From Verrucomicrobiota bacterium (GTDB lineage: Bacteria; Verrucomicrobiota; Verrucomicrobiia; Opitutales; Seribacteraceae), in NCBI GenBank assembly GCA_028343845.1, contig JAOLZO010000002.1:1-64000 (forward strand): a DNA stretch of 64,000 nt. The letters are read 5' to 3'. Position numbers and translations under genes: made by a program. Below are positions 1-64,000 of this stretch, one piece after another (within the stretch, counting starts at the first letter, position 1; each line of letters begins with the position of its first letter). The notes beneath the pieces are model-generated. The model saw nothing but the letters and a program-made list of their open reading frames with translations. It did no database searches and was not told the DNA's origin.

Positions 1-93
1 CCACAAAAGCTTTTTTGGCGCGTCATATGCGTTGAGTTTTACCGTGTTTTACTGTATCTTGAATTTGTTCTTCAAAATGAAACGATAATTTGT

Positions 94-582
94 ATGAAGT
101 GTCACCACTGCGATAACCAAGCCACTGTCCATCTGACCCAAATATTGAATGGTCAAATGCACAAAATGGATTTGTGCGAAAGTTGCGCTCAATCCAAGGG
201 CGTGACCAACCCGGAGAATCTTTCTATCGGAAGCTTGATGGAAAAGGAAGAATTGGTAGGGGACTCAATTGCCGGTTCAATGGTTTGCGAAAGTTGCGGG
301 ACTACGAATCAAGATTTTAAAAAAGGTGGCCGGTTGGGCTGTGAGGCATGCTACCATGTCTTCAGGCCTGTATTGGACCCGCTTTTGGACGGTATGCATG
401 CGGGAAGCAAGCATTTGGGGAAAATTCCTTCGGGATCGGAATCCAGGGTGCGTTTTGAGCAAACCATCGATGAATTGCGAAAGGAATTAAAAGACGCGGT
501 GGAAAAGGAAGACTATGAAAAAGCCGCCGAATTGCGTGACCAGTTGAATGACTTGGAAAACGAGGCAAAGGCTCTGGCTTAA
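94..582 (+). CDS. mcsA: McsA, zinc-binding activator of protein arginine kinase
   Basis: Protein of 162 aa. It begins with a CxxC pair (KCHHC) followed by CESC, then a second zinc site (CESC and CEAC around residues 65-87). It ends with a UVR motif (EKEDYEKAAELRDQLNDLE, about residues 137-156). This is the architecture of McsA, which binds zinc and activates the arginine kinase McsB. The mcsB start lies 2 bp after its stop, and clpC follows, so the three form the classical stress-proteolysis operon. The ATG at 94 gives the zinc motif immediately at the N-terminus, as in homologues. No CtsR gene is visible, but only 93 bp precede this gene. Identification is firm; regulation by CtsR cannot be judged. 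Confidence 0.93.
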   Translation: MKCHHCDNQATVHLTQILNGQMHKMDLCESCAQSKGVTNPENLSIGSLMEKEELVGDSIAGSMVCESCGTTNQDFKKGGRLGCEACYHVFRPVLDPLLDGMHAGSKHLGKIPSGSESRVRFEQTIDELRKELKDAVEKEDYEKAAELRDQLNDLENEAKALA

Positions 583-584
583 TC

Positions 585-1661
585 ATGTTCCACGATCTTT
601 TCAGTAGTCAGTCCAAGGCCAGGAGAAAACCTAAGTCCATACCCGTTACCTTAAGCACGAGGATTCGATTGGCTCGGAATTTGCGTGAATACCCCTTTCC
701 TGGCCGTGCCGAAACGTCCCAGAAGAGGGCCGTTTTGACCAAGTGCATGGATGCGTTGAGTGACGTCAAGGGCTTGAATCAGTCTCTTTCGGTGGAAGTC
801 GATGATCTTAGCGAGCTTGATCGTCAAATTCTTGTCGAAAAGCATTTGATCAGTCCGGAGCTTTCCCAGGTTGAGGAGGGCTCGGGCATCGTACTTTCAG
901 AGGATCGAAATTGTTGCATCATGATCAACGAGGAGGATCATTTGCGAATTCAAGTCTTGCGGCCCGGTTTGGATTTCGGAAGCGTTTGGAAAGTCGCCGA
1001 TGCCTTGGATACGGGTATCGAATCGGCCATCAGCTATGCCTATGACGGTGAACTAGGATTTCTGACTGCCTGTCCGACTAACCTTGGAACAGGGATGAGG
1101 GCTTCGGCGATGATGCATCTCCCTGGTTTGGTCATGTCCAAGAACATGGACAAGGTTATCAATGCGGTGAATCAATTGGGAATAGCCGTACGCGGCTTGT
1201 TCGGCGAGGGTTCGGATACCAATGGCAGCATTTTCCAGATTTCCAATCAGCAAACTCTGGGGGAATCGGAAACTGCCATCATCGACCGCTTGAACAGCAC
1301 GCTTCATAATATCGTTCGCCAAGAGAATTTTGCCCGGGAAAAACTATTGCAAGACGATGGCGGTCGCTTGATAGACAAAATGAGTCGCGCCGTGGGGAAT
1401 TTGAAGACCTGCTACCTCATTCAAAGTTCAGATGCGATGGATTATCTATCTCTTATTCGCTTGGCGAGTGATTTTGGAATGTTGCCGGAAAAGTATCGTA
1501 CCCTCGCAGATCGAATGTTTATCGAAGTGCAACCCGGTCACGTCCAACTTTCTGCTGGCAAGCCAGTCGAACCGGGTTCCCGCGATACCTTGAGAGCGGA
1601 ATTGTTGAGAAAGGAATTCCAGCGGACTCCTCAACTGGATCCTTCTGCTTCGGTTAGTTGA
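585..1661 (+). CDS. mcsB: McsB, protein arginine kinase
   Basis: Protein of 358 aa, the usual length for McsB. It shows the phosphagen-kinase signatures: STRIRLARN near the N-terminus, the MINEEDHLRIQ loop carrying the catalytic Glu, the TACPTNLGTG segment, and RGLFGEGSDTNG near residue 205. McsB phosphorylates arginine residues in proteins and so marks them for ClpCP degradation. It starts 2 bp after mcsA and lies 32 bp ahead of clpC, which supports co-transcription and joint function. Creatine kinase-like alternatives are excluded by the missing N-terminal phosphagen domain and by the neighbours. Confidence 0.95.
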   Translation: MFHDLFSSQSKARRKPKSIPVTLSTRIRLARNLREYPFPGRAETSQKRAVLTKCMDALSDVKGLNQSLSVEVDDLSELDRQILVEKHLISPELSQVEEGSGIVLSEDRNCCIMINEEDHLRIQVLRPGLDFGSVWKVADALDTGIESAISYAYDGELGFLTACPTNLGTGMRASAMMHLPGLVMSKNMDKVINAVNQLGIAVRGLFGEGSDTNGSIFQISNQQTLGESETAIIDRLNSTLHNIVRQENFAREKLLQDDGGRLIDKMSRAVGNLKTCYLIQSSDAMDYLSLIRLASDFGMLPEKYRTLADRMFIEVQPGHVQLSAGKPVEPGSRDTLRAELLRKEFQRTPQLDPSASVS

Positions 1662-1693
1662 CTTTGAGGCGTTTACAGGCTATATAAGATCCT

Positions 1694-4234
1694 ATGTCTG
1701 AACCAATGAGTAATTTTACGCCTCGCGCGCAACAAGTTCTTGCTCTTGCTAGAAAGGAAGCCGATCGTTTCCATCATAACTATGTGGGGACTGAGCATTT
1801 GTTGCTTGGGTTAATAAACTTGGGTCAAGGGGTGGCTGTGAACGTTTTGCAGAAAATGGGTCTTGATTTGGATACGGTTCGGCAAGCCGTTGACGAACAG
1901 GTTGGCTTGGGTCCCGAAGCAAAGCCTTCTGGAAACGTACCTTATACCCCTCGTGTAAAGAAAGTTTTGGCTTTGGCAGGAAAAGAAGCTAAGTCACTGA
2001 ACCACAGTTATGTTGGGACGGAGCACATCCTTCTTGGACTGCTTCGGGAAGGCGAGGGAGTTGCGGCCAGGGTGCTCAAGTCTTTGGACGTTGACGTTGA
2101 TAGGTGCAGAAAAGAAATCCTTTCGGAATTGGATCCGAACTTTTCTTCGACTGAGGAAACCGAGGCTTCTGTTGCCGGCGGTTCAGGGATAGAGGAGAAG
2201 GGCAAGGACTTGAAAACCCCTGCCCTGAAGGCTTTCGGACGAGATCTTACTGAGATTGCGAAGAAAGGTGAAATGGATCCCGTGGTGGGAAGGGAACAGG
2301 AAATTCGCCGAGTGACCCAGATCCTTTGCAGGAGAACCAAGAATAACCCCGTTCTCATCGGTGAAGCCGGAGTCGGGAAAACTGCCATCGTCGAAGGCTT
2401 GGCTCAGCAGATTGTCGCGGGTTTGGTGCCGGAAAACCTCCTTGATAAGAAAGTGGTCACCCTTGATCTTGCCCTCATGGTTGCGGGAACCAAGTACCGA
2501 GGGCAGTTCGAGGAACGGATCAAGGCCGTCATGGACGAATTGAAGAAATCGAAGAACGTTATTATTTTCATAGACGAACTTCACACGATCGTGGGGGCGG
2601 GTGCAGCGGAAGGGGCGATGGATGCCTCGAACATTTTCAAGCCAGCTCTTAGTCGCGGAGAACTCCAGTGCATAGGTGCAACTACTCTGTCGGAATATAG
2701 AAAGCATATTGAAAAAGATTCCGCTTTGGCTCGCAGGTTTCAATCCGTTAAGGTGGATGCTCCTTCCGTTGATGATACAATCCTGATTCTCAAAGGAATC
2801 CGGCCAAAGTATGAGGAGCATCACAACGTCAATTTCACCGACAAGTCATTGGTCGCCGCGGCAAAGTTGACAGACCGCTACGTAACCGGTCGCTACCTTC
2901 CCGATAAAGCGATAGACGCCATTGACGAAGCAGGTGCCCGAGCTCGGATGGACTCCCTTAAAAGGCCTCCGGAAATAGAAGAGCTTTCTGAGGAAATCAA
3001 GGAAGTTTGCTCTCTTAAGGAAACGGCAATCTCAGACCAGAAGTTCGAGGAAGCTGCCGAAGCGAGGGACAAGGAGAAAAAATTACGGGCGAAGCGCGAA
3101 CGAGTTCTTGAAAGCTGGAAAAAAAGCCGTGAAGAGAAACGATCCTCGGTGAATGAAGATGATATGTTGCAAGTGGTTGCTGATTGGACGGGTATTCCGC
3201 TTAATAGAATGGAAGCCAAGGAATCCAAGAAACTGCTTCAACTGGAAGAGGACTTGCGCAAGCACATTGTCGGGCAAGATTTTGCAACTGAGGTAGTGGC
3301 CAAGGCCTTGCGAAGGTCACGGGCTGACCTGAAGGATCCCAAACGACCGATTGGATCGTTTATGTTCCTTGGTCCCACAGGTGTGGGAAAAACTCATCTT
3401 GCCAAGATTTTAGCTGAACGAATTTTCGGAGACCAAGATTCTCTTGTCCAAATAGACATGTCGGAATACATGGAAAAACATGCCGTTTCGCGCATGATCG
3501 GGTCACCTCCTGGGTATGTGGGGTATGAGGAAGGCGGTCAGTTGACCGAAGCAATCCGTCGTAAACCTTACGCCGTGATCCTTTTCGATGAGATTGAAAA
3601 GGCGCATCCCGACGTAGCTCAAATTCTCCTTCAAATCCTGGAAGATGGTCGGCTTACTGACAGTTTGGGCAGAAAGGTCGATTTCAGGAACACGATTTTG
3701 ATTATGACCTCAAACGTTGGGGCTCACATCTTGCAGCGCAGCACTTCGATGGGTTTTTCCGTTGGGGATGACGAACAGGATTTCGAGAATACGAAGAGCA
3801 AGATTATGGATGAAGCCAAAAAGGCATTCAAACCTGAGTTTCTCAATCGGTTGACTGAAATCGTTATCTTCCGATCGCTCGCCCGGGAAAGCATGCGTTC
3901 GATCGTCGATCTCGAATTGACCAAATTGTCGGACCGTTTGCGTGACAAGAAGCTGAAGATCGAGGTGTCTGAAGAGGTTAAGGAATTTCTTATCGAGAAG
4001 GGGTATGACAAGAAGCTGGGCGCTCGACCCTTGCGTAGGGCGGTGGAAAAATACCTCGAAGATAATTTGGCAGAAGCCCTTCTGTCTGGCAATCTTCGCA
4101 AATCCAAGCTTATCAAGATCGTTTTGTCGGGAGATGAAGACGATGAAATCCGATTTGTTCAAGACGCCGGGAAGGATAAAGTTTCCGTTCCTCCAACCTC
4201 CGACGAGGATGAGGAAAAGTCTGACTCCGAATAG
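1694..4234 (+). CDS. clpC: ClpC, AAA+ unfoldase of the Clp protease
   Basis: Protein of 846 aa. Two N-terminal Clp repeats start at [16 protein letters not shown] and [16 protein letters not shown]. The first AAA+ module has Walker A GEAGVGKT near residue 223 and IIFIDELH near 290. A UVR-containing middle domain follows at about 425-490. The second AAA+ module has GPTGVGKT near residue 560 and [12 protein letters not shown]. The middle domain marks it as ClpC rather than ClpA or ClpB. It unfolds substrates for ClpP, including arginine-phosphorylated proteins tagged by McsB, its operon neighbour. The C-terminal tail is unusually acidic ([10 protein letters not shown]). A second in-frame ATG lies 12 bp downstream, and the exact start is uncertain because no clear ribosome-binding site is seen. 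Confidence 0.96.
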
Positions 4235-4295
4235 CCTCAGGCTTGGTCGGTTTCAGTCGTAACCCCTGCTTGTTTCTCAAGCCAAAAAACATACT

Positions 4296-4712
4296 ATGCA
4301 AAGAACTCTAATTCTTCTCAAGCCAGATTGTTTGGATCAAAGGTTGGTTGGTCAAGTGATCACCCGATTCGAGGAAAAAGGATACGGAATCATCGCAAGC
4401 AAGATGATTCAGTTGGATGAACGACTCCTCAACGAACATTATTCTCATGTTGCGGATCTGCCGTTTTTTCCTGAAATCGCGGCGTTCATGAGTTCACGTC
4501 CCGTCCTGGCTCTCGTTCTTGAAGGAGACGGCGTTATCCAAGGTATTCGCGACTTATTGGGCCCAACTGATTCTACGGTTGCCCCGTCCGGGACAATTCG
4601 TGGAGATTTGGGCACCGACCGCATGAAGAACGTGGTCCATGCTTCGGACAGCCCGGAAGCGGCCCTAGTTGAAATCAATCGCTTCTTTGACGCCGACCAA
4701 ATTTGCGGTTGA
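4296..4712 (+). CDS. ndk: Nucleoside diphosphate kinase
   Basis: Protein of 138 aa, matching the standard NDK length. It starts QRTLILLKPDCL, where the KPD motif is diagnostic, and carries NVVHASDS with the phospho-accepting histidine near residue 117. NDK moves the gamma-phosphate between nucleoside triphosphates and balances the NTP and dNTP pools. It is preceded by 61 bp without a recognisable terminator after clpC. Its stop codon directly abuts the stop of ispF on the other strand. Confidence 0.95.
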   Translation: MQRTLILLKPDCLDQRLVGQVITRFEEKGYGIIASKMIQLDERLLNEHYSHVADLPFFPEIAAFMSSRPVLALVLEGDGVIQGIRDLLGPTDSTVAPSGTIRGDLGTDRMKNVVHASDSPEAALVEINRFFDADQICG

Positions 4713-5210
4713 TCACTCTTCGCCTTCTTTAACGAGAAGGCAAACGGCAAAGCAGGCAATTGCTTCTTCTCTTCCGACTGGACCCATTTTTTCGTTGGTG
4801 GTTGCCTTTAGCCCGATTTCATCAGGCAAGATTTTCAAAGTTCTTGCCAGAGAATCCTTAATGGCATCTACGTAAGGGCTCATCTTGGGGCTTTGAGCCA
4901 CTATCGTGAGGTCCGCATTTCCGACCGAGAAACCTAAGCTCGAGCATTCATCGAGTGCTTTTTGCAATATCAGCATTGAGTCCATGCCTTTGTTTTCGGG
5001 GGCATCGTCAGGAAAATAGTGTCCGATGTCCGGCAGTCCGAGGGCACCGAATATCGCATCGGCAAGAGCGTGGGTCAGGCAGTCTGCGTCCGAATGACCG
5101 ATCAAACCATGATCATGTGGGATTTCCACTCCTCCGAGGATTAACTTTCGGTCTTTTGCCAGGCGGTGAAGGTCATAGCCATGACCAATTCGAAAAGGAA
5201 GCTTGCTCAT
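4713..5210 (-). CDS. ispF: IspF, 2-C-methyl-D-erythritol 2,4-cyclodiphosphate synthase
   Basis: Protein of 165 aa with the N-terminal signature RIGHGYDLHRL (metal-binding Asp and His) and LIGHSDADCLTHALADAIFGAL. IspF cyclises CDP-methylerythritol 2-phosphate, releasing CMP, in the non-mevalonate isoprenoid pathway. It overlaps the preceding ispD by 4 bp, so the two are probably translationally coupled. ispE, which acts between them in the pathway, lies about 1.5 kb away on the opposite strand. Confidence 0.95.
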   Translation of the reverse strand: MSKLPFRIGHGYDLHRLAKDRKLILGGVEIPHDHGLIGHSDADCLTHALADAIFGALGLPDIGHYFPDDAPENKGMDSMLILQKALDECSSLGFSVGNADLTIVAQSPKMSPYVDAIKDSLARTLKILPDEIGLKATTNEKMGPVGREEAIACFAVCLLVKEGEE

Positions 5211-5920
5211 CGGTTTAGTAGATACTCGACATAGGAAAGATCGCTCGTCGTCGTGATTTTTGGGTTTGGGTATTCAGGGTTCAAAAACCTTGCCTTTCGC
5301 TTGGTCAGTTCGATCGCAGAAAGTTCATCGGTTACGATTAATCCGAGTTCTTGGGCTTTGCGCAACCCTTCGTCCAACCATTCCTTCCTCGTGACTTGAG
5401 GGGTCTCCATGATCCATAGAGAGGATCGATCGAGGGACTCGGTATGCTGAGGAGCGTCGTATGGTAGCGCAGGATCGAGGATCTTCTTCACCGAGTCCTT
5501 CATCGGGCGAGCCACGGCAACGGCGCCCGTTTGAGAAACTTGATCAGCAAGTTGGTTTATGGTTTCCGGGCGGATCATGGGTCGAGCGCAATCGTGCACG
5601 TGAACGAATTGGCAGGTCTGATCACATGCGGTCAAGGCATTTGATACGGAGTCTTTCCGTTCGGGTCCACCTTTGACCATTACGGGGTCTACTTGACGAC
5701 CAACGTTTTTCGTTGCAATGGAAAATTCCTTGAGCAGTTTGTCCTTTTGGTCGTCGTCTCGAAACACAATGAGAAATGCACTGATTGACGAAGCATTCAG
5801 AAAGGATTCGACCGATAGCCTAAACGCGTTGGACGAACCGATCGGATAAAGAAGCTTCTCCTGAATCGAAGGACCCATTCGTTTTCCTGTTCCTCCGGCA
5901 AGTAGGATTGCGGTATGCAT
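5207..5920 (-). CDS. ispD: IspD, 2-C-methyl-D-erythritol 4-phosphate cytidylyltransferase
   Basis: Protein of 237 aa. The nucleotide-binding N-terminus is AILLAGGTGKRMG, and HVHDCARPMIRPE is the family hallmark. It joins CMP to methylerythritol 4-phosphate. It sits between pyrF, which touches it at position 5920, and ispF, which overlaps it by 4 bp, so pyrF-ispD-ispF reads as one minus-strand operon. Length and motifs are normal for a stand-alone IspD, and there is no IspDF fusion. Confidence 0.94.
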   Translation of the reverse strand: MHTAILLAGGTGKRMGPSIQEKLLYPIGSSNAFRLSVESFLNASSISAFLIVFRDDDQKDKLLKEFSIATKNVGRQVDPVMVKGGPERKDSVSNALTACDQTCQFVHVHDCARPMIRPETINQLADQVSQTGAVAVARPMKDSVKKILDPALPYDAPQHTESLDRSSLWIMETPQVTRKEWLDEGLRKAQELGLIVTDELSAIELTKRKARFLNPEYPNPKITTTSDLSYVEYLLNR

Positions 5921-6633
5921 CAGTCGTTCGGTGGATGGCTCAGTTCCGTTTGTATTGCTTCCAACGCTGCTAAGGGATCTTCATGGGCGAGAATCGGCCG
6001 TCCGACAACCAGATAATCCGCACCTGCGGCACGTGCGTCCGCGGGAGTCATTATTCTCTTTTGATCTCCTGCGGCAGTTCCTGTTGGTCTGATGCCAGGG
6101 GTTACGAGCTTTACGTTCTTGGGTAACACTGGTCGAAGGCGGGTCAGTTCAAGAGGCGAGCAAACGATCCCCCCGATTCCCGATTCCGTGGCAAGGTTGG
6201 CGAGCCGATCGACTTGATCTTGGGGCGATACGTTTACTCCTATGGCAGAAAGAGCTTCTTCGTCCATGGATGTAAGAACAGTCACCGCAAGTAGGAGAGT
6301 GTCGGGCATCAGTTCATTTGCAACTTCTGTGCATTTGTTTAGTGCTTGAGGGCCTGCACATGCATGCAACGTCAGCATTCCGATGGGAAGCGAAGCCAAG
6401 CTTTCCATCGCTTTGCACATAGTGTTTGGAATATCGTGAAGCTTGAGATCGAGAAAAACTTTTTTTCCGGAATCAGCAACCTCACGAACGAAATCCGGCC
6501 CGTCCCGCAAATAGGTTTGCAATCCGATTTTTACCCACTCGAGTCTGTCGCCGGTCGCCTGGAGGACAGACCGAGCCCGGTTTTTGTCTTCCACGTCCAA
6601 AGCTAGAATTACTGAAGGAATCATACCACTCAT
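5920..6633 (-). CDS. pyrF: PyrF, orotidine 5'-phosphate decarboxylase
   Basis: Protein of 237 aa. The catalytic segment is VFLDLKLHDIPNT, with the DxKxxD-type charged array, and the phosphate-binding end reads VTPGIRP and YLVVGRPI. It converts OMP to UMP, the last step of de novo pyrimidine synthesis. It is the first gene of the minus-strand group pyrF-ispD-ispF, divergent from ispE with 91 bp between the chosen starts. Placing it with ispD makes metabolic sense only loosely, through CTP supply, and may be coincidence. Confidence 0.94.
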   Translation of the reverse strand: MSGMIPSVILALDVEDKNRARSVLQATGDRLEWVKIGLQTYLRDGPDFVREVADSGKKVFLDLKLHDIPNTMCKAMESLASLPIGMLTLHACAGPQALNKCTEVANELMPDTLLLAVTVLTSMDEEALSAIGVNVSPQDQVDRLANLATESGIGGIVCSPLELTRLRPVLPKNVKLVTPGIRPTGTAAGDQKRIMTPADARAAGADYLVVGRPILAHEDPLAALEAIQTELSHPPND

Positions 6634-6724
6634 CGTCTCATCATGCTTTGCTCTTGGGTTGAGCCAATCCTAATCTTTCTCATCGCTACTCCCATTTCCA
6701 ATCGTTACATTTGAGGTGTTGCGA

Positions 6725-7618
6725 ATGAAGCTCGAAACGTCCAACCAAAGAATTACTCTTTCCGCTCCAGCCAAGGTTAATTTATTCTTGGCTATTACCG
6801 GCAAGCGTTCTGACGGATTTCACGAATTGGTTTCCCTCATGGCCAAGGTTGATCTTTGTGATCTGATTACCTTGGAAAAAACAGACAGGGAGGGTGAAAT
6901 CTCATGCGATTGCATGGGGAACGTCCAATTAAGCGGGGAAGGGAACCTTGCGTGGAAGGCTGTCGATCTATGGCGAGAGGTTACCGGAGAGCAATACGGC
7001 GTTCGTGTCACCATTCAAAAGAATATCCCGCTGATGGCTGGATTGGGGGGAGGCAGCTCCGATGCGGTTGCAACCCTTAAGGCTCTAAATAGTTTTCGAG
7101 AAAGCCCGTTAGGTCAGGAAGAGTTAATTGAGATTGCCGCTCGCTTGGGTTCGGATTGCCCTAGTTTTTTAATTGAAGGCGCATGCGTTGCCACTGGAAG
7201 GGGGGAGGTCGTGAGGCCCGTGTCTCAAGAGGCTAGTTCGAGGTTGAACGGGAAAAAAGTATTCTTGTTCAAGCCTCCATTGGGTTTTTCCACCGCAGAA
7301 ATTTATAAATCAGTGAAGGGTTTTTCATCAAAGGAGGAAGCTGCTGGAAGAATTCACTCCTGGGAAAAAGAGGGAATGACTTTGGCAGATTGCATTGAAA
7401 ATGACTTGGAAAACCCTGTCTTCGAAAAATATCTTTTTATGAACCCGCTCTTCGAAGGCTTAAAAGCGCAGTTTGGACTAAGCCCAGCCTTATCCGGCAG
7501 CGGGTCTTGTTGCTTTGCTATTCTTCCTGATGATTGCGCTGTCGAGCCACTGACTCGTTGCATCAAGGAGTCTTGGGGCGAGGAAACTTTTGTTGCCGAG
7601 CAAAGAATCTGCTCTTGA
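6725..7618 (+). CDS. ispE: IspE, 4-diphosphocytidyl-2-C-methyl-D-erythritol kinase
   Basis: Protein of 297 aa from the chosen ATG. GHMP-kinase motifs are clear: SAPAKVNLFLAI at the N-terminus, PLMAGLGGGSSDAVA (ATP loop) and a C-terminal LSGSGSCCFA. IspE phosphorylates the 2-hydroxyl of CDP-methylerythritol. An in-frame GTG occurs 9 bp upstream, but GAGG at 6713-6716 is better spaced for the ATG at 6725. It is transcribed divergently from the pyrF-ispD-ispF group, so the MEP genes ispD, ispE and ispF are clustered but lie in two transcription units. Confidence 0.93.
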   Translation: MKLETSNQRITLSAPAKVNLFLAITGKRSDGFHELVSLMAKVDLCDLITLEKTDREGEISCDCMGNVQLSGEGNLAWKAVDLWREVTGEQYGVRVTIQKNIPLMAGLGGGSSDAVATLKALNSFRESPLGQEELIEIAARLGSDCPSFLIEGACVATGRGEVVRPVSQEASSRLNGKKVFLFKPPLGFSTAEIYKSVKGFSSKEEAAGRIHSWEKEGMTLADCIENDLENPVFEKYLFMNPLFEGLKAQFGLSPALSGSGSCCFAILPDDCAVEPLTRCIKESWGEETFVAEQRICS

Positions 7619-7661
7619 TTCCAAGCCTTCCTTTTTGGTTCCCCAAAATGAAGAAATAGGC

Positions 7662-7667
7662 TATAAT
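7662..7667 (+). promoter_or_regulatory. Possible -10 element upstream of ptsI
   Basis: TATAAT lies 38 bp upstream of the ptsI start. The best upstream partner is a weak TTGGTT with a long spacer (21 bp), so only the -10 element is suggested. Confidence 0.3.
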
Positions 7668-7704
7668 GAGGGGTTTTTGATTTTTCCGGACTCTTTAAAT
7701 CATA

Positions 7705-9465
7705 ATGTCTTCACCTCCTAAAGAAACTCTGTTGTACGGGATTGCTGCATCCCCAGGGGTTTCGCATGGACAGGTTTTCCGATTCCTTCACGAGGAAGTC
7801 GAGGTGCCCAGTTACGACGTTCAGGAGGATGACCAAGACGCAGAAATCGCTCGGTTCGAAGATGCTCTTTCCCTGACAAAAAATCAGATTGAAAAAATCA
7901 AGGACGACGTTGCTCAAAATCTTGGTGAAAAGGAAGCGGCGATCTTTGACGCGCATCTAATGGTTTTGGAAGACAAAGCCGTTATCGATGACGTGGTTTC
8001 CGAAGTTCGCAAGTCGGGCGACAACGTAGAGCAATGCCTGCATCGGGTTACTCAGCGCTACGTTGAGTATTTCAGCCAATTGGAAGACGAATATTTACGC
8101 GAACGATCGGCCGATCTCAAAGATATATCCAGAAGGCTTCTGTGCAATCTTCTCGGCGCAACTGCTGCGGGTACGGCTTTTTTGGGTGAGCCGAGAATTC
8201 TCGTATCCGAAGACTTGAGTCCTTCTGATACGGCATCACTTGACAGAACTAAAATATTGGGCATCGCAACCGATACGGGGGGCCGGACCAGTCATGCCGT
8301 TATCATGGCAAGGTCAAGCGGAGTTCCTGCAGTTGTAGGCCTGAGGAGGTTAACCGAGCAACTTTCGGATGGAGACACTCTTCTGATTGATGGATTCGAG
8401 GGCATAGCGATCATCAATCCTTCCGAAACCACTCTTTTTCGCTATGGCAAGGTCAATTTGCGCAGAAAGCGAATCAAAGACTTGCTTGATGACGAGGGCT
8501 CTTTTCCCTCAGTAACTGAGGATGGGGAAAAGGTCACGTTTTTCGCTAATGCTGATACTGCTGAGGAGATCAGTAAAGCAAGGGATCATGGTTGCGAGGG
8601 AATCGGTTTGTTCCGTTCGGAATCAATTTTCTTGAGAAAGAACGAGATTCCTTCGGAAAACGATCAATATGAAGAGTATAGGGAAGCAGTCGTTGCGGCG
8701 AACTCTCTTCCGGTAACGATCCGGACGCTTGATCTGGGAGGAGATAAGATTTTGGATTCCATTGGACGCGAGAAAGAGGAAAATCCATTTATGGGGTTCC
8801 GCGCCATTCGGTATTGCCTTCGAAACCCAGATGTTTTCCTTAATCAGTTAAGGGCGATATTGAGAGCAAGCGCCCACGGGACCGTCAAGATAATGTTTCC
8901 TATGGTTAGTGGGATTGGGGAACTTGTCCGGGCTAAGGAATTTCTTTCCACGGCAAAAAGGCAATTGAGGGAGATGGACGTTCCTTTTGATGAGGACATT
9001 CAAGTGGGTTGTATGATTGAAACCCCTTCAGCCGTCGTGATCAGTGATATGCTTGCTTCCGAAGTCGATTTTTTCAGCGTCGGTACAAATGATCTCGTTC
9101 AATACTTGTTGGCCGTTGATCGGATCAACAATGAGATCGCGTACCTGTACGAGCCTCATCATCCTGCAGTGATTCGTTCTTTGGCCCATGTATTTCAAGT
9201 CGCGCAGGATAAGAACGTGGAGGTTTCCGTATGTGGTGAAATCGCCGGTGACCCTCACTTTCTCCCCCTGCTCCTCGCCCTTGGAGTGAGATGCCTGAGC
9301 ACGGTGTCCCCGATGATACCAGAGTTGAAGTTTTTTGCCCGGCGTTTTTCGATGGCAGATGCCCGTGGGCTTTGGGAAGGCATTGAGCAAATGAAAAGAC
9401 CGTCTGAAATCAATCAAACCCTGAAAAATTTCTACGACGAAAGAGTTTCCGAGCTTATCACTTGA
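7705..9465 (+). CDS. ptsI: Enzyme I of the phosphotransferase system
   Basis: Protein of 586 aa. The phospho-accepting histidine motif is GGRTSHAVIMARSSG. The C-terminal TIM-barrel has GFRAIRYCL, CMIETPSAV and the VCGEIAGDP signature with its catalytic Cys. Enzyme I transfers phosphate from phosphoenolpyruvate to HPr. The HPr gene follows tail to tail only 36 bp away on the opposite strand, instead of the usual ptsHI operon. No enzyme II is visible in the window, so either transport or a purely regulatory PTS is possible. Confidence 0.94.
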   Translation: MSSPPKETLLYGIAASPGVSHGQVFRFLHEEVEVPSYDVQEDDQDAEIARFEDALSLTKNQIEKIKDDVAQNLGEKEAAIFDAHLMVLEDKAVIDDVVSEVRKSGDNVEQCLHRVTQRYVEYFSQLEDEYLRERSADLKDISRRLLCNLLGATAAGTAFLGEPRILVSEDLSPSDTASLDRTKILGIATDTGGRTSHAVIMARSSGVPAVVGLRRLTEQLSDGDTLLIDGFEGIAIINPSETTLFRYGKVNLRRKRIKDLLDDEGSFPSVTEDGEKVTFFANADTAEEISKARDHGCEGIGLFRSESIFLRKNEIPSENDQYEEYREAVVAANSLPVTIRTLDLGGDKILDSIGREKEENPFMGFRAIRYCLRNPDVFLNQLRAILRASAHGTVKIMFPMVSGIGELVRAKEFLSTAKRQLREMDVPFDEDIQVGCMIETPSAVVISDMLASEVDFFSVGTNDLVQYLLAVDRINNEIAYLYEPHHPAVIRSLAHVFQVAQDKNVEVSVCGEIAGDPHFLPLLLALGVRCLSTVSPMIPELKFFARRFSMADARGLWEGIEQMKRPSEINQTLKNFYDERVSELIT

Positions 9466-9500
9466 AGGTGGTTCCCATCCTTGCGGGGCCAACTTTTTAG

Positions 9501-9800
9501 CTATTCGTCTTGAAACTTAGAGGCGAACAACTGGGTCATTTCTTTCTTTAAGTTTTCAATTTCGGCTCCGGAAACTTCGAACTTCAATTCCGTGCCTTTT
9601 GCCGCAGCAAGCATCATGATGCCCATAATGCTTTTTGCATTAACGCGTTCCGCTTCTTTCGTGACCCATACCTCTCCCTCATGCCGAGATGCTATGCGTA
9701 CGATCATGGCAGCAGGACGAGCATGAACCCCCATTTTGTTCGAAACTTCCAAGGTGAAGCTTGCCGAACTCTGTTTTTGCATATCTCCCGAATCGCTCAT
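9501..9800 (-). CDS. ptsH: HPr-family phosphocarrier protein
   Basis: Protein of 99 aa from the ATG at 9800, which has AAGG just upstream. The reading frame extends 81 bp further, but that extension is unlike HPr. It carries the active-site histidine (MGVHARPAAM) and the regulatory serine (NAKSIMGIMML), the latter typical of HPr proteins open to HPr kinase. It accepts phosphate from enzyme I. A charged Ser/Gln-rich N-terminal extension of about 15 aa precedes the fold. It lies 47 bp after pgpA on the same strand and converges with ptsI. Confidence 0.9.
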   Translation of the reverse strand: MSDSGDMQKQSSASFTLEVSNKMGVHARPAAMIVRIASRHEGEVWVTKEAERVNAKSIMGIMMLAAAKGTELKFEVSGAEIENLKKEMTQLFASKFQDE

Positions 9801-9847
9801 CCTTAAATGATAAGAGTGAGGAATTGGTGAAAAGACAAAGAAAAAGT

Positions 9848-10339
9848 TTAGGAAATAATTCCGTTTCCCCAAAGCAACCATATTCCGAGCCCCGCTGGAA
9901 TCGCTGCGGCAAGGTCATCGACAACAACTCCGCCACCACCCGGAATGCTTTGCAAACGGCTAATGCCAAGAGGCTTCATAATGTCGAAGAAGCGGAACAG
10001 AGCAAACCCCAGCCCCAAAAGTAGCACGGTATCAAAGGAGTAACTGTACGAGGACCACGGCACTCCGACAAAGACCAGGGGTTGGGCGACGAATTCATCC
10101 AAGATCACTTCCTTCGGGTCTTCCTTGCTTAAAAGGATCTCAGCTTTACCGCATACGGGTATGGCGCATAGGGCAAGAATTGCAAATGCCGAGAGGACGA
10201 GGAATGGCTCGATATTCGCAGGAAAAACAAGCAACCAAAAGACAAGAAGCCCGGCTAGCGAACCAAAAGTCCCGGGGGCAGGTAGCTTTCGGCCGATAGG
10301 GCCTAAAGTCGCGGCGAAAAGAATCAGCCTGTCCATCAC
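9848..10339 (-). CDS. pgpA: PgpA, phosphatidylglycerophosphatase A
   Basis: Membrane protein of 163 aa. PgpA-family features are seen: GRKLPAPGTFGSLAG near the N-terminus, VILDEFVAQPLVF in the middle, and FRFFDIMKPLGI followed by VVVDDLAAAIPAG. It removes the phosphate of phosphatidylglycerophosphate to give phosphatidylglycerol. Its start directly abuts the stop of pgsA, which makes the substrate, so the two form a functional pair. Confidence 0.92.
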   Translation of the reverse strand: MMDRLILFAATLGPIGRKLPAPGTFGSLAGLLVFWLLVFPANIEPFLVLSAFAILALCAIPVCGKAEILLSKEDPKEVILDEFVAQPLVFVGVPWSSYSYSFDTVLLLGLGFALFRFFDIMKPLGISRLQSIPGGGGVVVDDLAAAIPAGLGIWLLWGNGIIS

Positions 10340-10951
10340 TTAATTTTTTTCGTCGATAAAAAAGCTCCAATATTTGGAGAGGTATACCAGACCTGAGAAA
10401 ACCGTAAGAATTGTGGCTGCAAGTAAAGTAAAGTCTCCGGATACCTTGAAAAGCTCGATAGCTTGACTATGCAGATTGGCTGGAAGAATTTCCTTAAAGT
10501 CAATTTCAATGGCAATTTTTGCCAAATAGAGAGAGATGCAGGTCAGTTGAATCACGGTTTTTAATTTTCCGAGCTTTTCGGCGGCAAGGGTTTTTCCTTT
10601 TCCCGCCGCCACCAAGCGAAGTCCGGTAATTAGAAATTCCCGTGAAAGAACCAATAAAACCGGGAAAAGAGCCCAGGATTCGAGCTCGCCCAAGGCCAAT
10701 AAGCTGACGAACATTCCTAGTGTAAGGACTTTGTCCGATAGGGCGTCCATGAATTTTCCAAATTCTGAGACTTGTCCGAATTTGCGAGCCAGCCAACCAT
10801 CCAACCAATCTGTCAGAGCCGCGAATAGGAATATGAGCAAAGCGCAGGTTCTTATCCAGGGCCAAGTCGTATCGGAAGGCGGGTAGATCAAGGCAATTAC
10901 CACTAGCATGAGTGGTATTCTGGAAAGCGTGAGCAGGTTGGGCAGATTCAT
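10340..10951 (-). CDS. pgsA: PgsA, CDP-diacylglycerol-glycerol-3-phosphate 3-phosphatidyltransferase
   Basis: Integral membrane protein of 203 aa from the ATG that yields the conserved family start MNLPNLLTLSRI. The frame is open 48 bp further upstream. The CDP-alcohol phosphotransferase motif DWLDGWLARKFGQVSEFGKFMDALSDK is interrupted only by normal variation. It makes phosphatidylglycerophosphate from CDP-diacylglycerol and glycerol 3-phosphate. pgpA follows without a gap. Confidence 0.93.
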   Translation of the reverse strand: MNLPNLLTLSRIPLMLVVIALIYPPSDTTWPWIRTCALLIFLFAALTDWLDGWLARKFGQVSEFGKFMDALSDKVLTLGMFVSLLALGELESWALFPVLLVLSREFLITGLRLVAAGKGKTLAAEKLGKLKTVIQLTCISLYLAKIAIEIDFKEILPANLHSQAIELFKVSGDFTLLAATILTVFSGLVYLSKYWSFFIDEKN

Positions 10952-11056
10952 ATTGGAGCATGACTCACTATAGCCTCTATTCGGGTTTGGCAACCACAAG
11001 GCATTAGCCCTTGAGGATGGACTTTGCTGTTTTCATCGATAAGGTGGGAGGAAGAA

Positions 11057-11554
11057 ATGAGTATCGCCCTTTATCCCGGAACCTTTGATCCCGTCACGAA
11101 TGGACATTTGGATGTTTTGTCCAGAGCGACCCGTCTGTTCGATCGGGTGATTGTGGCCGTTTCCGGAACAAGTTCATCCAAGCAAACGGTTTTTGATGCT
11201 GAAACCCGAGTTTCGCTTGTTCGTGAAAATATAAGCGGGAACGATCGGGTGAGCGTCGAAGCCTTTGACGGTCTTTTGGTTGATTATGCAAAGGAACGAG
11301 GCGCATCGGTGTTGGTGAGAGGATTGCGAGCGGTATCGGATTTTGAGTATGAATTTCAAATGGCCCAGATGAATAGACACCTTGATCCGGATCTGGAGAC
11401 GATCTTTCTCATGCCCAACGAAAAATATTTTTACACCAGTTCCCAATTGATCAAACAAGTTCATCTTTATGGAAACAGGGAAACGGATTTAGTGCCACAT
11501 AATGTCTTGGTTGCTCTGCGCGGGCTTTCGCAAACGAACGAAATTTCCAAATAA
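11057..11554 (+). CDS. coaD: CoaD, phosphopantetheine adenylyltransferase
   Basis: Protein of 165 aa with the nucleotidyltransferase motif [18 protein letters not shown] and the substrate loop [19 protein letters not shown]. The penultimate step of coenzyme A synthesis, 4'-phosphopantetheine to dephospho-CoA, is catalysed here. The ATG at 11057 is chosen because GGGAGGAAG stands directly upstream and the conserved N-terminus begins there; an earlier in-frame start at 11024 adds 11 unconserved residues. Confidence 0.95.
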
Positions 11555-11562
11555 ACGGCTCG

Positions 11563-12918
11563 ATGAGCGAAGAGCAAAAAAGCTCCACCAAGAGGAAGCG
11601 TTCAACTTTCGGGGTGGTATTTCTAATTATCTTTCTGGATATGGTCGGTTTCTCGGTCATCTTTCCTCTTTTTCCCGATATGTTGGATTACTATCTGGAG
11701 CGCGAATCCGAGGGCGGAATTCTTAAAAGTTTTGTTGCTTCCATAGAAGGAATGTCCTTCGACACCGATGAATCCACGAACCAAAGCTTTCGTTTCGAGA
11801 CGGTTATTTTCGGAGGAGTACTAGGTTCGTTGTATGCGGTATTGCAGTTTTTCTTCGCTCCGATCTGGGGGCGTCTTTCCGATAGATACGGTCGTCGCCC
11901 AATCTTGTTGATCACGGTTGGGGGAACCTGTTTGGGATACGGATTATGGGTTTTTGCGGGAAGCTTTTGGGTGCTTGTGCTGTCAAGGATTGTGGGTGGT
12001 ATTGCCAGCGGCAACCTATCCGTTGCCACTGCCTCAATTGCTGACGTTACTTCCCGCGAATCTCGTTCCAAGGGAATGGCCTTGGTTGGAGTTGCTTTCG
12101 GTTTGGGATTTATTCTTGGTCCTGCCTTGGGAGGATTGGCATCTCTTGCAGAGCCATTGGGGAGTGACAGTCAGGGCGCTTTCGTCCTGAACAAATTTTC
12201 ACTTGCAGCGCTCATAAGTCTGGCCCTCGGCGCTCTCAATTGGTTTTGGTTGGCTAAGCGATTCAAAGAGACTTTGCCTGCCGAAAGGCGAGCGGAGGCC
12301 AATGCCCCCAAGCCAGGGATTTTTAAGATGGGAAAGGTCTCCAACCCAGCCGTACGCAAAACTTGTCTTTCTTATCTGTTTTACATGATATCATTTAGCG
12401 GAATGGAATTTACGCTAACTTTTCTTGCTGTGGAGCGGTTTGACTACGCACCCAAGGACATAGCCATAATGTTCTTACTGATCGGATTTACGCTGATTTT
12501 GGCTCAAGGAGTTTTTGTAAGACGTTTCGTTGGGCCCCTTGGTGAAAAAACCTTGGCTTTAATGGGCATCTTGATCGGAATTGTGGCCTTTGCGATGATA
12601 TCTTTAATCCATCAGGAAGCTTGGTTTTACGCCTCTCTTTTTCTTATGTCCACGGGGGTTGCCTTCATTAGCCCTACCTTGACTGCACTGACGTCCCTCC
12701 ACTCAAAGGAAACCGATCAGGGATTCCATTTGGGGGTCTTCCGTTCGTCTGGTTCGATGGCTCGAGCATGCGGTCCTTTGCTTGCTGGTTTGATCTACTT
12801 TGCATTCGGGTCTTCCTTTGCTTATCTGTCGGGAGCGATTTTTCTTCTTGTTCCGTTGATTTTCCTTTCGGGCGTACCTCAGCCGAATATGAAGAAAACT
12901 GAAAAAACCAATGGTTGA
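11563..12918 (+). CDS. Major facilitator superfamily exporter, TetA/DHA1-like
   Basis: Membrane protein of 451 aa with about 12 hydrophobic segments. The motif-A loop between TM2 and TM3 reads GRLSDRYGRRPILL, and SRIVGGIASGNLSVA fits the drug:H+ antiporter-1 group that includes TetA and MdtG. The N-terminal tail is charged (EEQKSSTKRKRS). An unusual polar stretch of about 50 residues sits between TM1 and TM2. It starts 8 bp after coaD and could be co-transcribed with it. The substrate is unknown; efflux of a drug or metabolite is an inference. Confidence 0.8.
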   Translation: MSEEQKSSTKRKRSTFGVVFLIIFLDMVGFSVIFPLFPDMLDYYLERESEGGILKSFVASIEGMSFDTDESTNQSFRFETVIFGGVLGSLYAVLQFFFAPIWGRLSDRYGRRPILLITVGGTCLGYGLWVFAGSFWVLVLSRIVGGIASGNLSVATASIADVTSRESRSKGMALVGVAFGLGFILGPALGGLASLAEPLGSDSQGAFVLNKFSLAALISLALGALNWFWLAKRFKETLPAERRAEANAPKPGIFKMGKVSNPAVRKTCLSYLFYMISFSGMEFTLTFLAVERFDYAPKDIAIMFLLIGFTLILAQGVFVRRFVGPLGEKTLALMGILIGIVAFAMISLIHQEAWFYASLFLMSTGVAFISPTLTALTSLHSKETDQGFHLGVFRSSGSMARACGPLLAGLIYFAFGSSFAYLSGAIFLLVPLIFLSGVPQPNMKKTEKTNG

Positions 12919-13015
12919 AGCCTCCTTTTCTCTCGCTTTTCTTATATAAATCGTTAGGATAAGACGATTTGAAACACGAAAACACAAACAGTTAAACTTT
13001 GCCGACACAATCTGA

Positions 13016-14902
13016 ATGAATGTCGAAATAATCGACCGTCTGATCGACCAAGATCCCACCCTTGAGTCTTCACGCAGCGCCCTTGAGGCAATGAAGGAGG
13101 GTGCTTGCTGTATCCACCGGAGTTGGGGTTTTGGAAGGATTTCTGGTTTTGAGTCGGAGCGGGGCATGATTCTCGTGGACTTTGAGGAAGACGACAGGAA
13201 GAGCCATGCGATGGATCCGATCTTCTGCTTGGGCAAACTGGAAGTGCTCGACGAGGAACATATACTAAGCCGGCATAGGGCCAATCCCGAAGAAATCGAG
13301 AAAATGGCCAAGAAGGAACCGGTGGAGCTAATTATCCAAATACTTTCCAGGTGTGAAGACGGATGCTCATCTGCCAGAGATATCGAAAGAACCCTTGGTT
13401 TTCTGCTCGGTCCTTCAAAGGCGAAAAAATGGTGGACTGCAACGAAGAAGCTTTTGGTTAAGGATCCTCGGGTTGCTGTGCCCAACAAAAAAACCGAGCC
13501 TTACGTTCTGCGCGACGAACCGGTCAGACCCGAGCAAGAAGTTCTGCAAGACTTTTTTGACGAGAAAAGATCCAAGGAGAAAATTGCCTTGGCTGAAAAA
13601 CTATTTGATCTCGCAACGGAAAAGGAGGATTTGCAGGCTGATTTGCCTCAAGTTCTGCTGGAGTTGACCAATGCCTTGATGGAAGCCCGGAATCTAAGCC
13701 AGGCAGATCGGCTTTATGGTATTTGGGTAAGAAACAATTTAGCCAGGGACGTTGAGGAGGATGTCGAGAAACTTGAGCCTACCTCCGCCTCGGTCCTTGA
13801 GGAATGCGCTGAGGACCTGCCAGCTTTGGCAGACTTGATGCCCACGAAGTTTCATTCCCGTTTTCTCGACTTGGTTTCGCGGGTTTATCCCGATGATTGG
13901 AAGAAGCTCGTCGTTCATTTGCTTCAGAACACAGCGCTTAGGTTTTCCGGAGAATGCGCCCATTTTCTTATCGATCGAGAAGAATCCAAATTGCTCAAAA
14001 AATCGCTTAAAAGCTGGTTGGACGAACAAACTATGAAAGCGCCGGTTCTCCTCTGGATTTTGAAGTTCCGCGATTTAGCCAAATTCAAGGATCTCTTGTC
14101 GGATCTTATTGGTCCTCGTTTGCTTACCGCTGTCTTTTCAGCCATAGATTACGAGTCGCTTCAAAATGCCACGACTAGAAGAATTCCGCTAGCCGAGATT
14201 CTTTCTGATGATCGTGAGCTCCTGCCTGACATTCTGAGCAAAGGCACCGTTGAAAATGCAAAGGATCTTGCCCAAGCCCTTTTGTTAAACCCCGGATTCG
14301 AGGATTTGAGCAAGCGTTCTCTTCTTGCTCGCTTTATAAAAAGGCATCCTGAGATTCAATCCATGGTCGATGGCGAAGGCTCAACTTCCTCAGGAGACTC
14401 ATCTCCAGCCATTACGGATGATTCACTTGTCGTATCTCAGACGAGCTTTGATAAGAAATTGGCTGATCTTGACGAATTGACCAAGGAAAAGATACCTGCC
14501 AATTCGCTTGCTATCGAAGCTGCGCGTGAGCATGGGGATCTGAGGGAAAATGCAGAATACCATATGGCCAAGGATGAGCAAAAGCTCCTTCTTGCCAGGC
14601 AAGCTGAAGTTCAGGCTGAGATCATGCGTGCCAAGCCAACGGACTTTACGGACGCACCTGCTGATTCCATTGGTATTGGAACGATAGTGAATTTGACCGA
14701 TCAAGAGAGTGGGAAATCTCAGAAATACGTGGTTTTGGGGGCATGGGACAGTGACCCGGACAACAATGTCCTCTCTTATCTTACCCCCCTTGGTCAAAAG
14801 TTGTTGGGCGAGAAAACCGGTAACATTGTTGAAACCGAAGTCGAGGGGAACGTTCAGACTTGGAAGGTCGAGAGTATTTCCCGCTGGGTTGATTCCCAAT
14901 AA
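13016..14902 (+). CDS. Long GreA/GreB-type transcription elongation factor
   Basis: Protein of 628 aa. Only the last 160 residues or so are GreA-like. HGDLRENAEYHMAKDEQ matches the acidic coiled-coil tip that reaches the RNA polymerase active site, and the C-terminal globular domain runs through IGIGTIVNLTD and YLTPLGQKLLGEKTG. The first 460 residues are alpha-helical and charged, with an early basic/aromatic segment (HRSWGFGRISGF) resembling a small beta-barrel. Chlamydial GreA is also about 700 aa with a long N-terminus, so this looks like a PVC-type Gre factor. The N-terminal function is unknown. Confidence 0.82.
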   Translation: MNVEIIDRLIDQDPTLESSRSALEAMKEGACCIHRSWGFGRISGFESERGMILVDFEEDDRKSHAMDPIFCLGKLEVLDEEHILSRHRANPEEIEKMAKKEPVELIIQILSRCEDGCSSARDIERTLGFLLGPSKAKKWWTATKKLLVKDPRVAVPNKKTEPYVLRDEPVRPEQEVLQDFFDEKRSKEKIALAEKLFDLATEKEDLQADLPQVLLELTNALMEARNLSQADRLYGIWVRNNLARDVEEDVEKLEPTSASVLEECAEDLPALADLMPTKFHSRFLDLVSRVYPDDWKKLVVHLLQNTALRFSGECAHFLIDREESKLLKKSLKSWLDEQTMKAPVLLWILKFRDLAKFKDLLSDLIGPRLLTAVFSAIDYESLQNATTRRIPLAEILSDDRELLPDILSKGTVENAKDLAQALLLNPGFEDLSKRSLLARFIKRHPEIQSMVDGEGSTSSGDSSPAITDDSLVVSQTSFDKKLADLDELTKEKIPANSLAIEAAREHGDLRENAEYHMAKDEQKLLLARQAEVQAEIMRAKPTDFTDAPADSIGIGTIVNLTDQESGKSQKYVVLGAWDSDPDNNVLSYLTPLGQKLLGEKTGNIVETEVEGNVQTWKVESISRWVDSQ

Positions 14903-15002
14903 GCCTTCCGTTTCGGTTCTAATCATGGGGCTGATTGCCTTTTAATGGAAAAAGGTATTTGCCAGCATCCTCATCTTTCTTGAATCCTATTCTCATACGC
15001 CG

Positions 15003-15929
15003 ATGAGAATTACGGAAATATTGCAGGTCCTATCTGACAGTACGCGTTTGCGGATGGTGAAGTTATTGGGACAGGAGGAATTGTCCGTTGCCGAGCTTCA
15101 GGAAATTCTAGAGATGGGACAGTCTCGAATCTCTTCTCACTTGGGGTTGCTCCGTCGCCATGAAATGGTGAACGACCGCAAGGAGGGAAAAAAAACCTTT
15201 TATGAGCTGAATCAGGTTGTTGTTCAGCGCTTTGAACTGATTCGGGTTGCCTTGGCAGAAGAGTCTGAAGAAGAATTTTGGGAGTCTGATCGTTCCGCTC
15301 TTAATCGAATAGTTGACCGGCGGCGTAGGGCATCGGAACGATATTTTGATGAAGTTGCGGATCGTTTGGGTAAGAATTACGTCCCCGGCCGTTCTTGGGA
15401 TGCTATCGGGCATTTCCTTTTACGTTTGGTTCCAAGGATTACAATCGCAGATCTAGGGGCAGGCGAGGGAATGATATCTCAGTTGCTTGCTGAACGGGCC
15501 AGAAAGATATATTGCATAGACAGTTCCAAGAGCATGGTCCGAGTAGGAAAGGAACTGGCCAAGAAGAACAATCTTTTGAACTTAAGCTACAAGCAGGGGG
15601 ATATCGAAAACGTTCCCTTGGCCAAGGGGAGTGTGGACCTTGCTTTAATGAGTCAATCGCTCCACCATGCCCAGCGCCCTGAAAAAGCTCTTTCCGAAGC
15701 TTCCCGGATTCTTCGAAAGGGTGGCCAGTTAGTTGTACTTGACCTCAAGGAGCATCAATTTTCAAAGGCACGCCAGCTGTACGGTGACCAATGGTTGGGT
15801 TTTCCCGAGAACGAACTTTACCGAATGATCAAATCAGTAGGTTTTAGGAAGGTTAAGGTAGAGACAATAGCCAAAGAAGAACGGGAACCATATTTTGAGA
15901 CGATTTTGGGATATGGGGAAAAACCCTAG
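15003..15929 (+). CDS. ArsR-type HTH fused to SAM-dependent methyltransferase
   Basis: Protein of 308 aa. Residues 1-75 form an ArsR/SmtB winged helix (LSDSTRLRMVKLLGQEELSVAEL, then RISSHLGLLRRHEMV). No cluster of metal-binding Cys is visible. Residues 130-300 form a class I methyltransferase with the SAM-binding loop IADLGAGEGMISQLL and the carboxylate ligand segment IYCIDSS. Such fusions are found in many bacteria, often near methionine-cycle genes, but no such gene is adjacent here. The substrate is not predictable. Confidence 0.8.
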   Translation: MRITEILQVLSDSTRLRMVKLLGQEELSVAELQEILEMGQSRISSHLGLLRRHEMVNDRKEGKKTFYELNQVVVQRFELIRVALAEESEEEFWESDRSALNRIVDRRRRASERYFDEVADRLGKNYVPGRSWDAIGHFLLRLVPRITIADLGAGEGMISQLLAERARKIYCIDSSKSMVRVGKELAKKNNLLNLSYKQGDIENVPLAKGSVDLALMSQSLHHAQRPEKALSEASRILRKGGQLVVLDLKEHQFSKARQLYGDQWLGFPENELYRMIKSVGFRKVKVETIAKEEREPYFETILGYGEKP

Positions 15930-15960
15930 TGTTCTTTCGTCAAAACCTTAAATGATCTTG

Positions 15961-15997
15961 GCCAGTTACTTTCCTCCCTGAGGGAGGAAAAGCTGGC
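15961..15997. terminator. Inverted repeat between convergent genes, possible terminator
   Basis: TTTCCTCCCT (15970-15979) pairs with AGGGAGGAAA (15981-15990), giving a strong stem once a few central bases form the loop. GCCAG and CTGGC extend it outside. It lies between the ends of the ArsR-methyltransferase gene and the efflux pump gene, as expected for a bidirectional terminator. The flanking T-run is weak on the plus strand. Confidence 0.5.
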
Positions 15998-16000
15998 TTA

Positions 16001-19000
16001 TCATTTTTCGTAAATGGTTTCAGTGCCTGAGTAGGTGAAAAGCTTTCTGAACGAATCTTTTAGATCGTTAAGAATAAGATAGAGACAGGGCACCATGAGA
16101 AGGGTTATAAAGGTGGCGAAAAGTACTCCAAAACCGATTGCAATGGCCATGGGTTTGAGGAATTGAGCCTGAAGACTTCGCTCGAAAAGTATAGGGAGCA
16201 ACCCGACGAAAGTTGTGAGGGAGGTAAGAAGGATCGGGCGGAAGCGGGCCATCCCGGCCAGACTGGCAGCCTCAATCAGAGAAGTCTTTTTAGCGCGTTG
16301 GTTTACATAATGTACCATTACTAGACTATCGTTGATTACGACGCCGGTAAGCGCAACTAGCCCGAAGTGTGATAGTTGGCTAAGCGGGAGTCCGAAAAGG
16401 TAATGTCCGAGGACTGCTCCAATCAAGCCAAAGGGTATGACGGACATGATTATAAAAGGTTGAAGATATGAGCGAAACGGAATAGCCAAAAGCCCGTAGA
16501 TTACGAAAAGGCATATTCCTCCGGCTTGCGCTAATCCGGAATCCGATTCGTCTTGTTCCTTGCGTTCGCCAACGAAGGCAAAGCGTAGTTCGGGGAATTT
16601 ATTTCGTAGTTCTGGAAGAAATGTCTTTTCAAGGTCATTCTCTATGCGAGGAACGTCTGCGCGTGACTTGTCCGCCGAGGATTGAACATTGATCTTACGT
16701 GATCTATCCAAGCGTTTGATCGTTGGGTATCCCTGTCCAAGTTCAAAATCCGCAACCTCTTCCAGGGGAGCCTCAACGCCAGTCGGAATTCGTATGCGAA
16801 GATTGCTCAAGGCAGTAAGGGTCTTACGGTCGTTCAGGGGGTAGCGTAGCATTACCTTCACTTCGTCTCGGTCCCTTTGGATGCGCTGAATTTCTTCTCC
16901 GTAGTATGCTTGCCGGACTTGTCGTCCCAAGTCGGATTGCGTCAACCCCAAGGCTCGTCCCTCTTGTTTCAACTTTAGTTTGAGTTCACGTTTTCCTCCC
17001 GAATAATTGTCGGAGATATCGAAAAGCCCTTCGTATGAGTTTAGACGATTCTTCAAAGCCTTGGCGGCCTCTTTCATTTTGGGCAGCTTCTCACCAGATA
17101 TCTCGATGTCGATTGCCGTTGCGCTCCCTCCTGCTGCGACGTCTCCGAAATATACCTGCTTCACTCCGGGAAGGGGACCTATGCGACTGCGCCACAAGGA
17201 AGAAATTTCGGGTGCGGATCTAGTTCGATCTTCAGATTTGATCAGTTCGACGCTGATTTCTCCCCTATTCGAGCCCGATAGTATTTCAGATCCACTTTTT
17301 GGCCCTCCGGAGAAAGGTTGCGCTCCCATGGTTAACATAACGTGGCGAAAGGGATTGGGCTCGTTCTTGCTCTTGAGGAACGAGACCACTTCCTCTCTGG
17401 CTTGTTCGATTACTTGGACTGCTCGTTCAGTCGTAGCGGCCGGAACTCCATCATGCATGGTAAGTTTGACGGAAATGTAGTCAGATGGAACTGGGGGCAC
17501 TCCCCGAATGGAAGGAACGTGTCCACCAGCGATCATGCCTATTGCTATAGCGAATAGGCCCATGAACCCGGAGACTGAAAGGTAGCGATTTTTCAGGCAA
17601 AGCCGGAGTGCGGGCTGATAATACTTTTCAATGAAAGATTCCAACCCGTTGGCGATTCGGTTTTGTAGGCGCAGAAGCCAATTCTTGGGCTTTTGGTCGA
17701 ACCGGCATAGCGAAAGATGAAAGGGGAGAATGAATTTCGACTCGATGAGAGAGAAGAAAAGGGCCGGTATGACGACCAATGGGATATCAATCATCAATTT
17801 TCCAAGCCACCCGGGAAGGAAAAGCATAGGGACAAATGCGACCATGCTCGTGAGGATTGCAAAGGTGACCGGCATTGCGACCAAATGAGTCCCCTTGATC
17901 GATGCCATTGTAGGGTTCATGCCTTTTGATCCCAAGGTGTAGACGGATTCCCCAACTACGATTGCATCGTCCACTAAAATGCCCAATACCACGATAAAGG
18001 CAAAGAGGGACACCAAGTTGATTGATGCTCCGAGGACTCCCATTGTGGCAAAGGCGCCCATAAAGGAAATAGGCAAACCCAGAGCAACCCATACCGCAAG
18101 CGAGGGCCGAAGGAAGAGGGAGAGAACGAGGAAAACCAAAAGCAAGCCCTGGAAAGCGTTTTTGATCATCATTTCAAGACGCCCTTTAAGATAGTAGGAA
18201 CTGTCTTTCCATACGGTCATGCGGATGCCATCCGGCAAGGTTAGCTTTGCTTCTTCAACATAACGGTTCACCTTTTCGGAAATATCCAGAGGGCTTTGCT
18301 TCCCGACCCTGAAGACTCGGAGCGTCACGGCAGGTTGGTCTTCGAAATTGGTGTACAGGACCCTATCTTCGAAATCATCTTTTACACGGGCCAGTTCTCC
18401 TAGTTTCAAGCTCGATCCATCGGGCGAACTGAGTAGCTCGATTTGCTCGAACTCTCCACCGGTTCTAGCTTTTCCCGTAGACCTAAGGAGGGTTTCTCCA
18501 GAAGAGGTTCTGGCTACGCCACCAGGCACGTCGACAGATGATTTCCTTAAAGCCAGAGCTACTTGATCAAAGCTCATTTTGTGCTCCCGTAACATCCGTT
18601 CGGGGATCTCGATTCCTATTTCGGGTTTTCGGATTCCTGCGATTTCCACTTGAGTGATCCCTGGTATGGAGGTCAGTTCGTCGAGAGTCTTGTCAGCTAG
18701 TTTTCTCAATGATTTCTCGTCACAGTTTCCGTGAATGGCAAGAGCCAGCACTTGCCTTTTTTGGGTTGCTACTTCAACCATTGGCTTTTCTGCCTCTTTG
18801 GGAAAAGTAAGGATTGAGTCTACCCGTACTTTTACTTCGTCTGCCAAAACTTTGGGGTCTTTCCCTCTCTCTACCTTGAGATAAACTCCGCCTACGTTCT
18901 CATTTGCGATGGATCGAATCTCTTTGATCCCCGAAAGATCCCAAACTTTTTCCTCGATTTGCTTGCATATCCCTTCCTCGACTTCCAACGGGGCCGCTCC

Positions 19001-19150
19001 AGGGTAAGCTACGTGGATGGTTACCAGGTCGAGATCGAAATCCGGAAACAACTCCATTTTAAGTCCGCGGATGGAGAAAATCCCGGCTACCAGGATAATT
19101 CCCATCAGCAGGTTAGCCGCTACTCCATTTTTGGCAAACCAGGCAATCAT
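16001..19150 (-). CDS. RND efflux transporter, inner-membrane pump
   Basis: Protein of 1049 aa with the AcrB-type layout: TM1 at residues 7-28, a large periplasmic loop, TM2-6, a second loop and TM7-12. In TM4 it has VLGILVDDAIVVGE, whose paired Asp form the proton relay of RND pumps. The C-terminal half ends FATFITLLMVPCLYLIL. It is the third structural gene of a tetR-outer membrane factor-adaptor-pump series, overlapping the adaptor by 4 bp. The substrate cannot be read from the sequence; the pump is of the general HAE1-like type without the charged relay of heavy-metal pumps such as CusA. Confidence 0.93.
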   Translation of the reverse strand: MIAWFAKNGVAANLLMGIILVAGIFSIRGLKMELFPDFDLDLVTIHVAYPGAAPLEVEEGICKQIEEKVWDLSGIKEIRSIANENVGGVYLKVERGKDPKVLADEVKVRVDSILTFPKEAEKPMVEVATQKRQVLALAIHGNCDEKSLRKLADKTLDELTSIPGITQVEIAGIRKPEIGIEIPERMLREHKMSFDQVALALRKSSVDVPGGVARTSSGETLLRSTGKARTGGEFEQIELLSSPDGSSLKLGELARVKDDFEDRVLYTNFEDQPAVTLRVFRVGKQSPLDISEKVNRYVEEAKLTLPDGIRMTVWKDSSYYLKGRLEMMIKNAFQGLLLVFLVLSLFLRPSLAVWVALGLPISFMGAFATMGVLGASINLVSLFAFIVVLGILVDDAIVVGESVYTLGSKGMNPTMASIKGTHLVAMPVTFAILTSMVAFVPMLFLPGWLGKLMIDIPLVVIPALFFSLIESKFILPFHLSLCRFDQKPKNWLLRLQNRIANGLESFIEKYYQPALRLCLKNRYLSVSGFMGLFAIAIGMIAGGHVPSIRGVPPVPSDYISVKLTMHDGVPAATTERAVQVIEQAREEVVSFLKSKNEPNPFRHVMLTMGAQPFSGGPKSGSEILSGSNRGEISVELIKSEDRTRSAPEISSLWRSRIGPLPGVKQVYFGDVAAGGSATAIDIEISGEKLPKMKEAAKALKNRLNSYEGLFDISDNYSGGKRELKLKLKQEGRALGLTQSDLGRQVRQAYYGEEIQRIQRDRDEVKVMLRYPLNDRKTLTALSNLRIRIPTGVEAPLEEVADFELGQGYPTIKRLDRSRKINVQSSADKSRADVPRIENDLEKTFLPELRNKFPELRFAFVGERKEQDESDSGLAQAGGICLFVIYGLLAIPFRSYLQPFIIMSVIPFGLIGAVLGHYLFGLPLSQLSHFGLVALTGVVINDSLVMVHYVNQRAKKTSLIEAASLAGMARFRPILLTSLTTFVGLLPILFERSLQAQFLKPMAIAIGFGVLFATFITLLMVPCLYLILNDLKDSFRKLFTYSGTETIYEK

Positions 19151-20367
19151 GGAAGTGACACGTTTTGATCGGCAATCCTTACCTTCATTCCCTCGGTTAT
19201 TATTTCAACAGGAGTGACGCACACTCGGTCTCCATTTTTCAATCCATGCGTAATCCATACTTCCTTTCCTCGATGGTGGAGTGTTTTGACCCTTCGCGTT
19301 CTTAATCCATTTTCCGGGTCGATCACAAGAATGGTGTCCTGACTGCGGAACGCGGAATCTGGAACGACATAGACCTCAACCTGTTCTCCCAAAAGCCGAA
19401 TGTTTACGAATTGACCGACTCGGAGAGGTTCGGCTGCAGATTCCAGGGAGTCCCGGAAAGGGTTTGGGAAACAATGGTCAACCCGGGCAATCAATTTGCT
19501 TAGCCTGGTTTGCCGATCGATTACTCCCTCGGAACGTTCAAGGATTCCCGTGTATACGGCTTGTCCCTCTTGGTCCAATACTTCGGTCTTTATTTCCTTC
19601 TCGTTTTGAAAGCGAAACCCTTCGGAGAAACCAAGGAATTTCATTTCTGAACGACTCAGTGACAAATGGATTTCCGCCGAATCCAGAGCATAGACTTCTG
19701 CCAATGCCGAGGAAGCACCTGAGCCAACCCGTTGGCCTACGTCTGCCATGGTTTCCAAAATGCGTCCCTCGAACGGGGCTCGGACTTGAGCTCGGGAAAG
19801 ATTGTGAGCGGCTTGCCTGAGTTTGGCCTCAGCCGCTTCGGTTTCCGCTTCTGCTTTCAGAATTTGAGGAATTCTTTTAACAAGATCGGGAGCTTTGCTC
19901 CAGTCTCGCTCGCCCCATTCTATCTTTGCCTGCTTCGCAAGTTCTTGTTCCTGTATAAGCTGAAGCTTGGTTCTGCTTAGGTTGGCGTTCGCCTCGGCTA
20001 CCGAGGTCTGAAGGTCGACATCCTCGATTTTGAGTAGAAGGTCGCCTTTGCGAAAGAATCCGCCTGCCCTGAAAGAAGCAGAGGAATCGTTCTTGGTGAT
20101 TGAATGTTTGCCGTTTTCGAGGAAAGGAGCTACTCCCTCAATGATTCCCGCCACTTCTGCAAGCAAGGTAGTCTGGGTTCTGGGTTTTACGATCCCATGG
20201 ATTCGTATTGATGATCGGAGGGATTGCTTGTTGACCACTACAGCTTCGACAAAGGGTTTTTCCCTCACGACCTCTCGGCCTTTCGGTTCAGGACGCAGTT
20301 TTACCAAGTACCAAGCTACCCCAAACATGGCAGCGAAAAGTAAGATGGGAGCGAATAGTTTTTTCAT
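19147..20367 (-). CDS. RND efflux periplasmic adaptor (membrane fusion protein)
   Basis: Protein of 406 aa. A single N-terminal hydrophobic helix precedes a split biotinyl-lipoyl domain (TTLLAEVAGIIEGV, then VRAPFEGRILE). A coiled-coil hairpin rich in Glu, Ala and Lys runs from about residue 120 to 195. Beta-barrel and membrane-proximal domains follow. It links the inner-membrane pump to the outer-membrane channel. It overlaps the pump gene and the outer-membrane factor gene by 4 bp each, so all three are likely translated together. Confidence 0.92.
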   Translation of the reverse strand: MKKLFAPILLFAAMFGVAWYLVKLRPEPKGREVVREKPFVEAVVVNKQSLRSSIRIHGIVKPRTQTTLLAEVAGIIEGVAPFLENGKHSITKNDSSASFRAGGFFRKGDLLLKIEDVDLQTSVAEANANLSRTKLQLIQEQELAKQAKIEWGERDWSKAPDLVKRIPQILKAEAETEAAEAKLRQAAHNLSRAQVRAPFEGRILETMADVGQRVGSGASSALAEVYALDSAEIHLSLSRSEMKFLGFSEGFRFQNEKEIKTEVLDQEGQAVYTGILERSEGVIDRQTRLSKLIARVDHCFPNPFRDSLESAAEPLRVGQFVNIRLLGEQVEVYVVPDSAFRSQDTILVIDPENGLRTRRVKTLHHRGKEVWITHGLKNGDRVCVTPVEIITEGMKVRIADQNVSLP

Positions 20368-21782
20368 GGCTTTTCGGGCAGGGCGTTCATTCCTAACGCA
20401 AGGTAAAGATTGATTCGGTTTAAAATTCTTTCCTTTCGAACGGAAAGCAACCTGCTTTCCGCCTCAAATGCCCTTCGTTGCGCCTCAAGGGTATTGAAAA
20501 TCCCCTCAACTCCGCGTTGGTAGCGATCCCATGAAAGTTTTGCCGCCGATTCGGCCGCTTCCGTTGCTTTTTCTAGCTGAGCTTCTTCCTCCTCGATGAA
20601 CTTTTCTCCTGAAAGAGAATTCTCAACTTCGGAAAAAGCTTGAAGGGCAGTGGCCTTGAAGTTCTTGATTGCGGCCCCTCTCAGAGCCTTAGCTTTGCGG
20701 ATTTGCGCCCGCAGTCGACCGGCTTGAAATATCGGTTGAGACACGGAGCCGGTGACGTCCCAAATTCGGAATCTTTGCTCGAGTAAATTTCCAAATTCTC
20801 CAGAGCGGCTTCCGGGACCACCTGCAATTGAGATCGAAGGCAACAGGCTTTTTTGAGAAACCCCGACGTCTATTCCACTTGCTTTCACCTCAAGCCTGGC
20901 AGCCTTCATGTCCGGTCTTCTTGCCAAGGTTTCGGCAGGGGACGAAGAAATCGTAGCTGAATCTAGCAGGGGAAGGTTTCCCGAATTATTGCGATCCAGC
21001 AACCCGTCTGGGTATTCGCCCAGTAGAAGCTGCAGGTTCCTTATTGAAGCCTGATGGACTCGGTTTCTTCTCGCGAGGCTTGCCTTTGCCGAGGAAAGAG
21101 TCGTTTTTGCAAGATCGTTATCCAGCGCGCTCGCCAATCCTTTCTCGAATCGGTCTTGGATAAAGGCTTGGTTTTGGGAGTAAGTGACGCTCGTATTTCG
21201 GGCGATCCTGAGCTGGCCTTCGCTTTCAATAATCTCAAACCAAGCTTTGGCGATCTGTCCTGCCAGGGATAGGCGTGCGGCAGAATATTCTGCCTGGGTA
21301 CCCTTGAACCTCATTTTCGCAGAATTACGACGATCTTTTAACTTGCCCCATAAATCGATCTCCCAGCTCAAGTTGATTCCGGCATTGAAACTCTTGCTGG
21401 TGAAGGATGTTTCTCCGTTGGGAAAATTAAAACCGATCAGGTTCCGTTTGCTGCGAGAACCGGATAGATCGGCTTTCGCGTTAGGGTAAAGGCTGGCGCC
21501 GGCGACGATGACGTCTTCTCCGGAGGCCAAAACCCGTTCGGCCATGGCTAACAGGCTAGGGTTGGAAATCCATGCTTTCCTGATTGTTTGGCTCAGTGCG
21601 GGATCCGGAAATTGCTCGACCCAAAAAGTCTGATTGTGCTCAGAGCTTTGGTTCCCTGGGGACGTTGCGGAGCTCCAAGTGGCTGGAGCAACCCCGTAAA
21701 GGGCTCTTTCTTGCCTGTTCGTGTCTCGAACGCATCCGAAATGCAGGCTTAGAACAGGAATGATCAGAATAATCTTTTTCAT
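20364..21782 (-). CDS. TolC/NodT-family outer membrane factor, predicted lipoprotein
   Basis: Protein of 472 aa. The N-terminus MKKIILIIPVLSLHFGC has a lipobox with Cys17, typical of NodT-type channels. Two outer-membrane efflux repeats are visible, with SWEIDLWGKLKDRRNSAKM and VSQPIFQAGRLRAQIRKA as the family signatures. It forms the outer-membrane tunnel of the tripartite pump. It overlaps the regulator upstream and the adaptor downstream by 4 bp each. Confidence 0.92.
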   Translation of the reverse strand: MKKIILIIPVLSLHFGCVRDTNRQERALYGVAPATWSSATSPGNQSSEHNQTFWVEQFPDPALSQTIRKAWISNPSLLAMAERVLASGEDVIVAGASLYPNAKADLSGSRSKRNLIGFNFPNGETSFTSKSFNAGINLSWEIDLWGKLKDRRNSAKMRFKGTQAEYSAARLSLAGQIAKAWFEIIESEGQLRIARNTSVTYSQNQAFIQDRFEKGLASALDNDLAKTTLSSAKASLARRNRVHQASIRNLQLLLGEYPDGLLDRNNSGNLPLLDSATISSSPAETLARRPDMKAARLEVKASGIDVGVSQKSLLPSISIAGGPGSRSGEFGNLLEQRFRIWDVTGSVSQPIFQAGRLRAQIRKAKALRGAAIKNFKATALQAFSEVENSLSGEKFIEEEEAQLEKATEAAESAAKLSWDRYQRGVEGIFNTLEAQRRAFEAESRLLSVRKERILNRINLYLALGMNALPEKP

Positions 21783-22453
21783 GTGCGGGGGGAGCGAATG
21801 CCAGCATCGAAACCGGTTGAAACAAAATCAATGAGCCGGTTGCACATGTCTTCTACGTCGCTTTCATCGCAATGACCTCTCGAGAAATCATGCAAGCGTC
21901 TGTGTTGAGCAAGGGTTCCTAGCATTGAAGAGATTACCAAGTGGAAATTCCAATAGAGTTCCTTTCTGGGGGCGTGCGGGTAGGTGCGTTGAAGTTCGTT
22001 GATGAAGGTTTCGGCAAGTTCTCCAAAAAAACGCCTCTGCATTTTCTCGATAAACCGAACTGGTTCCGTAAAACTGCGAGCGACAAGTTGGGCAAGGGTT
22101 TCTCTGGAGTTGGGGCTTTTGGCAATCTCATGGGCAATTGGGAGGATGAGGGCGCGAAATATCTCTCGGACAGAAAGTGCTCTTTCTCCAGCCAATTTGA
22201 GGGATTCCTCCAAATACTTGAACCGTTGAGTATTGATGGGCTCGATTCTTCTCTTGAGCATTTCCAACACCATTCCTTCTTTTGAGCCAAAGTGGTAGTG
22301 TGCGGAGGCTATGTTTGTTTGAGCGCTCTGGGCAACTTCTCTCATTGTGACGCCAGCAAATCCGCGAGAGGCAAAAAGCCTTTCGGTAGAGGTCAACAGC
22401 CTGTCTTTTGTCCTTAGGCTGTCCGCTCGCAAGGTGGCTTGAGGTGGGGGCAT
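21779..22453 (-). CDS. TetR-family transcriptional regulator of the efflux operon
   Basis: Protein of 224 aa from the ATG at 22453. The reading frame is open further upstream, but those 57 residues are unlike TetR and would run into the rpsP leader. The HTH reads GFAGVTMREVAQSAQTNIASAHYHFGSKEGMV (residues 30-61). The C-terminal domain resembles the CerR-like group. It is the first gene of its own operon, followed by channel, adaptor and pump with 4 bp overlaps, so autoregulation and control of the pump are likely. A perfect inverted repeat lies 24 bp upstream of the start. Confidence 0.88.
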   Translation of the reverse strand: MPPPQATLRADSLRTKDRLLTSTERLFASRGFAGVTMREVAQSAQTNIASAHYHFGSKEGMVLEMLKRRIEPINTQRFKYLEESLKLAGERALSVREIFRALILPIAHEIAKSPNSRETLAQLVARSFTEPVRFIEKMQRRFFGELAETFINELQRTYPHAPRKELYWNFHLVISSMLGTLAQHRRLHDFSRGHCDESDVEDMCNRLIDFVSTGFDAGIRSPRT

Positions 22454-22476
22454 CCGGTTCTTTTTAAACGTTTGTT

Positions 22477-22496
22477 TGAAAAAATCAAGTTTTTCA
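22477..22496. promoter_or_regulatory. Inverted repeat, candidate TetR operator
   Basis: TGAAAAA-N6-TTTTTCA is a perfect 7-bp inverted repeat just upstream of the tetR start, in the gap shared with rpsP. Position and size suit a TetR-family operator. The sequence is AT-rich, so chance is possible. Confidence 0.35.
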
Positions 22497-22564
22497 GATA
22501 AGGATTGAGAATCGAAGATGGTTCGATTTCGGGGCTTCAAGTTGAAGTGCCCTGTTGAAAGTCG

Positions 22565-22570
22565 TTGACA
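22565..22570 (+). promoter_or_regulatory. Possible -35 element upstream of rpsP
   Basis: A perfect TTGACA stands 69 bp upstream of the rpsP start. No good -10 is seen at 16-18 bp, so the promoter is only suggested. Confidence 0.3.
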
Positions 22571-22638
22571 AAATCGCTTATTTTCCCTTTGTTCTTCATC
22601 TTTTCCGTAATTTTTCACCTTCATTTTCTAAGTCCGTT

Positions 22639-23154
22639 ATGATCAAGATTCGTTTGCAAAGACACGGTGCTCGCCATGCTCCTTTTTACCGCGTGGTAGT
22701 TGCGCCTTCCACGGTCCGCCGCGATGGTAGGTTTATCGAGGTTCTTGGTACCTATAATCCCCAAGCTCACACTCGTTCCGAGGAGCTCAAATTGAAAATG
22801 GATCGCATCGACCATTGGCTTGGCGTCGGAGCCCAGCCGACTGATACGGCGAAAAGCTTGATTCGACAAGGACGCTTGTCTCCCGAGGAGTGGATGGAGC
22901 GTGCCGAGAAGAAAACCGCTGCGAAGCTCGCCCGAGCCAAAAATAAAAAATCAGAAGCTCCGGTGATGGAGGAAACCGCAGAGGAAGCGCCTCCTGAGGA
23001 AGCGAAATCCGAAGAGCCTGCCGCTGAGGAAGCGCCTGCTGAGGAAGCGAAATCCGAAGAGCCTGCCGCTGAGGAAGCGCCTGCTGAGGAAGAACCCGCC
23101 GAGGAAGAAGCGTCCGACGAGGAGGGAGAAAAGAAAGAGGACGAATCGAAGTAG
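22639..23154 (+). CDS. rpsP: Ribosomal protein S16 with long acidic tail
   Basis: Protein of 171 aa, about twice the usual S16. Residues 1-85 are canonical (IKIRLQRHGARHAPFYRVVVA, RDGRFIEVLGTYNP, and AQPTDTAKSLI). After a basic linker the last 75 or so residues are almost only Glu, Ala, Pro, Ser and Lys, encoded partly by a 45 bp tandem repeat. S16 binds 16S rRNA in the small subunit. trmD and rplS follow in the same direction. The frame is open upstream of 22639, but the chosen ATG gives the conserved N-terminus. Confidence 0.93.
   Translation: MIKIRLQRHGARHAPFYRVVVAPSTVRRDGRFIEVLGTYNPQAHTRSEELKLKMDRIDHWLGVGAQPTDTAKSLIRQGRLSPEEWMERAEKKTAAKLARAKNKKSEAPVMEETAEEAPPEEAKSEEPAAEEAPAEEAKSEEPAAEEAPAEEEPAEEEASDEEGEKKEDESK
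22981..23092 (+). repeat. 45 bp tandem repeat inside rpsP
   Basis: Copies at 22981-23025 and 23026-23070 differ by one base, and a partial third copy runs to about 23092. Each unit encodes 15 residues of the acidic Glu/Ala/Pro tail of S16. The unit length is a multiple of 3, so copy-number change keeps the frame. Confidence 0.9.
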
Positions 23155-23202
23155 TCCTGGTTCTTTTGCCTGCTTAAACCGGTATGCCTGCCACTTTTTC
23201 TA

Positions 23203-23904
23203 ATGATTCGCATGATGGAGCCAACTTTGCGTTTCGACGTCCTTTCCCTTTTTCCGAAAACGGTTGATGGGTTTGCGGAAGAGAGCATTTTAGGCCGTGC
23301 TGTTGAAAAAGGCTTGATTGAAGTGAATTCTTTGGATCTTCGTCGCTGGGCGAAGGGCAAACACAGGGAAACCGATGACCGTCCTTTTGGAGGAGGTGCA
23401 GGCATGGTCCTTAAGCCAGAACCTCTTTTTGATGCGATTGAAGAGATTTCCAATGAATCCACAAAGGTGATTTACATGGCTCCTGACGGAGAGAACCTGA
23501 ACACCCAAATAGCCAAGGAATTGGCTCAGGAGAAACATCTTTTGCTCGTTAGCGGCCATTACGAAGGAATTGATCAGCGCGTTCGCGATCAACTGGTTGA
23601 TAGAGAGGTTAGCATCGGCGACTACGTTCTGACCAACGGAAGCTTGGCCGCTTCGGTCTTGGTCGATTCCGTTGCCCGTCATGTCCCGGGGGTTCTGGGG
23701 GACGAGGCCTCGTTGCAGGATGAAAGTTTTGAGGATGATTTGCTTTCATACCCTCAATATACCCGTCCTCATGAATATCGCGGAATGAAAGTCCCGGAAG
23801 TCCTCCTTTCGGGAAATCACTCTCAAATTAAGCAATGGAGGGACGACCAAAGGGTCAGCAAGACCAAGAGCCTCCGACCGGATTTATTGAATGAAACAAA
23901 CTAA
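23203..23904 (+). CDS. trmD: TrmD, tRNA (guanine-N1)-methyltransferase
   Basis: Protein of 233 aa. It starts LRFDVLSLFPKTVDGF after a few residues. It carries DDRPFGGGAGMVLKPEP and the SPOUT-knot segment IGDYVLTNGSLAASVLVDSV followed by PGVLGDE. TrmD methylates G37 of tRNAs next to the anticodon and prevents frameshifting. It lies between rpsP and rplS as in most bacteria, but rimM, normally between rpsP and trmD, is absent. ATG codons at 23212 and 23215 are possible alternative starts. Confidence 0.94.
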   Translation: MIRMMEPTLRFDVLSLFPKTVDGFAEESILGRAVEKGLIEVNSLDLRRWAKGKHRETDDRPFGGGAGMVLKPEPLFDAIEEISNESTKVIYMAPDGENLNTQIAKELAQEKHLLLVSGHYEGIDQRVRDQLVDREVSIGDYVLTNGSLAASVLVDSVARHVPGVLGDEASLQDESFEDDLLSYPQYTRPHEYRGMKVPEVLLSGNHSQIKQWRDDQRVSKTKSLRPDLLNETN

Positions 23905-23919
23905 AGGGATCAACGAATT

Positions 23920-24291
23920 ATGAACAATCAACTGTTGGAAGAGATTACGAACGACTATTTGCAAGAGGAACGCGACCATTTCAAGGTTGGGGATGGGGTT
24001 AAGGTTCATGTTCGCGTTCGAGAGGGCGGTAAGGAACGAATCCAGGTTTTCGGTGGTATTGTTATCGCTCGCAAGGGTTCCGGCGTGCATGAATCCTTTA
24101 CCGTCAGGCGTATCGCTTCAGGGGTTGGCGTTGAGCGAGTCTTTCCCGTTCACTCTCCCTTGATCGACAAGGTTGAAGTCGATCGTGAGAGTGTTACCAT
24201 GAGAGCTCGAATGTACTACTTGCGTGATCGTATCGGTAAAGAAGCAAACAAGGTTAAGGAAAAGCGCCTACACGAAGCCAAGACCAAGTAG
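23920..24291 (+). CDS. rplS: Ribosomal protein L19
   Basis: Protein of 123 aa. The signatures are DHFKVGDGVKVHVRVREGGKERIQVFGG, split here by normal variation, SFTVRRIASGVGVERVFPVHSPLID and ARMYYLRDRIGK. L19 sits at the interface of the ribosomal subunits. Its ATG lies 15 bp after the trmD stop, with AAAGGGA just upstream as ribosome-binding site. Confidence 0.96.
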   Translation: MNNQLLEEITNDYLQEERDHFKVGDGVKVHVRVREGGKERIQVFGGIVIARKGSGVHESFTVRRIASGVGVERVFPVHSPLIDKVEVDRESVTMRARMYYLRDRIGKEANKVKEKRLHEAKTK

Positions 24292-24332
24292 TTTGGCTTT
24301 CCTTGCTAGCCCGAATCGACCAAGAGAGGTAC

Positions 24333-25778
24333 TTAGTCCGTCCGCAGGAGATTAAGGCGGGAGGGCGATAGGAATTGCTTCAACAAGTTCCGTCCCTTTG
24401 CAAAACCGACTTTACCGTCGCTTGAAGGCACTCTAATGAGGTCCTGATAAATTTGGATCAACTTGGTTCCGTACGCTTCCATTGAAAAGTTTTCTTGAAC
24501 TGCCCTTGCATTCAGTTCGATTCGATTCTGAGGGAGGGAGGTGATGGCGCTTTGTGTTCGAATGGCTGCACTTGCTTCTTCCGAATTGATTACTGCCCGA
24601 ATGACTTCTTGCTGCAAAGGTTCGTCTAGCCGGCCGAAGTCTACCTGGTTTTCAATAACGAAGGATTCGTAGGCTTCTTGTGACGCCCCGGATGGAAGCG
24701 CTTCTCCATAGTCATTGAAAAAATTAGTTAGGGCTGTCTTGATCCTTTGGGTAAGAGCTGCTGGGTCAGGCAGAAGTTCGAGGTCCACTTCGAGCCGGTT
24801 GTAAAGGTTGTCGAGTTGAACGCCGTGCTCGGAAAAATCACCTGTGATTTCCTGCAGGTTTCTTCCGCAGAGGCTTTTCCCGAAGGTCCAAGGTTCGAGA
24901 AAGCCCAACCCGAAACCTTCTGCGACACTCGTGCTAACGATTGCTTCCGACCCGGAGACCATTGAGGGGAAAGAGCAATCGACCAACTCACCGAGACCAT
25001 AAGTGAGGGGCAGGTCGGATTCTCGGGCGAAGCTTTTCCACCTCTCGAATTGAGGATTAAATGCGGGGTTAGTCGGCCCCAAGCTATTTGCGAAATGCTT
25101 GTCCGGGTGAACTGCTGCCAGTAGAGCTAATTCACCGAGGTTCTTTCGTCGAACTGCCCGTACTGGATAAAGGAAGAGGTTTTCGGGAAGCGAGGTGTCG
25201 ACAGGGTCTGCGTCCCCAACTGCTCCGAATTTAGGAATGGAGTTCGCGAGCAGATGCACCCGGCTATCCGAGCTGGCCAACAAATTGGACAGGAACAAAC
25301 GGTCTCGGTTGTTGAGCGCGGCATAATGGATTCTTGAGGAAGAGGGATAGGCATGAACGTATACTTCTTCGAGCGCTTTGAAATTATGAGGCCTGCCATC
25401 CTCGGCAAAGTCGTGAGGATGCAGGAGCATGAATTCACCCGTTTGGGCCAACATGGAGCAGGCTTTTGTGAGAGAAGGATTCTTCCCAAGGGAGTGGTTG
25501 TGGACATGCCACAAGTCGGGCATTCCACCAAGAGAATTTCTCGCTGCTTCCTTCATTCTATCCATGAGTAATGCAGGGGAGATTGCCTGCTCGGGCGTTG
25601 CGTAATCGAGGCCTTGTATCACTCGTGTGTCGGGAATGCTCTTGCCTGAATACGGTCTTCCGCTCAAGACAACGGTTTCAATTGCCTTTCCCATTTCGGC
25701 CCATGCAACCAAGGTGTTCTCGATGACGCGGGTTACCCCCCCCGGTTCGAGGTGATAATGTACGATGGCTACCTTCAT
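24333..25778 (-). CDS. GT4-like glycosyltransferase of the glucosylglycerate cluster
   Basis: Protein of 481 aa with a GT-B layout. The N-terminal glycine loop reads VHYHLEPGGVTRVIENT, and the C-terminal donor-site region reads STSVAEGFGLGFLEPWTFGKS, close to the GT4 E-x7-E pattern. The central segment has WHVHNHSLGKN and MLLHPHDFAEDGRP. Residues beyond 330 form an unusual acidic helical extension. It is the last gene of a minus-strand trio with gpgS and an M20-like gene (26 bp gap). The acceptor is unknown; a role in extending or consuming glucosylglycerate is inferred from context only. Confidence 0.7.
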   Translation of the reverse strand: MKVAIVHYHLEPGGVTRVIENTLVAWAEMGKAIETVVLSGRPYSGKSIPDTRVIQGLDYATPEQAISPALLMDRMKEAARNSLGGMPDLWHVHNHSLGKNPSLTKACSMLAQTGEFMLLHPHDFAEDGRPHNFKALEEVYVHAYPSSSRIHYAALNNRDRLFLSNLLASSDSRVHLLANSIPKFGAVGDADPVDTSLPENLFLYPVRAVRRKNLGELALLAAVHPDKHFANSLGPTNPAFNPQFERWKSFARESDLPLTYGLGELVDCSFPSMVSGSEAIVSTSVAEGFGLGFLEPWTFGKSLCGRNLQEITGDFSEHGVQLDNLYNRLEVDLELLPDPAALTQRIKTALTNFFNDYGEALPSGASQEAYESFVIENQVDFGRLDEPLQQEVIRAVINSEEASAAIRTQSAITSLPQNRIELNARAVQENFSMEAYGTKLIQIYQDLIRVPSSDGKVGFAKGRNLLKQFLSPSRLNLLRTD

Positions 25779-25804
25779 TCGGGGGAGGACCGTTATCTTG
25801 GACC

Positions 25805-26788
25805 TTAGGTCGGAAGAACTCGTTTGCGATACCCTTCGATCTCAATCATCGGAGGACGTTCTTCCTCAATGACCTCCTGAATGAGTTGGCTATAAACCCC
25901 GTCTTCCACCTCAAAGCGCCGGTAAAAGGTTTCCATGTCCGGCATCTGGTCAATCTTTCCCTGGGCATGCAGGCGGTTGAAGAATGTCTGGAGGATTCCG
26001 AAGCTCATCTTGCCAAGGGCATTGGTAGTTTGGTTCCTGTGAACGCGTCGGTCCAAGTCTGTCTGGGCAAACGCATCCAATCCGAATTTTTCGTATAAGT
26101 CGAGCAAGTGAGAAGTCTCGACTCCGTAACCAATGGGGAAGGGGATCACCTCAAGTACCTCTCGTCTTGCCGCGTATTCACCGGACAAGGGTTGGATGAC
26201 GTTCGTCAGTTCGGGGTAAAAGAGAGAAAAAAGTGGACGGATCAGGATTTCGGTAACCCTTCCTCCGCCACTCGACCTTAAGCCGCTGGAGTAATTGAGC
26301 GGGCGGTCATAGAAGGCCTTAACATATTGGACTTCTTCCTGCTTGATGAGGGGTGCAACCAAACCATACACAAACCGTGGATGGATGTTGGATATGTCTG
26401 CGTCAACATAGCAAATGACGTCACCTTTCAATTGGTGGATCGCCTTCCAGAGGTTTTCACCTTTGCCTCGTTTGTCTCCTACCTCGGGAAGGATGTCGGA
26501 GGCGAGATAGACGTCGGCGCCGTAGTTTTTAGCCACTTCGAGAGTTTTGTCGCTGGATCCTGAATCGATGACGGCGAACTCGTCCACGAGGGGATAACGT
26601 TCCATTAATTCGGAGCGCAGGATAAGGACCTCCTTACCAATGGTTTTTTCCTCGTTTAGGGTTGGGATGCAAAGGGAAATGCTCATGCCCTTCTTTTCCT
26701 TCTCCTTCACAAGCTTGATGATATCCCAAAACTCTCCGTGGTGGAAGGTATTGCGGGCGAGCCATTTTTCTTTATTTTTAGTTGTCAT
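25805..26788 (-). CDS. gpgS: Glucosyl-3-phosphoglycerate synthase, GT81 family
   Basis: Protein of 327 aa. It has the GT-A start SISLCIPTLNEEKTIGKE, the metal-binding DxD at Asp129-Asp131 (CYVDADISN), and the GpgS segment RPLFSLFYPEL followed by QPLSGEYAARRE and FPIGYGVETSHL. GpgS joins glucose from an NDP-glucose to 3-phosphoglycerate, the first step to glucosylglycerate, a compatible solute and polysaccharide primer. It overlaps the upstream M20-like gene by 4 bp. No glucosyl-3-phosphoglycerate phosphatase is seen in the window. Residues 1-34 form a charged N-terminal extension. Confidence 0.85.
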   Translation of the reverse strand: MTTKNKEKWLARNTFHHGEFWDIIKLVKEKEKKGMSISLCIPTLNEEKTIGKEVLILRSELMERYPLVDEFAVIDSGSSDKTLEVAKNYGADVYLASDILPEVGDKRGKGENLWKAIHQLKGDVICYVDADISNIHPRFVYGLVAPLIKQEEVQYVKAFYDRPLNYSSGLRSSGGGRVTEILIRPLFSLFYPELTNVIQPLSGEYAARREVLEVIPFPIGYGVETSHLLDLYEKFGLDAFAQTDLDRRVHRNQTTNALGKMSFGILQTFFNRLHAQGKIDQMPDMETFYRRFEVEDGVYSQLIQEVIEEERPPMIEIEGYRKRVLPT

Positions 26789-27969
26789 TCGCAGAGGCCC
26801 AGATCGATGGCCTGAAGAAGGCTGACAAGTTGAGCCAACCCGGCGTAGAGGGGAGGGAGTTGGATCGTTTCGTTTTCTTCTCTCAAGTTTTCTACAGTTG
26901 TAAGCCCCACCGTAACGCCTGGATGTCCGGCCAAAATCAGTGCATTCAGATCACCAGTGCTTGGATCGACGTTGGGGCTGATGCCAGCTTCATTCATGAT
27001 GGATCGGGTTGTTTTGACGAGTGGATGGCTGAAGGGGATTCCGCAGTTTTCTCGCTTGGCCACGACTTCCAAGTCAACGGAAGTCCCCGTTTCAAGGGAA
27101 AATTGCTCACAGAGCTCGCTCACCTGCTTTTCCATGTCATTTAGTACCGCGTCATCTTCGCTTGTAATCTCAAAGCGCAGCGAACCACGACGCGGGCTGG
27201 TGTTGAAAGTGGAACCGCAGCGCAGGCCGCCAAAGATCATTTTCGTTTTGGGCTCCTTGGGAACCGGGATTTCCATCACTTGGTTGATGAATCGGGTAAG
27301 GTGACTGATTGCTCCCGAGGCTCCGAAACTATTCCAATCGTAGTTACTTGGTATGCGCAGGGTGATTTCACCGCGCAATGTGCCTAATCCCGAATAACTG
27401 AGCCTTCCTTGCGTCGCGCCTTCCACGCAAATCCCCGCTCGAATCGGGCGTTGTTTCGTTTCAAGAAAGGAGCGAGCCCCTTCAAGGTTACCCCTGCCCA
27501 AGCTTTGAACGTTGGCGAGTAACAGCAAGTCGTCCTTTAGCTTGACCCCCAACTGGTCGAGCAATTTTGGCAGTCCCACGACTGCGGCTAAACCGATTGC
27601 GTTATCGGCAATTCCCGGTCCCGTGATGGAGTCTGATCCGACGTTCAGAACATGGCGTGTTTCCGCGCTGAATACGGAATCAGCATGAGCCATCACGAGG
27701 ATTGACGAACCACCTTCCGCTCCAGGGAGAATTCCCGAAGCGTTTCCGAATTCATCGATTTCAGGGTCATCCAATCCGTTTTCCCTAAAGCGATCGAGAG
27801 CAAGCCGAATGCGCTCTTCCTCACCAAATGTGGGTGAAGGAATTTCCCCTAGCAAAACGGCATCCGTGAGATAAGTCTCGCGGATGGACTTAAGCCTTTC
27901 CGTCTGTTCGGGTATTTTCTTGAGAATTTTTCCCAAGGAATCTTCCCTGATTTTAGATTCAATTGTCAT
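26785..27969 (-). CDS. M20-family peptidase-like protein, probably catalytically altered
   Basis: Protein of 394 aa with the M20/M18-type fold signatures: VMAHADSVF (His95, Asp97), GPGIADNAIGLAAV (Asp122) and CVEGATQGRL (Glu183). Where active members carry the Glu-Glu pair in an EEG-type motif, this one reads ANVQSLGRGN (Gln155-Ser156). Near the end TVGLTTVENLREEN lacks the metal-binding His usually found there. So the general base, one zinc ligand and the last metal His all appear lost, while the fold is kept. It overlaps gpgS by 4 bp and is the first gene of the minus-strand arm. A non-peptidase or regulatory role is inference. Confidence 0.7.
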   Translation of the reverse strand: MTIESKIREDSLGKILKKIPEQTERLKSIRETYLTDAVLLGEIPSPTFGEEERIRLALDRFRENGLDDPEIDEFGNASGILPGAEGGSSILVMAHADSVFSAETRHVLNVGSDSITGPGIADNAIGLAAVVGLPKLLDQLGVKLKDDLLLLANVQSLGRGNLEGARSFLETKQRPIRAGICVEGATQGRLSYSGLGTLRGEITLRIPSNYDWNSFGASGAISHLTRFINQVMEIPVPKEPKTKMIFGGLRCGSTFNTSPRRGSLRFEITSEDDAVLNDMEKQVSELCEQFSLETGTSVDLEVVAKRENCGIPFSHPLVKTTRSIMNEAGISPNVDPSTGDLNALILAGHPGVTVGLTTVENLREENETIQLPPLYAGLAQLVSLLQAIDLGLCE

Positions 27970-28023
27970 TGCCTATCGGACTATTAGATAATGGGCAATC
28001 ACGCCATGACAAATTTCATATTC

Positions 28024-28043
28024 TTTTTTCGTTGTTGAAAAAA
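28024..28043. promoter_or_regulatory. Inverted repeat in the divergent glucosylglycerate promoter region
   Basis: TTTTTTC-GTTGTT-GAAAAAA is a perfect 7-bp inverted repeat in the 141 bp between the two divergent arms of the cluster. It could be an operator acting on both directions, or a hairpin in a leader. No regulator gene is next to it. Confidence 0.35.
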
Positions 28044-28110
28044 GGGTCCGCTTCCTGCATCAACGCAAAGACGACTTTTCGGACGAATCTTCTTTCGTCG
28101 ATTTTTTCCT

Positions 28111-29367
28111 ATGGCACAAAACATCGGATTTATTTCAACCCGGTTCTCGGGGCAAGATGGGGTTTCTCTCGAGAGCGCCAAGTGGGCCGAGGTGCTTTGG
28201 GAAGACCGGCACGTGAGTTATTGGTACAGTGGTCAGAGCGACCGAGCTCCAGAAATAAGTCATGTCGTGCCGGAAGCGTACTTTGGCTTCCCCGAGAACA
28301 TTTGGATCAATGAACGGATTTGGGGCAAAGGCAGCAGGGACCGGTTCGTAACTGAGAGGATACGCGCGATGGCTGATTACCTCAAAGGCACGATCTATCA
28401 ATTCGTAGATAAGTTCGATATCGATATTCTCATTCCTCAGAACTGTCTTGCCATCCCCATGCATCTCCCTCTCGGCATCGCTCTGACGGAGTTCCTTTCC
28501 GAAACGAGAATGCCGGCCATTGCCCATCATCACGATTTTTTTTGGGAGAGAACTCGTTTTTCCGTCAATTCTGTTCCCGAATACCTGGACATGAGTTTTC
28601 CCCCGAAACTCTCCAATATGAGGGATGTCGTAATCAATCAGGAAGCTCAGGAACAGCTTGCTTTGCGCAAGGGAATATCCTCACTCGTCATTCCGAACGT
28701 TTTTGATTTCGACAACCCGCCCGACTCTTCCGACGAATACGCATCGGACGTCCGTAAAGAACTCGGCCTTGCCGATGATGACTTCTTTATCCTGCAACCG
28801 ACTCGGGTCGTTCCCCGAAAAGGAATCGAGCAAGCGATCAAGTTGGTCAGTTTACTGAAGGATCCGCGATGCAAGCTCGTGATTTCCCACGAAGCGGGAG
28901 ACGAGGGTTATGAGTATTTGGGGATGCTCGAGCAATTGGCCAAGGAAGAGGGCGTTGATATGAGGGTTGTGGCCGACCGGGTTGGCGAAGTGCGCCACCG
29001 AGATTCGGAAGGGAGAAAGGTTTATACTCTTTGGGATCTCTATCTGCATGCCGATTTCGTGACTTATCCGAGCTTATACGAGGGGTTTGGGAATGCCTTG
29101 CTTGAAGCTATTTATTTCCGCAAGCCAGTTTTGATCAATAGGTATTCGATTTTCGTCCGTGACATTGAACCCAAGGGCTTTCGCTTGTTAACCATGGATG
29201 GTTTCGTCACTCCGAGCTTGGCGACCAAGGTTCGGAGAATCCTTGACGATGAAAAACTTCGGGAGGACATCGTGACTCATAATTACGAAGTGGCCCGCCA
29301 TTTTTATTCCTATTCGGTCGTACGAAGCAATCTTCGCGCATTCCTTGCCAGCTTGATGGGGTATTGA
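28111..29367 (+). CDS. GT4-like glycosyltransferase, candidate mannosyl-glucosylglycerate synthase
   Basis: Protein of 418 aa with a GT-B fold. FISTRFSGQDGVSLESAKW is the acceptor-side loop, HHHDFFWERTRF follows at about residue 140, and FILQPTRVVPRKGIEQAI begins the donor domain. VTYPSLYEGFGNALLEA is the GT4 E-x7-E motif. The combination with a GpgS and a glucosylglycerate phosphorylase suggests sugar transfer to (phospho)glucosylglycerate, as in the mannosylglucosylglycerate route of Petrotoga. This is inferred from context. Its stop is followed 3 bp later by the phosphorylase start. It is divergent from the M20-like gene. Confidence 0.68.
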   Translation: MAQNIGFISTRFSGQDGVSLESAKWAEVLWEDRHVSYWYSGQSDRAPEISHVVPEAYFGFPENIWINERIWGKGSRDRFVTERIRAMADYLKGTIYQFVDKFDIDILIPQNCLAIPMHLPLGIALTEFLSETRMPAIAHHHDFFWERTRFSVNSVPEYLDMSFPPKLSNMRDVVINQEAQEQLALRKGISSLVIPNVFDFDNPPDSSDEYASDVRKELGLADDDFFILQPTRVVPRKGIEQAIKLVSLLKDPRCKLVISHEAGDEGYEYLGMLEQLAKEEGVDMRVVADRVGEVRHRDSEGRKVYTLWDLYLHADFVTYPSLYEGFGNALLEAIYFRKPVLINRYSIFVRDIEPKGFRLLTMDGFVTPSLATKVRRILDDEKLREDIVTHNYEVARHFYSYSVVRSNLRAFLASLMGY

Positions 29368-29370
29368 TTG

Positions 29371-31131
29371 ATGAAAATGCAAAGCCAATCCACCTCAATC
29401 AAGCATGTGTCCAGTGCCAAGTTGAAAACGGTTCGCAGGCGGTTCGCTTCCCTTTACGGAATCGAGAGGGCAGATTCGCTTCTAAACCGCTTTTATCATT
29501 TGATCGGACGATATGGGGTCGGTATCCAAAAGAATTCCCCCCCCAAGTCATTGACTCAGCGCGACGCCTTGCTGATCACCTACGCGGATATGGTCTCGGA
29601 TGAAGGGAGGCGACCTCTCGTGGCCCTAAGGGAGTTCTGTACTGCCCGCCTGAAAGGAGCGTTTTCGACGATTCACATTTTGCCTTTCTATCCATGGACT
29701 TCAGACGATGGCTTTTCCGTTGTCGATTATCGGGAGGTAAGCGAAGACTATGGTCGGTGGGATGACGTGGCTCGTCTTTCTGAGGAGTTCGAGCTGATGT
29801 TCGATCTGGTCTTGAATCATTGTTCTGCCAAGAGTCCTTGGTTCAAGGAGTATGTTTCAGGGGTAGAGCCCGGGATGAATTACATAATGGAAGCAGATGA
29901 AAAGGCCGATTTGTCTGCGGTGGTACGCCCTCGTTCAACCCCACTGCTTACGGAGTTTCAGACCCGTGGAGGAGAGAGAAGCGTTTGGACAACCTTCAGT
30001 GCCGATCAAGTCGACTTGGATTGGACCAGTCCCGATCTTCTTTTCGAGTTCTTCGACATCATCATGTTCTACGTCTCCATGGGTTGCAGAATTTTGCGTC
30101 TCGATGCGATCGCCTTTCTTTGGAAGAAAATCGGCACTTCCTGCCTCCATCTTCCCGAGACTCATGAAGTCGTGAAGCTGATCCGAAATATGTTGGAAAT
30201 CGTGGCCCCTGAGGTTTTGATCCTTACCGAGACGAATGTTCCGCATGAGGAAAATATTTCCTATTTTGGAAAAGGGGATGAGGCTCATGCGGTTTATCAA
30301 TTCACTTTGCCGCCCCTTCTTCTTCATGGATTGCTCCGCGGAACGGCCGAGCACCTGTCTTCCTGGGCAAGCCAATTGTCCCCGCCGCCAAAGGGATGTC
30401 ATTTCCTAAACTTTACCGCCAGTCATGACGGAGTCGGTGTCCGTCCGCTGGAAGGCATTTTGCCTAAGCAAGAGATTTTAGACTTGGCGGAGGAGGTCGA
30501 GGGAAAGGGAGGTTTCGTTTCCATGCGCAAGCTCGAGGATGGTTCGGAATCACCTTATGAGCTCAACTCGACCTATTACTCGGCTCTTTCGGATCCAAAG
30601 GACGAAATGCTTGGAGAGGCCCGATTCCTATGCTCTCAATCAGTGGCCTTGTCCATGCGTGGGATTCCCGCCGTGTACTTCCACTCCCTTTGCGCCACCC
30701 CGAATGATTTGTCGGGTGTAAAGAAAACGGGAAGAAACCGGACCATAAATCGAAAGAAATGGGAATTTGCCGAGCTGGAAGAATTGCTTGAACAAAAAGA
30801 AGGGCAAGCGTTAAGGGTGTTCGAGTGGTATACCCGCATATTGAGAAGACGATCTGCCTGTCCAGCCTTCCATCCCGAGGCACCTCAGAAAATTTTGGAT
30901 ATCGGACCTTCTATTTTCGCTTTGGAACGAGCCTCTTTGGACGGTAGCCAAGTTGTCCTGTGCCTATTTAATTTTCAAGGAGAGGAAACCACGGTTCCTG
31001 ATTCGGAACGCATGCGCTTGCTTTTCCCAGCAGGGAAAGCAAGGGATTTGATCAGTGATGGAGAAATTGATCTTCAAGAGGGAGGATTTGCTCTTCGCCC
31101 ATACCAAGCCCTTTGGCTGTCTTCTCATTGA
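29371..31131 (+). CDS. GH13_18 sugar phosphorylase, probably glucosylglycerate phosphorylase
   Basis: Protein of 586 aa of the sucrose-phosphorylase-like subfamily. The catalytic triad is visible: nucleophile Asp245 (LRLDAIAFLWK), acid/base Glu287 (ILTETNVPHEENISYFG) and Asp353 (TASHDGVGVRPLEG). NHCSAKSPWFKEY and DLSAVVRPRSTPLLTEFQ strongly recall E. coli YcjM, a glucosylglycerate phosphorylase, more than sucrose phosphorylase. It should split glucosylglycerate with phosphate to glucose 1-phosphate and glycerate, reversibly. The GpgS and two GT4 genes around it agree. The ATG at 29371 comes directly after an in-frame TTG. Confidence 0.85.
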   Translation: MKMQSQSTSIKHVSSAKLKTVRRRFASLYGIERADSLLNRFYHLIGRYGVGIQKNSPPKSLTQRDALLITYADMVSDEGRRPLVALREFCTARLKGAFSTIHILPFYPWTSDDGFSVVDYREVSEDYGRWDDVARLSEEFELMFDLVLNHCSAKSPWFKEYVSGVEPGMNYIMEADEKADLSAVVRPRSTPLLTEFQTRGGERSVWTTFSADQVDLDWTSPDLLFEFFDIIMFYVSMGCRILRLDAIAFLWKKIGTSCLHLPETHEVVKLIRNMLEIVAPEVLILTETNVPHEENISYFGKGDEAHAVYQFTLPPLLLHGLLRGTAEHLSSWASQLSPPPKGCHFLNFTASHDGVGVRPLEGILPKQEILDLAEEVEGKGGFVSMRKLEDGSESPYELNSTYYSALSDPKDEMLGEARFLCSQSVALSMRGIPAVYFHSLCATPNDLSGVKKTGRNRTINRKKWEFAELEELLEQKEGQALRVFEWYTRILRRRSACPAFHPEAPQKILDIGPSIFALERASLDGSQVVLCLFNFQGEETTVPDSERMRLLFPAGKARDLISDGEIDLQEGGFALRPYQALWLSSH

Positions 31132-31871
31132 ACTTACTCTTGCTGGATTCAAAGTTTAAGACCGTTTCTTTGGCCAAAGATGACCCCCGGGCCGTTCATC
31201 TGCGAACTGTCTTGGGCGTGCAGACCGGTGACGAAATAGACTTGGCGGTAAAAAACGGACCAAGAGGGAAGGGAAGAGTTTCCCTGCTTCCGGACCAGCG
31301 AATCGATCTTTCCCTGCGGTGGGCGGACGACCATCCGTGCGATCTTTTCCCGATCCACCTGATTGTTGGTTTTGCCCGCCCTCAGACCTGTAGGAAAATT
31401 TTGGAGCAGGCATCTGCTTTGGGGGTCGAAAGAATGACTTTCTTTCAAGCCGAAAAAGGAGAGCCTTCTTATGCAAAGAGTCGTTTATGGAAAACGAACG
31501 AGTGGAAGGACAAGATTGACCAGGGCGTGGAGCAAGCTTTTGCAAGCTTTGTTCCTGTCTGCGCTTTTCAGAACAATCTTGCCCGGGCGTTGGGGGACGC
31601 TCAAAGGGGGGAGGCAATTAAGTTGGCACTAGACAATTACGAGGCAGCCCAACCCTTGTCAAACGAGGGCATCGACGGAAGATCGCCGATCCTTTTGGCC
31701 TTGGGACCGGAGCGCGGATGGTCGGCGGACGAGCGGTTGCTTCTTCGCGCTCAAGGCTTCGAACTGCGTCATTTGGGCGATCGGGTCCTGCGTTTGGAAA
31801 CTGCAGTCGTCGCGTCTCTGGGGCTCTTGTTGTCAGGCTATTGGAAGGACTCCGGTTGTGAGAGCTTGTAA
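31128..31871 (+). CDS. RsmE-like SPOUT methyltransferase, divergent paralogue
   Basis: Protein of about 247 aa from a TTG whose last two bases overlap the TGA of the phosphorylase gene; another TTG lies 15 bp upstream. The SPOUT-knot end reads LALGPERGWSADERLLL and HLGDRVLRLETAVVA, matching RsmE except that GPEGGW has become GPERGW. RsmE methylates U1498 of 16S rRNA at N3. A closer RsmE match lies at 32519, so this copy may have another target. Its 3' end overlaps the convergent rsmD by 34 bp. Confidence 0.75.
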   Translation: MNLLLLDSKFKTVSLAKDDPRAVHLRTVLGVQTGDEIDLAVKNGPRGKGRVSLLPDQRIDLSLRWADDHPCDLFPIHLIVGFARPQTCRKILEQASALGVERMTFFQAEKGEPSYAKSRLWKTNEWKDKIDQGVEQAFASFVPVCAFQNNLARALGDAQRGEAIKLALDNYEAAQPLSNEGIDGRSPILLALGPERGWSADERLLLRAQGFELRHLGDRVLRLETAVVASLGLLLSGYWKDSGCESL

Positions 31872-32422
31872 AACCGATAGGAGGGGGATCCTCTTTTCTC
31901 TTTTCCAAGCGTCTTGATCAGAGACCATCCGGGGAAGTCTTTCATCTCTTCGGGAGGGGATTCATGAACCAGCAGTGAATCCGTTCCTACCAAGTTTCTT
32001 GACTTGAGCAATTCAAGGACGATTGAGCCCAATTGTGTGAATTCGCTATAGGGCGGATCGAGAAAAACAAGATCAAAGGTGTCATCGCAATGCCTGAGGA
32101 ATTCGATGACGTCTCTGTTTTCAAGGCACCCTGCGTACGGAGTTAGTTTTGCGCTCTTGGCGGTGTTGGCAAGGTTCAGTTTGAGGTCACGGAAGACCTT
32201 CCGGTCCGCTTCGACGAAGGTAGCGCTTCTTGCCCCGCGGCTCAAGGCTTCCAGCCCATATGAACCAGTTCCCGCAAAAAGATCGAGGATCGACTTCTCC
32301 TGAATGAAGTGGCCTAAAGATGAAAAAAGCCGTTCGCGATTCGCATCAGTGGCAGGTCGAAGCTTGTTAGTCTTCGTAACCCGTAGGGGAATGCCCTTTG
32401 CCAACCCTCCGTTAATTCGCAT
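31838..32422 (-). CDS. rsmD: RsmD, 16S rRNA (guanine-N2)-methyltransferase
   Basis: Protein of 194 aa. It starts MRINGGLAKGIPLRV. It has the SAM loop ILDLFAGTGSYGLEALSRGA and the catalytic DLVFLDPPYSEF (DPPY). RsmD methylates G966 of 16S rRNA. It lies between two RsmE-type genes on the other strand and overlaps the 3' end of the first by 34 bp. The 96 bp to the second rsmE start is a divergent promoter region. Confidence 0.93.
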   Translation of the reverse strand: MRINGGLAKGIPLRVTKTNKLRPATDANRERLFSSLGHFIQEKSILDLFAGTGSYGLEALSRGARSATFVEADRKVFRDLKLNLANTAKSAKLTPYAGCLENRDVIEFLRHCDDTFDLVFLDPPYSEFTQLGSIVLELLKSRNLVGTDSLLVHESPPEEMKDFPGWSLIKTLGKEKRGSPSYRFYKLSQPESFQ

Positions 32423-32518
32423 TTTTGAATGAGTTTGATAAGAATCTCCCGTTCATTAAGAATCCCATAGATCTTGTGCGGATTGCCAAGCAAGCATGTT
32501 TTTTCATAGAGTAATAGA

Positions 32519-33250
32519 ATGACACGTAAAATCAGGGCCTTTTCATCCCTACAACTCTCGGAGGGTAATGACGAATTGATTTTGGACGAGGATGAAAGTC
32601 ATCATCTTGGCAAGGTATTGCGGGTGAAGGTTGGTTCCGTAGTTGAGGTTCTTGATGGCATGGGTACCTTTGCGGATGCTGAAATTGCGCAACTCGATCG
32701 ACGGGCGACCCAAGTCAAGATTCTTGGAAGAAAATCACTTCCTGCTCCAAATCCATTCTTTCGGATTGCTTTGGCAATGACTAAAGCCAACCGGTGGGAG
32801 GAAATGATACGACCCTTGACCGAGATGGGGGTTGGTCGGATTACTCCGATCCTTACCGAACGATCCGAAGCAAAAATCTCCTCCGAGAAGGAGGTGAACA
32901 AGCTTGCGAAGTGGAGGAAACTTGCAATCGAGGCTTGCAAGCAATCGGGGAATCCATGGTTGCCGGTCATCGACCACCCCATTGGTTTTCGTGAATTGTT
33001 GCAGGAAAAGGAAAGCGACCGCTTTATGGCTAGTTTGAGAGCTCAGTCAGTGAAGCCTTTGGTCGAGAATGACCGGAAGGCAGAAAGGGTTCTTTTGATA
33101 ATCGGACCCGAAGGCGGATGGACTGTCGCGGAGGAGGATTTTGCCCTTGAGCATGGAGTGACTTTGTTTTCCCTCGGGCCAAACGTTTTGAGGACCGAGA
33201 CTGCTTCTTTGTGTGCTTTGGCAGTTGCGCGCGTTGGTTTCCTCGACTAG
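32519..33250 (+). CDS. rsmE: RsmE, 16S rRNA (uracil1498-N3)-methyltransferase
   Basis: Protein of 243 aa. The N-terminal PUA-like part includes DESHHLGKVLRVKVGSVVEV, and the SPOUT domain has ALAMTKANRWEEMIRPLTEMGV, IEACKQSGNPWLP and IGPEGGWTVAEEDFA with LGPNVLRTETA. All are canonical for RsmE. It is the more orthodox of two RsmE-type proteins in this window. The next gene starts 13 bp after its stop. Confidence 0.92.
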   Translation: MTRKIRAFSSLQLSEGNDELILDEDESHHLGKVLRVKVGSVVEVLDGMGTFADAEIAQLDRRATQVKILGRKSLPAPNPFFRIALAMTKANRWEEMIRPLTEMGVGRITPILTERSEAKISSEKEVNKLAKWRKLAIEACKQSGNPWLPVIDHPIGFRELLQEKESDRFMASLRAQSVKPLVENDRKAERVLLIIGPEGGWTVAEEDFALEHGVTLFSLGPNVLRTETASLCALAVARVGFLD

Positions 33251-33263
33251 GATTATACTCACA

Positions 33264-34700
33264 ATGTCGGAAGAGTTATCGGGAGAACAAAAGCTGAGGA
33301 TCGTGCTGGAATCGATCATTCGCAACGTGCCCAAGGACGAACAATGCCAGAAGTACGAAATTTCCGAAGAGGAATACCAAGGATGGCATGATCATTTGAT
33401 AACAAACGGTGGAAAGATCTTCGATCCGGATTTCGGCAGTGTCAGAACCCGGGTCAAGAGAGTCCGGAAGATGAGCGCCCTTTCCAGGTTTTTTCTGATT
33501 CTAAGCGTTCTGGGCAATTTGGCTTGTATTGTCATTCTTTCGGTCAAGTTGATTAGGGATTCCGGGACAGATGGTCCTCCGGTGGATGCTTCGGAGTCCC
33601 CCTTGAATTCCTCAACCGATTCTCCCCTTCATTCCGGGCAAGCTCCTCCTGATGATCCTCAAGCCAACGCGGTGGTTGCCGTTGAGAGTCCCCTCGCTCC
33701 AACTGCCGGGACCGATCCCGTTCAGCCTCCACCGCCCAGGGGCGATTTGGATAAGTTGCTTGCCAAGCCCTTCCCTCTGCCTCGCCCCGAGACTTTGCCT
33801 CCCGTCGCCCTTCCCGAGCCAGAAAGGGTGGTTTCCTTGATGGGCAAGGATTACAAGGGGAAGCACGTAGTTTATCTTTTGGACGTCGGTTCATACGTTT
33901 TGAAGGGAGAGGGGGCGGATGAACTTTTCGAGGGCATGAAATCGGAGGTTCTTTCCTCCATCGCCAACCTTTCACCCAATTCATATTTCAATATGGTTCT
34001 TTTTTGGAATTTGAGGGAAGCTTCGGCTTTGGGTAAAACGATTCTTCGAGCCAATCAAGAGAACAAGAAATATGCTATAGACTGGATTTCGGGATTGGGC
34101 AAAAAGGTCGAGGAGCTCAAGGAGAATCGCAGCCAATATCACCCGAAGGAATTACTATATGCCAAGCCTTTGCCTGGAATCGTTGGGTATTGGTACGGTC
34201 TGAGCACGGCGATCAGCTTTGATCCCGATTTGGTTTTTGTCTTTGCCGGAAATTTGCCTTCCTTCAGCTTGACTGAAGTTCCTCAGTCTCACTTCAAAGA
34301 GCTTGGCATGGAAGCGAAGCAGTTGTCCCGCACGAGGATGAAAGGGGGAGGAGCGGCTGTGAGTGACTTGATCAAGCTTACGGCCCGCAAATGGCTGATT
34401 TCAATGGAACCGGCTTCAGCACTTCCCTCCGAAGACGAGGCGATTGACGAGGTAGCCCTTAAGAGACTCGGGTTTCTCGATGGAAATTTCTCAATGTCTC
34501 AAATGATTGATCTTCCTTGGGGGAAATCTTTCGAACATTTTCTTTCAAGCTTGGAAATCGGCTTTGACCGGGTTCCTCGTGTTCATACGTTTGTGTGCCT
34601 CCCATCCCACGTTACTTGGCCTCGGAACCTTACTAATTCCGTTCGTGAATTTTCGGAGAGCTCTCAGGGTAGCTTTAGCCTCAACCCGAAATTCCCGTAA
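33264..34700 (+). CDS. Unknown protein: transposase-type HTH, one TM helix, VWA-like domain
   Basis: Protein of 478 aa. Residues 8-55 (QKLRIVLESIIRNVPKDEQC, then YEISEEEYQGWHDHLI) resemble the helix-turn-helix of IS3-type OrfA transposases. A single membrane helix follows at about 80-100 (FFLILSVLGNLACIVILSV), then a Pro/Ser-rich linker to about residue 190. The C-terminal half begins KHVVYLLDVGSYVL and has SPNSYFNMVLFWN and DPDLVFVFAGN, which look like a von Willebrand A fold with a degenerate metal site (DVGSY in place of DxSxS). It lies between rsmE and the DsbD-like gene. Function unknown. Confidence 0.6.
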   Translation: MSEELSGEQKLRIVLESIIRNVPKDEQCQKYEISEEEYQGWHDHLITNGGKIFDPDFGSVRTRVKRVRKMSALSRFFLILSVLGNLACIVILSVKLIRDSGTDGPPVDASESPLNSSTDSPLHSGQAPPDDPQANAVVAVESPLAPTAGTDPVQPPPPRGDLDKLLAKPFPLPRPETLPPVALPEPERVVSLMGKDYKGKHVVYLLDVGSYVLKGEGADELFEGMKSEVLSSIANLSPNSYFNMVLFWNLREASALGKTILRANQENKKYAIDWISGLGKKVEELKENRSQYHPKELLYAKPLPGIVGYWYGLSTAISFDPDLVFVFAGNLPSFSLTEVPQSHFKELGMEAKQLSRTRMKGGGAAVSDLIKLTARKWLISMEPASALPSEDEAIDEVALKRLGFLDGNFSMSQMIDLPWGKSFEHFLSSLEIGFDRVPRVHTFVCLPSHVTWPRNLTNSVREFSESSQGSFSLNPKFP

Positions 34701-34715
34701 TAGAAATTTTCATCG

Positions 34716-36872
34716 ATGAAGTTCAAGCTCTCTCTTTTGGGACTGATCATTCCTTTTCTATTCGGTCTTGTTCAACTGACGTCGGGGCAAGACCCTGACG
34801 AGTTGATTAGCACCCGGCTTTTTTCAGATGCCAGCGAGATCAAGCCGGGTGATTCGATTTGGTTAGGGGTCGAGATCGATGTCGAGGAGGGTTGGCATGT
34901 CTATTGGAGGACCGCAGGAGATACGGGTTTCCCAACGGAAGTGGAATGGATGGTTGATGATGGAGTTCAGATCGCTCCGGCACTTTACCCAGCCCCTTAT
35001 TTTTACGAGTACCAAGGCTCCGCCAGTTATGCGTATAAAGGGAAAATCTTATTGCTTTCCCGCCTTACTCTTCCTGCGGACGGCTCTTCCTTGCCTTCGA
35101 ATATTACCATCCAGGGTGAGCTTTCAGCCCTTGTTTGCAATGAATCGAACTGTTTGCCATATAAAAAGGAAATCAATTTGGAACTTCCTGTTGGAGAAAA
35201 AACCGAGCTTGTCCCTTCCCGCGTCCAAGAGATTTCCGAATCCCTGAATTCCCTTCCGGTTCATCCTTCGGAGGGCGTGAGAATTTCCGGCATTGTCAAA
35301 GGCGATGCCATTGGGATTGAAGTTCAGAGTCCGGATTTGGAAAAACTCGCTGAAGAGGGTTTTGATTTCTTTGCCGAAGGGGATTTTTTCGATCACGCTT
35401 TTCGCCCAAAATTTAAGAAGCATGCTGATGGACTTCTGATCGTAACCCTTAAGAGGTCTGATTCCAGTGATGGGGTATCCGAATCGGTTGGCGGGGTCTT
35501 GGCTCATCCTGACTTTGAACGGGCATGGTCGATGAACCTGCAAGTCGAACAGGCGATCTATGGAAAAGCGAGTGAGACATTGAAGCCTTCTTCCCTCAGC
35601 GTTACGCAAGATCCCGAAAGTCCCGCAGCGTCAGAAAGCGGACTGCCTTTTCTTTGGACGCTTCTGGGCATGGTTTTGGTCGCCTTTGCCGTTTGGGTTT
35701 ACGGGAAGACCAACCAACCGGTCAACTCTTCTTCCCAAAAAACAAGAGGCCGGGTGTTAACCTTGGTTTTTCTTGGTGCAGGTGTCTGGCTAGGCTATCC
35801 AAAGGATAAGCATGATAGCGGATTGACTTGGGAGACATGGTCACCCGAAAGGCAGGAGTCTCTTCTCGCGGAGGGTACGGGCGTTTACGTCGATTACACG
35901 GCAAAATGGTGTCAGTCCTGCCAGTTCAACAAGCGCATATACGAGTCCGAGGAAGTGATCGCTCAATTCGAAAAATTGGGCATCGTTCCTCTGCGGGCTG
36001 ATTGGACAAAGGAGGGACCAACGATACTCGAGTCGCTCGAGTCCTACGGTCGCAAAGGGGTGCCCCTTAACGTTTATTATCCGCCGGCCGAACAAGGGGA
36101 GGAACCCCAACCCATTCTCTTTAGCGAAGTTTTGACAGAGAATTCCGTCCTGACCGTGCTAAAAACAGGCAAGCCATATAGGGCTTCGGAATCGGGTGGC
36201 TTTCCGAGCATCCTCGGCTTTGCATTCCTCGGCGGGCTGATTCTCAACTTAATGCCCTGCGTATTTCCCGTACTTGGTTTGAAGATCATGTCCTTCGTCA
36301 AGCAAGCCGGTGAGGAGAAAAGCAAGATTTCTCGGCACGGGTTCATCTTTACCACTGGCGTGGTGCTCTCCTTTTGGTCATTGGTCGGAGTCCTCTTCGC
36401 ATTGAGGGAGACATTGGGGGAAGACTTGGGTTGGGGGTTTCAGCTCCAGGAACCGGCCTTCGTCTTTATCTTGGCTGTCTTTCTGCTCATCTTTGCCATG
36501 AGCTTGAGCGGGGTTTTTGAAATCGGGCTATCGATGATCGGTGTTGGCTCGAAACTTTCCCAGAAATCAGGCTATGCCGGATCCTTTTTCTCCGGCGTTC
36601 TTGCCACCGTGGTGGCCACCCCTTGCATGGCTCCTTTTCTAGGAGTTGCGGTAGGGGCCGCCCTTACGATGGACATGCTTCCGGCCTTTGCCATTTTCAC
36701 GAGCGTCGCGATCGGTCTATCCTTTCCCTATTTGCTTCTCTCCGTATTTCCCGGCTGGATAAGCAAGTTACCCAAGCCCGGGGCATGGATGGACACCTTT
36801 AAGCAGGCAATGGCCTTTCCATTGTATGCAACCGTAGTTTGGCTGCTTTGGACCTTTGCGAGCTTGCTCTAA
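34716..36872 (+). CDS. DsbD/ScsB-like thiol-disulfide transporter with rearranged domains
   Basis: Protein of 718 aa. Signal peptide at residues 1-24. A DsbD N-terminal-like beta domain comes next, with GWHVYWRTAGDTGFPTEVEW and a Cys pair context (CNESNCLPYKKEI). A TM helix near 305-325 follows, then a thioredoxin domain with WCQSC near residue 399. The DsbD membrane domain comes last, with LMPCVFPVLGLKI near 512 and VVATPCMAPFLGVAVG near 635. Related ScsB proteins have the thioredoxin domain at the C-terminus; here it precedes the membrane domain, and the protein stops right after AMAFPLYATVVWLLW. Role: passing reducing power across the membrane to envelope proteins. Confidence 0.82.
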   Translation: MKFKLSLLGLIIPFLFGLVQLTSGQDPDELISTRLFSDASEIKPGDSIWLGVEIDVEEGWHVYWRTAGDTGFPTEVEWMVDDGVQIAPALYPAPYFYEYQGSASYAYKGKILLLSRLTLPADGSSLPSNITIQGELSALVCNESNCLPYKKEINLELPVGEKTELVPSRVQEISESLNSLPVHPSEGVRISGIVKGDAIGIEVQSPDLEKLAEEGFDFFAEGDFFDHAFRPKFKKHADGLLIVTLKRSDSSDGVSESVGGVLAHPDFERAWSMNLQVEQAIYGKASETLKPSSLSVTQDPESPAASESGLPFLWTLLGMVLVAFAVWVYGKTNQPVNSSSQKTRGRVLTLVFLGAGVWLGYPKDKHDSGLTWETWSPERQESLLAEGTGVYVDYTAKWCQSCQFNKRIYESEEVIAQFEKLGIVPLRADWTKEGPTILESLESYGRKGVPLNVYYPPAEQGEEPQPILFSEVLTENSVLTVLKTGKPYRASESGGFPSILGFAFLGGLILNLMPCVFPVLGLKIMSFVKQAGEEKSKISRHGFIFTTGVVLSFWSLVGVLFALRETLGEDLGWGFQLQEPAFVFILAVFLLIFAMSLSGVFEIGLSMIGVGSKLSQKSGYAGSFFSGVLATVVATPCMAPFLGVAVGAALTMDMLPAFAIFTSVAIGLSFPYLLLSVFPGWISKLPKPGAWMDTFKQAMAFPLYATVVWLLWTFASLL

Positions 36873-36923
36873 AGGCGCTATCTGCAAAGAAAAGCCTGAG
36901 ACGAAAAATAGGTTGAAGGGAGA

Positions 36924-38743
<1,820 letters not shown>

Positions 38744-38799
38744 GATCTAGGTTGTGAGTTGATATGATAAGATGCAAATTTTGTCATCACGTTACTGTA

Positions 38800-38815
38800 T
38801 GCAAGAATCAAGCCA
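38800..38815 (-). promoter_or_regulatory. Sigma-54 type -24/-12 promoter of amt copy 1
   Basis: On the minus strand the sequence is TGGCTTGATTCTTGCA, with GG and GC exactly 10 bases apart and a good TTGCA -12 half. It lies 57 bp before the amt start. This fits nitrogen control by RpoN and an NtrC-like activator; neither gene is in the window. Confidence 0.7.
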
Positions 38816-38823
38816 TGAAGCGC

Positions 38824-38842
38824 ATTCATTGAAAAAATGAAT
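38824..38842. promoter_or_regulatory. Inverted repeat near the amt copy 1 promoter
   Basis: ATTCATT and AATGAAT form a perfect 7-bp inverted repeat, starting 9 bp upstream of the -24 element. It could be a binding site, but it is AT-rich and short. Confidence 0.25.
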
Positions 38843-38869
38843 CAAAATAATCCACATCAGCTAGTTGGT

Positions 38870-38886
38870 TGTACGTGTTTTGTACA
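38870..38886. promoter_or_regulatory. Inverted repeat, candidate enhancer for amt copy 1
   Basis: TGTAC-N7-GTACA lies about 55 bp upstream of the sigma-54 -24 element. This is the kind of position at which sigma-54 activators bind. The sequence is not a clear match to the NtrC consensus. Confidence 0.3.
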
Positions 38887-38904
38887 CGGATGAGTAATAA
38901 GTGA

Positions 38905-38934
38905 CAAAAAAGCCCGGTTCGGAAGAACCGGGCT
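38905..38934 (-). terminator. Rho-independent terminator after glnK copy 2
   Basis: AGCCCGGTTC (38911-38920), loop GGAA, then GAACCGGGCT (38925-38934): a perfect 10-bp GC-rich stem. On the minus strand it is followed by a run of six or more T. It ends the amt-PII operon that starts at 40774. Confidence 0.88.
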
Positions 38935-38969
38935 TGGATGTTTTCAGCCTAGTTTGCTTGTTTTTTAAA

Positions 38970-39341
<372 letters not shown>

Positions 39342-39352
39342 TTATTGAGGAA

Positions 39353-40774
39353 TCAAGAACCGTATGCTTCTTGTCCATGCTCGGAGATGTCCAAGCCTCT
39401 TTCTTCCTCTTCTTCGCTGACGCGAACGCCAATAGTACTCTTGATTATGGAAAATACTACGTAAGCGAAGACAAATGCAAACGCGCTGTAGCTAAGAGTT
39501 CCGATCAATTGGGTTCCGACACTATGAGTCTCGTTGAAGATGCCGACCGCCAAGGTTCCCCAAATTCCGCAAACACCGTGAACCGATATCGCTCCTACGG
39601 GGTCGTCAATTTTCATCTTGTCGAAGAATAGAATCGAGTAGACTACGATTGCGCCGGCGACTAGACCGATAATGATCGAGTCTAATATTCCAACGGAATC
39701 GGCTCCAGCGGTAATGCCAACTAGGCCTGCAAGAATTCCGTTGAGGGCCATCGACAGGTCAGGTTTTCTACATGCGAAATAAGAACAAGCCATGGATGCC
39801 AGCGCTCCGGATGCTGCGGCTAATGCGGTGGTTACGCAGACGAAGGCAACCCCACGGGGATCCGCACTGAGAACGGAACCCCCGTTGAATCCAAACCAAC
39901 CGAGAAAAAGCAGGAAGACGCCAATCGTGGCGAGGGGGAAATTACTGGCCGGAATCGGCTTGAGACCGTTGTCAGTGTATTTGCCTTTTCTAGGTCCCAG
40001 GACGAGTACGCATGCAAGAGCTCCAAAACCGCCAAAGGCATGGACGATTGAGGAACCTGCGAAGTCATGAAATCCCATTGCATCAAGCCATCCGGTTCCC
40101 CATTTCCATGAACCCGCGGTTGGATAAGCCAATCCCACGAAAAGGGTGGCGAAGATCATGAATGAGCCAAGTTTGACCCTTTCGGCTACCGCACCGGACA
40201 CGATGGTTGCGCCGGTTGCAGCGAACATTGCCTGGAAGAGAAAGTCCGTCCACCATGTATACCCCGGGTTGTATGCGTCCGTAACCATAGTCACGTCGTT
40301 ATTGTCTACCCCAAACCAGCTACCCATAGCAAAGTAACCGTTCCAGTCGGTTCCCATATCACCAGGATACATTGCATTGAATCCGTAAAATGCGTAAGTC
40401 ATTATACCAATACTGATAATGAATACGTTCTTGAACAGGATGTTGACGGTGTTCTTCTTTTGGCAAAGTCCTGATTCTAGGGTCGCGAATCCAAGGTGCA
40501 TGGTAAATACCAAGAAAGCTGCGATCAAAATCCAAAGGTTGTTAATCGTGAAGATCTCAAACCCGTCGCTTGCTGCGAATTCATCATAATCTTTGTAGGG
40601 AGGAGGCTCTTCTGCCGGGGCCGAATCCTCGGATGCTGTGTCGGAAGCGGGGGGATCCGCTTGTTCTTGTGCGTAGACCGGCATGGCGTTTAAAAAGAAA
40701 AGTGCTGCGGTCAAAAGAAAAAATTTCCAGATCGATGCACCTAAGATGGTTTTATTTGCGAGTTTGTGTGTCAT
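39353..40774 (-). CDS. amt: Ammonium transporter Amt, second copy
   Basis: Protein of 473 aa. A signal-like N-terminus (to about residue 35) is followed by an acidic Pro/Ala/Ser-rich stretch of about 35 aa, then the membrane core. Core motifs are TMHLGFATLESGLCQKKNTVNILFKN, IVHAFGGFGALACVLVLGPR, FLGWFGFNGGSVLSADP and VHGVCGIWGTLAVGIF. It is clearly diverged from the first copy, so the amt-PII duplication is old. It is the first gene of its operon, behind a sigma-54 type promoter. Confidence 0.94.
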   Translation of the reverse strand: MTHKLANKTILGASIWKFFLLTAALFFLNAMPVYAQEQADPPASDTASEDSAPAEEPPPYKDYDEFAASDGFEIFTINNLWILIAAFLVFTMHLGFATLESGLCQKKNTVNILFKNVFIISIGIMTYAFYGFNAMYPGDMGTDWNGYFAMGSWFGVDNNDVTMVTDAYNPGYTWWTDFLFQAMFAATGATIVSGAVAERVKLGSFMIFATLFVGLAYPTAGSWKWGTGWLDAMGFHDFAGSSIVHAFGGFGALACVLVLGPRKGKYTDNGLKPIPASNFPLATIGVFLLFLGWFGFNGGSVLSADPRGVAFVCVTTALAAASGALASMACSYFACRKPDLSMALNGILAGLVGITAGADSVGILDSIIIGLVAGAIVVYSILFFDKMKIDDPVGAISVHGVCGIWGTLAVGIFNETHSVGTQLIGTLSYSAFAFVFAYVVFSIIKSTIGVRVSEEEEERGLDISEHGQEAYGS

Positions 40775-40797
40775 GGTGTTAGTGTTTGGTTTGCAAT

Positions 40798-40817
40798 CAC
40801 TTGCCTGTTCCCAAGTG
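40798..40817. promoter_or_regulatory. Inverted repeat in the leader of amt copy 2
   Basis: CACTTG-N8-CAAGTG is a perfect 6-bp inverted repeat that would lie in the 5' leader, between the sigma-54 promoter and the start codon. Confidence 0.3.
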
Positions 40818-40836
40818 TGTGATTTCAGTCACTGTT

Positions 40837-40853
40837 TGCATGACTCGCGCCAA
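40837..40853 (-). promoter_or_regulatory. Sigma-54 type -24/-12 promoter of amt copy 2
   Basis: On the minus strand the sequence is TTGGCGCGAGTCATGCA, with GG and GC exactly 10 bases apart. It matches the -24 consensus well (TGGCxCG) and the -12 half with one change. It lies 63 bp before the amt start, nearly the same distance as for copy 1. Confidence 0.7.
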
Positions 40854-41049
40854 GATTTCTCAAAAATAAAAAAAGTAATAAAATTCGCATCGAAATGAGC
40901 AAAATTTACCTTTTTGTGTAACCCGGGTCATTTAAGACTATGGAGGCGGGTCTGGTCGGTTTGACTGCCGAAATGCCCCAAAAACCATATGGCTCGCGTG
41001 AACCGAGTTCGTGCCCCAGGCTAAGCTTGAGGCTCTAGTCGTAAGAAAA
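40854..41049. other. Intergenic region without recognised gene, between amt copy 2 and aspS
   Basis: About 200 bp lie between the sigma-54 promoter and the aspS stop. The half near amt is AT-rich. The half near aspS (40930-41040) is GC-richer with several short inverted repeats and could hold an aspS terminator or a small RNA. I cannot match it to a known RNA family. Confidence 0.3.
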
Positions 41050-42834
41050 TCAGGCTTCCTCTTCGATCGATTGGATCTTGAGGTCGCGAAGTTGCTTCTC
41101 GGTGGCGCTTCCCGGGCTATCGGTCATCAAATCCTGTCCCTTTTGGGTCTTGGGGAAGGCAATGACGTCCCGAATGCTTTCGCGGCCTGTCAGGATCGCA
41201 ACCAAACGGTCCAACCCAAGAGCAATTCCGCCATGAGGCGGAGCCCCGTAGGTAAAGGCTTCAAGCATGTAGCCAAACCTGCTCTTCACGACGTCTGCAG
41301 GAATCTTCAGGATGTCTTCGAATACTTTCTTTTGCAGATCCGGTTGATGAATCCGAATGCTTCCCCCTCCGAGCTCAACCCCGTTGAGCACGATGTCATA
41401 GTGTTGGCCCCGAACTTTCTTAGGGTCGGTTTCGAGAAGAGGGACGTCCTCTTCGACGGGGGAGGTGAACGGGTGGTGGGATGCGACGTACCGACCTTCT
41501 TCCTCATCGTGCATCATGAGAGGGAAGTCGATTACCCAAAGAAATTTCCACTCCTTCGGATCTCTAAGCGCCTTTCCGCGTTTTTCCAAAAGGGTTGCGG
41601 CTTCCAACCTGGTGCGTCCCAGAATATTGCATGAGCTTTCCCAAGGGCCTGCGGCAAAGAAGACGATATCACCATCCTCGACCTCAAGCTTATTCTTGAG
41701 CGTGTCCTTCTCTTCTTCCGAAAGAAATTTCAGGATGGGGGATTTCCATTCTCCGTTTTCGGATTTGATGAATGCGAGGCCTTTTGCTCCGAGGGACTTG
41801 GCCGTTTCCTCCAAGTGCTTGAGTTCCCCTTGGGTAACGTCGGCAAGTCCTTTGGCGTTGAAAGCCTTGACTGCGCCTCCCGACGATACGGCCCCTGCGA
41901 ATACCTTGAAGTCGGAGTTCCGGAAGTCTTCCGAAAAGTCAACGATCTCAAGGCCAAAGCGCATGTCCGGTTTGTCGCTCCCGAAGCGATTCATGGCTTC
42001 CTCGAATGGCATGCGCAAGAATGGGGTTTGGATCTCCTCACCCAAGGTCTTTTGCCAAACCTCCTTCATCAATCCTTCGATCAAGGCATACATGTCCTCT
42101 CGGTCGATGAAGGACATTTCCAGATCGACTTGGGTGAACTCGGGTTGACGATCGGCCCGCAGGTCTTCATCCCGAAAGCAACGGGCTAGCTGGTAGTATC
42201 TTTCGACGCCCGCAACCATGAGCATTTGCTTGTACTGTTGGGGGGATTGGGGAAGAGCGTAAAATTTTCCCGGGTTTAAACGACTGGGAGCGAGGAATTC
42301 TCTTGCGCCTTCGGGCGTGCTCTTGAAAAGCATGGGCGTCTCGATTTCCAAAAATCCCTGTTGGTCGAAAAAGGTTCTTATCGCCATGGAAGCCTCGTGT
42401 CTGAGCTTGAGAGCCTGTAAGTTTGATTCCCGTCGGAGATCCAGATAGCGATAAGTCAGGCGTAGATCCTCTCCCACCTTGTCCGCCGTTTCGTCTAGGG
42501 GAAAGGGAGGAGTCTTCGAGCGGTTGTGGACGAGGATCGATTGGGCGAAGATCTCGATTTCGCCGGTGTCCAGGTTCGGATTGACCGTGCTTCCCTCTCG
42601 GTTGCGGACTTCTCCGCTCACTTCGATCACACTTTCCGGCTTGAGTTCGGAAAAGAGCTCGGAAAGTTCCTCGTTCTCCGGATCGAGCACGACCTGAGTC
42701 TTCCCTTCGCGGTCCCGCAGGTCCAGAAAGAACACACCTCCGTGGTCGCGCAAAGAGTCGATCCAACCGATTAGGGTTGCGGAGGATCCGGCGTTTTCAT
42801 TTCGGAGTTGATTGCAGTGATGGCTTCGTTTCAT
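41050..42834 (-). CDS. aspS: Aspartyl-tRNA synthetase, bacterial type
   Basis: Protein of 594 aa, the bacterial AspRS length. It has an N-terminal anticodon-binding OB fold, motif 2 RCFRDEDLRADRQPEFTQVDLEMSF (read in part), a GAD insertion around residues 300-420, and the motif 3 region GGIALGLDRLVAIL. It charges tRNA-Asp. Whether it is discriminating or also serves tRNA-Asn cannot be read safely; no gatCAB is in the window. The 132 bp to manC is a divergent promoter region. Confidence 0.95.
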   Translation of the reverse strand: MKRSHHCNQLRNENAGSSATLIGWIDSLRDHGGVFFLDLRDREGKTQVVLDPENEELSELFSELKPESVIEVSGEVRNREGSTVNPNLDTGEIEIFAQSILVHNRSKTPPFPLDETADKVGEDLRLTYRYLDLRRESNLQALKLRHEASMAIRTFFDQQGFLEIETPMLFKSTPEGAREFLAPSRLNPGKFYALPQSPQQYKQMLMVAGVERYYQLARCFRDEDLRADRQPEFTQVDLEMSFIDREDMYALIEGLMKEVWQKTLGEEIQTPFLRMPFEEAMNRFGSDKPDMRFGLEIVDFSEDFRNSDFKVFAGAVSSGGAVKAFNAKGLADVTQGELKHLEETAKSLGAKGLAFIKSENGEWKSPILKFLSEEEKDTLKNKLEVEDGDIVFFAAGPWESSCNILGRTRLEAATLLEKRGKALRDPKEWKFLWVIDFPLMMHDEEEGRYVASHHPFTSPVEEDVPLLETDPKKVRGQHYDIVLNGVELGGGSIRIHQPDLQKKVFEDILKIPADVVKSRFGYMLEAFTYGAPPHGGIALGLDRLVAILTGRESIRDVIAFPKTQKGQDLMTDSPGSATEKQLRDLKIQSIEEEA

Positions 42835-42966
42835 GCCTTGAATAAAAAAGGGAACACCTTACTTGAATGGAATGATGAAGGCAAGCGGTATGAACACGTA
42901 CTTTTTTATCCGAAAATTTTTATACTCGCCATCGCCCTTTCAAGCGACATGGAGTAAGAAATAAAA

Positions 42967-44049
42967 ATGAAGAATCGTTACGTAGTTATAATGGCTGGCG
43001 GAAAAGGAGAGCGTTTTTGGCCTCAAAGCCGACTCAAGCGCCCCAAGCATCTTTTGCCGATCGTGGGGGACGGCCCCATGCTTTCTCAAACCATAGAGCG
43101 CCTGGAAGGCCTCGTGCCTCCGGAGAGGGTTTACGTCATAACCAATGCCGAGCAACGGGATGCGGTATTGGAATGTTGTCCGAGCTTATTGCCAGACAAG
43201 GTCATTGGCGAGCCGGAGGGCAGGGATACGGCGGCGGCGGTTGGCTTGGCGGCTCTTCTCGTTGAAGCACAGGGCGAGGATTCGGCTTTTGCATTGTTGC
43301 CGGCCGATCACGTTATTGATGATCACGAGGGTTTCAGGTCGGTTTTAGAAGCTGCTTTTGAGGCGGCGGAGGAGGACGCGAGCCTCGTTACGATCGGGAT
43401 CAAGCCGGATTTTCCTTCAACTGGATACGGATATCTTTGCCGGGGCGAAGAACTGAATGCCGAGAACGGCCGAGTCCTTTCCCGCGTCGATCGTTTCGTT
43501 GAGAAACCTGATCTTTCCAAGGCGGAAGAATACTTGCAGGCGGGTAATTATTTTTGGAATGCGGGAATGTTTGTCTGGAGACCTTCGGTAATCCTCTCGG
43601 CACTCGGAAAATATGCTCCGGAGTTGTCAGCAGGTTTGGCCGAACTGAAAGAGGGTTGGGAGCTCAGTGGGAGTCTTGCCGAATCAATGTCCAAAGTTTA
43701 TCCGACTCTGGAGAAAATATCGATTGACTTTGCCGTAATGGAAAAAGCGCAAGGGGTCGTAATGCTTGAGTCCGCTTTTGATTGGGACGACGTGGGAGAG
43801 TGGCCTGCCATCGCCAGGCATTACGCCAAGGACGGTAGCGGAAACGTTTTCAAGGGAATGGGCGTGGCGATCGATTCCACGGAAAACCTGACTTTCTCGG
43901 AAGAAGGGCATTGCATTTCTCTGCTTGGGGTCAAGGATTTGATCGTAGTGCAGTCCGCTGACGCGACGATGATCTGTCACAAGGATTGCGCTCAGCAGGT
44001 CAAGGAACTGGCGCAACAGGTCTCTAAGTCGCATCCAGAATTGAGCTGA
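42967..44049 (+). CDS. manC: Mannose-1-phosphate guanylyltransferase
   Basis: Protein of 360 aa without the phosphomannose isomerase domain of bifunctional enzymes. The nucleotide loop reads VIMAGGKGERFWPQSRLKRPKHLL. FALLPADHVIDD, FVEKPD and NYFWNAGMFVWR follow, and IDFAVMEKAQGVVMLESAFDWDDVGEW is the C-terminal hallmark (read in part). It makes GDP-mannose, the donor for mannosyl transfer to glycans or to the solute made by the cluster at 24333-31131. ruvX starts 3 bp after its stop. Confidence 0.92.
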   Translation: MKNRYVVIMAGGKGERFWPQSRLKRPKHLLPIVGDGPMLSQTIERLEGLVPPERVYVITNAEQRDAVLECCPSLLPDKVIGEPEGRDTAAAVGLAALLVEAQGEDSAFALLPADHVIDDHEGFRSVLEAAFEAAEEDASLVTIGIKPDFPSTGYGYLCRGEELNAENGRVLSRVDRFVEKPDLSKAEEYLQAGNYFWNAGMFVWRPSVILSALGKYAPELSAGLAELKEGWELSGSLAESMSKVYPTLEKISIDFAVMEKAQGVVMLESAFDWDDVGEWPAIARHYAKDGSGNVFKGMGVAIDSTENLTFSEEGHCISLLGVKDLIVVQSADATMICHKDCAQQVKELAQQVSKSHPELS

Positions 44050-44052
44050 GGA

Positions 44053-44463
44053 ATGCCCGTCTATCTTGGGATCGATTATGGGACCAAGCGCATTGGGTTG
44101 GCTTGGGCCGATGAGTTGGCGGTCGCTTTCCCGTTGGGGGTGATCGCAGGGGTCGAATCGAAGGGTTGCTGGGAGCAACTGGGCAAGGTTGTCGAAGAGC
44201 GCGGCGTGACGGACTTTGTCGTTGGTTATCCCTTGCACATGGACGGGGAAGTCGGCCTTAGGGCCAAGGAGGTGGACTCCTTCGCCGGAGAGTTGCGGGA
44301 AAGATTCGGACTGCCTGTTTATAAGATTGACGAGAGGTTGACTAGTTTGGCTGCGACAGAAGCCCTTGGCAAAAAGGCAAACCCAAGGGATGGGAAAATT
44401 GATGCCACGGCGGCCAGTCTTATTCTCAAGGATTTTTTGGATGAAGGGAATCTGATCGAATGA
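44053..44463 (+). CDS. ruvX: RuvX/YqgF, RNase H-fold Holliday junction resolvase family
   Basis: Protein of 136 aa. LGIDYGTKRIGLAWAD carries the first catalytic Asp, FVVGYPLHMDGEVG the second acidic region, and IDERLTSLAATE with KIDATAASLIL the third. The family acts as a putative Holliday junction resolvase and in 16S rRNA 5' end maturation. It overlaps truA by 4 bp, so manC-ruvX-truA-comF-accD is a likely transcription unit. Confidence 0.92.
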   Translation: MPVYLGIDYGTKRIGLAWADELAVAFPLGVIAGVESKGCWEQLGKVVEERGVTDFVVGYPLHMDGEVGLRAKEVDSFAGELRERFGLPVYKIDERLTSLAATEALGKKANPRDGKIDATAASLILKDFLDEGNLIE

Positions 44464-45221
44464 CGCAGAGATGGCGATGCATCTGCGCGTATGATGGAAC
44501 TGATTTCGCGGGTTGGCAAAAGCAACCATCGGGAGATGCCGTGCAGGACAAGATTGAACTGGCATTGGGCGAAATCTTTCAGTGCCCGACCCGGACGATC
44601 GGAGCCGGGCGAACGGACGCCGGAGTCCATGCAAAGGCTCAGGTTTTTCACTTCGATGCGCAATGGCGCCATGATGCGGAAGATATGCTCAAGGCCATGA
44701 GGGCTCATTTCCCCGTTGGTATCAGTCCCCGATCCGTTGTTCCTGCCGGAGCCCGGTTCCATGCCCTTCTTTCGGCAAAAGGAAAACGTTACCGTTATAG
44801 GGCCGTAGAGGGCTGGGCAATGCCTGAAGAAGACAGGTTCGTCTTATCCCTAAAGAAAAGAAAGCCCGATTTGGAAAGAATGAAGGAAGCTGCCGAGCAT
44901 CTGGTCGGAACCCATGATTTTTCTTCTTTCTCAGCCTCCCGCGGAATGGAAGAGGACGAGAGTCAGGTTCGGACGGTTTGGAGAATCAAGTTGGCGCGGA
45001 AGGGGGCGATGTTCGAGATTGAGGCAATTGGAAAAGGGTTTCTATACAAGATGGTCAGAAGCATTGCGGGGGCATTGCTGGACGTAGGTTGCGGGAAAAT
45101 CGAACCCGTGCAGCTAAAGGAAATTCTCATGCGCAAAAAAAGAACCGAAGAAATAGTGAGCGCTCCGGCCAAAGGTCTCTGCCTTGAGAAGGTGTATTAC
45201 AGAAGGCCTTCTACAAAGTGA
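44460..45221 (+). CDS. truA: TruA, tRNA pseudouridine(38-40) synthase
   Basis: Protein of 253 aa. CAYDGTDFAGWQKQPSGDAVQ is the N-terminal signature (read in part), and GAGRTDAGVHAKAQ holds the catalytic Asp. HDFSSFSASR and FLYKMVRSIAGALLDVG complete the family pattern. It converts uridines 38-40 in tRNA anticodon stems to pseudouridine. It overlaps ruvX and comF by 4 bp each. Confidence 0.95.
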   Translation: MTQRWRCICAYDGTDFAGWQKQPSGDAVQDKIELALGEIFQCPTRTIGAGRTDAGVHAKAQVFHFDAQWRHDAEDMLKAMRAHFPVGISPRSVVPAGARFHALLSAKGKRYRYRAVEGWAMPEEDRFVLSLKKRKPDLERMKEAAEHLVGTHDFSSFSASRGMEEDESQVRTVWRIKLARKGAMFEIEAIGKGFLYKMVRSIAGALLDVGCGKIEPVQLKEILMRKKRTEEIVSAPAKGLCLEKVYYRRPSTK

Positions 45222-45961
45222 TTCGCTTCAAAGACATGAATGCGCAGGCATGGCTTAATTTGATTTCAGACTTCCTTTTTCCTGGGAATTGTCCGATCTG
45301 CGAGGGACCGCCCTACAGACGAATGGATTCCTATATGTGCTTGGAATGTATGGACGAGTTGCCTTGGATTACCGGGGGTGGTTGCAAGCTTTGCGGAATC
45401 CCGATGTCCGGGATGGAGTTCGGGGGGCTGACTTGTCAAAGTTGCAGGGAGGAAGTTCGATCGTTCCGGGCCGGTCGGTCTCTTTTCCTTCTGGACCGTA
45501 ACGGAAGGAAGCTCGTGCACGAGATCAAGTATCACGGTGTGCGTTGCGTCCTGAAGGATTTGCCTCACTGGTTGGAAAGATGTGGTGGAATACCCGAGTA
45601 CCTTGAGGATGCCTTGTTGATCCCAGTTCCGTTGCACGGGAAAAGGCTTAAGTCGAGAGGTTTTAATCAAAGCCTGTGGATAGCGCGTGCATTGAATGAT
45701 GAAATAGCGGGGACGGAAGTGCTCGAAATATTGATGAGGGAGAGAAATACGCCCTCCCAAACCAAGCTCGATCGGAAGTCAAGAAAGGCAAATGTGAAAA
45801 ATGCCTTTGCCCTTAAGCCTCGAACTTGTTTGGATACGAAAAAACCGATGGTCCTAGTCGATGACGTTTTCACAACCGGAGCAACCCTTGACTCATGTGC
45901 CCAAGTTCTCTCGGGCATGGGGTGTGAGGATGTTCGCGTTCTAGTCTTGGGGCACGGATAA
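45218..45961 (+). CDS. comF: ComF-family phosphoribosyltransferase-like protein
   Basis: Protein of 247 aa. The N-terminal zinc-ribbon cysteines are present (GNCPICEG, MCLECMDEL, GCKLCG and TCQSC). The C-terminal PRTase motif is VLVDDVFTTGATLDSCAQVL. ComF supports uptake of transforming DNA in competent bacteria, but homologues are widespread in organisms not known to be competent. It overlaps truA by 4 bp and lies 12 bp before accD. Confidence 0.9.
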   Translation: MIRFKDMNAQAWLNLISDFLFPGNCPICEGPPYRRMDSYMCLECMDELPWITGGGCKLCGIPMSGMEFGGLTCQSCREEVRSFRAGRSLFLLDRNGRKLVHEIKYHGVRCVLKDLPHWLERCGGIPEYLEDALLIPVPLHGKRLKSRGFNQSLWIARALNDEIAGTEVLEILMRERNTPSQTKLDRKSRKANVKNAFALKPRTCLDTKKPMVLVDDVFTTGATLDSCAQVLSGMGCEDVRVLVLGHG

Positions 45962-45973
45962 TCATTTTCCATC

Positions 45974-46948
45974 ATGGCCTTGTTCAGCAAACCGAAATAT
46001 TCTAAGGTAACCGTAAAGTCTCGCGAGGGAGTTCCCAAGGGGGTTTGGACCAAATGTCCCGAAACAGGGGACATGGTCTTTGCCAAGGAGCTTAAGAACA
46101 ACCTGATGGTTGTTCCGGCCAGCGGATATCATTTCCCTCTCTCCGCCCCGGAGCGAGTCGAATCGCTTCTGGATGAAGATACCTTCGTCGAGTATGACGA
46201 GGAACTGAAGTCAACGGACCCCCTTGATTTCAAGGGCATGGCTTCCTACAAGGACAAGCTGGCGCAAAACGAGGCGAAATCAGGCTTGGCGGATGCAGTT
46301 ATTTCCGGAGTGGGGAAGATGGGCGGCCGCTGGGTCAGCCTTGCGGTTATGGACTTTCGATTTCTCGGCGGTAGTATGGGCTCGGTAGTCGGGGAGAAGA
46401 TTACCCGGGCGATCGAGAGGGGCTTGGAATTTTCAATGCCCGTGATCATCGTTTCCGCTTCCGGTGGCGCCCGTATGTACGAAGGCATTTTGAGTCTCAT
46501 GCAAATGGCAAAGACCAGTGCCGCGTTGGCTCGGCTTGCCGAGGCTGGAATCCCGTATTTCTCCGTTCTGACCAACCCCACTATGGCAGGGGTTATGGCT
46601 AGCTATGCATCTCTAGGAGACGTGATCATTGCGGAGCCCAAGGCGCTGATCGGGTTTGCAGGACGTCGAGTGATCAAGGAAACTACACACGCCGATCTGC
46701 CTGAAGGTTTTCAAACATCCGAGTTTTTGCTCGAGCATGGATTGATTGACCAGATCGTCGGCCGTCACGAAATGCGTGATCGGTTGATCACTCTAATCAA
46801 TCAATTGGGGCACGCCCTCAAGAGCAATGACCCGGGTGCGCCCCAAAAGAGTTCGAGGACCAGGCGGAAGCCGAAGGCCAAGGTGGCAAAGCCAACTTCG
46901 AGCAAAGCGCGTAAGAAACCTCCATCCTCCTCTAAACCGACTAGCTAG
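45974..46948 (+). CDS. accD: AccD, acetyl-CoA carboxylase carboxyltransferase beta subunit, zinc ribbon lost
   Basis: Protein of 324 aa. The carboxyltransferase core is clear: [42 protein letters not shown], and [20 protein letters not shown]. At the N-terminus, where AccD normally has a four-Cys zinc ribbon, this protein reads [16 protein letters not shown] and VVPASGYHF: only one of four Cys remains. The C-terminal 40 residues are a Lys/Ser/Pro-rich basic tail. AccA is not in the window. Function in malonyl-CoA synthesis is secure; the missing zinc site is odd and may be a lineage trait. Confidence 0.92.
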
Positions 46949-46981
46949 GCTCGATTCCCGGTAGCCGTCGGATCAGTTTTC

Positions 46982-48238
46982 GTGAAGGATACCTTGGACT
47001 ACTTGTATGCCTTGCGAAACCGAGGGTCCGACTTCGGTTTGGATAGAATGATCGCGTTCGCTTCGCTCCTCGGCAATCCTCACTTCTCATTCCCCGTAAT
47101 CCATGTTGCGGGGACGAACGGAAAAGGATCCGTCTGCTCGATGCTCGATGCGGTTTACCGCGCAAATGGATATTCAGTCGGCCTTTTTTCTTCTCCGCAT
47201 CTTATCGATCTGGGCGAAAGGATTCGAGTGAACGGAGTAAACCTTTCCATGCTTGAGCTTGCTGCTTTTGTCGAGGAATTGAGACCCGTGGCCGAGAAAA
47301 TGGAGTCCGAGCAAAGCGGTTTTCACCCGACCTTCTTCGAGTTCATGACAGCGATGGCTTTCTTGACCTTTGAACGAGCCAAAGTAGATTTGGCTATCTT
47401 CGAGACTGGGTTGGGGGGGCGTTTGGATTCCACGAACATAGTGAATCCCGAACTTTCCATGATCACGACGATTTCCAAAGATCATTGTTCGATTTTGGGG
47501 AATGAAATCGAAAGCATTGCCGAAGAAAAAGCGGGTATTGTAAAAAAAGGAAAACCAGTCCTAACAGGCTGGTTGGAGCCAGAGGCTAATGGAGTAGTAC
47601 AGGGGGTCGCTCAACAGAGGGGTGCCCGATTTGAAACACTCGCTCAAACCAATCCACTCTCGTCCAATCTCCCCAAAACAAACCTGTTCGGAGATTATCA
47701 ACGACGAAACGCAGCTTTGGCAAAACGCGGGGCTGAGATTCTTTTTGGCAAATTTCCTATTGATGAAGAAAAGGTGAAAAGGGGGCTCGGGCAGGTCCGT
47801 TTGGAAGGTCGTTGGCAAATCCTTTCCGGCAAGCCAATGATTATTTTGGACGCTTGCCATAATGAGGAAGGTGCGAAGGCCTTGAGGGGCAACCTTCTCC
47901 AGCTCGGTAAACCTGTTGAGGTTTGGTTTGGATCTCTCGGGGAGGACCGGGCAAGGGAGTTAATCAGAGCGGTTTTGCCATATGCTTGCGCCTTTAGATT
48001 GTTTCAACCCAATCAGCCTCGCTCCTGTTCGGTCCGAACCCTCGAAGGAATGATTCCCGATCATTTCGACGGAGCAATTTATCTGGGGGAAATTGATTCC
48101 CTCGAAAAATATTTGGAAGAAGCTCAGCAAGATCGAATCATTCTGATGACAGGTTCGATATATTTACTCGGAGAAATTCTTTCCCGTGTTAAAAAGCTCG
48201 GCAAAAGCAAAGGTGCCGAGCTTCAGGACTTGGTGTAA
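46982..48238 (+). CDS. folC: FolC, dihydrofolate/folylpolyglutamate synthase
   Basis: Protein of 418 aa with the Mur-ligase-like ATP loop HVAGTNGKGSVCSMLDAV, FSSPHLIDLGERIRVNG and FETGLGGRLDSTN, all FolC signatures. The C-terminal domain has IILDACHNEEGAKAL. It adds glutamate to dihydropteroate or folates. The start is a GTG at 46982, 34 bp after accD; accD-folC neighbourhood is common in bacteria. Confidence 0.93.
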   Translation: MKDTLDYLYALRNRGSDFGLDRMIAFASLLGNPHFSFPVIHVAGTNGKGSVCSMLDAVYRANGYSVGLFSSPHLIDLGERIRVNGVNLSMLELAAFVEELRPVAEKMESEQSGFHPTFFEFMTAMAFLTFERAKVDLAIFETGLGGRLDSTNIVNPELSMITTISKDHCSILGNEIESIAEEKAGIVKKGKPVLTGWLEPEANGVVQGVAQQRGARFETLAQTNPLSSNLPKTNLFGDYQRRNAALAKRGAEILFGKFPIDEEKVKRGLGQVRLEGRWQILSGKPMIILDACHNEEGAKALRGNLLQLGKPVEVWFGSLGEDRARELIRAVLPYACAFRLFQPNQPRSCSVRTLEGMIPDHFDGAIYLGEIDSLEKYLEEAQQDRIILMTGSIYLLGEILSRVKKLGKSKGAELQDLV

Positions 48239-48561
48239 CAATTCGGCAGCGGATATTTGATCGCATGCCCCTTGCGGCGCTTGATATAAGCTCGCATTCC
48301 TTCTTGTATTTTTACAAACTGCAAAACCGCCAAACTTGTCGTATGAGGCACTTATATAACCGAAAAAGGTTCATTTGAGTTGATTGAGGGTAGTTGCCTG
48401 GGTGTTACCTTAAGTATGTGAACAAGTATCCGAAGAACGGGGGATAACTTTCAACAACTTTGGCTTGGAAAAAGGTTGATTGAACGATTCAATTACCGAC
48501 TTTAAAAAGGTTTTTTAGACATTTATAAAATGAATCCAAATATAATCAAAACTTATTCACA
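48239..48561. other. Upstream half of the long nrdBA leader region
   Basis: No gene is seen in this part of the 555 bp gap between folC and nrdB. An imperfect hairpin (GGTTGATTGAA... with TTCAATTACC) lies at 48474-48497. A sequence TTATTCACA at 48553-48561 fits the DnaA-box consensus TTWTNCACA. Confidence 0.45.
48553..48561 (+). promoter_or_regulatory. DnaA-box-like 9-mer upstream of nrdBA
   Basis: TTATTCACA matches the relaxed DnaA-box consensus TTWTNCACA. It directly precedes the first NrdR-box-like site. In E. coli the nrdAB promoter is also bound by DnaA, so the position is meaningful, but a 9-mer can occur by chance. Confidence 0.4.
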
Positions 48562-48577
48562 TACCTATATATGGGGT
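48562..48577. promoter_or_regulatory. NrdR-box-like site 1 upstream of nrdBA
   Basis: TACCTATATATGGGGT matches the palindromic NrdR box (ACACTATATATAGTGT) at 11 of 16 positions, including the whole TATATAT core. It lies 32 bp, about three helical turns, from site 2. Confidence 0.5.
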
Positions 48578-48593
48578 GGGAGTACGGTAGCGC

Positions 48594-48609
48594 TCCCTAT
48601 ATATTGTGT
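48594..48609. promoter_or_regulatory. NrdR-box-like site 2 upstream of nrdBA
   Basis: TCCCTATATATTGTGT matches the NrdR box at 13 of 16 positions. The pair with site 1 has the centre-to-centre spacing usual for NrdR operators, so repression of nrdBA by NrdR is likely. Confidence 0.65.
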
Positions 48610-48793
48610 GTTAAAGAAGATAAATTTTCATGGTTTTTCATTTTTTTCTTTTCTTTTTTCAAGCAAATGGCAAAGTCGGTTCATGGTTTGTGGATTTTGG
48701 GGATCATTTCCCTTTTTTTCTCCAAGTCAGACCGGACGAATTTAATACTTAATCAATTGAAATAAAAAAAAACTGCGGGAAAAAGGTAAGCTG

Positions 48794-49879
48794 ATGGACA
48801 AAACATACAAAATAGGTGACAAAACATTCGTTCTTGACGAGGAGAAGGCCGTGAGGGCTTACCAGGAAAAGATGGTGATCAACGGACGACAGTCCGAAGC
48901 ATTCAACCTTTTGCCTCTCAAATATCAATGGGCGTATGATTTGTACCGCAAGATGAAGGCGAACCATTGGGAACCCGAAGACGTTCCCATGCAAAAAGAC
49001 CTTGAACAGTGGAAGAGTGAGAGCGATTTAAGCGATAACGAACGATGGATAATCATGATGGGAATCGGTTACTTTTCCGCAGCGGAAGGTATCGTGGGAG
49101 ACAATATCCAGCATGTCGTTCGCGAGTTGGTAACGGCTCCCGAGCTCAAGCTCGTTCTTGGCCGTCATGCCCATGAGGAAAATATTCATGCTGACAGTCT
49201 TCTCTATATGATCAGCTCATTGGGCATCAACCCGCACGAATGCGAGGCAATGTTTGAGCAGATCGATACCATTCTTCGTAAAAATGAGTTCGTCTGTAGG
49301 GTTTCGAAAAGCTTGAGGCGTGATATGGATCTCACTCAAACAGTTAATAAGCAGGAGCTTGCGAAGAATATATTTGTTTTTGGGCAGTGCATGGAAGGCA
49401 CTCAGTTCTACGGTTTGTTTGGCATGGTTTTGAGCCTTGCCCGTCAAAACAAGTTTCCTGGAATCGGGCAAATGTTCAGGTACACCCTGAGGGACGAATC
49501 CAACCACATCGAATTGTTTCGTAACCTCTTCCGTGTGCTGATCGAGGAAAATCCGGATATTTGGACGGCCGATTTCAAGCAAGAACTCTATGACTTGATG
49601 AAAGAAGCCGTTGAACTCGAGAAAGAATTTATCCGGGATTGCCTGCCCGTGAATGCAGTGGGTTTGAGTGCTGATGAATTCTGTTCATACATTGACTATA
49701 TTTCGGATCGCCGACTCAATGGAATCGGACTGGATGTTCTGCACCCCGGATTGGAGAACCCCTTTCCTTGGTTGGCGGAGACCATCGACGTGAAGAAGGA
49801 ACAGAATTTCTTCGAGGGTCGGGTTACCGAATATCAGAAATCGTCCTCTTTGGCGGAAGTATCTGACGACGAGCTTTGA
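48794..49879 (+). CDS. nrdB: Ribonucleotide reductase small subunit, class Ic type
   Basis: Protein of 361 aa. Metal ligands can be placed as Glu98 (SAAEGIVG), Glu129 and His132 (EENIHADSLLYM), Glu201 (CMEGTQFYG), Glu235 and His238 (LRDESNHIELF). The first ligand is Glu where E. coli has Asp84, and the position of the radical Tyr122 is Leu136. Both changes are marks of class Ic, the Chlamydia-like group with a Mn/Fe cofactor in place of a tyrosyl radical. A Tyr two residues on (Tyr138) is not at the radical position. A Tyr near the C-terminus (TEYQKSSS) can serve the radical path. It precedes nrdA by 56 bp and is probably NrdR-controlled. Confidence 0.93.
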   Translation: MDKTYKIGDKTFVLDEEKAVRAYQEKMVINGRQSEAFNLLPLKYQWAYDLYRKMKANHWEPEDVPMQKDLEQWKSESDLSDNERWIIMMGIGYFSAAEGIVGDNIQHVVRELVTAPELKLVLGRHAHEENIHADSLLYMISSLGINPHECEAMFEQIDTILRKNEFVCRVSKSLRRDMDLTQTVNKQELAKNIFVFGQCMEGTQFYGLFGMVLSLARQNKFPGIGQMFRYTLRDESNHIELFRNLFRVLIEENPDIWTADFKQELYDLMKEAVELEKEFIRDCLPVNAVGLSADEFCSYIDYISDRRLNGIGLDVLHPGLENPFPWLAETIDVKKEQNFFEGRVTEYQKSSSLAEVSDDEL

Positions 49880-49935
49880 TTTAGGCGGGTTGTCACTTTT
49901 TTTTATTAATTGGTTTGAATGGGAGCTTGAGATTT

Positions 49936-52900
49936 ATGCGTAATACTATTTTCGAAGAGGACAGGTTGTTGGCCAAAGCGGTGGGAACGCCGAGTGAAAA
50001 CAAACCCCGTTTTGATTGGGCCGAAGCGTTGGGAGACAACAGATTCGAAATACCAAAGGTACGCATTACTGATGGCGCGGGTGATCGTGATTTCCACATC
50101 GCCGAGGTGGCCGAAGTTATTGGGGAGGCATTGACCGACCTGATGATTTCACGGGAAGAGAATGAAATATATACCCCAAAGAATCGGGAGCTCGTGGTGG
50201 AGTCTGCCCGAATCGTTGCTGACCGCTTGATCGAGCGTATGGCTGAAGAGGATGAAGGCGGAGCCCCCCGCCTCTCCTTTGACGAATTGCATCGCCTGAT
50301 CGAAAAAGCGTTAGTTGAGAATGACGCTTATGACGTCGCCAAGAGCCTGGTCATCTCGAGGTCTAGTGCGGGTAATGGAAAGTTGCATCGGCCCGATGAG
50401 ATGGAGGGGGACACTGCTCAAATCCGTCTGATTCGTAGAAGCGGTCAAGTCGTTCCCTGGAATTCATCCAAGATCGAAGTCGCCGTCCGCAAAGCCTTCC
50501 TCTCTCTCAAGAGTGACTCCGAACCGGCGGTCGATTTGGCCAGGCAGGTAACCCGCAAGGCCCTGTCCACCGGACAGGCATTTATCAATATCGAGGATGT
50601 TCAGGATCTCGTGCAGGAAGAATTGATGAGCAAAAGGCACTTCAAGGTTGCCGAGTCCTACATTTTGTATCGAGCCCGCCGACGCATCGAAAGGGAGACC
50701 GGGGCGTCTGGCGAAGAGGTCAAGCAAGACTCCATGATCGTGGTCAAGAAAAAGGACGGAAGTACCTATTTTTGGGACGGCATCGACTTGAAGAAGCGGA
50801 TTTCCTTCGGAACCATCGGCCTCGACCTTTGCATGACCTCCGAACAGATAGAGGAGAGTTTGCGTCGGTCGGTCTTTTCGGAAATCAGTGAAGAGGATCT
50901 TCGAAAGACCATCATTCTAAATGCCAAGACATTGATCGAGCGCGACGGTGACTTTGCCAAGTTTGCCGCCCGCATTTTGCTGACTTACGTATATGAGGAA
51001 GTCTTGGGATGGGATATTGCGAATAACAGCATAGAGGAGCTCAAGACCTTTCATTCCAACGGGCTCAAGCAATATCTCAAGCATGGCGTACAGATAAAGA
51101 GACTCGATTCCAAGCTCCTGAAATTGGATGTCGGCAAGCTTGCTGAAGCCCTCGATCCTTCGGCGGATTTGGATTTCGATTACCTTGGCATCCAAACTCT
51201 TTTTGACCGCTATCTGGTTGTAGACAAAACGAATGATTCACCCAAGCGGATCGAAACGCCCCAATTGTTTTGGATGCGTGTAGCCATGGGAGTTTTCGCT
51301 CACGAGGAAAACCCGGAAGACCGGATCATCGCTCTGTACAACCTGTACAAGAGTCGTCGGTTCTGCTCTTCGACCCCAACGCTCTTTAACTCGGGCACAC
51401 CTCATTCCCAGCTTTCTTCCTGTTATCTTTACAAGGTGGACGATACAATCGAGTCGATCATGTACCGAGGGATCGCGGAAAACGCCTTTCTCTCGAAATG
51501 GGCTGGTGGTCTCGGTGGTAGTTGGACTTCGGTTCGCGGAACCGGGAGTTATATTGCCGGTACGAATGGAGAAAGTCAGGGGGTCATTCCATTCCTTAAG
51601 ATGCACAACGACCAACTTTGCGCAGTGAATCAAGGTGGCAAACGCAAAGGCTCGGGTTGCGCTTACCTCGAATCCTGGCACTGCGATATCCTTGAGTTTC
51701 TCGAATTGCGCAAGAACACGGGGGACGACCGTAGGCGAACCCATGACATGAACACGGCGAACTGGATTCCCGATCTGTTCATGAAGCGAATGGAAGCCCG
51801 CCAAGATTGGACTCTTTTCAGAAGTAACGAGGTGCCCGAGTTGCACGACTTGTACGGCAGAGCATTCGAGGATAAATACGTAGAATACGAGGCGAAGGCT
51901 GAAAAAGGCGAAGTTTGGGGGCATACGATGCCCGCGCTTGATCTGTGGAAGCAGATGCTGAAGCTACTTTTCGAAACCGGTCACCCTTGGATTACCTTCA
52001 AGGATACGTGCAACGTTCGCAGTCCTCAGGATCATACGGGTGTTATTCACAGTTCTAACCTTTGCACTGAGATAACGCTGAATACGGGAGCTGACGAAAC
52101 TGCGGTCTGCAATCTTGGCTCTGTGGTGCTTGATTCGCATCTCAAAAACGATGGCTCGCTTGATCACGATAAATTGCGTGAAACCGTCCGTATTGCCGTT
52201 CGGGCACTGGACAATGTGATCGACGTTAATTTTTATCCCACCGACGCGGCAAAGACGTCCAACATGCGTCACCGTCCGGTCGGACTTGGGGTAATGGGTC
52301 TGCAAAATTCGCTTTTCGCGAAGAACATATCCTTCTCCTCACAGGAGGCAGTCGAGTTTAATGACGAATTTATGGAAGCCATTTGCTACTATGCATACGA
52401 AGCTTCAAGCGACTTGGCCAGCGAGCGCGGAACTTATTCGACGTTCAGAGGGTCCAAGTGGGACCGGGGGATTCTGCCCCAAGACTCCCTTGAGCTTCTC
52501 GAAAAGGAGAGAGGAAGCGCGGTGGAGGTACCCAAGGAAGGCAAAATGGATTGGTCGATCGTTCGTGACAAAATAGCCAAGCACGGAATGCGAAACAGCA
52601 ACGTCATTGCGATTGCTCCGACAGCAACCATTTCCAACATCATGGGTTCTTCCCCATGCATCGAGCCTACCTACAAGAACCTGTTCGTGAAAAGTAATCT
52701 ATCGGGCGACTTTATGGTGCTTAACCGATTTTTGGTCAACGACTTGAAGCAGGAGGGCCTTTGGGACAAGGAGATGTCTGACCAGCTGAAGTATTTCGAC
52801 GGCGAGCTTTCTGACATTTCCAACATCCCTGATTGGATCAAGGCGAAATATCTTACCGCGTTTGACGTTTCCTATGAATTCGTGATCGCAGCGGCGGCCC

Positions 52901-53199
52901 GCAGACAGAAATGGATCGATCAGTCTCAGTCCGTCAATTTATTCCTTGGAGAACCTGACCTCAAGGCTCTGTCCCATATGTATCGGGCGGCGTGGAGGCA
53001 AGGGCTCAAGACGACCTATTATTTGCGTACCCTCGGAGCCTCGAACATTGAGAAGGCAACTGTCGATCTCAAGAAGGAGAAGCCTCTTGCCGATATTTCG
53101 GATGAGCCTTCCGCCAAGAAGGAATTTACCGATGCCGAAAAGAAAGCCTGTAGCATAGAAGCCATGATGAACGGAGAGGAATGCGAGGCTTGTCAATAA
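49936..53199 (+). CDS. nrdA: Ribonucleotide reductase large subunit with extended N-terminus
   Basis: Protein of 1087 aa from the ATG at 49936, which has GGGAG 10 bases upstream; a TTG lies 21 bp earlier. The catalytic core begins near residue 430. It has SSCYLYKVDDTIESI, NLCTEITLNTG (active-site Cys and Glu), AVCNLGS, and the redox-active C-terminal pair ECEACQ. Before it lie a full ATP-cone (IRLIRRSGQVVPWNSSKIEVAVRKAF to YILYRARRR, about 150-245) and cone-like segments before and after it. It reduces ribonucleoside diphosphates with NrdB. Chlamydial NrdA is similarly long. Confidence 0.95.
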   Translation: MRNTIFEEDRLLAKAVGTPSENKPRFDWAEALGDNRFEIPKVRITDGAGDRDFHIAEVAEVIGEALTDLMISREENEIYTPKNRELVVESARIVADRLIERMAEEDEGGAPRLSFDELHRLIEKALVENDAYDVAKSLVISRSSAGNGKLHRPDEMEGDTAQIRLIRRSGQVVPWNSSKIEVAVRKAFLSLKSDSEPAVDLARQVTRKALSTGQAFINIEDVQDLVQEELMSKRHFKVAESYILYRARRRIERETGASGEEVKQDSMIVVKKKDGSTYFWDGIDLKKRISFGTIGLDLCMTSEQIEESLRRSVFSEISEEDLRKTIILNAKTLIERDGDFAKFAARILLTYVYEEVLGWDIANNSIEELKTFHSNGLKQYLKHGVQIKRLDSKLLKLDVGKLAEALDPSADLDFDYLGIQTLFDRYLVVDKTNDSPKRIETPQLFWMRVAMGVFAHEENPEDRIIALYNLYKSRRFCSSTPTLFNSGTPHSQLSSCYLYKVDDTIESIMYRGIAENAFLSKWAGGLGGSWTSVRGTGSYIAGTNGESQGVIPFLKMHNDQLCAVNQGGKRKGSGCAYLESWHCDILEFLELRKNTGDDRRRTHDMNTANWIPDLFMKRMEARQDWTLFRSNEVPELHDLYGRAFEDKYVEYEAKAEKGEVWGHTMPALDLWKQMLKLLFETGHPWITFKDTCNVRSPQDHTGVIHSSNLCTEITLNTGADETAVCNLGSVVLDSHLKNDGSLDHDKLRETVRIAVRALDNVIDVNFYPTDAAKTSNMRHRPVGLGVMGLQNSLFAKNISFSSQEAVEFNDEFMEAICYYAYEASSDLASERGTYSTFRGSKWDRGILPQDSLELLEKERGSAVEVPKEGKMDWSIVRDKIAKHGMRNSNVIAIAPTATISNIMGSSPCIEPTYKNLFVKSNLSGDFMVLNRFLVNDLKQEGLWDKEMSDQLKYFDGELSDISNIPDWIKAKYLTAFDVSYEFVIAAAARRQKWIDQSQSVNLFLGEPDLKALSHMYRAAWRQGLKTTYYLRTLGASNIEKATVDLKKEKPLADISDEPSAKKEFTDAEKKACSIEAMMNGEECEACQ

Positions 53200-53248
53200 T
53201 TTGACGATTCACTCTTTTCGGAAACTTCCAACTTGATCGACTTGGGGC

Positions 53249-53779
53249 TTGAAGCTATCGCAGCGACTCGCGACCTACCTTAGAAAGAAACCTATGTTGG
53301 GCAAAGGGGTGTTCATTGCCCCGAAGGCTACCGTTGTCGGAGACGTTCGTCTTGGACAAGATTCCAGCGTCTGGTATGGCGCCGTGCTGAGGGGGGACAT
53401 AAACTTCATCTCGGTAGGCGAGGGATCGAACTTGCAGGACGGGGTAATCGGGCATTTGTCGGACGACCTCCCCTTGACAGTCGGTGATTACGTGACGATT
53501 GGTCACGGCGCGGTTATTCATGCCTGCGTGATCGAAGACGAATGCCTTGTCGGCATGAACGCTACCATTCTGGACGGAGCCCGTGTCGGTCGCCAGTCGA
53601 TTGTGGCTGCAGGAACGGTTGTTCCGCAAGGCATGCAGGTTCCGGAGGGTTCTCTTGTTGCCGGAGTCCCGGCAACGATTCGCAAGACTCTCTCTCCTGA
53701 ACGCCGACAGGGTTTGCGCCAGTGGGCAGAAAAGTACGTCGAAGTGGCCAAGGCCCATCGATCCTGCCTTTCGGATTAG
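53249..53779 (+). CDS. Gamma-carbonic anhydrase-like hexapeptide protein
   Basis: Protein of up to 176 aa with left-handed beta-helix repeats. GSNLQDGVIGH, VTIGHGAVIHACVIEDECLVGMNATILDGARVG and VPEGSLVAGVPA match the gamma-CA/YrdA family with its metal-binding His. Whether it hydrates CO2 is uncertain, since many homologues are inactive. The start is unclear: TTG at 53249 or ATG at 53294. The stop overlaps the end of the next, convergent gene by 4 bp. Confidence 0.85.
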   Translation: MKLSQRLATYLRKKPMLGKGVFIAPKATVVGDVRLGQDSSVWYGAVLRGDINFISVGEGSNLQDGVIGHLSDDLPLTVGDYVTIGHGAVIHACVIEDECLVGMNATILDGARVGRQSIVAAGTVVPQGMQVPEGSLVAGVPATIRKTLSPERRQGLRQWAEKYVEVAKAHRSCLSD

Positions 53780-54102
53780 AGCTTCCGAGCTTGCGCGTTT
53801 TCCATCCCATGCTCCTGGTAGAGCTCATGGGCCAAGGAGGCGAGAGATGGCAGGGGCTGAACGCCCGAGCCCGACTCCGCGCAACAGCAAAGGTAGGATC
53901 GTAACAATTCATCGCTGGCAGTCTTTCCGTCTTCGCGCAGAAGCCTGAGCAAAAGGTTTCTTGCGGCACTCCAATCTTCTTGGCCAAAGGAATGGCTGGT
54001 CATGGCAAGTTCCCATGCACCTGCCTCTTCGGAGCTCATTTCGGACAGCCAACTATTCATTGTCTTGAGCCTAGAGGAGCTTCGTTTTTCAGGCAATTTC
54101 AT
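53776..54102 (-). CDS. Small protein of unknown function
   Basis: Candidate gene of 108 aa from the ATG at 54102 (MKLPEKRSSSRLKT); ATGs at 54156 and 54060 are alternatives. The composition is protein-like with three Trp and helical segments (EDWSAARNLLLRLLREDGKTASDELLRSYL, read in part). A CCC triplet occurs at the middle. I recognise no family. It fills the gap between gamma-CA and cysJ, overlaps the former by 4 bp tail to tail, and diverges from cysJ. Confidence 0.5.
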   Translation of the reverse strand: MKLPEKRSSSRLKTMNSWLSEMSSEEAGAWELAMTSHSFGQEDWSAARNLLLRLLREDGKTASDELLRSYLCCCAESGSGVQPLPSLASLAHELYQEHGMENAQARKL

Positions 54103-54183
54103 AAAAACTGCAAATTCAGTAAATATTTCGCTTGGACAATGCGACTGGATTTGCAAAGAATGGTTTTATAATTTTAACCTCAT

Positions 54184-55314
54184 ATGTCTAATTCGCCCGA
54201 CGGACACACCAAGGAAAATCCCTACCACTCCGAACTACTTGTAAACCGCCTGATGACGGAAGGCTCCGACAAGGAGACCCGTCACTTCGAGCTTTCTCTC
54301 AAGAGCAGCGGATTGGAGTACCTGCCAGGTGACTCTCTCGGGGTTCATCCCCTCAATTGCCAGGACGCCGTTGCCGACCTTCTCAGCGCGATCGGGTTTT
54401 CGGGTAAAGAGGAGATCGAACTGGGCGAGGATACCGTGCTCTTGGGAGATGCTTTATCCACTCGTCTCGCCTGCACCGTGCTTAGCAGAATGCAGATCAA
54501 GAAATTCAATGAGATTGCGCAAGCATCCCAACTCGAAGATTTGCTTAAGTCCGAGAATAAACAATCTCTAGCTGATTATCTTTGGGGGCGCGAGCTGATC
54601 GATCTCTTTCTTGAATTTCCACAGCAGGGGTTGAGCGCCTCCCAATTCGCAAGCCTTCTTCGTCCACTTGCTCCCCGTCTTTATTCCATCGCATCAAGCT
54701 TGAGCGCTCATCCCGATGAGGTCCACCTTACCGTTGCGATCGTCCGGTACGAATCACATGGGCGCAAGCGCCAGGGCGTCTGCTCCTCTTATCTTGCCGA
54801 TCGGGTGGGAGAGACCGTGCCTTGCTATCTTCACGGCAACAAGAACTTCAAACTGCCCGAGGATCCGGAAACCCCCATCATCATGGTCGGTCCAGGAACG
54901 GGAATCGCACCCTTCCGCGCCTTTGTCGAGGAAAGATTGGCTACTGGTGCAAAGGGAAAGAACTGGCTCTTTTTCGGCGATCGTTCCCATGCCCATGATT
55001 ATCTTTACGGAGAGGAATGGGAAGCCCGCCGCAAGGACGGAATTCTTCAAGGCCTTGATCTTGCCTGGTCACGGGATCAGGAGGAAAAGGTATATGTCCA
55101 GCACAAGATGCTGGAGCGTGGGGCTGAGTTGTGGGCTTGGCTTCAGGAAGGAGCCGTTTTTTACGTCTGTGGAGATGCATTCCGCATGGCTAAGGACGTT
55201 GACCAGGCCTTGCGTCAAATTGCTTGCACAGAAGGAAGCCTAAGCGAAGAAGATGCCGCAACTTGGGTTCGCTCTCTGCAAAGGGAAAAACGCTACCTCA
55301 AGGACGTTTACTGA
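54184..55314 (+). CDS. Sulfite reductase flavoprotein-like FAD/NADPH reductase lacking the flavodoxin domain
   Basis: Protein of 376 aa. It holds the CysJ/CPR-type reductase module: LPGDSLGVHPLN, FAD binding APRLYSIASSLSAHPDEVHLTV (read in part) with GVCSSYLAD, and NADPH binding IIMVGPGTGIAPFRAF, FFGDRSHAHDYLY, VYVCGDAFRMAKDV (near the end) and a final aromatic (KDVY). The N-terminal FMN-binding flavodoxin domain of CysJ is absent. It would take electrons from NADPH to FAD and must use a separate partner; no hemoprotein subunit is adjacent. Confidence 0.85.
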   Translation: MSNSPDGHTKENPYHSELLVNRLMTEGSDKETRHFELSLKSSGLEYLPGDSLGVHPLNCQDAVADLLSAIGFSGKEEIELGEDTVLLGDALSTRLACTVLSRMQIKKFNEIAQASQLEDLLKSENKQSLADYLWGRELIDLFLEFPQQGLSASQFASLLRPLAPRLYSIASSLSAHPDEVHLTVAIVRYESHGRKRQGVCSSYLADRVGETVPCYLHGNKNFKLPEDPETPIIMVGPGTGIAPFRAFVEERLATGAKGKNWLFFGDRSHAHDYLYGEEWEARRKDGILQGLDLAWSRDQEEKVYVQHKMLERGAELWAWLQEGAVFYVCGDAFRMAKDVDQALRQIACTEGSLSEEDAATWVRSLQREKRYLKDVY

Positions 55315-55361
55315 CACGGCCGGGCAATTCTAAAATAGCTTGGATAAGGCTTGCTTGAAAT

Positions 55362-55377
55362 TGAGAATCAATTATCA
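55362..55377. promoter_or_regulatory. Fur-box-like site before the TonB-dependent receptor
   Basis: TGAGAATCAATTATCA is close to the Fur box (TGATAAT-N-ATTATCA), with one mismatch and one extra central base. It ends 8 bp before the receptor start. A Fur-family gene lies just after the receptor. Confidence 0.5.
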
Positions 55378-55385
55378 ATAAGGGG

Positions 55386-57320
55386 ATGTCTAGTTTTACT
55401 TCTTTCTTGCGTTGGATAACGATAGTGACCGCAATGATCAGGGGTTCTTTTTTATATGGAGATGCCGATACGTTGGAACCGATGGAGGTTTCCGCCCTTA
55501 GGCTAGAAACTGCCTCTAAGAACTTACCTGCCCGAATCCAAGTGCTTGATCAAGCTGATATTGAGCAGTCAGGTGCTGTTGATTTAGTCGAATTACTAAG
55601 AAGGGAAGCAAACCTGCAGGTGCGATCAACTTCCGGGAATTCAGCAAGAGCCTCGGTTGCAATGGGTGGGTTTGGGGAGAACGGAGGGCTTCGTACTTTG
55701 GTACTTTTAGACGGGCATCGACTAAATGCGATCGATATGTCTGCAATCGATTGGTATTCCATTCCCCTGGGACTGGTAGAGTCGATCGAGGTAATTCGTG
55801 GCGGGCAGTCAGGAACCTTTGGAAACCATGCGGTAGGCGGGGTAATCAAAATCAATACCAAGCTCCCAAATGTAGAACCTTCTGGTTCCCTGGAAGCCAG
55901 TGCCGGAAGTTTTGATACTTTCAATGCAAGAGGTTCGTATTCTCAAAGGCTTGGGGGAATTGGACTAACGATTTTTGGGGAGCGGGCGGAGTCAGATGGA
56001 TACCGTGTGAACGGAGATCTCAAGACAGACGCTGGTGGAGTTAGACTGGATTGGGCAAGCGAATCAGATGTTAAGGGTTACTTATCTTGGAGTTTGTCGA
56101 GTAGCGATTTTGGATTGCCGGGAGATTTGAATGCCAGTGCTTTGGCTTCTAACCGGAGGCAAACCACCGATCCCAACGACCAAGGGGGTGAAAGATCTGC
56201 CCATGCGAGGGCAGGATTGAGTTATGATATCAATGATCAATGGCTTTTGGAAAACAGATTGGGATATCAGGATCGTGAGGTAAGGGTCAATATGCCGAGT
56301 GTTCCATTTGGAGGTTACCTCGCTGACACTATTTACGAAACTTTTTCCTACAGCCCTGTATTGCATTACTATTCAAATGCAGTCGTCTGGTTTTTCGGTT
56401 TCGATTTCTCCAAGGATAATTTGGATTCAAAGACAAACTATGGAGACTCGAAATATGAGCGAAAGACTTTGGCTTTTTTTAGCTCGACCGGATTACCGCT
56501 TTCAGAGCAATGGAATCTGAACGTGAACTTCAGGGTGGAGAGGGCGGAAAATTCTGGAGTTTATTCAGGCACTAAGTTGAATCAAGTAAGGAAGGACGAA
56601 TGGGCAGGAGGCGTTGGTCTGATTCGTGATTTTGGAGAAGAGAATCGAATTTATGGGACTGTTCGCCGTTTTTATCGCTATCCGGCAACGGATGAATATA
56701 TGGATTTCGGTACTCCGGCGATTAATCAAAACCTGGAACCCGAAAACGGGTACGAAGTCGAAGTGGGAACGGACTGGAGTATAGACCGAATCTTCTTAAG
56801 CGGCCGAATTTTTAGACAATGGATGGAGGATGAAATTATTTATGACCCCCTTGTAGGCCTATTTGGTTCCAATGTAAATTTACCGAAAAATCGTCGCATG
56901 GGTTTGGATTTTTCCATTGATTGGGAGATGACCGATTCGATCCGTTCAGGTGTAAGCTATGAGTATGTAAAAGCCACGTTCGAAGAAGGTAATTATCCGG
57001 GGTCAAAAGTACCTTTGGTTCCCGAAGGCCTACTTAGGTTGTGTATCGAATTGCGCCCTGTTGATTCATTATGGTTAACTTTGGGAGGATCATATGTGGG
57101 AGAAAGCTTTCGCGGGAGTGATTTTTCAAATACCGCGGTCAAAATGGAAGATTATTGGCTATATGATCTGGGCATAAATTATGAATTATCAGAAAGCGCC
57201 ACTCTTTTTGGTGGCGTGGAGAACCTATTGGACGAAGAGTACTTATCTACCGCTTTTGGAACCGGTTTGTATCCCGGGGAGGGAAGGAAGGCGAGATTCG
57301 GGCTGCGCTATTCTTTCTAA
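55386..57320 (+). CDS. TonB-dependent outer-membrane receptor
   Basis: Protein of 644 aa. Signal-like N-terminus to about residue 26. The plug domain has LPARIQVLDQADIEQSGAVDLVELLRR and TLVLLDGHRLN, then SIEVIRGGQSGTFGNHAVGGVIKI (read in part). A 22-strand beta-barrel follows, ending RKARFGLRYSF with the C-terminal Phe needed for outer-membrane insertion. It imports a chelated metal or similar compound with energy from TonB. The Fur-like site and Fur-family neighbour suggest metal control. Base composition is somewhat more AT-rich than its neighbours. Confidence 0.9.
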   Translation: MSSFTSFLRWITIVTAMIRGSFLYGDADTLEPMEVSALRLETASKNLPARIQVLDQADIEQSGAVDLVELLRREANLQVRSTSGNSARASVAMGGFGENGGLRTLVLLDGHRLNAIDMSAIDWYSIPLGLVESIEVIRGGQSGTFGNHAVGGVIKINTKLPNVEPSGSLEASAGSFDTFNARGSYSQRLGGIGLTIFGERAESDGYRVNGDLKTDAGGVRLDWASESDVKGYLSWSLSSSDFGLPGDLNASALASNRRQTTDPNDQGGERSAHARAGLSYDINDQWLLENRLGYQDREVRVNMPSVPFGGYLADTIYETFSYSPVLHYYSNAVVWFFGFDFSKDNLDSKTNYGDSKYERKTLAFFSSTGLPLSEQWNLNVNFRVERAENSGVYSGTKLNQVRKDEWAGGVGLIRDFGEENRIYGTVRRFYRYPATDEYMDFGTPAINQNLEPENGYEVEVGTDWSIDRIFLSGRIFRQWMEDEIIYDPLVGLFGSNVNLPKNRRMGLDFSIDWEMTDSIRSGVSYEYVKATFEEGNYPGSKVPLVPEGLLRLCIELRPVDSLWLTLGGSYVGESFRGSDFSNTAVKMEDYWLYDLGINYELSESATLFGGVENLLDEEYLSTAFGTGLYPGEGRKARFGLRYSF

Positions 57321-57331
57321 GCTTGTTTCCT

Positions 57332-57703
57332 TTATTCGCATTCCGGGCAGGATCCGTAAAGCATAACCTCGAAACCCTGCACGTCGAATCCTTCGGGTAC
57401 ATTGGCGGGGGGGATGTCTCCGGTGGTGTCCTCCAAGGCAAAGAGTTTGTCGCAGGACCTGCAGGCAAAGTGTACTTTGTCCTTTCCATCCGCCCATTCG
57501 TAGCGCGGAGGTTGGCCTGGGTAGTCGACGCCCACGACCTGTTGGTTTTCGCCCAGGCTCTTGAGGTGCCGGTAGGTGGTTGCGATTCCGATACTTGGGC
57601 TTTCAAGGGCTGCTTTCCGGTGAATCTCAAGAGGGGTTAAGGGGCGCCCGGCTGTGCGGATGACTTCCAGGATGACGTCTCCCTGCCGGGTACTTCTTTT
57701 CAT
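57332..57703 (-). CDS. Fur-family metal-responsive regulator
   Basis: Protein of 123 aa, slightly short for Fur. The winged helix is TPLEIHRKAALESPSIGIATTYRHLKSL (read in part). The dimerisation domain has VHFACRSCDKLFALED, and CPEC lies near the C-terminus, giving a four-Cys structural zinc site. It cannot be assigned to Fur, Zur or PerR by eye. It overlaps def by 4 bp on the same strand and converges with the TonB receptor. Confidence 0.85.
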   Translation of the reverse strand: MKRSTRQGDVILEVIRTAGRPLTPLEIHRKAALESPSIGIATTYRHLKSLGENQQVVGVDYPGQPPRYEWADGKDKVHFACRSCDKLFALEDTTGDIPPANVPEGFDVQGFEVMLYGSCPECE

Positions 57704-58296
57704 CGAGGGTAGGCGTAAGGAAGCTTCCCTTCCTTGAGGCAGGCTTGGGTCTTTTTCTTGAGCTGTCGAACCTCTTCCTTGATCTCAGCGAAATGGGGCT
57801 TTTCCATGAGATCGATGAAAAGGATGCCATCCAAGTGGTCCACTTCGTGCTGAATGCAACGAGCGAGCAAACCGTCGCATTCCAGCACGTGAGGCACGCC
57901 GTCGAGGTCCTGATATCCGACCCGAATGCGCTCGGGGCGAGCGACGTCTCCCTTGATCTCGGGCAAGGATAGACAGCCTTCCTCGTAATAAAACTCGTCA
58001 CAGGGGAGAAATTGGATCTTGGGGTTAGCCAAAGGCATGGGTCTTAGAAGGGCGGGGGACAGGGGTTTGCCGTCCAGAATGCAGGTCATCGGATAATCCG
58101 GATGATCAGGGACTTCGATCACGCAAAAGCGCAGGGCTTGCCCGATTTGCTGGGCTGCCAAGCCGATTCCATCGGCACCGCGCATCGCCTCGATCATGTC
58201 GTTGGCAAGATCGGAGAGTTCGTCGGAGAAGTCGGAGACTGCTTTGCCTTTTTCGTGAAGGATGCTTTCTCCATACTGAGTGATTCGCAGGGTCAT
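57700..58296 (-). CDS. def: Peptide deformylase
   Basis: Protein of 198 aa with all three deformylase motifs: GIGLAAQQIG, EEGCLSLPE (metal Cys) and QHEVDHLDG (HExxH). It removes the formyl group from new proteins. It is the first gene of a def-fur pair with 4 bp overlap. The gap of 113 bp to the next gene is divergent. Confidence 0.95.
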   Translation of the reverse strand: MTLRITQYGESILHEKGKAVSDFSDELSDLANDMIEAMRGADGIGLAAQQIGQALRFCVIEVPDHPDYPMTCILDGKPLSPALLRPMPLANPKIQFLPCDEFYYEEGCLSLPEIKGDVARPERIRVGYQDLDGVPHVLECDGLLARCIQHEVDHLDGILFIDLMEKPHFAEIKEEVRQLKKKTQACLKEGKLPYAYPR

Positions 58297-58409
58297 TTTT
58301 CAGGATGAAATATAATCTTGTTTCGTGCTTTGCATAAATTGGGAATGATGAATGCTTTAATCGAGGATATGTTGAACGTGAACAAAAATCGATTGCCAAA
58401 TCCAGGCTG

Positions 58410-60722
58410 ATGAGGGAAAAGGAAGACAGGTTGGCTAAACTAAGTTCATTTATCAAGGGAAGGTACGGGAGCATAGCGTTTATCCCGTTTATCATTGTGT
58501 TTGCGATTCTCGGTTTTGCTTCCCCCGTTTATTTCGACACGGTTTCCGAAGATACGTTGAAAGACGTAGGCGATGGGAGTAAGACGATTGATCAGGAAAT
58601 CCTCAGGCAACTTCGGCAAAATAATTTGGGGCCTGCCGAGATGTTGCTTCCTTTGACCTCGCGCCCCAAGAAAAACGGTTTCGAGAACGAAATACTAAAA
58701 AAGAAAAAGGATTATCCAAGGTTAGCGATATCCGGGGGAGGAAGCATTTTCGATATGCTGACCTTTGACGATTATTTCGGAGGCTTGGACAAATTCAATG
58801 AGAACCGCGGGCGTTTCGAAGCCTTTTTCGTTTATAATCGGGCGACCACGCGGGGAGACTTATTGGATAGGTTGAAGAGCAATAGCTCGAACGACAATGT
58901 GCAGGCGATCCTTAAGAGCATTCCGGAAGGGCGTCCGGGAAACTTTTGGACCCGCTTGTTCGCGGAACCATTGGTATCCTCCTTCCCTGGGGTAAAGATC
59001 GTTAACTTGGAGGGTTTTCATTTCTTTCCCGACCGCAGGGTGATCCTCTCGGTGGGGGTTCGATCCCCAAGCGAACTGGAGGGCAATGCTTCGGAAGCTG
59101 AAATCCGTGATCTCTGTTTGGAGGATGCCCGCAACGGCTTCGCGAAATTCTCCGGGAAGTTCGAATCCTTCGAGGTAAGGAAAAAGGGAGCGGATGCGGA
59201 AGTCACTGAGGTGGATGACAACCAGACTCTCGATGAGGTTGATTTTTCGGAGCTTTCCCGCCGGGCCGCCACCCTTAGGATGAGTAAAACGGATGAGGGT
59301 GGGTATGTGGTTATTATCGGCGGAGTGATTGGTCGTGATGGAAAGCTTGAAAATCACGGGCGTTGGCTACCCTATCCGATGCTGGTTCCCATGATGGTGG
59401 GAACGGCCATGTCTTTGGAAAAGGATTATTATTCTTCCGATGTGGCTTATGAAATCGGAGAACTTTCCAAACAAATGCTTTCGGGCGATTTGGAATCCAA
59501 GGAACGGATACGATCCTTTTACTGGGCTGCCCATCAATTGGCCCGAAAAATGAATTTCATGCAAATGGCCGAATTGACCCAAAGTTGTTCGGATCTGCAG
59601 GCGGTTTTTGATCTTTCCGCCTTGATCAGGACAAGTAACTCTCCGCTCGCCGAGGCGGTGGGGAAACTCAAGGCGGAAAAACGCAAACTTTTGTTTCCAT
59701 CGGCCGATCGTAGCGAGGCTCCGGTCGAACTGAAGGAATTTGAGGATAACGTTACGATTGCGGAAAAAGCGTTTGAGGAGGACTTGCGTATCATCTACGC
59801 GGCCACCTTGCTCAGTGGAGATCCATCGGGATTGCGTGATTTCGTGGAGGGCTATCCCGTTTATTATAGGAATGGTGACAAGGATGCCGCAGCGTCTGCC
59901 CTTCGGGACGTCAAATTGGCCATGAGTTATGGGAGCGAATCGCTCAAGCACTTGCTTGTTAGGAATCAGCCCATTCATGACAAGGGCCCTGTCCTTAGTA
60001 TGCTTTCATCCGTTTTTTCCTGGTTCGGAGGAGATGTTCTAACGCATCTATCCCACACGAATCGTTCGCTTGCCCTGTTTTTAAAAATGACCTTGATTGG
60101 CTCCGCTTTCTTTTTGTTGCTCCTTTTCCTTTCCCAAGCCTTGCCCAAACCCAAATACAAGCGGACCGAATCCCATTTCATGTTACGTTGGACCAGAAGA
60201 TTTTCGGTTGCCACACTTTGGTGCTTGCTTGTGATCATGGTACTCGAACCGACCCTGCTTCAAACACCTCGGGGTCAGGTTTCGGTCGCCGGCTTTGATT
60301 TTGCGCTTGCGAATTTGCTTTCCTCTAACAATGACCAATCTCAGATGGATAAATTAACTATCGAAACGGCGCTTGTGGCAGGAGGGTTCCTGCTTGTTCA
60401 AATCGTCATTTTTATAATCTGCCTTGGCCGGGTTTCTCAAGTGAAGAAAGAGGAGGCCAAGCCCGGGCTCAAGCTCAAGCTCTTGGATAACGAAGAAAAC
60501 CTATTCGATCTTGGCCTATATATGGGGTTGGGTGGCACGGTTCTTTCCTTGATCTTGCTTATGGTCTTGACGAAAGACGGCAATACTCCCGCCCTTATCG
60601 GCGCTTATACCTCGACGCTGTTCGGGATTCTTTTCGTGGCAGCTCTCAAAATTTTCATCATTCGCCCCTTTCGCAACCATCTGCTCGTGCAACAGGCTGA
60701 CGAAAAAAGGTATGAACCGTAG
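58410..60722 (+). CDS. Unknown membrane protein, ExbB/MotA-like C-terminus
   Basis: Protein of 770 aa. One TM helix (about 22-42: IAFIPFIIVFAILGFASPVYF) precedes a soluble, presumably periplasmic, part of about 500 residues that I cannot match to a family. Five TM helices fill the last 220 residues. The final two, LGLYMGLGGTVLSLILLMV and GAYTSTLFGILFVAALKIF, resemble the conserved helices of TolQ/ExbB/MotA (LGLLGTV and ATxxGL patterns). It overlaps the next gene, which has an ExbD/MotB-like TM helix with Asp, by 11 bp. A proton-driven complex is an inference. No named homologue is recognised. Confidence 0.6.
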   Translation: MREKEDRLAKLSSFIKGRYGSIAFIPFIIVFAILGFASPVYFDTVSEDTLKDVGDGSKTIDQEILRQLRQNNLGPAEMLLPLTSRPKKNGFENEILKKKKDYPRLAISGGGSIFDMLTFDDYFGGLDKFNENRGRFEAFFVYNRATTRGDLLDRLKSNSSNDNVQAILKSIPEGRPGNFWTRLFAEPLVSSFPGVKIVNLEGFHFFPDRRVILSVGVRSPSELEGNASEAEIRDLCLEDARNGFAKFSGKFESFEVRKKGADAEVTEVDDNQTLDEVDFSELSRRAATLRMSKTDEGGYVVIIGGVIGRDGKLENHGRWLPYPMLVPMMVGTAMSLEKDYYSSDVAYEIGELSKQMLSGDLESKERIRSFYWAAHQLARKMNFMQMAELTQSCSDLQAVFDLSALIRTSNSPLAEAVGKLKAEKRKLLFPSADRSEAPVELKEFEDNVTIAEKAFEEDLRIIYAATLLSGDPSGLRDFVEGYPVYYRNGDKDAAASALRDVKLAMSYGSESLKHLLVRNQPIHDKGPVLSMLSSVFSWFGGDVLTHLSHTNRSLALFLKMTLIGSAFFLLLLFLSQALPKPKYKRTESHFMLRWTRRFSVATLWCLLVIMVLEPTLLQTPRGQVSVAGFDFALANLLSSNNDQSQMDKLTIETALVAGGFLLVQIVIFIICLGRVSQVKKEEAKPGLKLKLLDNEENLFDLGLYMGLGGTVLSLILLMVLTKDGNTPALIGAYTSTLFGILFVAALKIFIIRPFRNHLLVQQADEKRYEP

Positions 60723-62445
60723 TCTTCTGCTGGTCGTCTGCGACTTCCTTCTCCTAAGCATTCTAGGCTTGGCTCGTTTTGACGTGCCGAAAGATGCAGA
60801 GTATGAAAATGACAAGCAAAAACTTGTTGGCAAGGATGTCGTTGAACGAACTTCAGATGGAGAGAATTACGATGACGTTGTGGCCGAGCTAGAGGCGACA
60901 AACGAGACTTTACTGGAGAACTTGAGCAGCGACAAGGATGACTTGGTCCAGGAGAAATTGGAGTTGGAGGAACAGATCGCCCAGCGCCGGGAGGAGCTTG
61001 CTGAAAAGGAAAAGCAAATCGAATCACGCGACGAGACGATTGCTCAAAACGAGGTAGCGATCTTGGAGGCGAAAAAAGAATCTGAAGAGCTGGAGGCACA
61101 ACGTCAGGAGATTGAGAAAAAAAGGGAACAATTGCTCCAAAATAATGCGGCCTCCAAAAAGGAGCTTGAGTTGTTGGCTAAGAACTTGGCCGAGGCCAAG
61201 AAAAAGACCGAGGAATTGGCCGTGCTGAAGGAACGGCAGCAAAAGGAAGCCGAGTCCATCAAAGTCGAATTAGCCGCAACTCAGGAAAAGGCCAAGGCGG
61301 AGGAACGCGCCGCGGCTGAAGCCAAAGCTCTTTTGCAGGAGGAAAAGAAAAGATCTGATGCCTTGGTCGCATCCACGACCAAGATTGATGAACGGATAGA
61401 CTCCTTGAACCGAGACCTGAAAGAGGATCTGAAGGGAGTGGGGCAGGAATTGAGAGGGGTTGGTCAGGAACTGAAAGGAGTCGGTGAAAACATTGCCGGG
61501 GTAGGGGACAAGATAGCAAGCGTGTCGAACGAGGTCACCAGCGTGAAGGACGACGTCTCCAGGGTTGGTCAGGAGGTTCAGGGGGTCAAGGAGACCGTTT
61601 CTAACGTAAGCGAGGAAGTTGCGGGTGTCGGAACCAAGGTAGAGACCATTCAGCAGGATGTTGCCGAGAATGCGGCCGAGCAAAAGGAGAATTTCCGTCA
61701 GCTTTCGGAGAGACAGACCAAGTCGGTCAACGAAATCTTTTCCAAATATGAGGAGAACAAGGTCAAGCTAACCTTTAATTATTCTCACAACAGCGGGCTT
61801 TTCGGCAAGGAATCGACGACTACTTTCAGTATGGATACCATTATCATGGTGGATGGTTCGTTTGCATACTCCCTGGTTCATGCCAAGGACAGTCCCTTCA
61901 AGTTGGATCCGAGACCGAGGAAGCTGATCAAAGTTTCCGGTGAAATCACCAGCCCCAAGCTGAACGCCCCGATTCCCGTAAAGCAAATCGCCTTTATGGA
62001 TGATCCCCGCATCTTGATCGTGCCTCTTTACGTTAACCCGGTGGATCTGAAGAAGACCTCGTCCATCGAGTGGTTCAATTCGCCGGAAAACCCGCACCTT
62101 TTCTCCGAGGCAGTTGTCGTGGATGCCAAGGATGGTCGATTCGGGCAAACCGATTTCGTTCGGGACGAGAGAGATTCCCGATACATCAAGGTCAAGCATA
62201 CCCGGTTTGCATTCGTCACCGGGGCATTTGATCCCGGCAAGGGCGATCTTGTCTTTTCCCAAAAGGGTGAAGTGCTCGGCCTTTTGGTCAATCGAGACTA
62301 CGCGTTTCACGTCCAGAACCTAGCGGCTCGTATTCACGCAGATTCGATTACACCTCTTGGTGAAACATTCGATTCATCGAAGATGAACCGCCTTACCGTT
62401 TCCCTAAAGAAGAAATTATTTGGCTTGAGCAACAAATTCAGGTAA
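60712..62445 (+). CDS. Unknown coiled-coil protein with TM-Asp helix, ExbD/MotB-like
   Basis: Protein of 577 aa. The N-terminus MNRSLLLVVCDFLLLSILGL is a single TM helix with a central Asp11, as in ExbD, TolR and MotB where this Asp carries protons. Residues 55-235 are a long charged coiled coil. Residues 240-310 are GVGxEL-type heptad-like repeats. The last 220 residues are a globular domain whose segment KGDLVFSQKGEVLGLLVN recalls the end of a trypsin-like fold, without the GDSGG serine. It overlaps the upstream membrane protein by 11 bp. Function unknown. Confidence 0.65.
   Translation: MNRSLLLVVCDFLLLSILGLARFDVPKDAEYENDKQKLVGKDVVERTSDGENYDDVVAELEATNETLLENLSSDKDDLVQEKLELEEQIAQRREELAEKEKQIESRDETIAQNEVAILEAKKESEELEAQRQEIEKKREQLLQNNAASKKELELLAKNLAEAKKKTEELAVLKERQQKEAESIKVELAATQEKAKAEERAAAEAKALLQEEKKRSDALVASTTKIDERIDSLNRDLKEDLKGVGQELRGVGQELKGVGENIAGVGDKIASVSNEVTSVKDDVSRVGQEVQGVKETVSNVSEEVAGVGTKVETIQQDVAENAAEQKENFRQLSERQTKSVNEIFSKYEENKVKLTFNYSHNSGLFGKESTTTFSMDTIIMVDGSFAYSLVHAKDSPFKLDPRPRKLIKVSGEITSPKLNAPIPVKQIAFMDDPRILIVPLYVNPVDLKKTSSIEWFNSPENPHLFSEAVVVDAKDGRFGQTDFVRDERDSRYIKVKHTRFAFVTGAFDPGKGDLVFSQKGEVLGLLVNRDYAFHVQNLAARIHADSITPLGETFDSSKMNRLTVSLKKKLFGLSNKFR
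61428..61640 (+). repeat. Heptad-like repeat region in the coiled-coil protein
   Basis: About ten imperfect 7-residue units of type GVGQELR, GVGQELK, GVGENIA, GVGDKIA, VSNEV follow one another, encoded by similar but diverged DNA. They would form a continuous helix or beta-type stack that joins the coiled coil to the C-terminal domain. Confidence 0.7.
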
Positions 62446-62478
62446 TGAATGGAAGGTTTACCTTCTTCTACTTGAATT

Positions 62479-64000
62479 GTGCCAGAGAACCAAGACAGCG
62501 AACCCCAATCCGCCGGAGCGGAATCCGAAACAACGTCAGCTGATTCCGATTCGGAAATAAAAAGTTCCCTTTCCGAGCGTGGTTTTTTCGCCCGCAAATT
62601 GGAATTGCCCAAAGATCGTTCGCACTGGGTCGTTACTTTGCTGTTCATCCTCTTGGCCTACAGTCTGAGCGTGTGGGTTCGATATACTTGGATAGACTTT
62701 GCCGAGGCTCACTATGTTTCGGAAGCAGGAGAAACGGAGTTCTTCAGACCTCAAATGGTTCGGGATGGGGTGGCTTTGCCCAATACGCATGACAGTTTTT
62801 ACTTTGGCAGCATTATTCAAAAAGCCCTCTACGACAGGCATCAGGATAATCATCTTATTCCCAGCGTTTACGCGAACGGAGCAATTACTTACTTGCCCTA
62901 TCTTTTGCTCAAAACCTTTCCGGACAGTTGGACGATCGAGGAATTGCTTCTGAAATTTCCCGTTTGGGTCGCTGGCTTGGTCTGTATTCCGCTTGTCTTG
63001 ATCGGCCGTTTCTATGGCAGCTCTCTTTGGGGTTTCTTTGCCGCCTGCTTGGCCGGAGTCGCGCATAGTTACTATAACCGCACCTTGGCCGGTTACTACG
63101 ATACGGACATGTTTTCCATCACGATGCCTGCCTTTGCCCTTTGCTTTCTTTTGGCTGCCTGCCGTAGGGAATCGGTGGGTTATTTGGTCTTGGGCGCCAT
63201 TGCTCTCTATCTCGGACGGTTTTTCTACAGCTCGACAGCTGCTATAACTTGCTCGATTTGCCTCGCATTCATGGGGTATCGCCTGGGCGTTTTCGCCTTG
63301 GATTTTTTTGCCGCAAGAAAGAAGGCGCCTGCCGAAAAAGTTCTTAACCAATTGCAGGGCGTCGCTTCCCTCAGGTTTACCTGCCTGAGCGTAATTTTCA
63401 TTGGTTGGGCCTTGTTTTCGGAAACCTGGTCCAGTGGACCGGGTATGGAGAATGACATCTTGAGGTTTTGGGTCGGGCTTTTCTTTCCCGCTCTTCTTTG
63501 GTTCGTGGTTAAGCTGAAGAAAGGCAAAGGGAACGAAAACCTCAGGAAGAAGTCGTTTGCGGACGAGGCGGAGGAACCGCAAGATGAAAAACCAGAGCTT
63601 CCAGCTTATTTGATTCCTGATAAGTTTTTGTCCTCCGTGTTGGTTGTTATCGTCGCGCTGGTATGCATAGGAGTTCCGCCCGCTTTGGATACGGGACCTT
63701 TCTCAGGAACCTGGTCGAAGATTACCAGTAAGATGCAGAGTTATTCGAGCAAACGAACGGACGGGGCTACGGTATCGGGGAATACAGGTTACAACCTGCA
63801 CTTTAAGGATGTCAAAAGCACCATACGAGAGGCTGGTTCCCTTGATCAGCGAAATTCGGTAATAAACAATATCCGAATGCGGAACCGGATTTTGGAAGAT
63901 TTGCCTTTGTGGAGAAATGAATGGACCGGAGAGAGGGAGGAGGAGCCCGACGCATCTGACTATAAGAAGCGGGCGGACAATTATAACTGGCTCAACCCCG
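62479..64000 (+). CDS. STT3/PglB-like oligosaccharyltransferase, partial at window end
   Basis: At least 507 aa, open at the right edge. An acidic N-terminal tail of about 35 aa precedes TM helices. The family motifs are visible: NTHDSFYFGS as first acidic motif, and YYNRTLAGYYDTDMFSITMP, nearly the same as the PglB segment that binds metal and lipid-linked glycan. It should move a glycan from a lipid carrier to Asn of exported proteins. The WWDYG-type motif would lie near or past the window edge and is not seen. The start is uncertain: a GTG at 62479 follows an in-frame stop. It lies 33 bp after the coiled-coil gene and may share its transcript. Confidence 0.85.
   Translation, partial: MPENQDSEPQSAGAESETTSADSDSEIKSSLSERGFFARKLELPKDRSHWVVTLLFILLAYSLSVWVRYTWIDFAEAHYVSEAGETEFFRPQMVRDGVALPNTHDSFYFGSIIQKALYDRHQDNHLIPSVYANGAITYLPYLLLKTFPDSWTIEELLLKFPVWVAGLVCIPLVLIGRFYGSSLWGFFAACLAGVAHSYYNRTLAGYYDTDMFSITMPAFALCFLLAACRRESVGYLVLGAIALYLGRFFYSSTAAITCSICLAFMGYRLGVFALDFFAARKKAPAEKVLNQLQGVASLRFTCLSVIFIGWALFSETWSSGPGMENDILRFWVGLFFPALLWFVVKLKKGKGNENLRKKSFADEAEEPQDEKPELPAYLIPDKFLSSVLVVIVALVCIGVPPALDTGPFSGTWSKITSKMQSYSSKRTDGATVSGNTGYNLHFKDVKSTIREAGSLDQRNSVINNIRMRNRILEDLPLWRNEWTGEREEEPDASDYKKRADNYNWLNP

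Follow-up and report, generated by a model that had tools for sequence, protein, structure and literature searches.

A conserved gene pair of Verrucomicrobiota as a candidate ion-driven envelope motor with a coiled-coil axle and an HtrA-like tip

Results

Two overlapping genes that are inherited together

The window analysed here, a stretch of 64,000 nucleotides, comes from a marine Verrucomicrobiota bacterium. On its forward strand, to which all coordinates below refer, lie gene A (58410..60722, 770 aa), a putative ring subunit resembling ExbB/TolQ/MotA, and gene B (60712..62445, 577 aa), a putative axle protein resembling ExbD/TolR/MotB. As the original prediction had it, the two ORFs overlap by 11 bp (60712-60722 in the ORF listing), and hydropathy does give six TM segments in A and one in B. 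Neither is a chance ORF, since homologues were found in related genomes (58/92 for A and 61/92 for B). Gene A matched no Pfam, NCBIfam or PADLOC family; the matches that A and B obtained in these databases and among PDB sequences were noise or of the coiled-coil type only, and literature searches returned no published description of the pair.

In our sample of the phylum, the 32 genomes of the order that carry A (this one included) all carry a full-length B, while none of the 11 genomes of the order without A does. B lies directly downstream of A in about 66 of 80 independent contigs, often with an overlap of 4-11 bp, and the two are unlinked in one genus only (L076/L077, L079/L080, L088/L089). 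In another class of the phylum, we found a minimal pair, made of a four-TM A of 171-224 aa (~185 aa) followed directly by a B of ~490-640 aa; with the A of the window as a single query, BLASTP reaches these short homologues with E-values down to 3e-17. The pair is, thus, a real unit, both genes being present or both absent in the order and usually adjacent, and its conservation extends to at least two bacterial classes. Coraliomargarita sp. SDUM461004 is one of the relatives that have both genes. Co-occurrence had been set beforehand as a check on the prediction, and the homologues do occur together and adjacent across the order and in another class; genes that are adjacent and co-inherited are what a 5:2 motor calls for.

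The recurrent neighbours of the pair are limited to def and a fur-like gene, which lie upstream in divergent orientation. Among these recurrent neighbours, there is no ABC ATPase, no tolA/tolB/pal (unlike TolQ-TolR), no TonB/TolA-like gene (unlike the Ton system) and no defence gene (unlike ZorA-ZorB), and nothing in the neighbourhood ties the pair to an envelope process.

Gene A: topology and kinship with ExbB/TolQ/MotA

Hydropathy places the TM segments of A at aa 22-40 (TM1, 58473..58529), 556-574 (TM2, 60075..60131), 599-617 (TM3, 60204..60260), 654-672 (TM4, 60369..60425, also a helix in the AF2 model), 701-719 (TM5, 60510..60566) and 733-751 (TM6, 60606..60662). Between TM1 and TM2, hydropathy and homologue comparison delimit a putative periplasmic domain (aa 41-555, 58530..60074). 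The presumed periplasmic domain of 500 residues that had been predicted is found here (~515 aa), but its size is not fixed: it counts ~500 aa in the bacterium's own family, falls to ~300 aa in further families of the order and is missing from the short homologues of another class; it is a lineage-specific add-on. Likewise, the layout does differ from those of TolQR, ExbBD, MotAB and ZorAB, as claimed, yet this is only partly defining because minimal pairs lack the large A domain and because large periplasmic domains have already been reported in non-flagellar members of the ExbB/MotA superfamily (PMC12505986).

The last two helices of A had been likened to TolQ/ExbB/MotA; this finds support in motifs, profiles and fold, although the scores remain sub-threshold. 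TM5, the equivalent of ExbB/TolQ TM2, bears GLGGTV with Thr710 (codon 60537-60539), and TM6, the equivalent of TM3, bears AYTSTLFGI with Thr736 (codon 60615-60617); the pore-helix motifs shared with ExbB/TolQ are GLxGTV and TxxG[IL]. The two threonines align with ExbB Thr148/Thr181 and TolQ Thr145/Thr178, and ExbB Thr148 and Thr181 are described as essential, together with ExbD Asp25 (PMC12905483). Among 88 non-redundant A homologues, Thr710 is conserved in 84 and Thr736 in 74, Asn replacing the latter in one clade. A joint threonine motif, written after inspecting both families, is present in 229/256 A, in 50/51 ExbB-family ORFs and in 2/4023 others, both of which look like A and ExbB members that had been missed; none of 41 E. 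coli membrane ORFs matches it. A has the two putative pore helices with essential-type threonines expected of a member of the PF01618 family.

Profile comparisons gave mixed results. Against the A profile, ExbB-family members score above decoys (Mann-Whitney p 9e-11, the members not being independent), and TolQ is the top single sequence, with 28.0 versus 24.1 for the best of 41 decoy E. coli membrane ORFs. Decoys consisted of T2SSF and E. coli membrane ORFs; families clustered from the flanks of the locus were too few. With HMMER, neither A scored with the ExbB profile nor the ExbB members scored with the A profile stood apart from decoys. The hhalign comparison of A (88 diverse sequences) with the ExbB family aligns the pore helices in register with a probability of 18%, versus 2% with a shallow A alignment and 75% for the reference pair MotA and ExbB; its raw score (29.4) is close to that of the unrelated pair ExbB and T2SSF (26.4). 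PF01618 stays under its cut-off of 22.9 with the C-terminus of the window's A (7.5 bits, E 4.6), reaches at best E 2.4 among 41 A members, also below the curated cut-off, and does not match the short homologues of the other class. When the membrane part of A was compared to the PDB with Foldseek, MotA/PomA/TolQ chains accounted for 7 of the ten best matches and 18 of the best 50, all with E >= 0.1 and low TM-scores; a search of PDB sequences with the A profile had no motor protein among its matches. We regard kinship of A with ExbB/TolQ as likely, although no single test of it reaches significance.

Gene B: Asp helix, shaft and HtrA-like domain

B starts with a transpore-like TM helix (aa 5-23, 60724..60780; hydropathy and alignment) bearing Asp11 (codon 60742-60744). 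The prediction of a single TM helix with a central Asp was right as to the residue, which is invariant in the homologue alignment and in 20/20 far homologues inspected, but not as to its position: it sits within the first third of the helix, where ExbD likewise has its Asp25 (IDVMVLSVLAL in far B homologues versus IDVMLVLLIIF in ExbD). A single N-terminal TM helix with an Asp is the hallmark of the ExbD/TolR/MotB axles, and by analogy with these the Asp of B would be essential.

The helix is followed by a coiled-coil shaft (aa 43-225, 60838..61386), where profile matches are of the coiled-coil type only, and by an array of eleven heptads (aa 239-315, 61426..61656), whose hydrophobic autocorrelation of 0.79 at 7 and 0.80 at 14 makes the 7-residue period clear; the coiled coil of about 180 residues and the heptad repeat array announced from the letters are, thus, both there. 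Across the B family, 220-400 residues separate the Asp from the C-terminal domain.

That domain (aa 333-577, 61708..62442) was modelled by AF2 with a pLDDT of 90, and Foldseek matches the model to HtrA/Deg (E 4.6e-7, prob 1.00), in keeping with the “trypsin-like remnant” of the prediction. In the alignment of B homologues, no column conserves a Ser at the GNSGG position, the region reading mostly [KR]-G-D-[LFI]-V, and no PDZ domain was seen. Model and alignment together indicate that the C-terminal domain of B is a pseudoprotease of the HtrA/DegS fold without a conserved catalytic Ser; the reading as a functional serine protease was set aside. Pfam detects neither an ExbD/TolR periplasmic domain nor an OmpA-like domain in B, where the HtrA-like fold stands instead.

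Discussion

Comparison with known systems

With ExbB-ExbD, the pair shares gene adjacency, the pore threonines of GLxGTV and TxxG[IL] and an Asp close to the N-terminus of the single TM helix in the partner; it differs in that A falls below the PF01618 cut-off and has extra TM helices and a periplasmic domain, and in that B has a coiled coil and an HtrA-like domain in place of the small ExbD domain. The threonines are also those of TolQ-TolR, and TolQ scores best against the A profile, but the axle architecture of B is different. MotA-MotB/PomA-PomB provide the best PDB fold matches of A, and their likeness extends to the four TM helices of short A and to the Asp in the TM helix of B; unlike them, the pair has no MotA_N torque domain, no peptidoglycan-binding domain of the OmpA-like type was detected in B, and A is predicted to have a far smaller cytoplasmic part than MotA or ExbB. 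A separate, ordinary MotA is encoded in the same genome.

GldL-GldM is a precedent for a 5:2 motor with large periplasmic B domains and without conclusive sequence homology to the others (PMC9389320); going by its description, the HtrA-like periplasmic fold of B sets our pair apart. In the TPH-vWA proteins, which are present in Verrucomicrobia, a large periplasmic domain is joined to a TolR-like transpore helix bearing an Asp, and the partner gene is TolQ-like (PMC12204202), an arrangement that A and B resemble; in B, however, the tip is HtrA-like and not vWA, the coiled-coil shaft is long, and one B gene stands where TPH-vWA has heterologous pairs. ZorA-ZorB also combines a coiled coil with an Asp-helix partner in a motor-type pair, but here it is the B-type subunit that has the coiled coil, presumably in the periplasm. 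Zorya defence was set aside, given that PADLOC found no Zor match in A and coiled-coil noise in B and that the recurrent neighbours are def and the fur-like gene. HtrA/DegS/DegP share the trypsin-like fold with the C-terminal domain of B, which differs from them in having no conserved catalytic serine and no visible PDZ domain.

Rival readings

One may ask whether A and B form a membrane-anchored sensor or scaffold, in which a DegS-like B binds misfolded or outer-membrane protein tails, A relays or tethers, and the likeness to ExbBD is convergent, with no ion flux. Like DegS, B indeed has an anchor at its N-terminus and an HtrA-fold domain after it; the statistical support for a relationship with ExbB is sub-threshold; and a relative without A retains a stand-alone protein with an HtrA-like domain (L084). 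We nevertheless find this reading unlikely, as it leaves unexplained the invariant acid in the sole TM helix of B, the paired threonine motifs of A and the strict pairing of B with A.

The N-terminal helix of B could also be a cleaved signal peptide (ALA-R site), which would make B a free periplasmic coiled-coil protein with no pore helix. MNRSLLLVVCDFLLLSILALA is n/h/c-like in layout, with an AxA-like end in many B members; an invariant Asp inside the hydrophobic stretch would be unexpected, though, and the AxA end is lost in the far class (e.g., SLSTGL), which makes cleavage improbable. Least credible of all, a MacB/FtsX/LolC-like mechanotransmission permease with B as its periplasmic shaft would account for the order of A (TM1, large periplasmic domain, TM bundle) and for FtsX being among its three chance-level profile matches (E 0.49), but not for the short A homologues without the large domain, the lack of a recurring ABC ATPase or fold matches that are MotA/TolQ and not FtsX.

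Proposed motor

We favour with some confidence the reading of A and B as a motor of the ExbBD/TolQR/MotAB (5:2) kind that sits in the inner membrane and is driven by ions, with a periplasm-crossing B axle and a pseudoprotease tip. Copies of A, probably five, would form a membrane ring, its pore lined by TM5 and TM6 bearing the threonine ring Thr710/Thr736, and the N-terminal helices of two B chains would be inserted in this pore. Asp11 of B may be protonated from the periplasm and release its proton to the cytoplasm, a cycle that would rotate B stepwise against A. The coiled coil of B, presumably dimeric, would have the length to span the periplasm and may do so; at its end, the HtrA-fold pseudoprotease, its catalysis lost, would serve as a tip that binds peptides or proteins. 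A partner in the cell wall or outer membrane could then receive torque or tension with no need for a separate transducer of the TonB/TolA type, and, in Opitutales, the additional periplasmic domain of A may anchor the ring. Such a motor probably couples the inner membrane to some envelope task.

We further lean, a little less firmly, towards a new family of proton- or sodium-driven motors of the 5:2 type, ancestral in several Verrucomicrobiota lineages, in which the rotating axle is itself the coiled coil that spans the periplasm and bears an HtrA-derived pseudoprotease, motor and force transducer being one protein.

It has been argued that more PMF-driven envelope motors await discovery (PMC12204202). 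The known kinds are few, and A/B would add one, in a phylum whose envelope biology is sparse so far; if true, what is new is an axle with a shaft of its own and a binding head derived from HtrA. The minimal form, with a four-helix ring subunit of ~185 aa, would rank among the smallest 5:2 core candidates. Finally, the distribution of the pair, single copy and present in almost all members of some families of the phylum, suggests a housekeeping role in the envelope.

Organization and conservation of the gene pair

Gene A (58410-60722, + strand, 770 aa), a putative ExbB/TolQ/MotA-like ring subunit, overlaps by 11 bp with gene B (60712-62445, + strand, 577 aa), a putative ExbD/TolR/MotB-like axle protein. 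Hydropathy gives six hydrophobic helices in A (TM1 to TM6), with about 515 residues separating the first from the second, and a single N-terminal one in B. Neither protein has a match reaching the cut-off in Pfam, NCBIfam, or PADLOC, and what these databases return for B is coiled-coil noise. Genes for a peptide deformylase and a Fur-like regulator (57332-58296) lie divergent from A; among 100 loci, the former is found again upstream of the pair in 36 and the latter in 27. A gene for an STT3-like oligosaccharyltransferase (PF02516, E 1e-19) starts about 30 bp past B on the same strand and leaves the window (62479-64000); it has no recurrent counterpart among the neighbors of the pair in relatives.

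A and B are conserved as a two-gene unit. Of 92 related genomes, 58 carry a homologue of A and 61 a homologue of B; in a sample of the phylum, full-length B is found in all 32 genomes of the order with A and in none of the 11 without it. Scanning one genome per species from 84,980 bacterial and archaeal species with the core of A gave 170 relatives, the best 80 of which are Verrucomicrobiota, mostly Opitutales, bar one record title; B lies directly downstream of A in about 66 of these 80, frequently with a 4-11 bp overlap. The exception (L230, PBCW01000002.1) is titled Rhodospirillaceae, probably a misassigned genome title, and its A/B locus has match scores equal to those of an Opitutia locus (L229). 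One genus (L076/L077, L079/L080, L088/L089) retains both genes but not their linkage: they sit tens to hundreds of kb from each other or on separate contigs.

Another class of Verrucomicrobiota has a minimal form, where an A homologue of only 171-224 aa, with four helices equivalent to TM3-TM6, is directly followed by a B of about 490-640 aa. Plain BLASTP links the window's A to these short homologues with E down to 3e-17. In two families of that class, nearly all members have the short pair, in single copy; the A of one further family (L166, L167, L174) is long. The periplasmic domain of A is thus variable, as it spans about 500 aa in the window's family and about 300 aa elsewhere in the order, and is missing from the short forms. 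The original prediction of an unusual layout loses some distinctiveness on this point, since large periplasmic domains have already been reported in non-flagellar members of the superfamily (PMC12505986). What is conserved throughout is a core made up of TM4-TM6 in A and, in B, the TM helix, the coiled coil, and the C-terminal domain.

Protein A compared with ExbB, TolQ, and MotA

The core motifs of A are GLGGTV in TM5 and AYTSTLFGI in TM6, the corresponding helices of E. coli ExbB and TolQ reading GLFGTV and ATAIGL. Thr710 and Thr736 of A align exactly with Thr148 and Thr181 of ExbB, described as essential along with ExbD Asp25 (PMC12905483), and with Thr145 and Thr178 of TolQ. Threonine occupies the two sites in 84 and 74 of 88 non-redundant A homologues; in one clade of this alignment, Asn replaces Thr736 (SNLFGI), which might mean a different ion handling. 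We find the joint motif in 229/256 A, 50/51 ExbB-family ORFs, 0/41 E. coli membrane ORFs, and 2/4023 other ORFs, the last two of which read as overlooked A and ExbB members; as the motif was written after inspection, these counts gauge specificity and give no unbiased p-value.

The A profile scores ExbB-family members, TolQ first, above decoy membrane proteins. Profile-profile comparison, built on shallow alignments, sets the pore helices of A and ExbB in register, but with a probability of only 18%, where the established relatives MotA and ExbB reach 75%, and so does not place A within ExbB/TolQ/MotA. Modelled with AF2, aa 543-770 form long helices (pLDDT 78), and this model retrieves MotA/PomA/TolQ chains as 7 of the top 10 and 18 of the top 50 PDB matches, none of them significant. 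The residue-level and functional resemblance is nevertheless good, and GldLM, an accepted 5:2 motor, likewise lacks conclusive sequence homology (PMC9389320).

Protein B, a coiled coil ending in an HtrA-like domain

Asp11 is invariant in the N-terminal helix of B, MNRSLLLVVCDFLLLSILGLARFD. The helix reads MNRSILIVICDFLVLS or MRRSILVVMIDVMVLSVLAL in the second class, the latter very close to ExbD IDVMLVLLIIF. From the Asp to the C-terminal domain are 220-400 residues, mostly predicted coiled coil; as a continuous helix, this shaft would measure 33-60 nm, long enough to cross a periplasm. In the window's B, aa 239-315 form an array with clear 7-residue periodicity. The AF2 model of the C-terminal domain (pLDDT 90) resembles HtrA, Deg, and DegS proteases (E 4.6e-7), a likeness undetected by profile searches and searches of PDB sequences. 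As a family, the domain is a pseudoprotease, because the GNSGG region, mostly [KR]-G-D-[LFI]-V, has no conserved serine. A relative without A has a stand-alone 272-aa homologue of this domain (L084:3718-4536), with a signal-peptide-like start and neither coiled coil nor Asp helix.

Proposed mechanism and role

The pair probably represents a divergent relative and would work as ExbBD/TolQR do. Of the published proposals, the closest joins a TolR-like transpore helix to a vWA domain and gives it a TolQ-like partner, likewise in Verrucomicrobia (PMC12204202); the fused head of B differs in being HtrA-like and in sitting at the end of a long coiled coil. The conservation of the pair, its topology, its residues, and the HtrA-like fold are results of this analysis, from which we infer the ring number of A, the ion used, the motion, and the partner of B. 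Copies of A would most likely form a ring around two B helices, with Asp11 cycling its protonation opposite the threonines of A; B would then rotate, or be pulled, relative to A, and its periplasm-crossing coiled coil would transmit this motion to a pseudoprotease head that may grip a partner.

Since the pair is near-universal and single copy in some families, and no defence or motility genes are among its recurrent neighbors in relatives' loci, a housekeeping task in the envelope seems likelier than one in defence or gliding. Ordinary PF01618 proteins and MotA are also encoded in the same genome, so the A/B pair would be an additional system.
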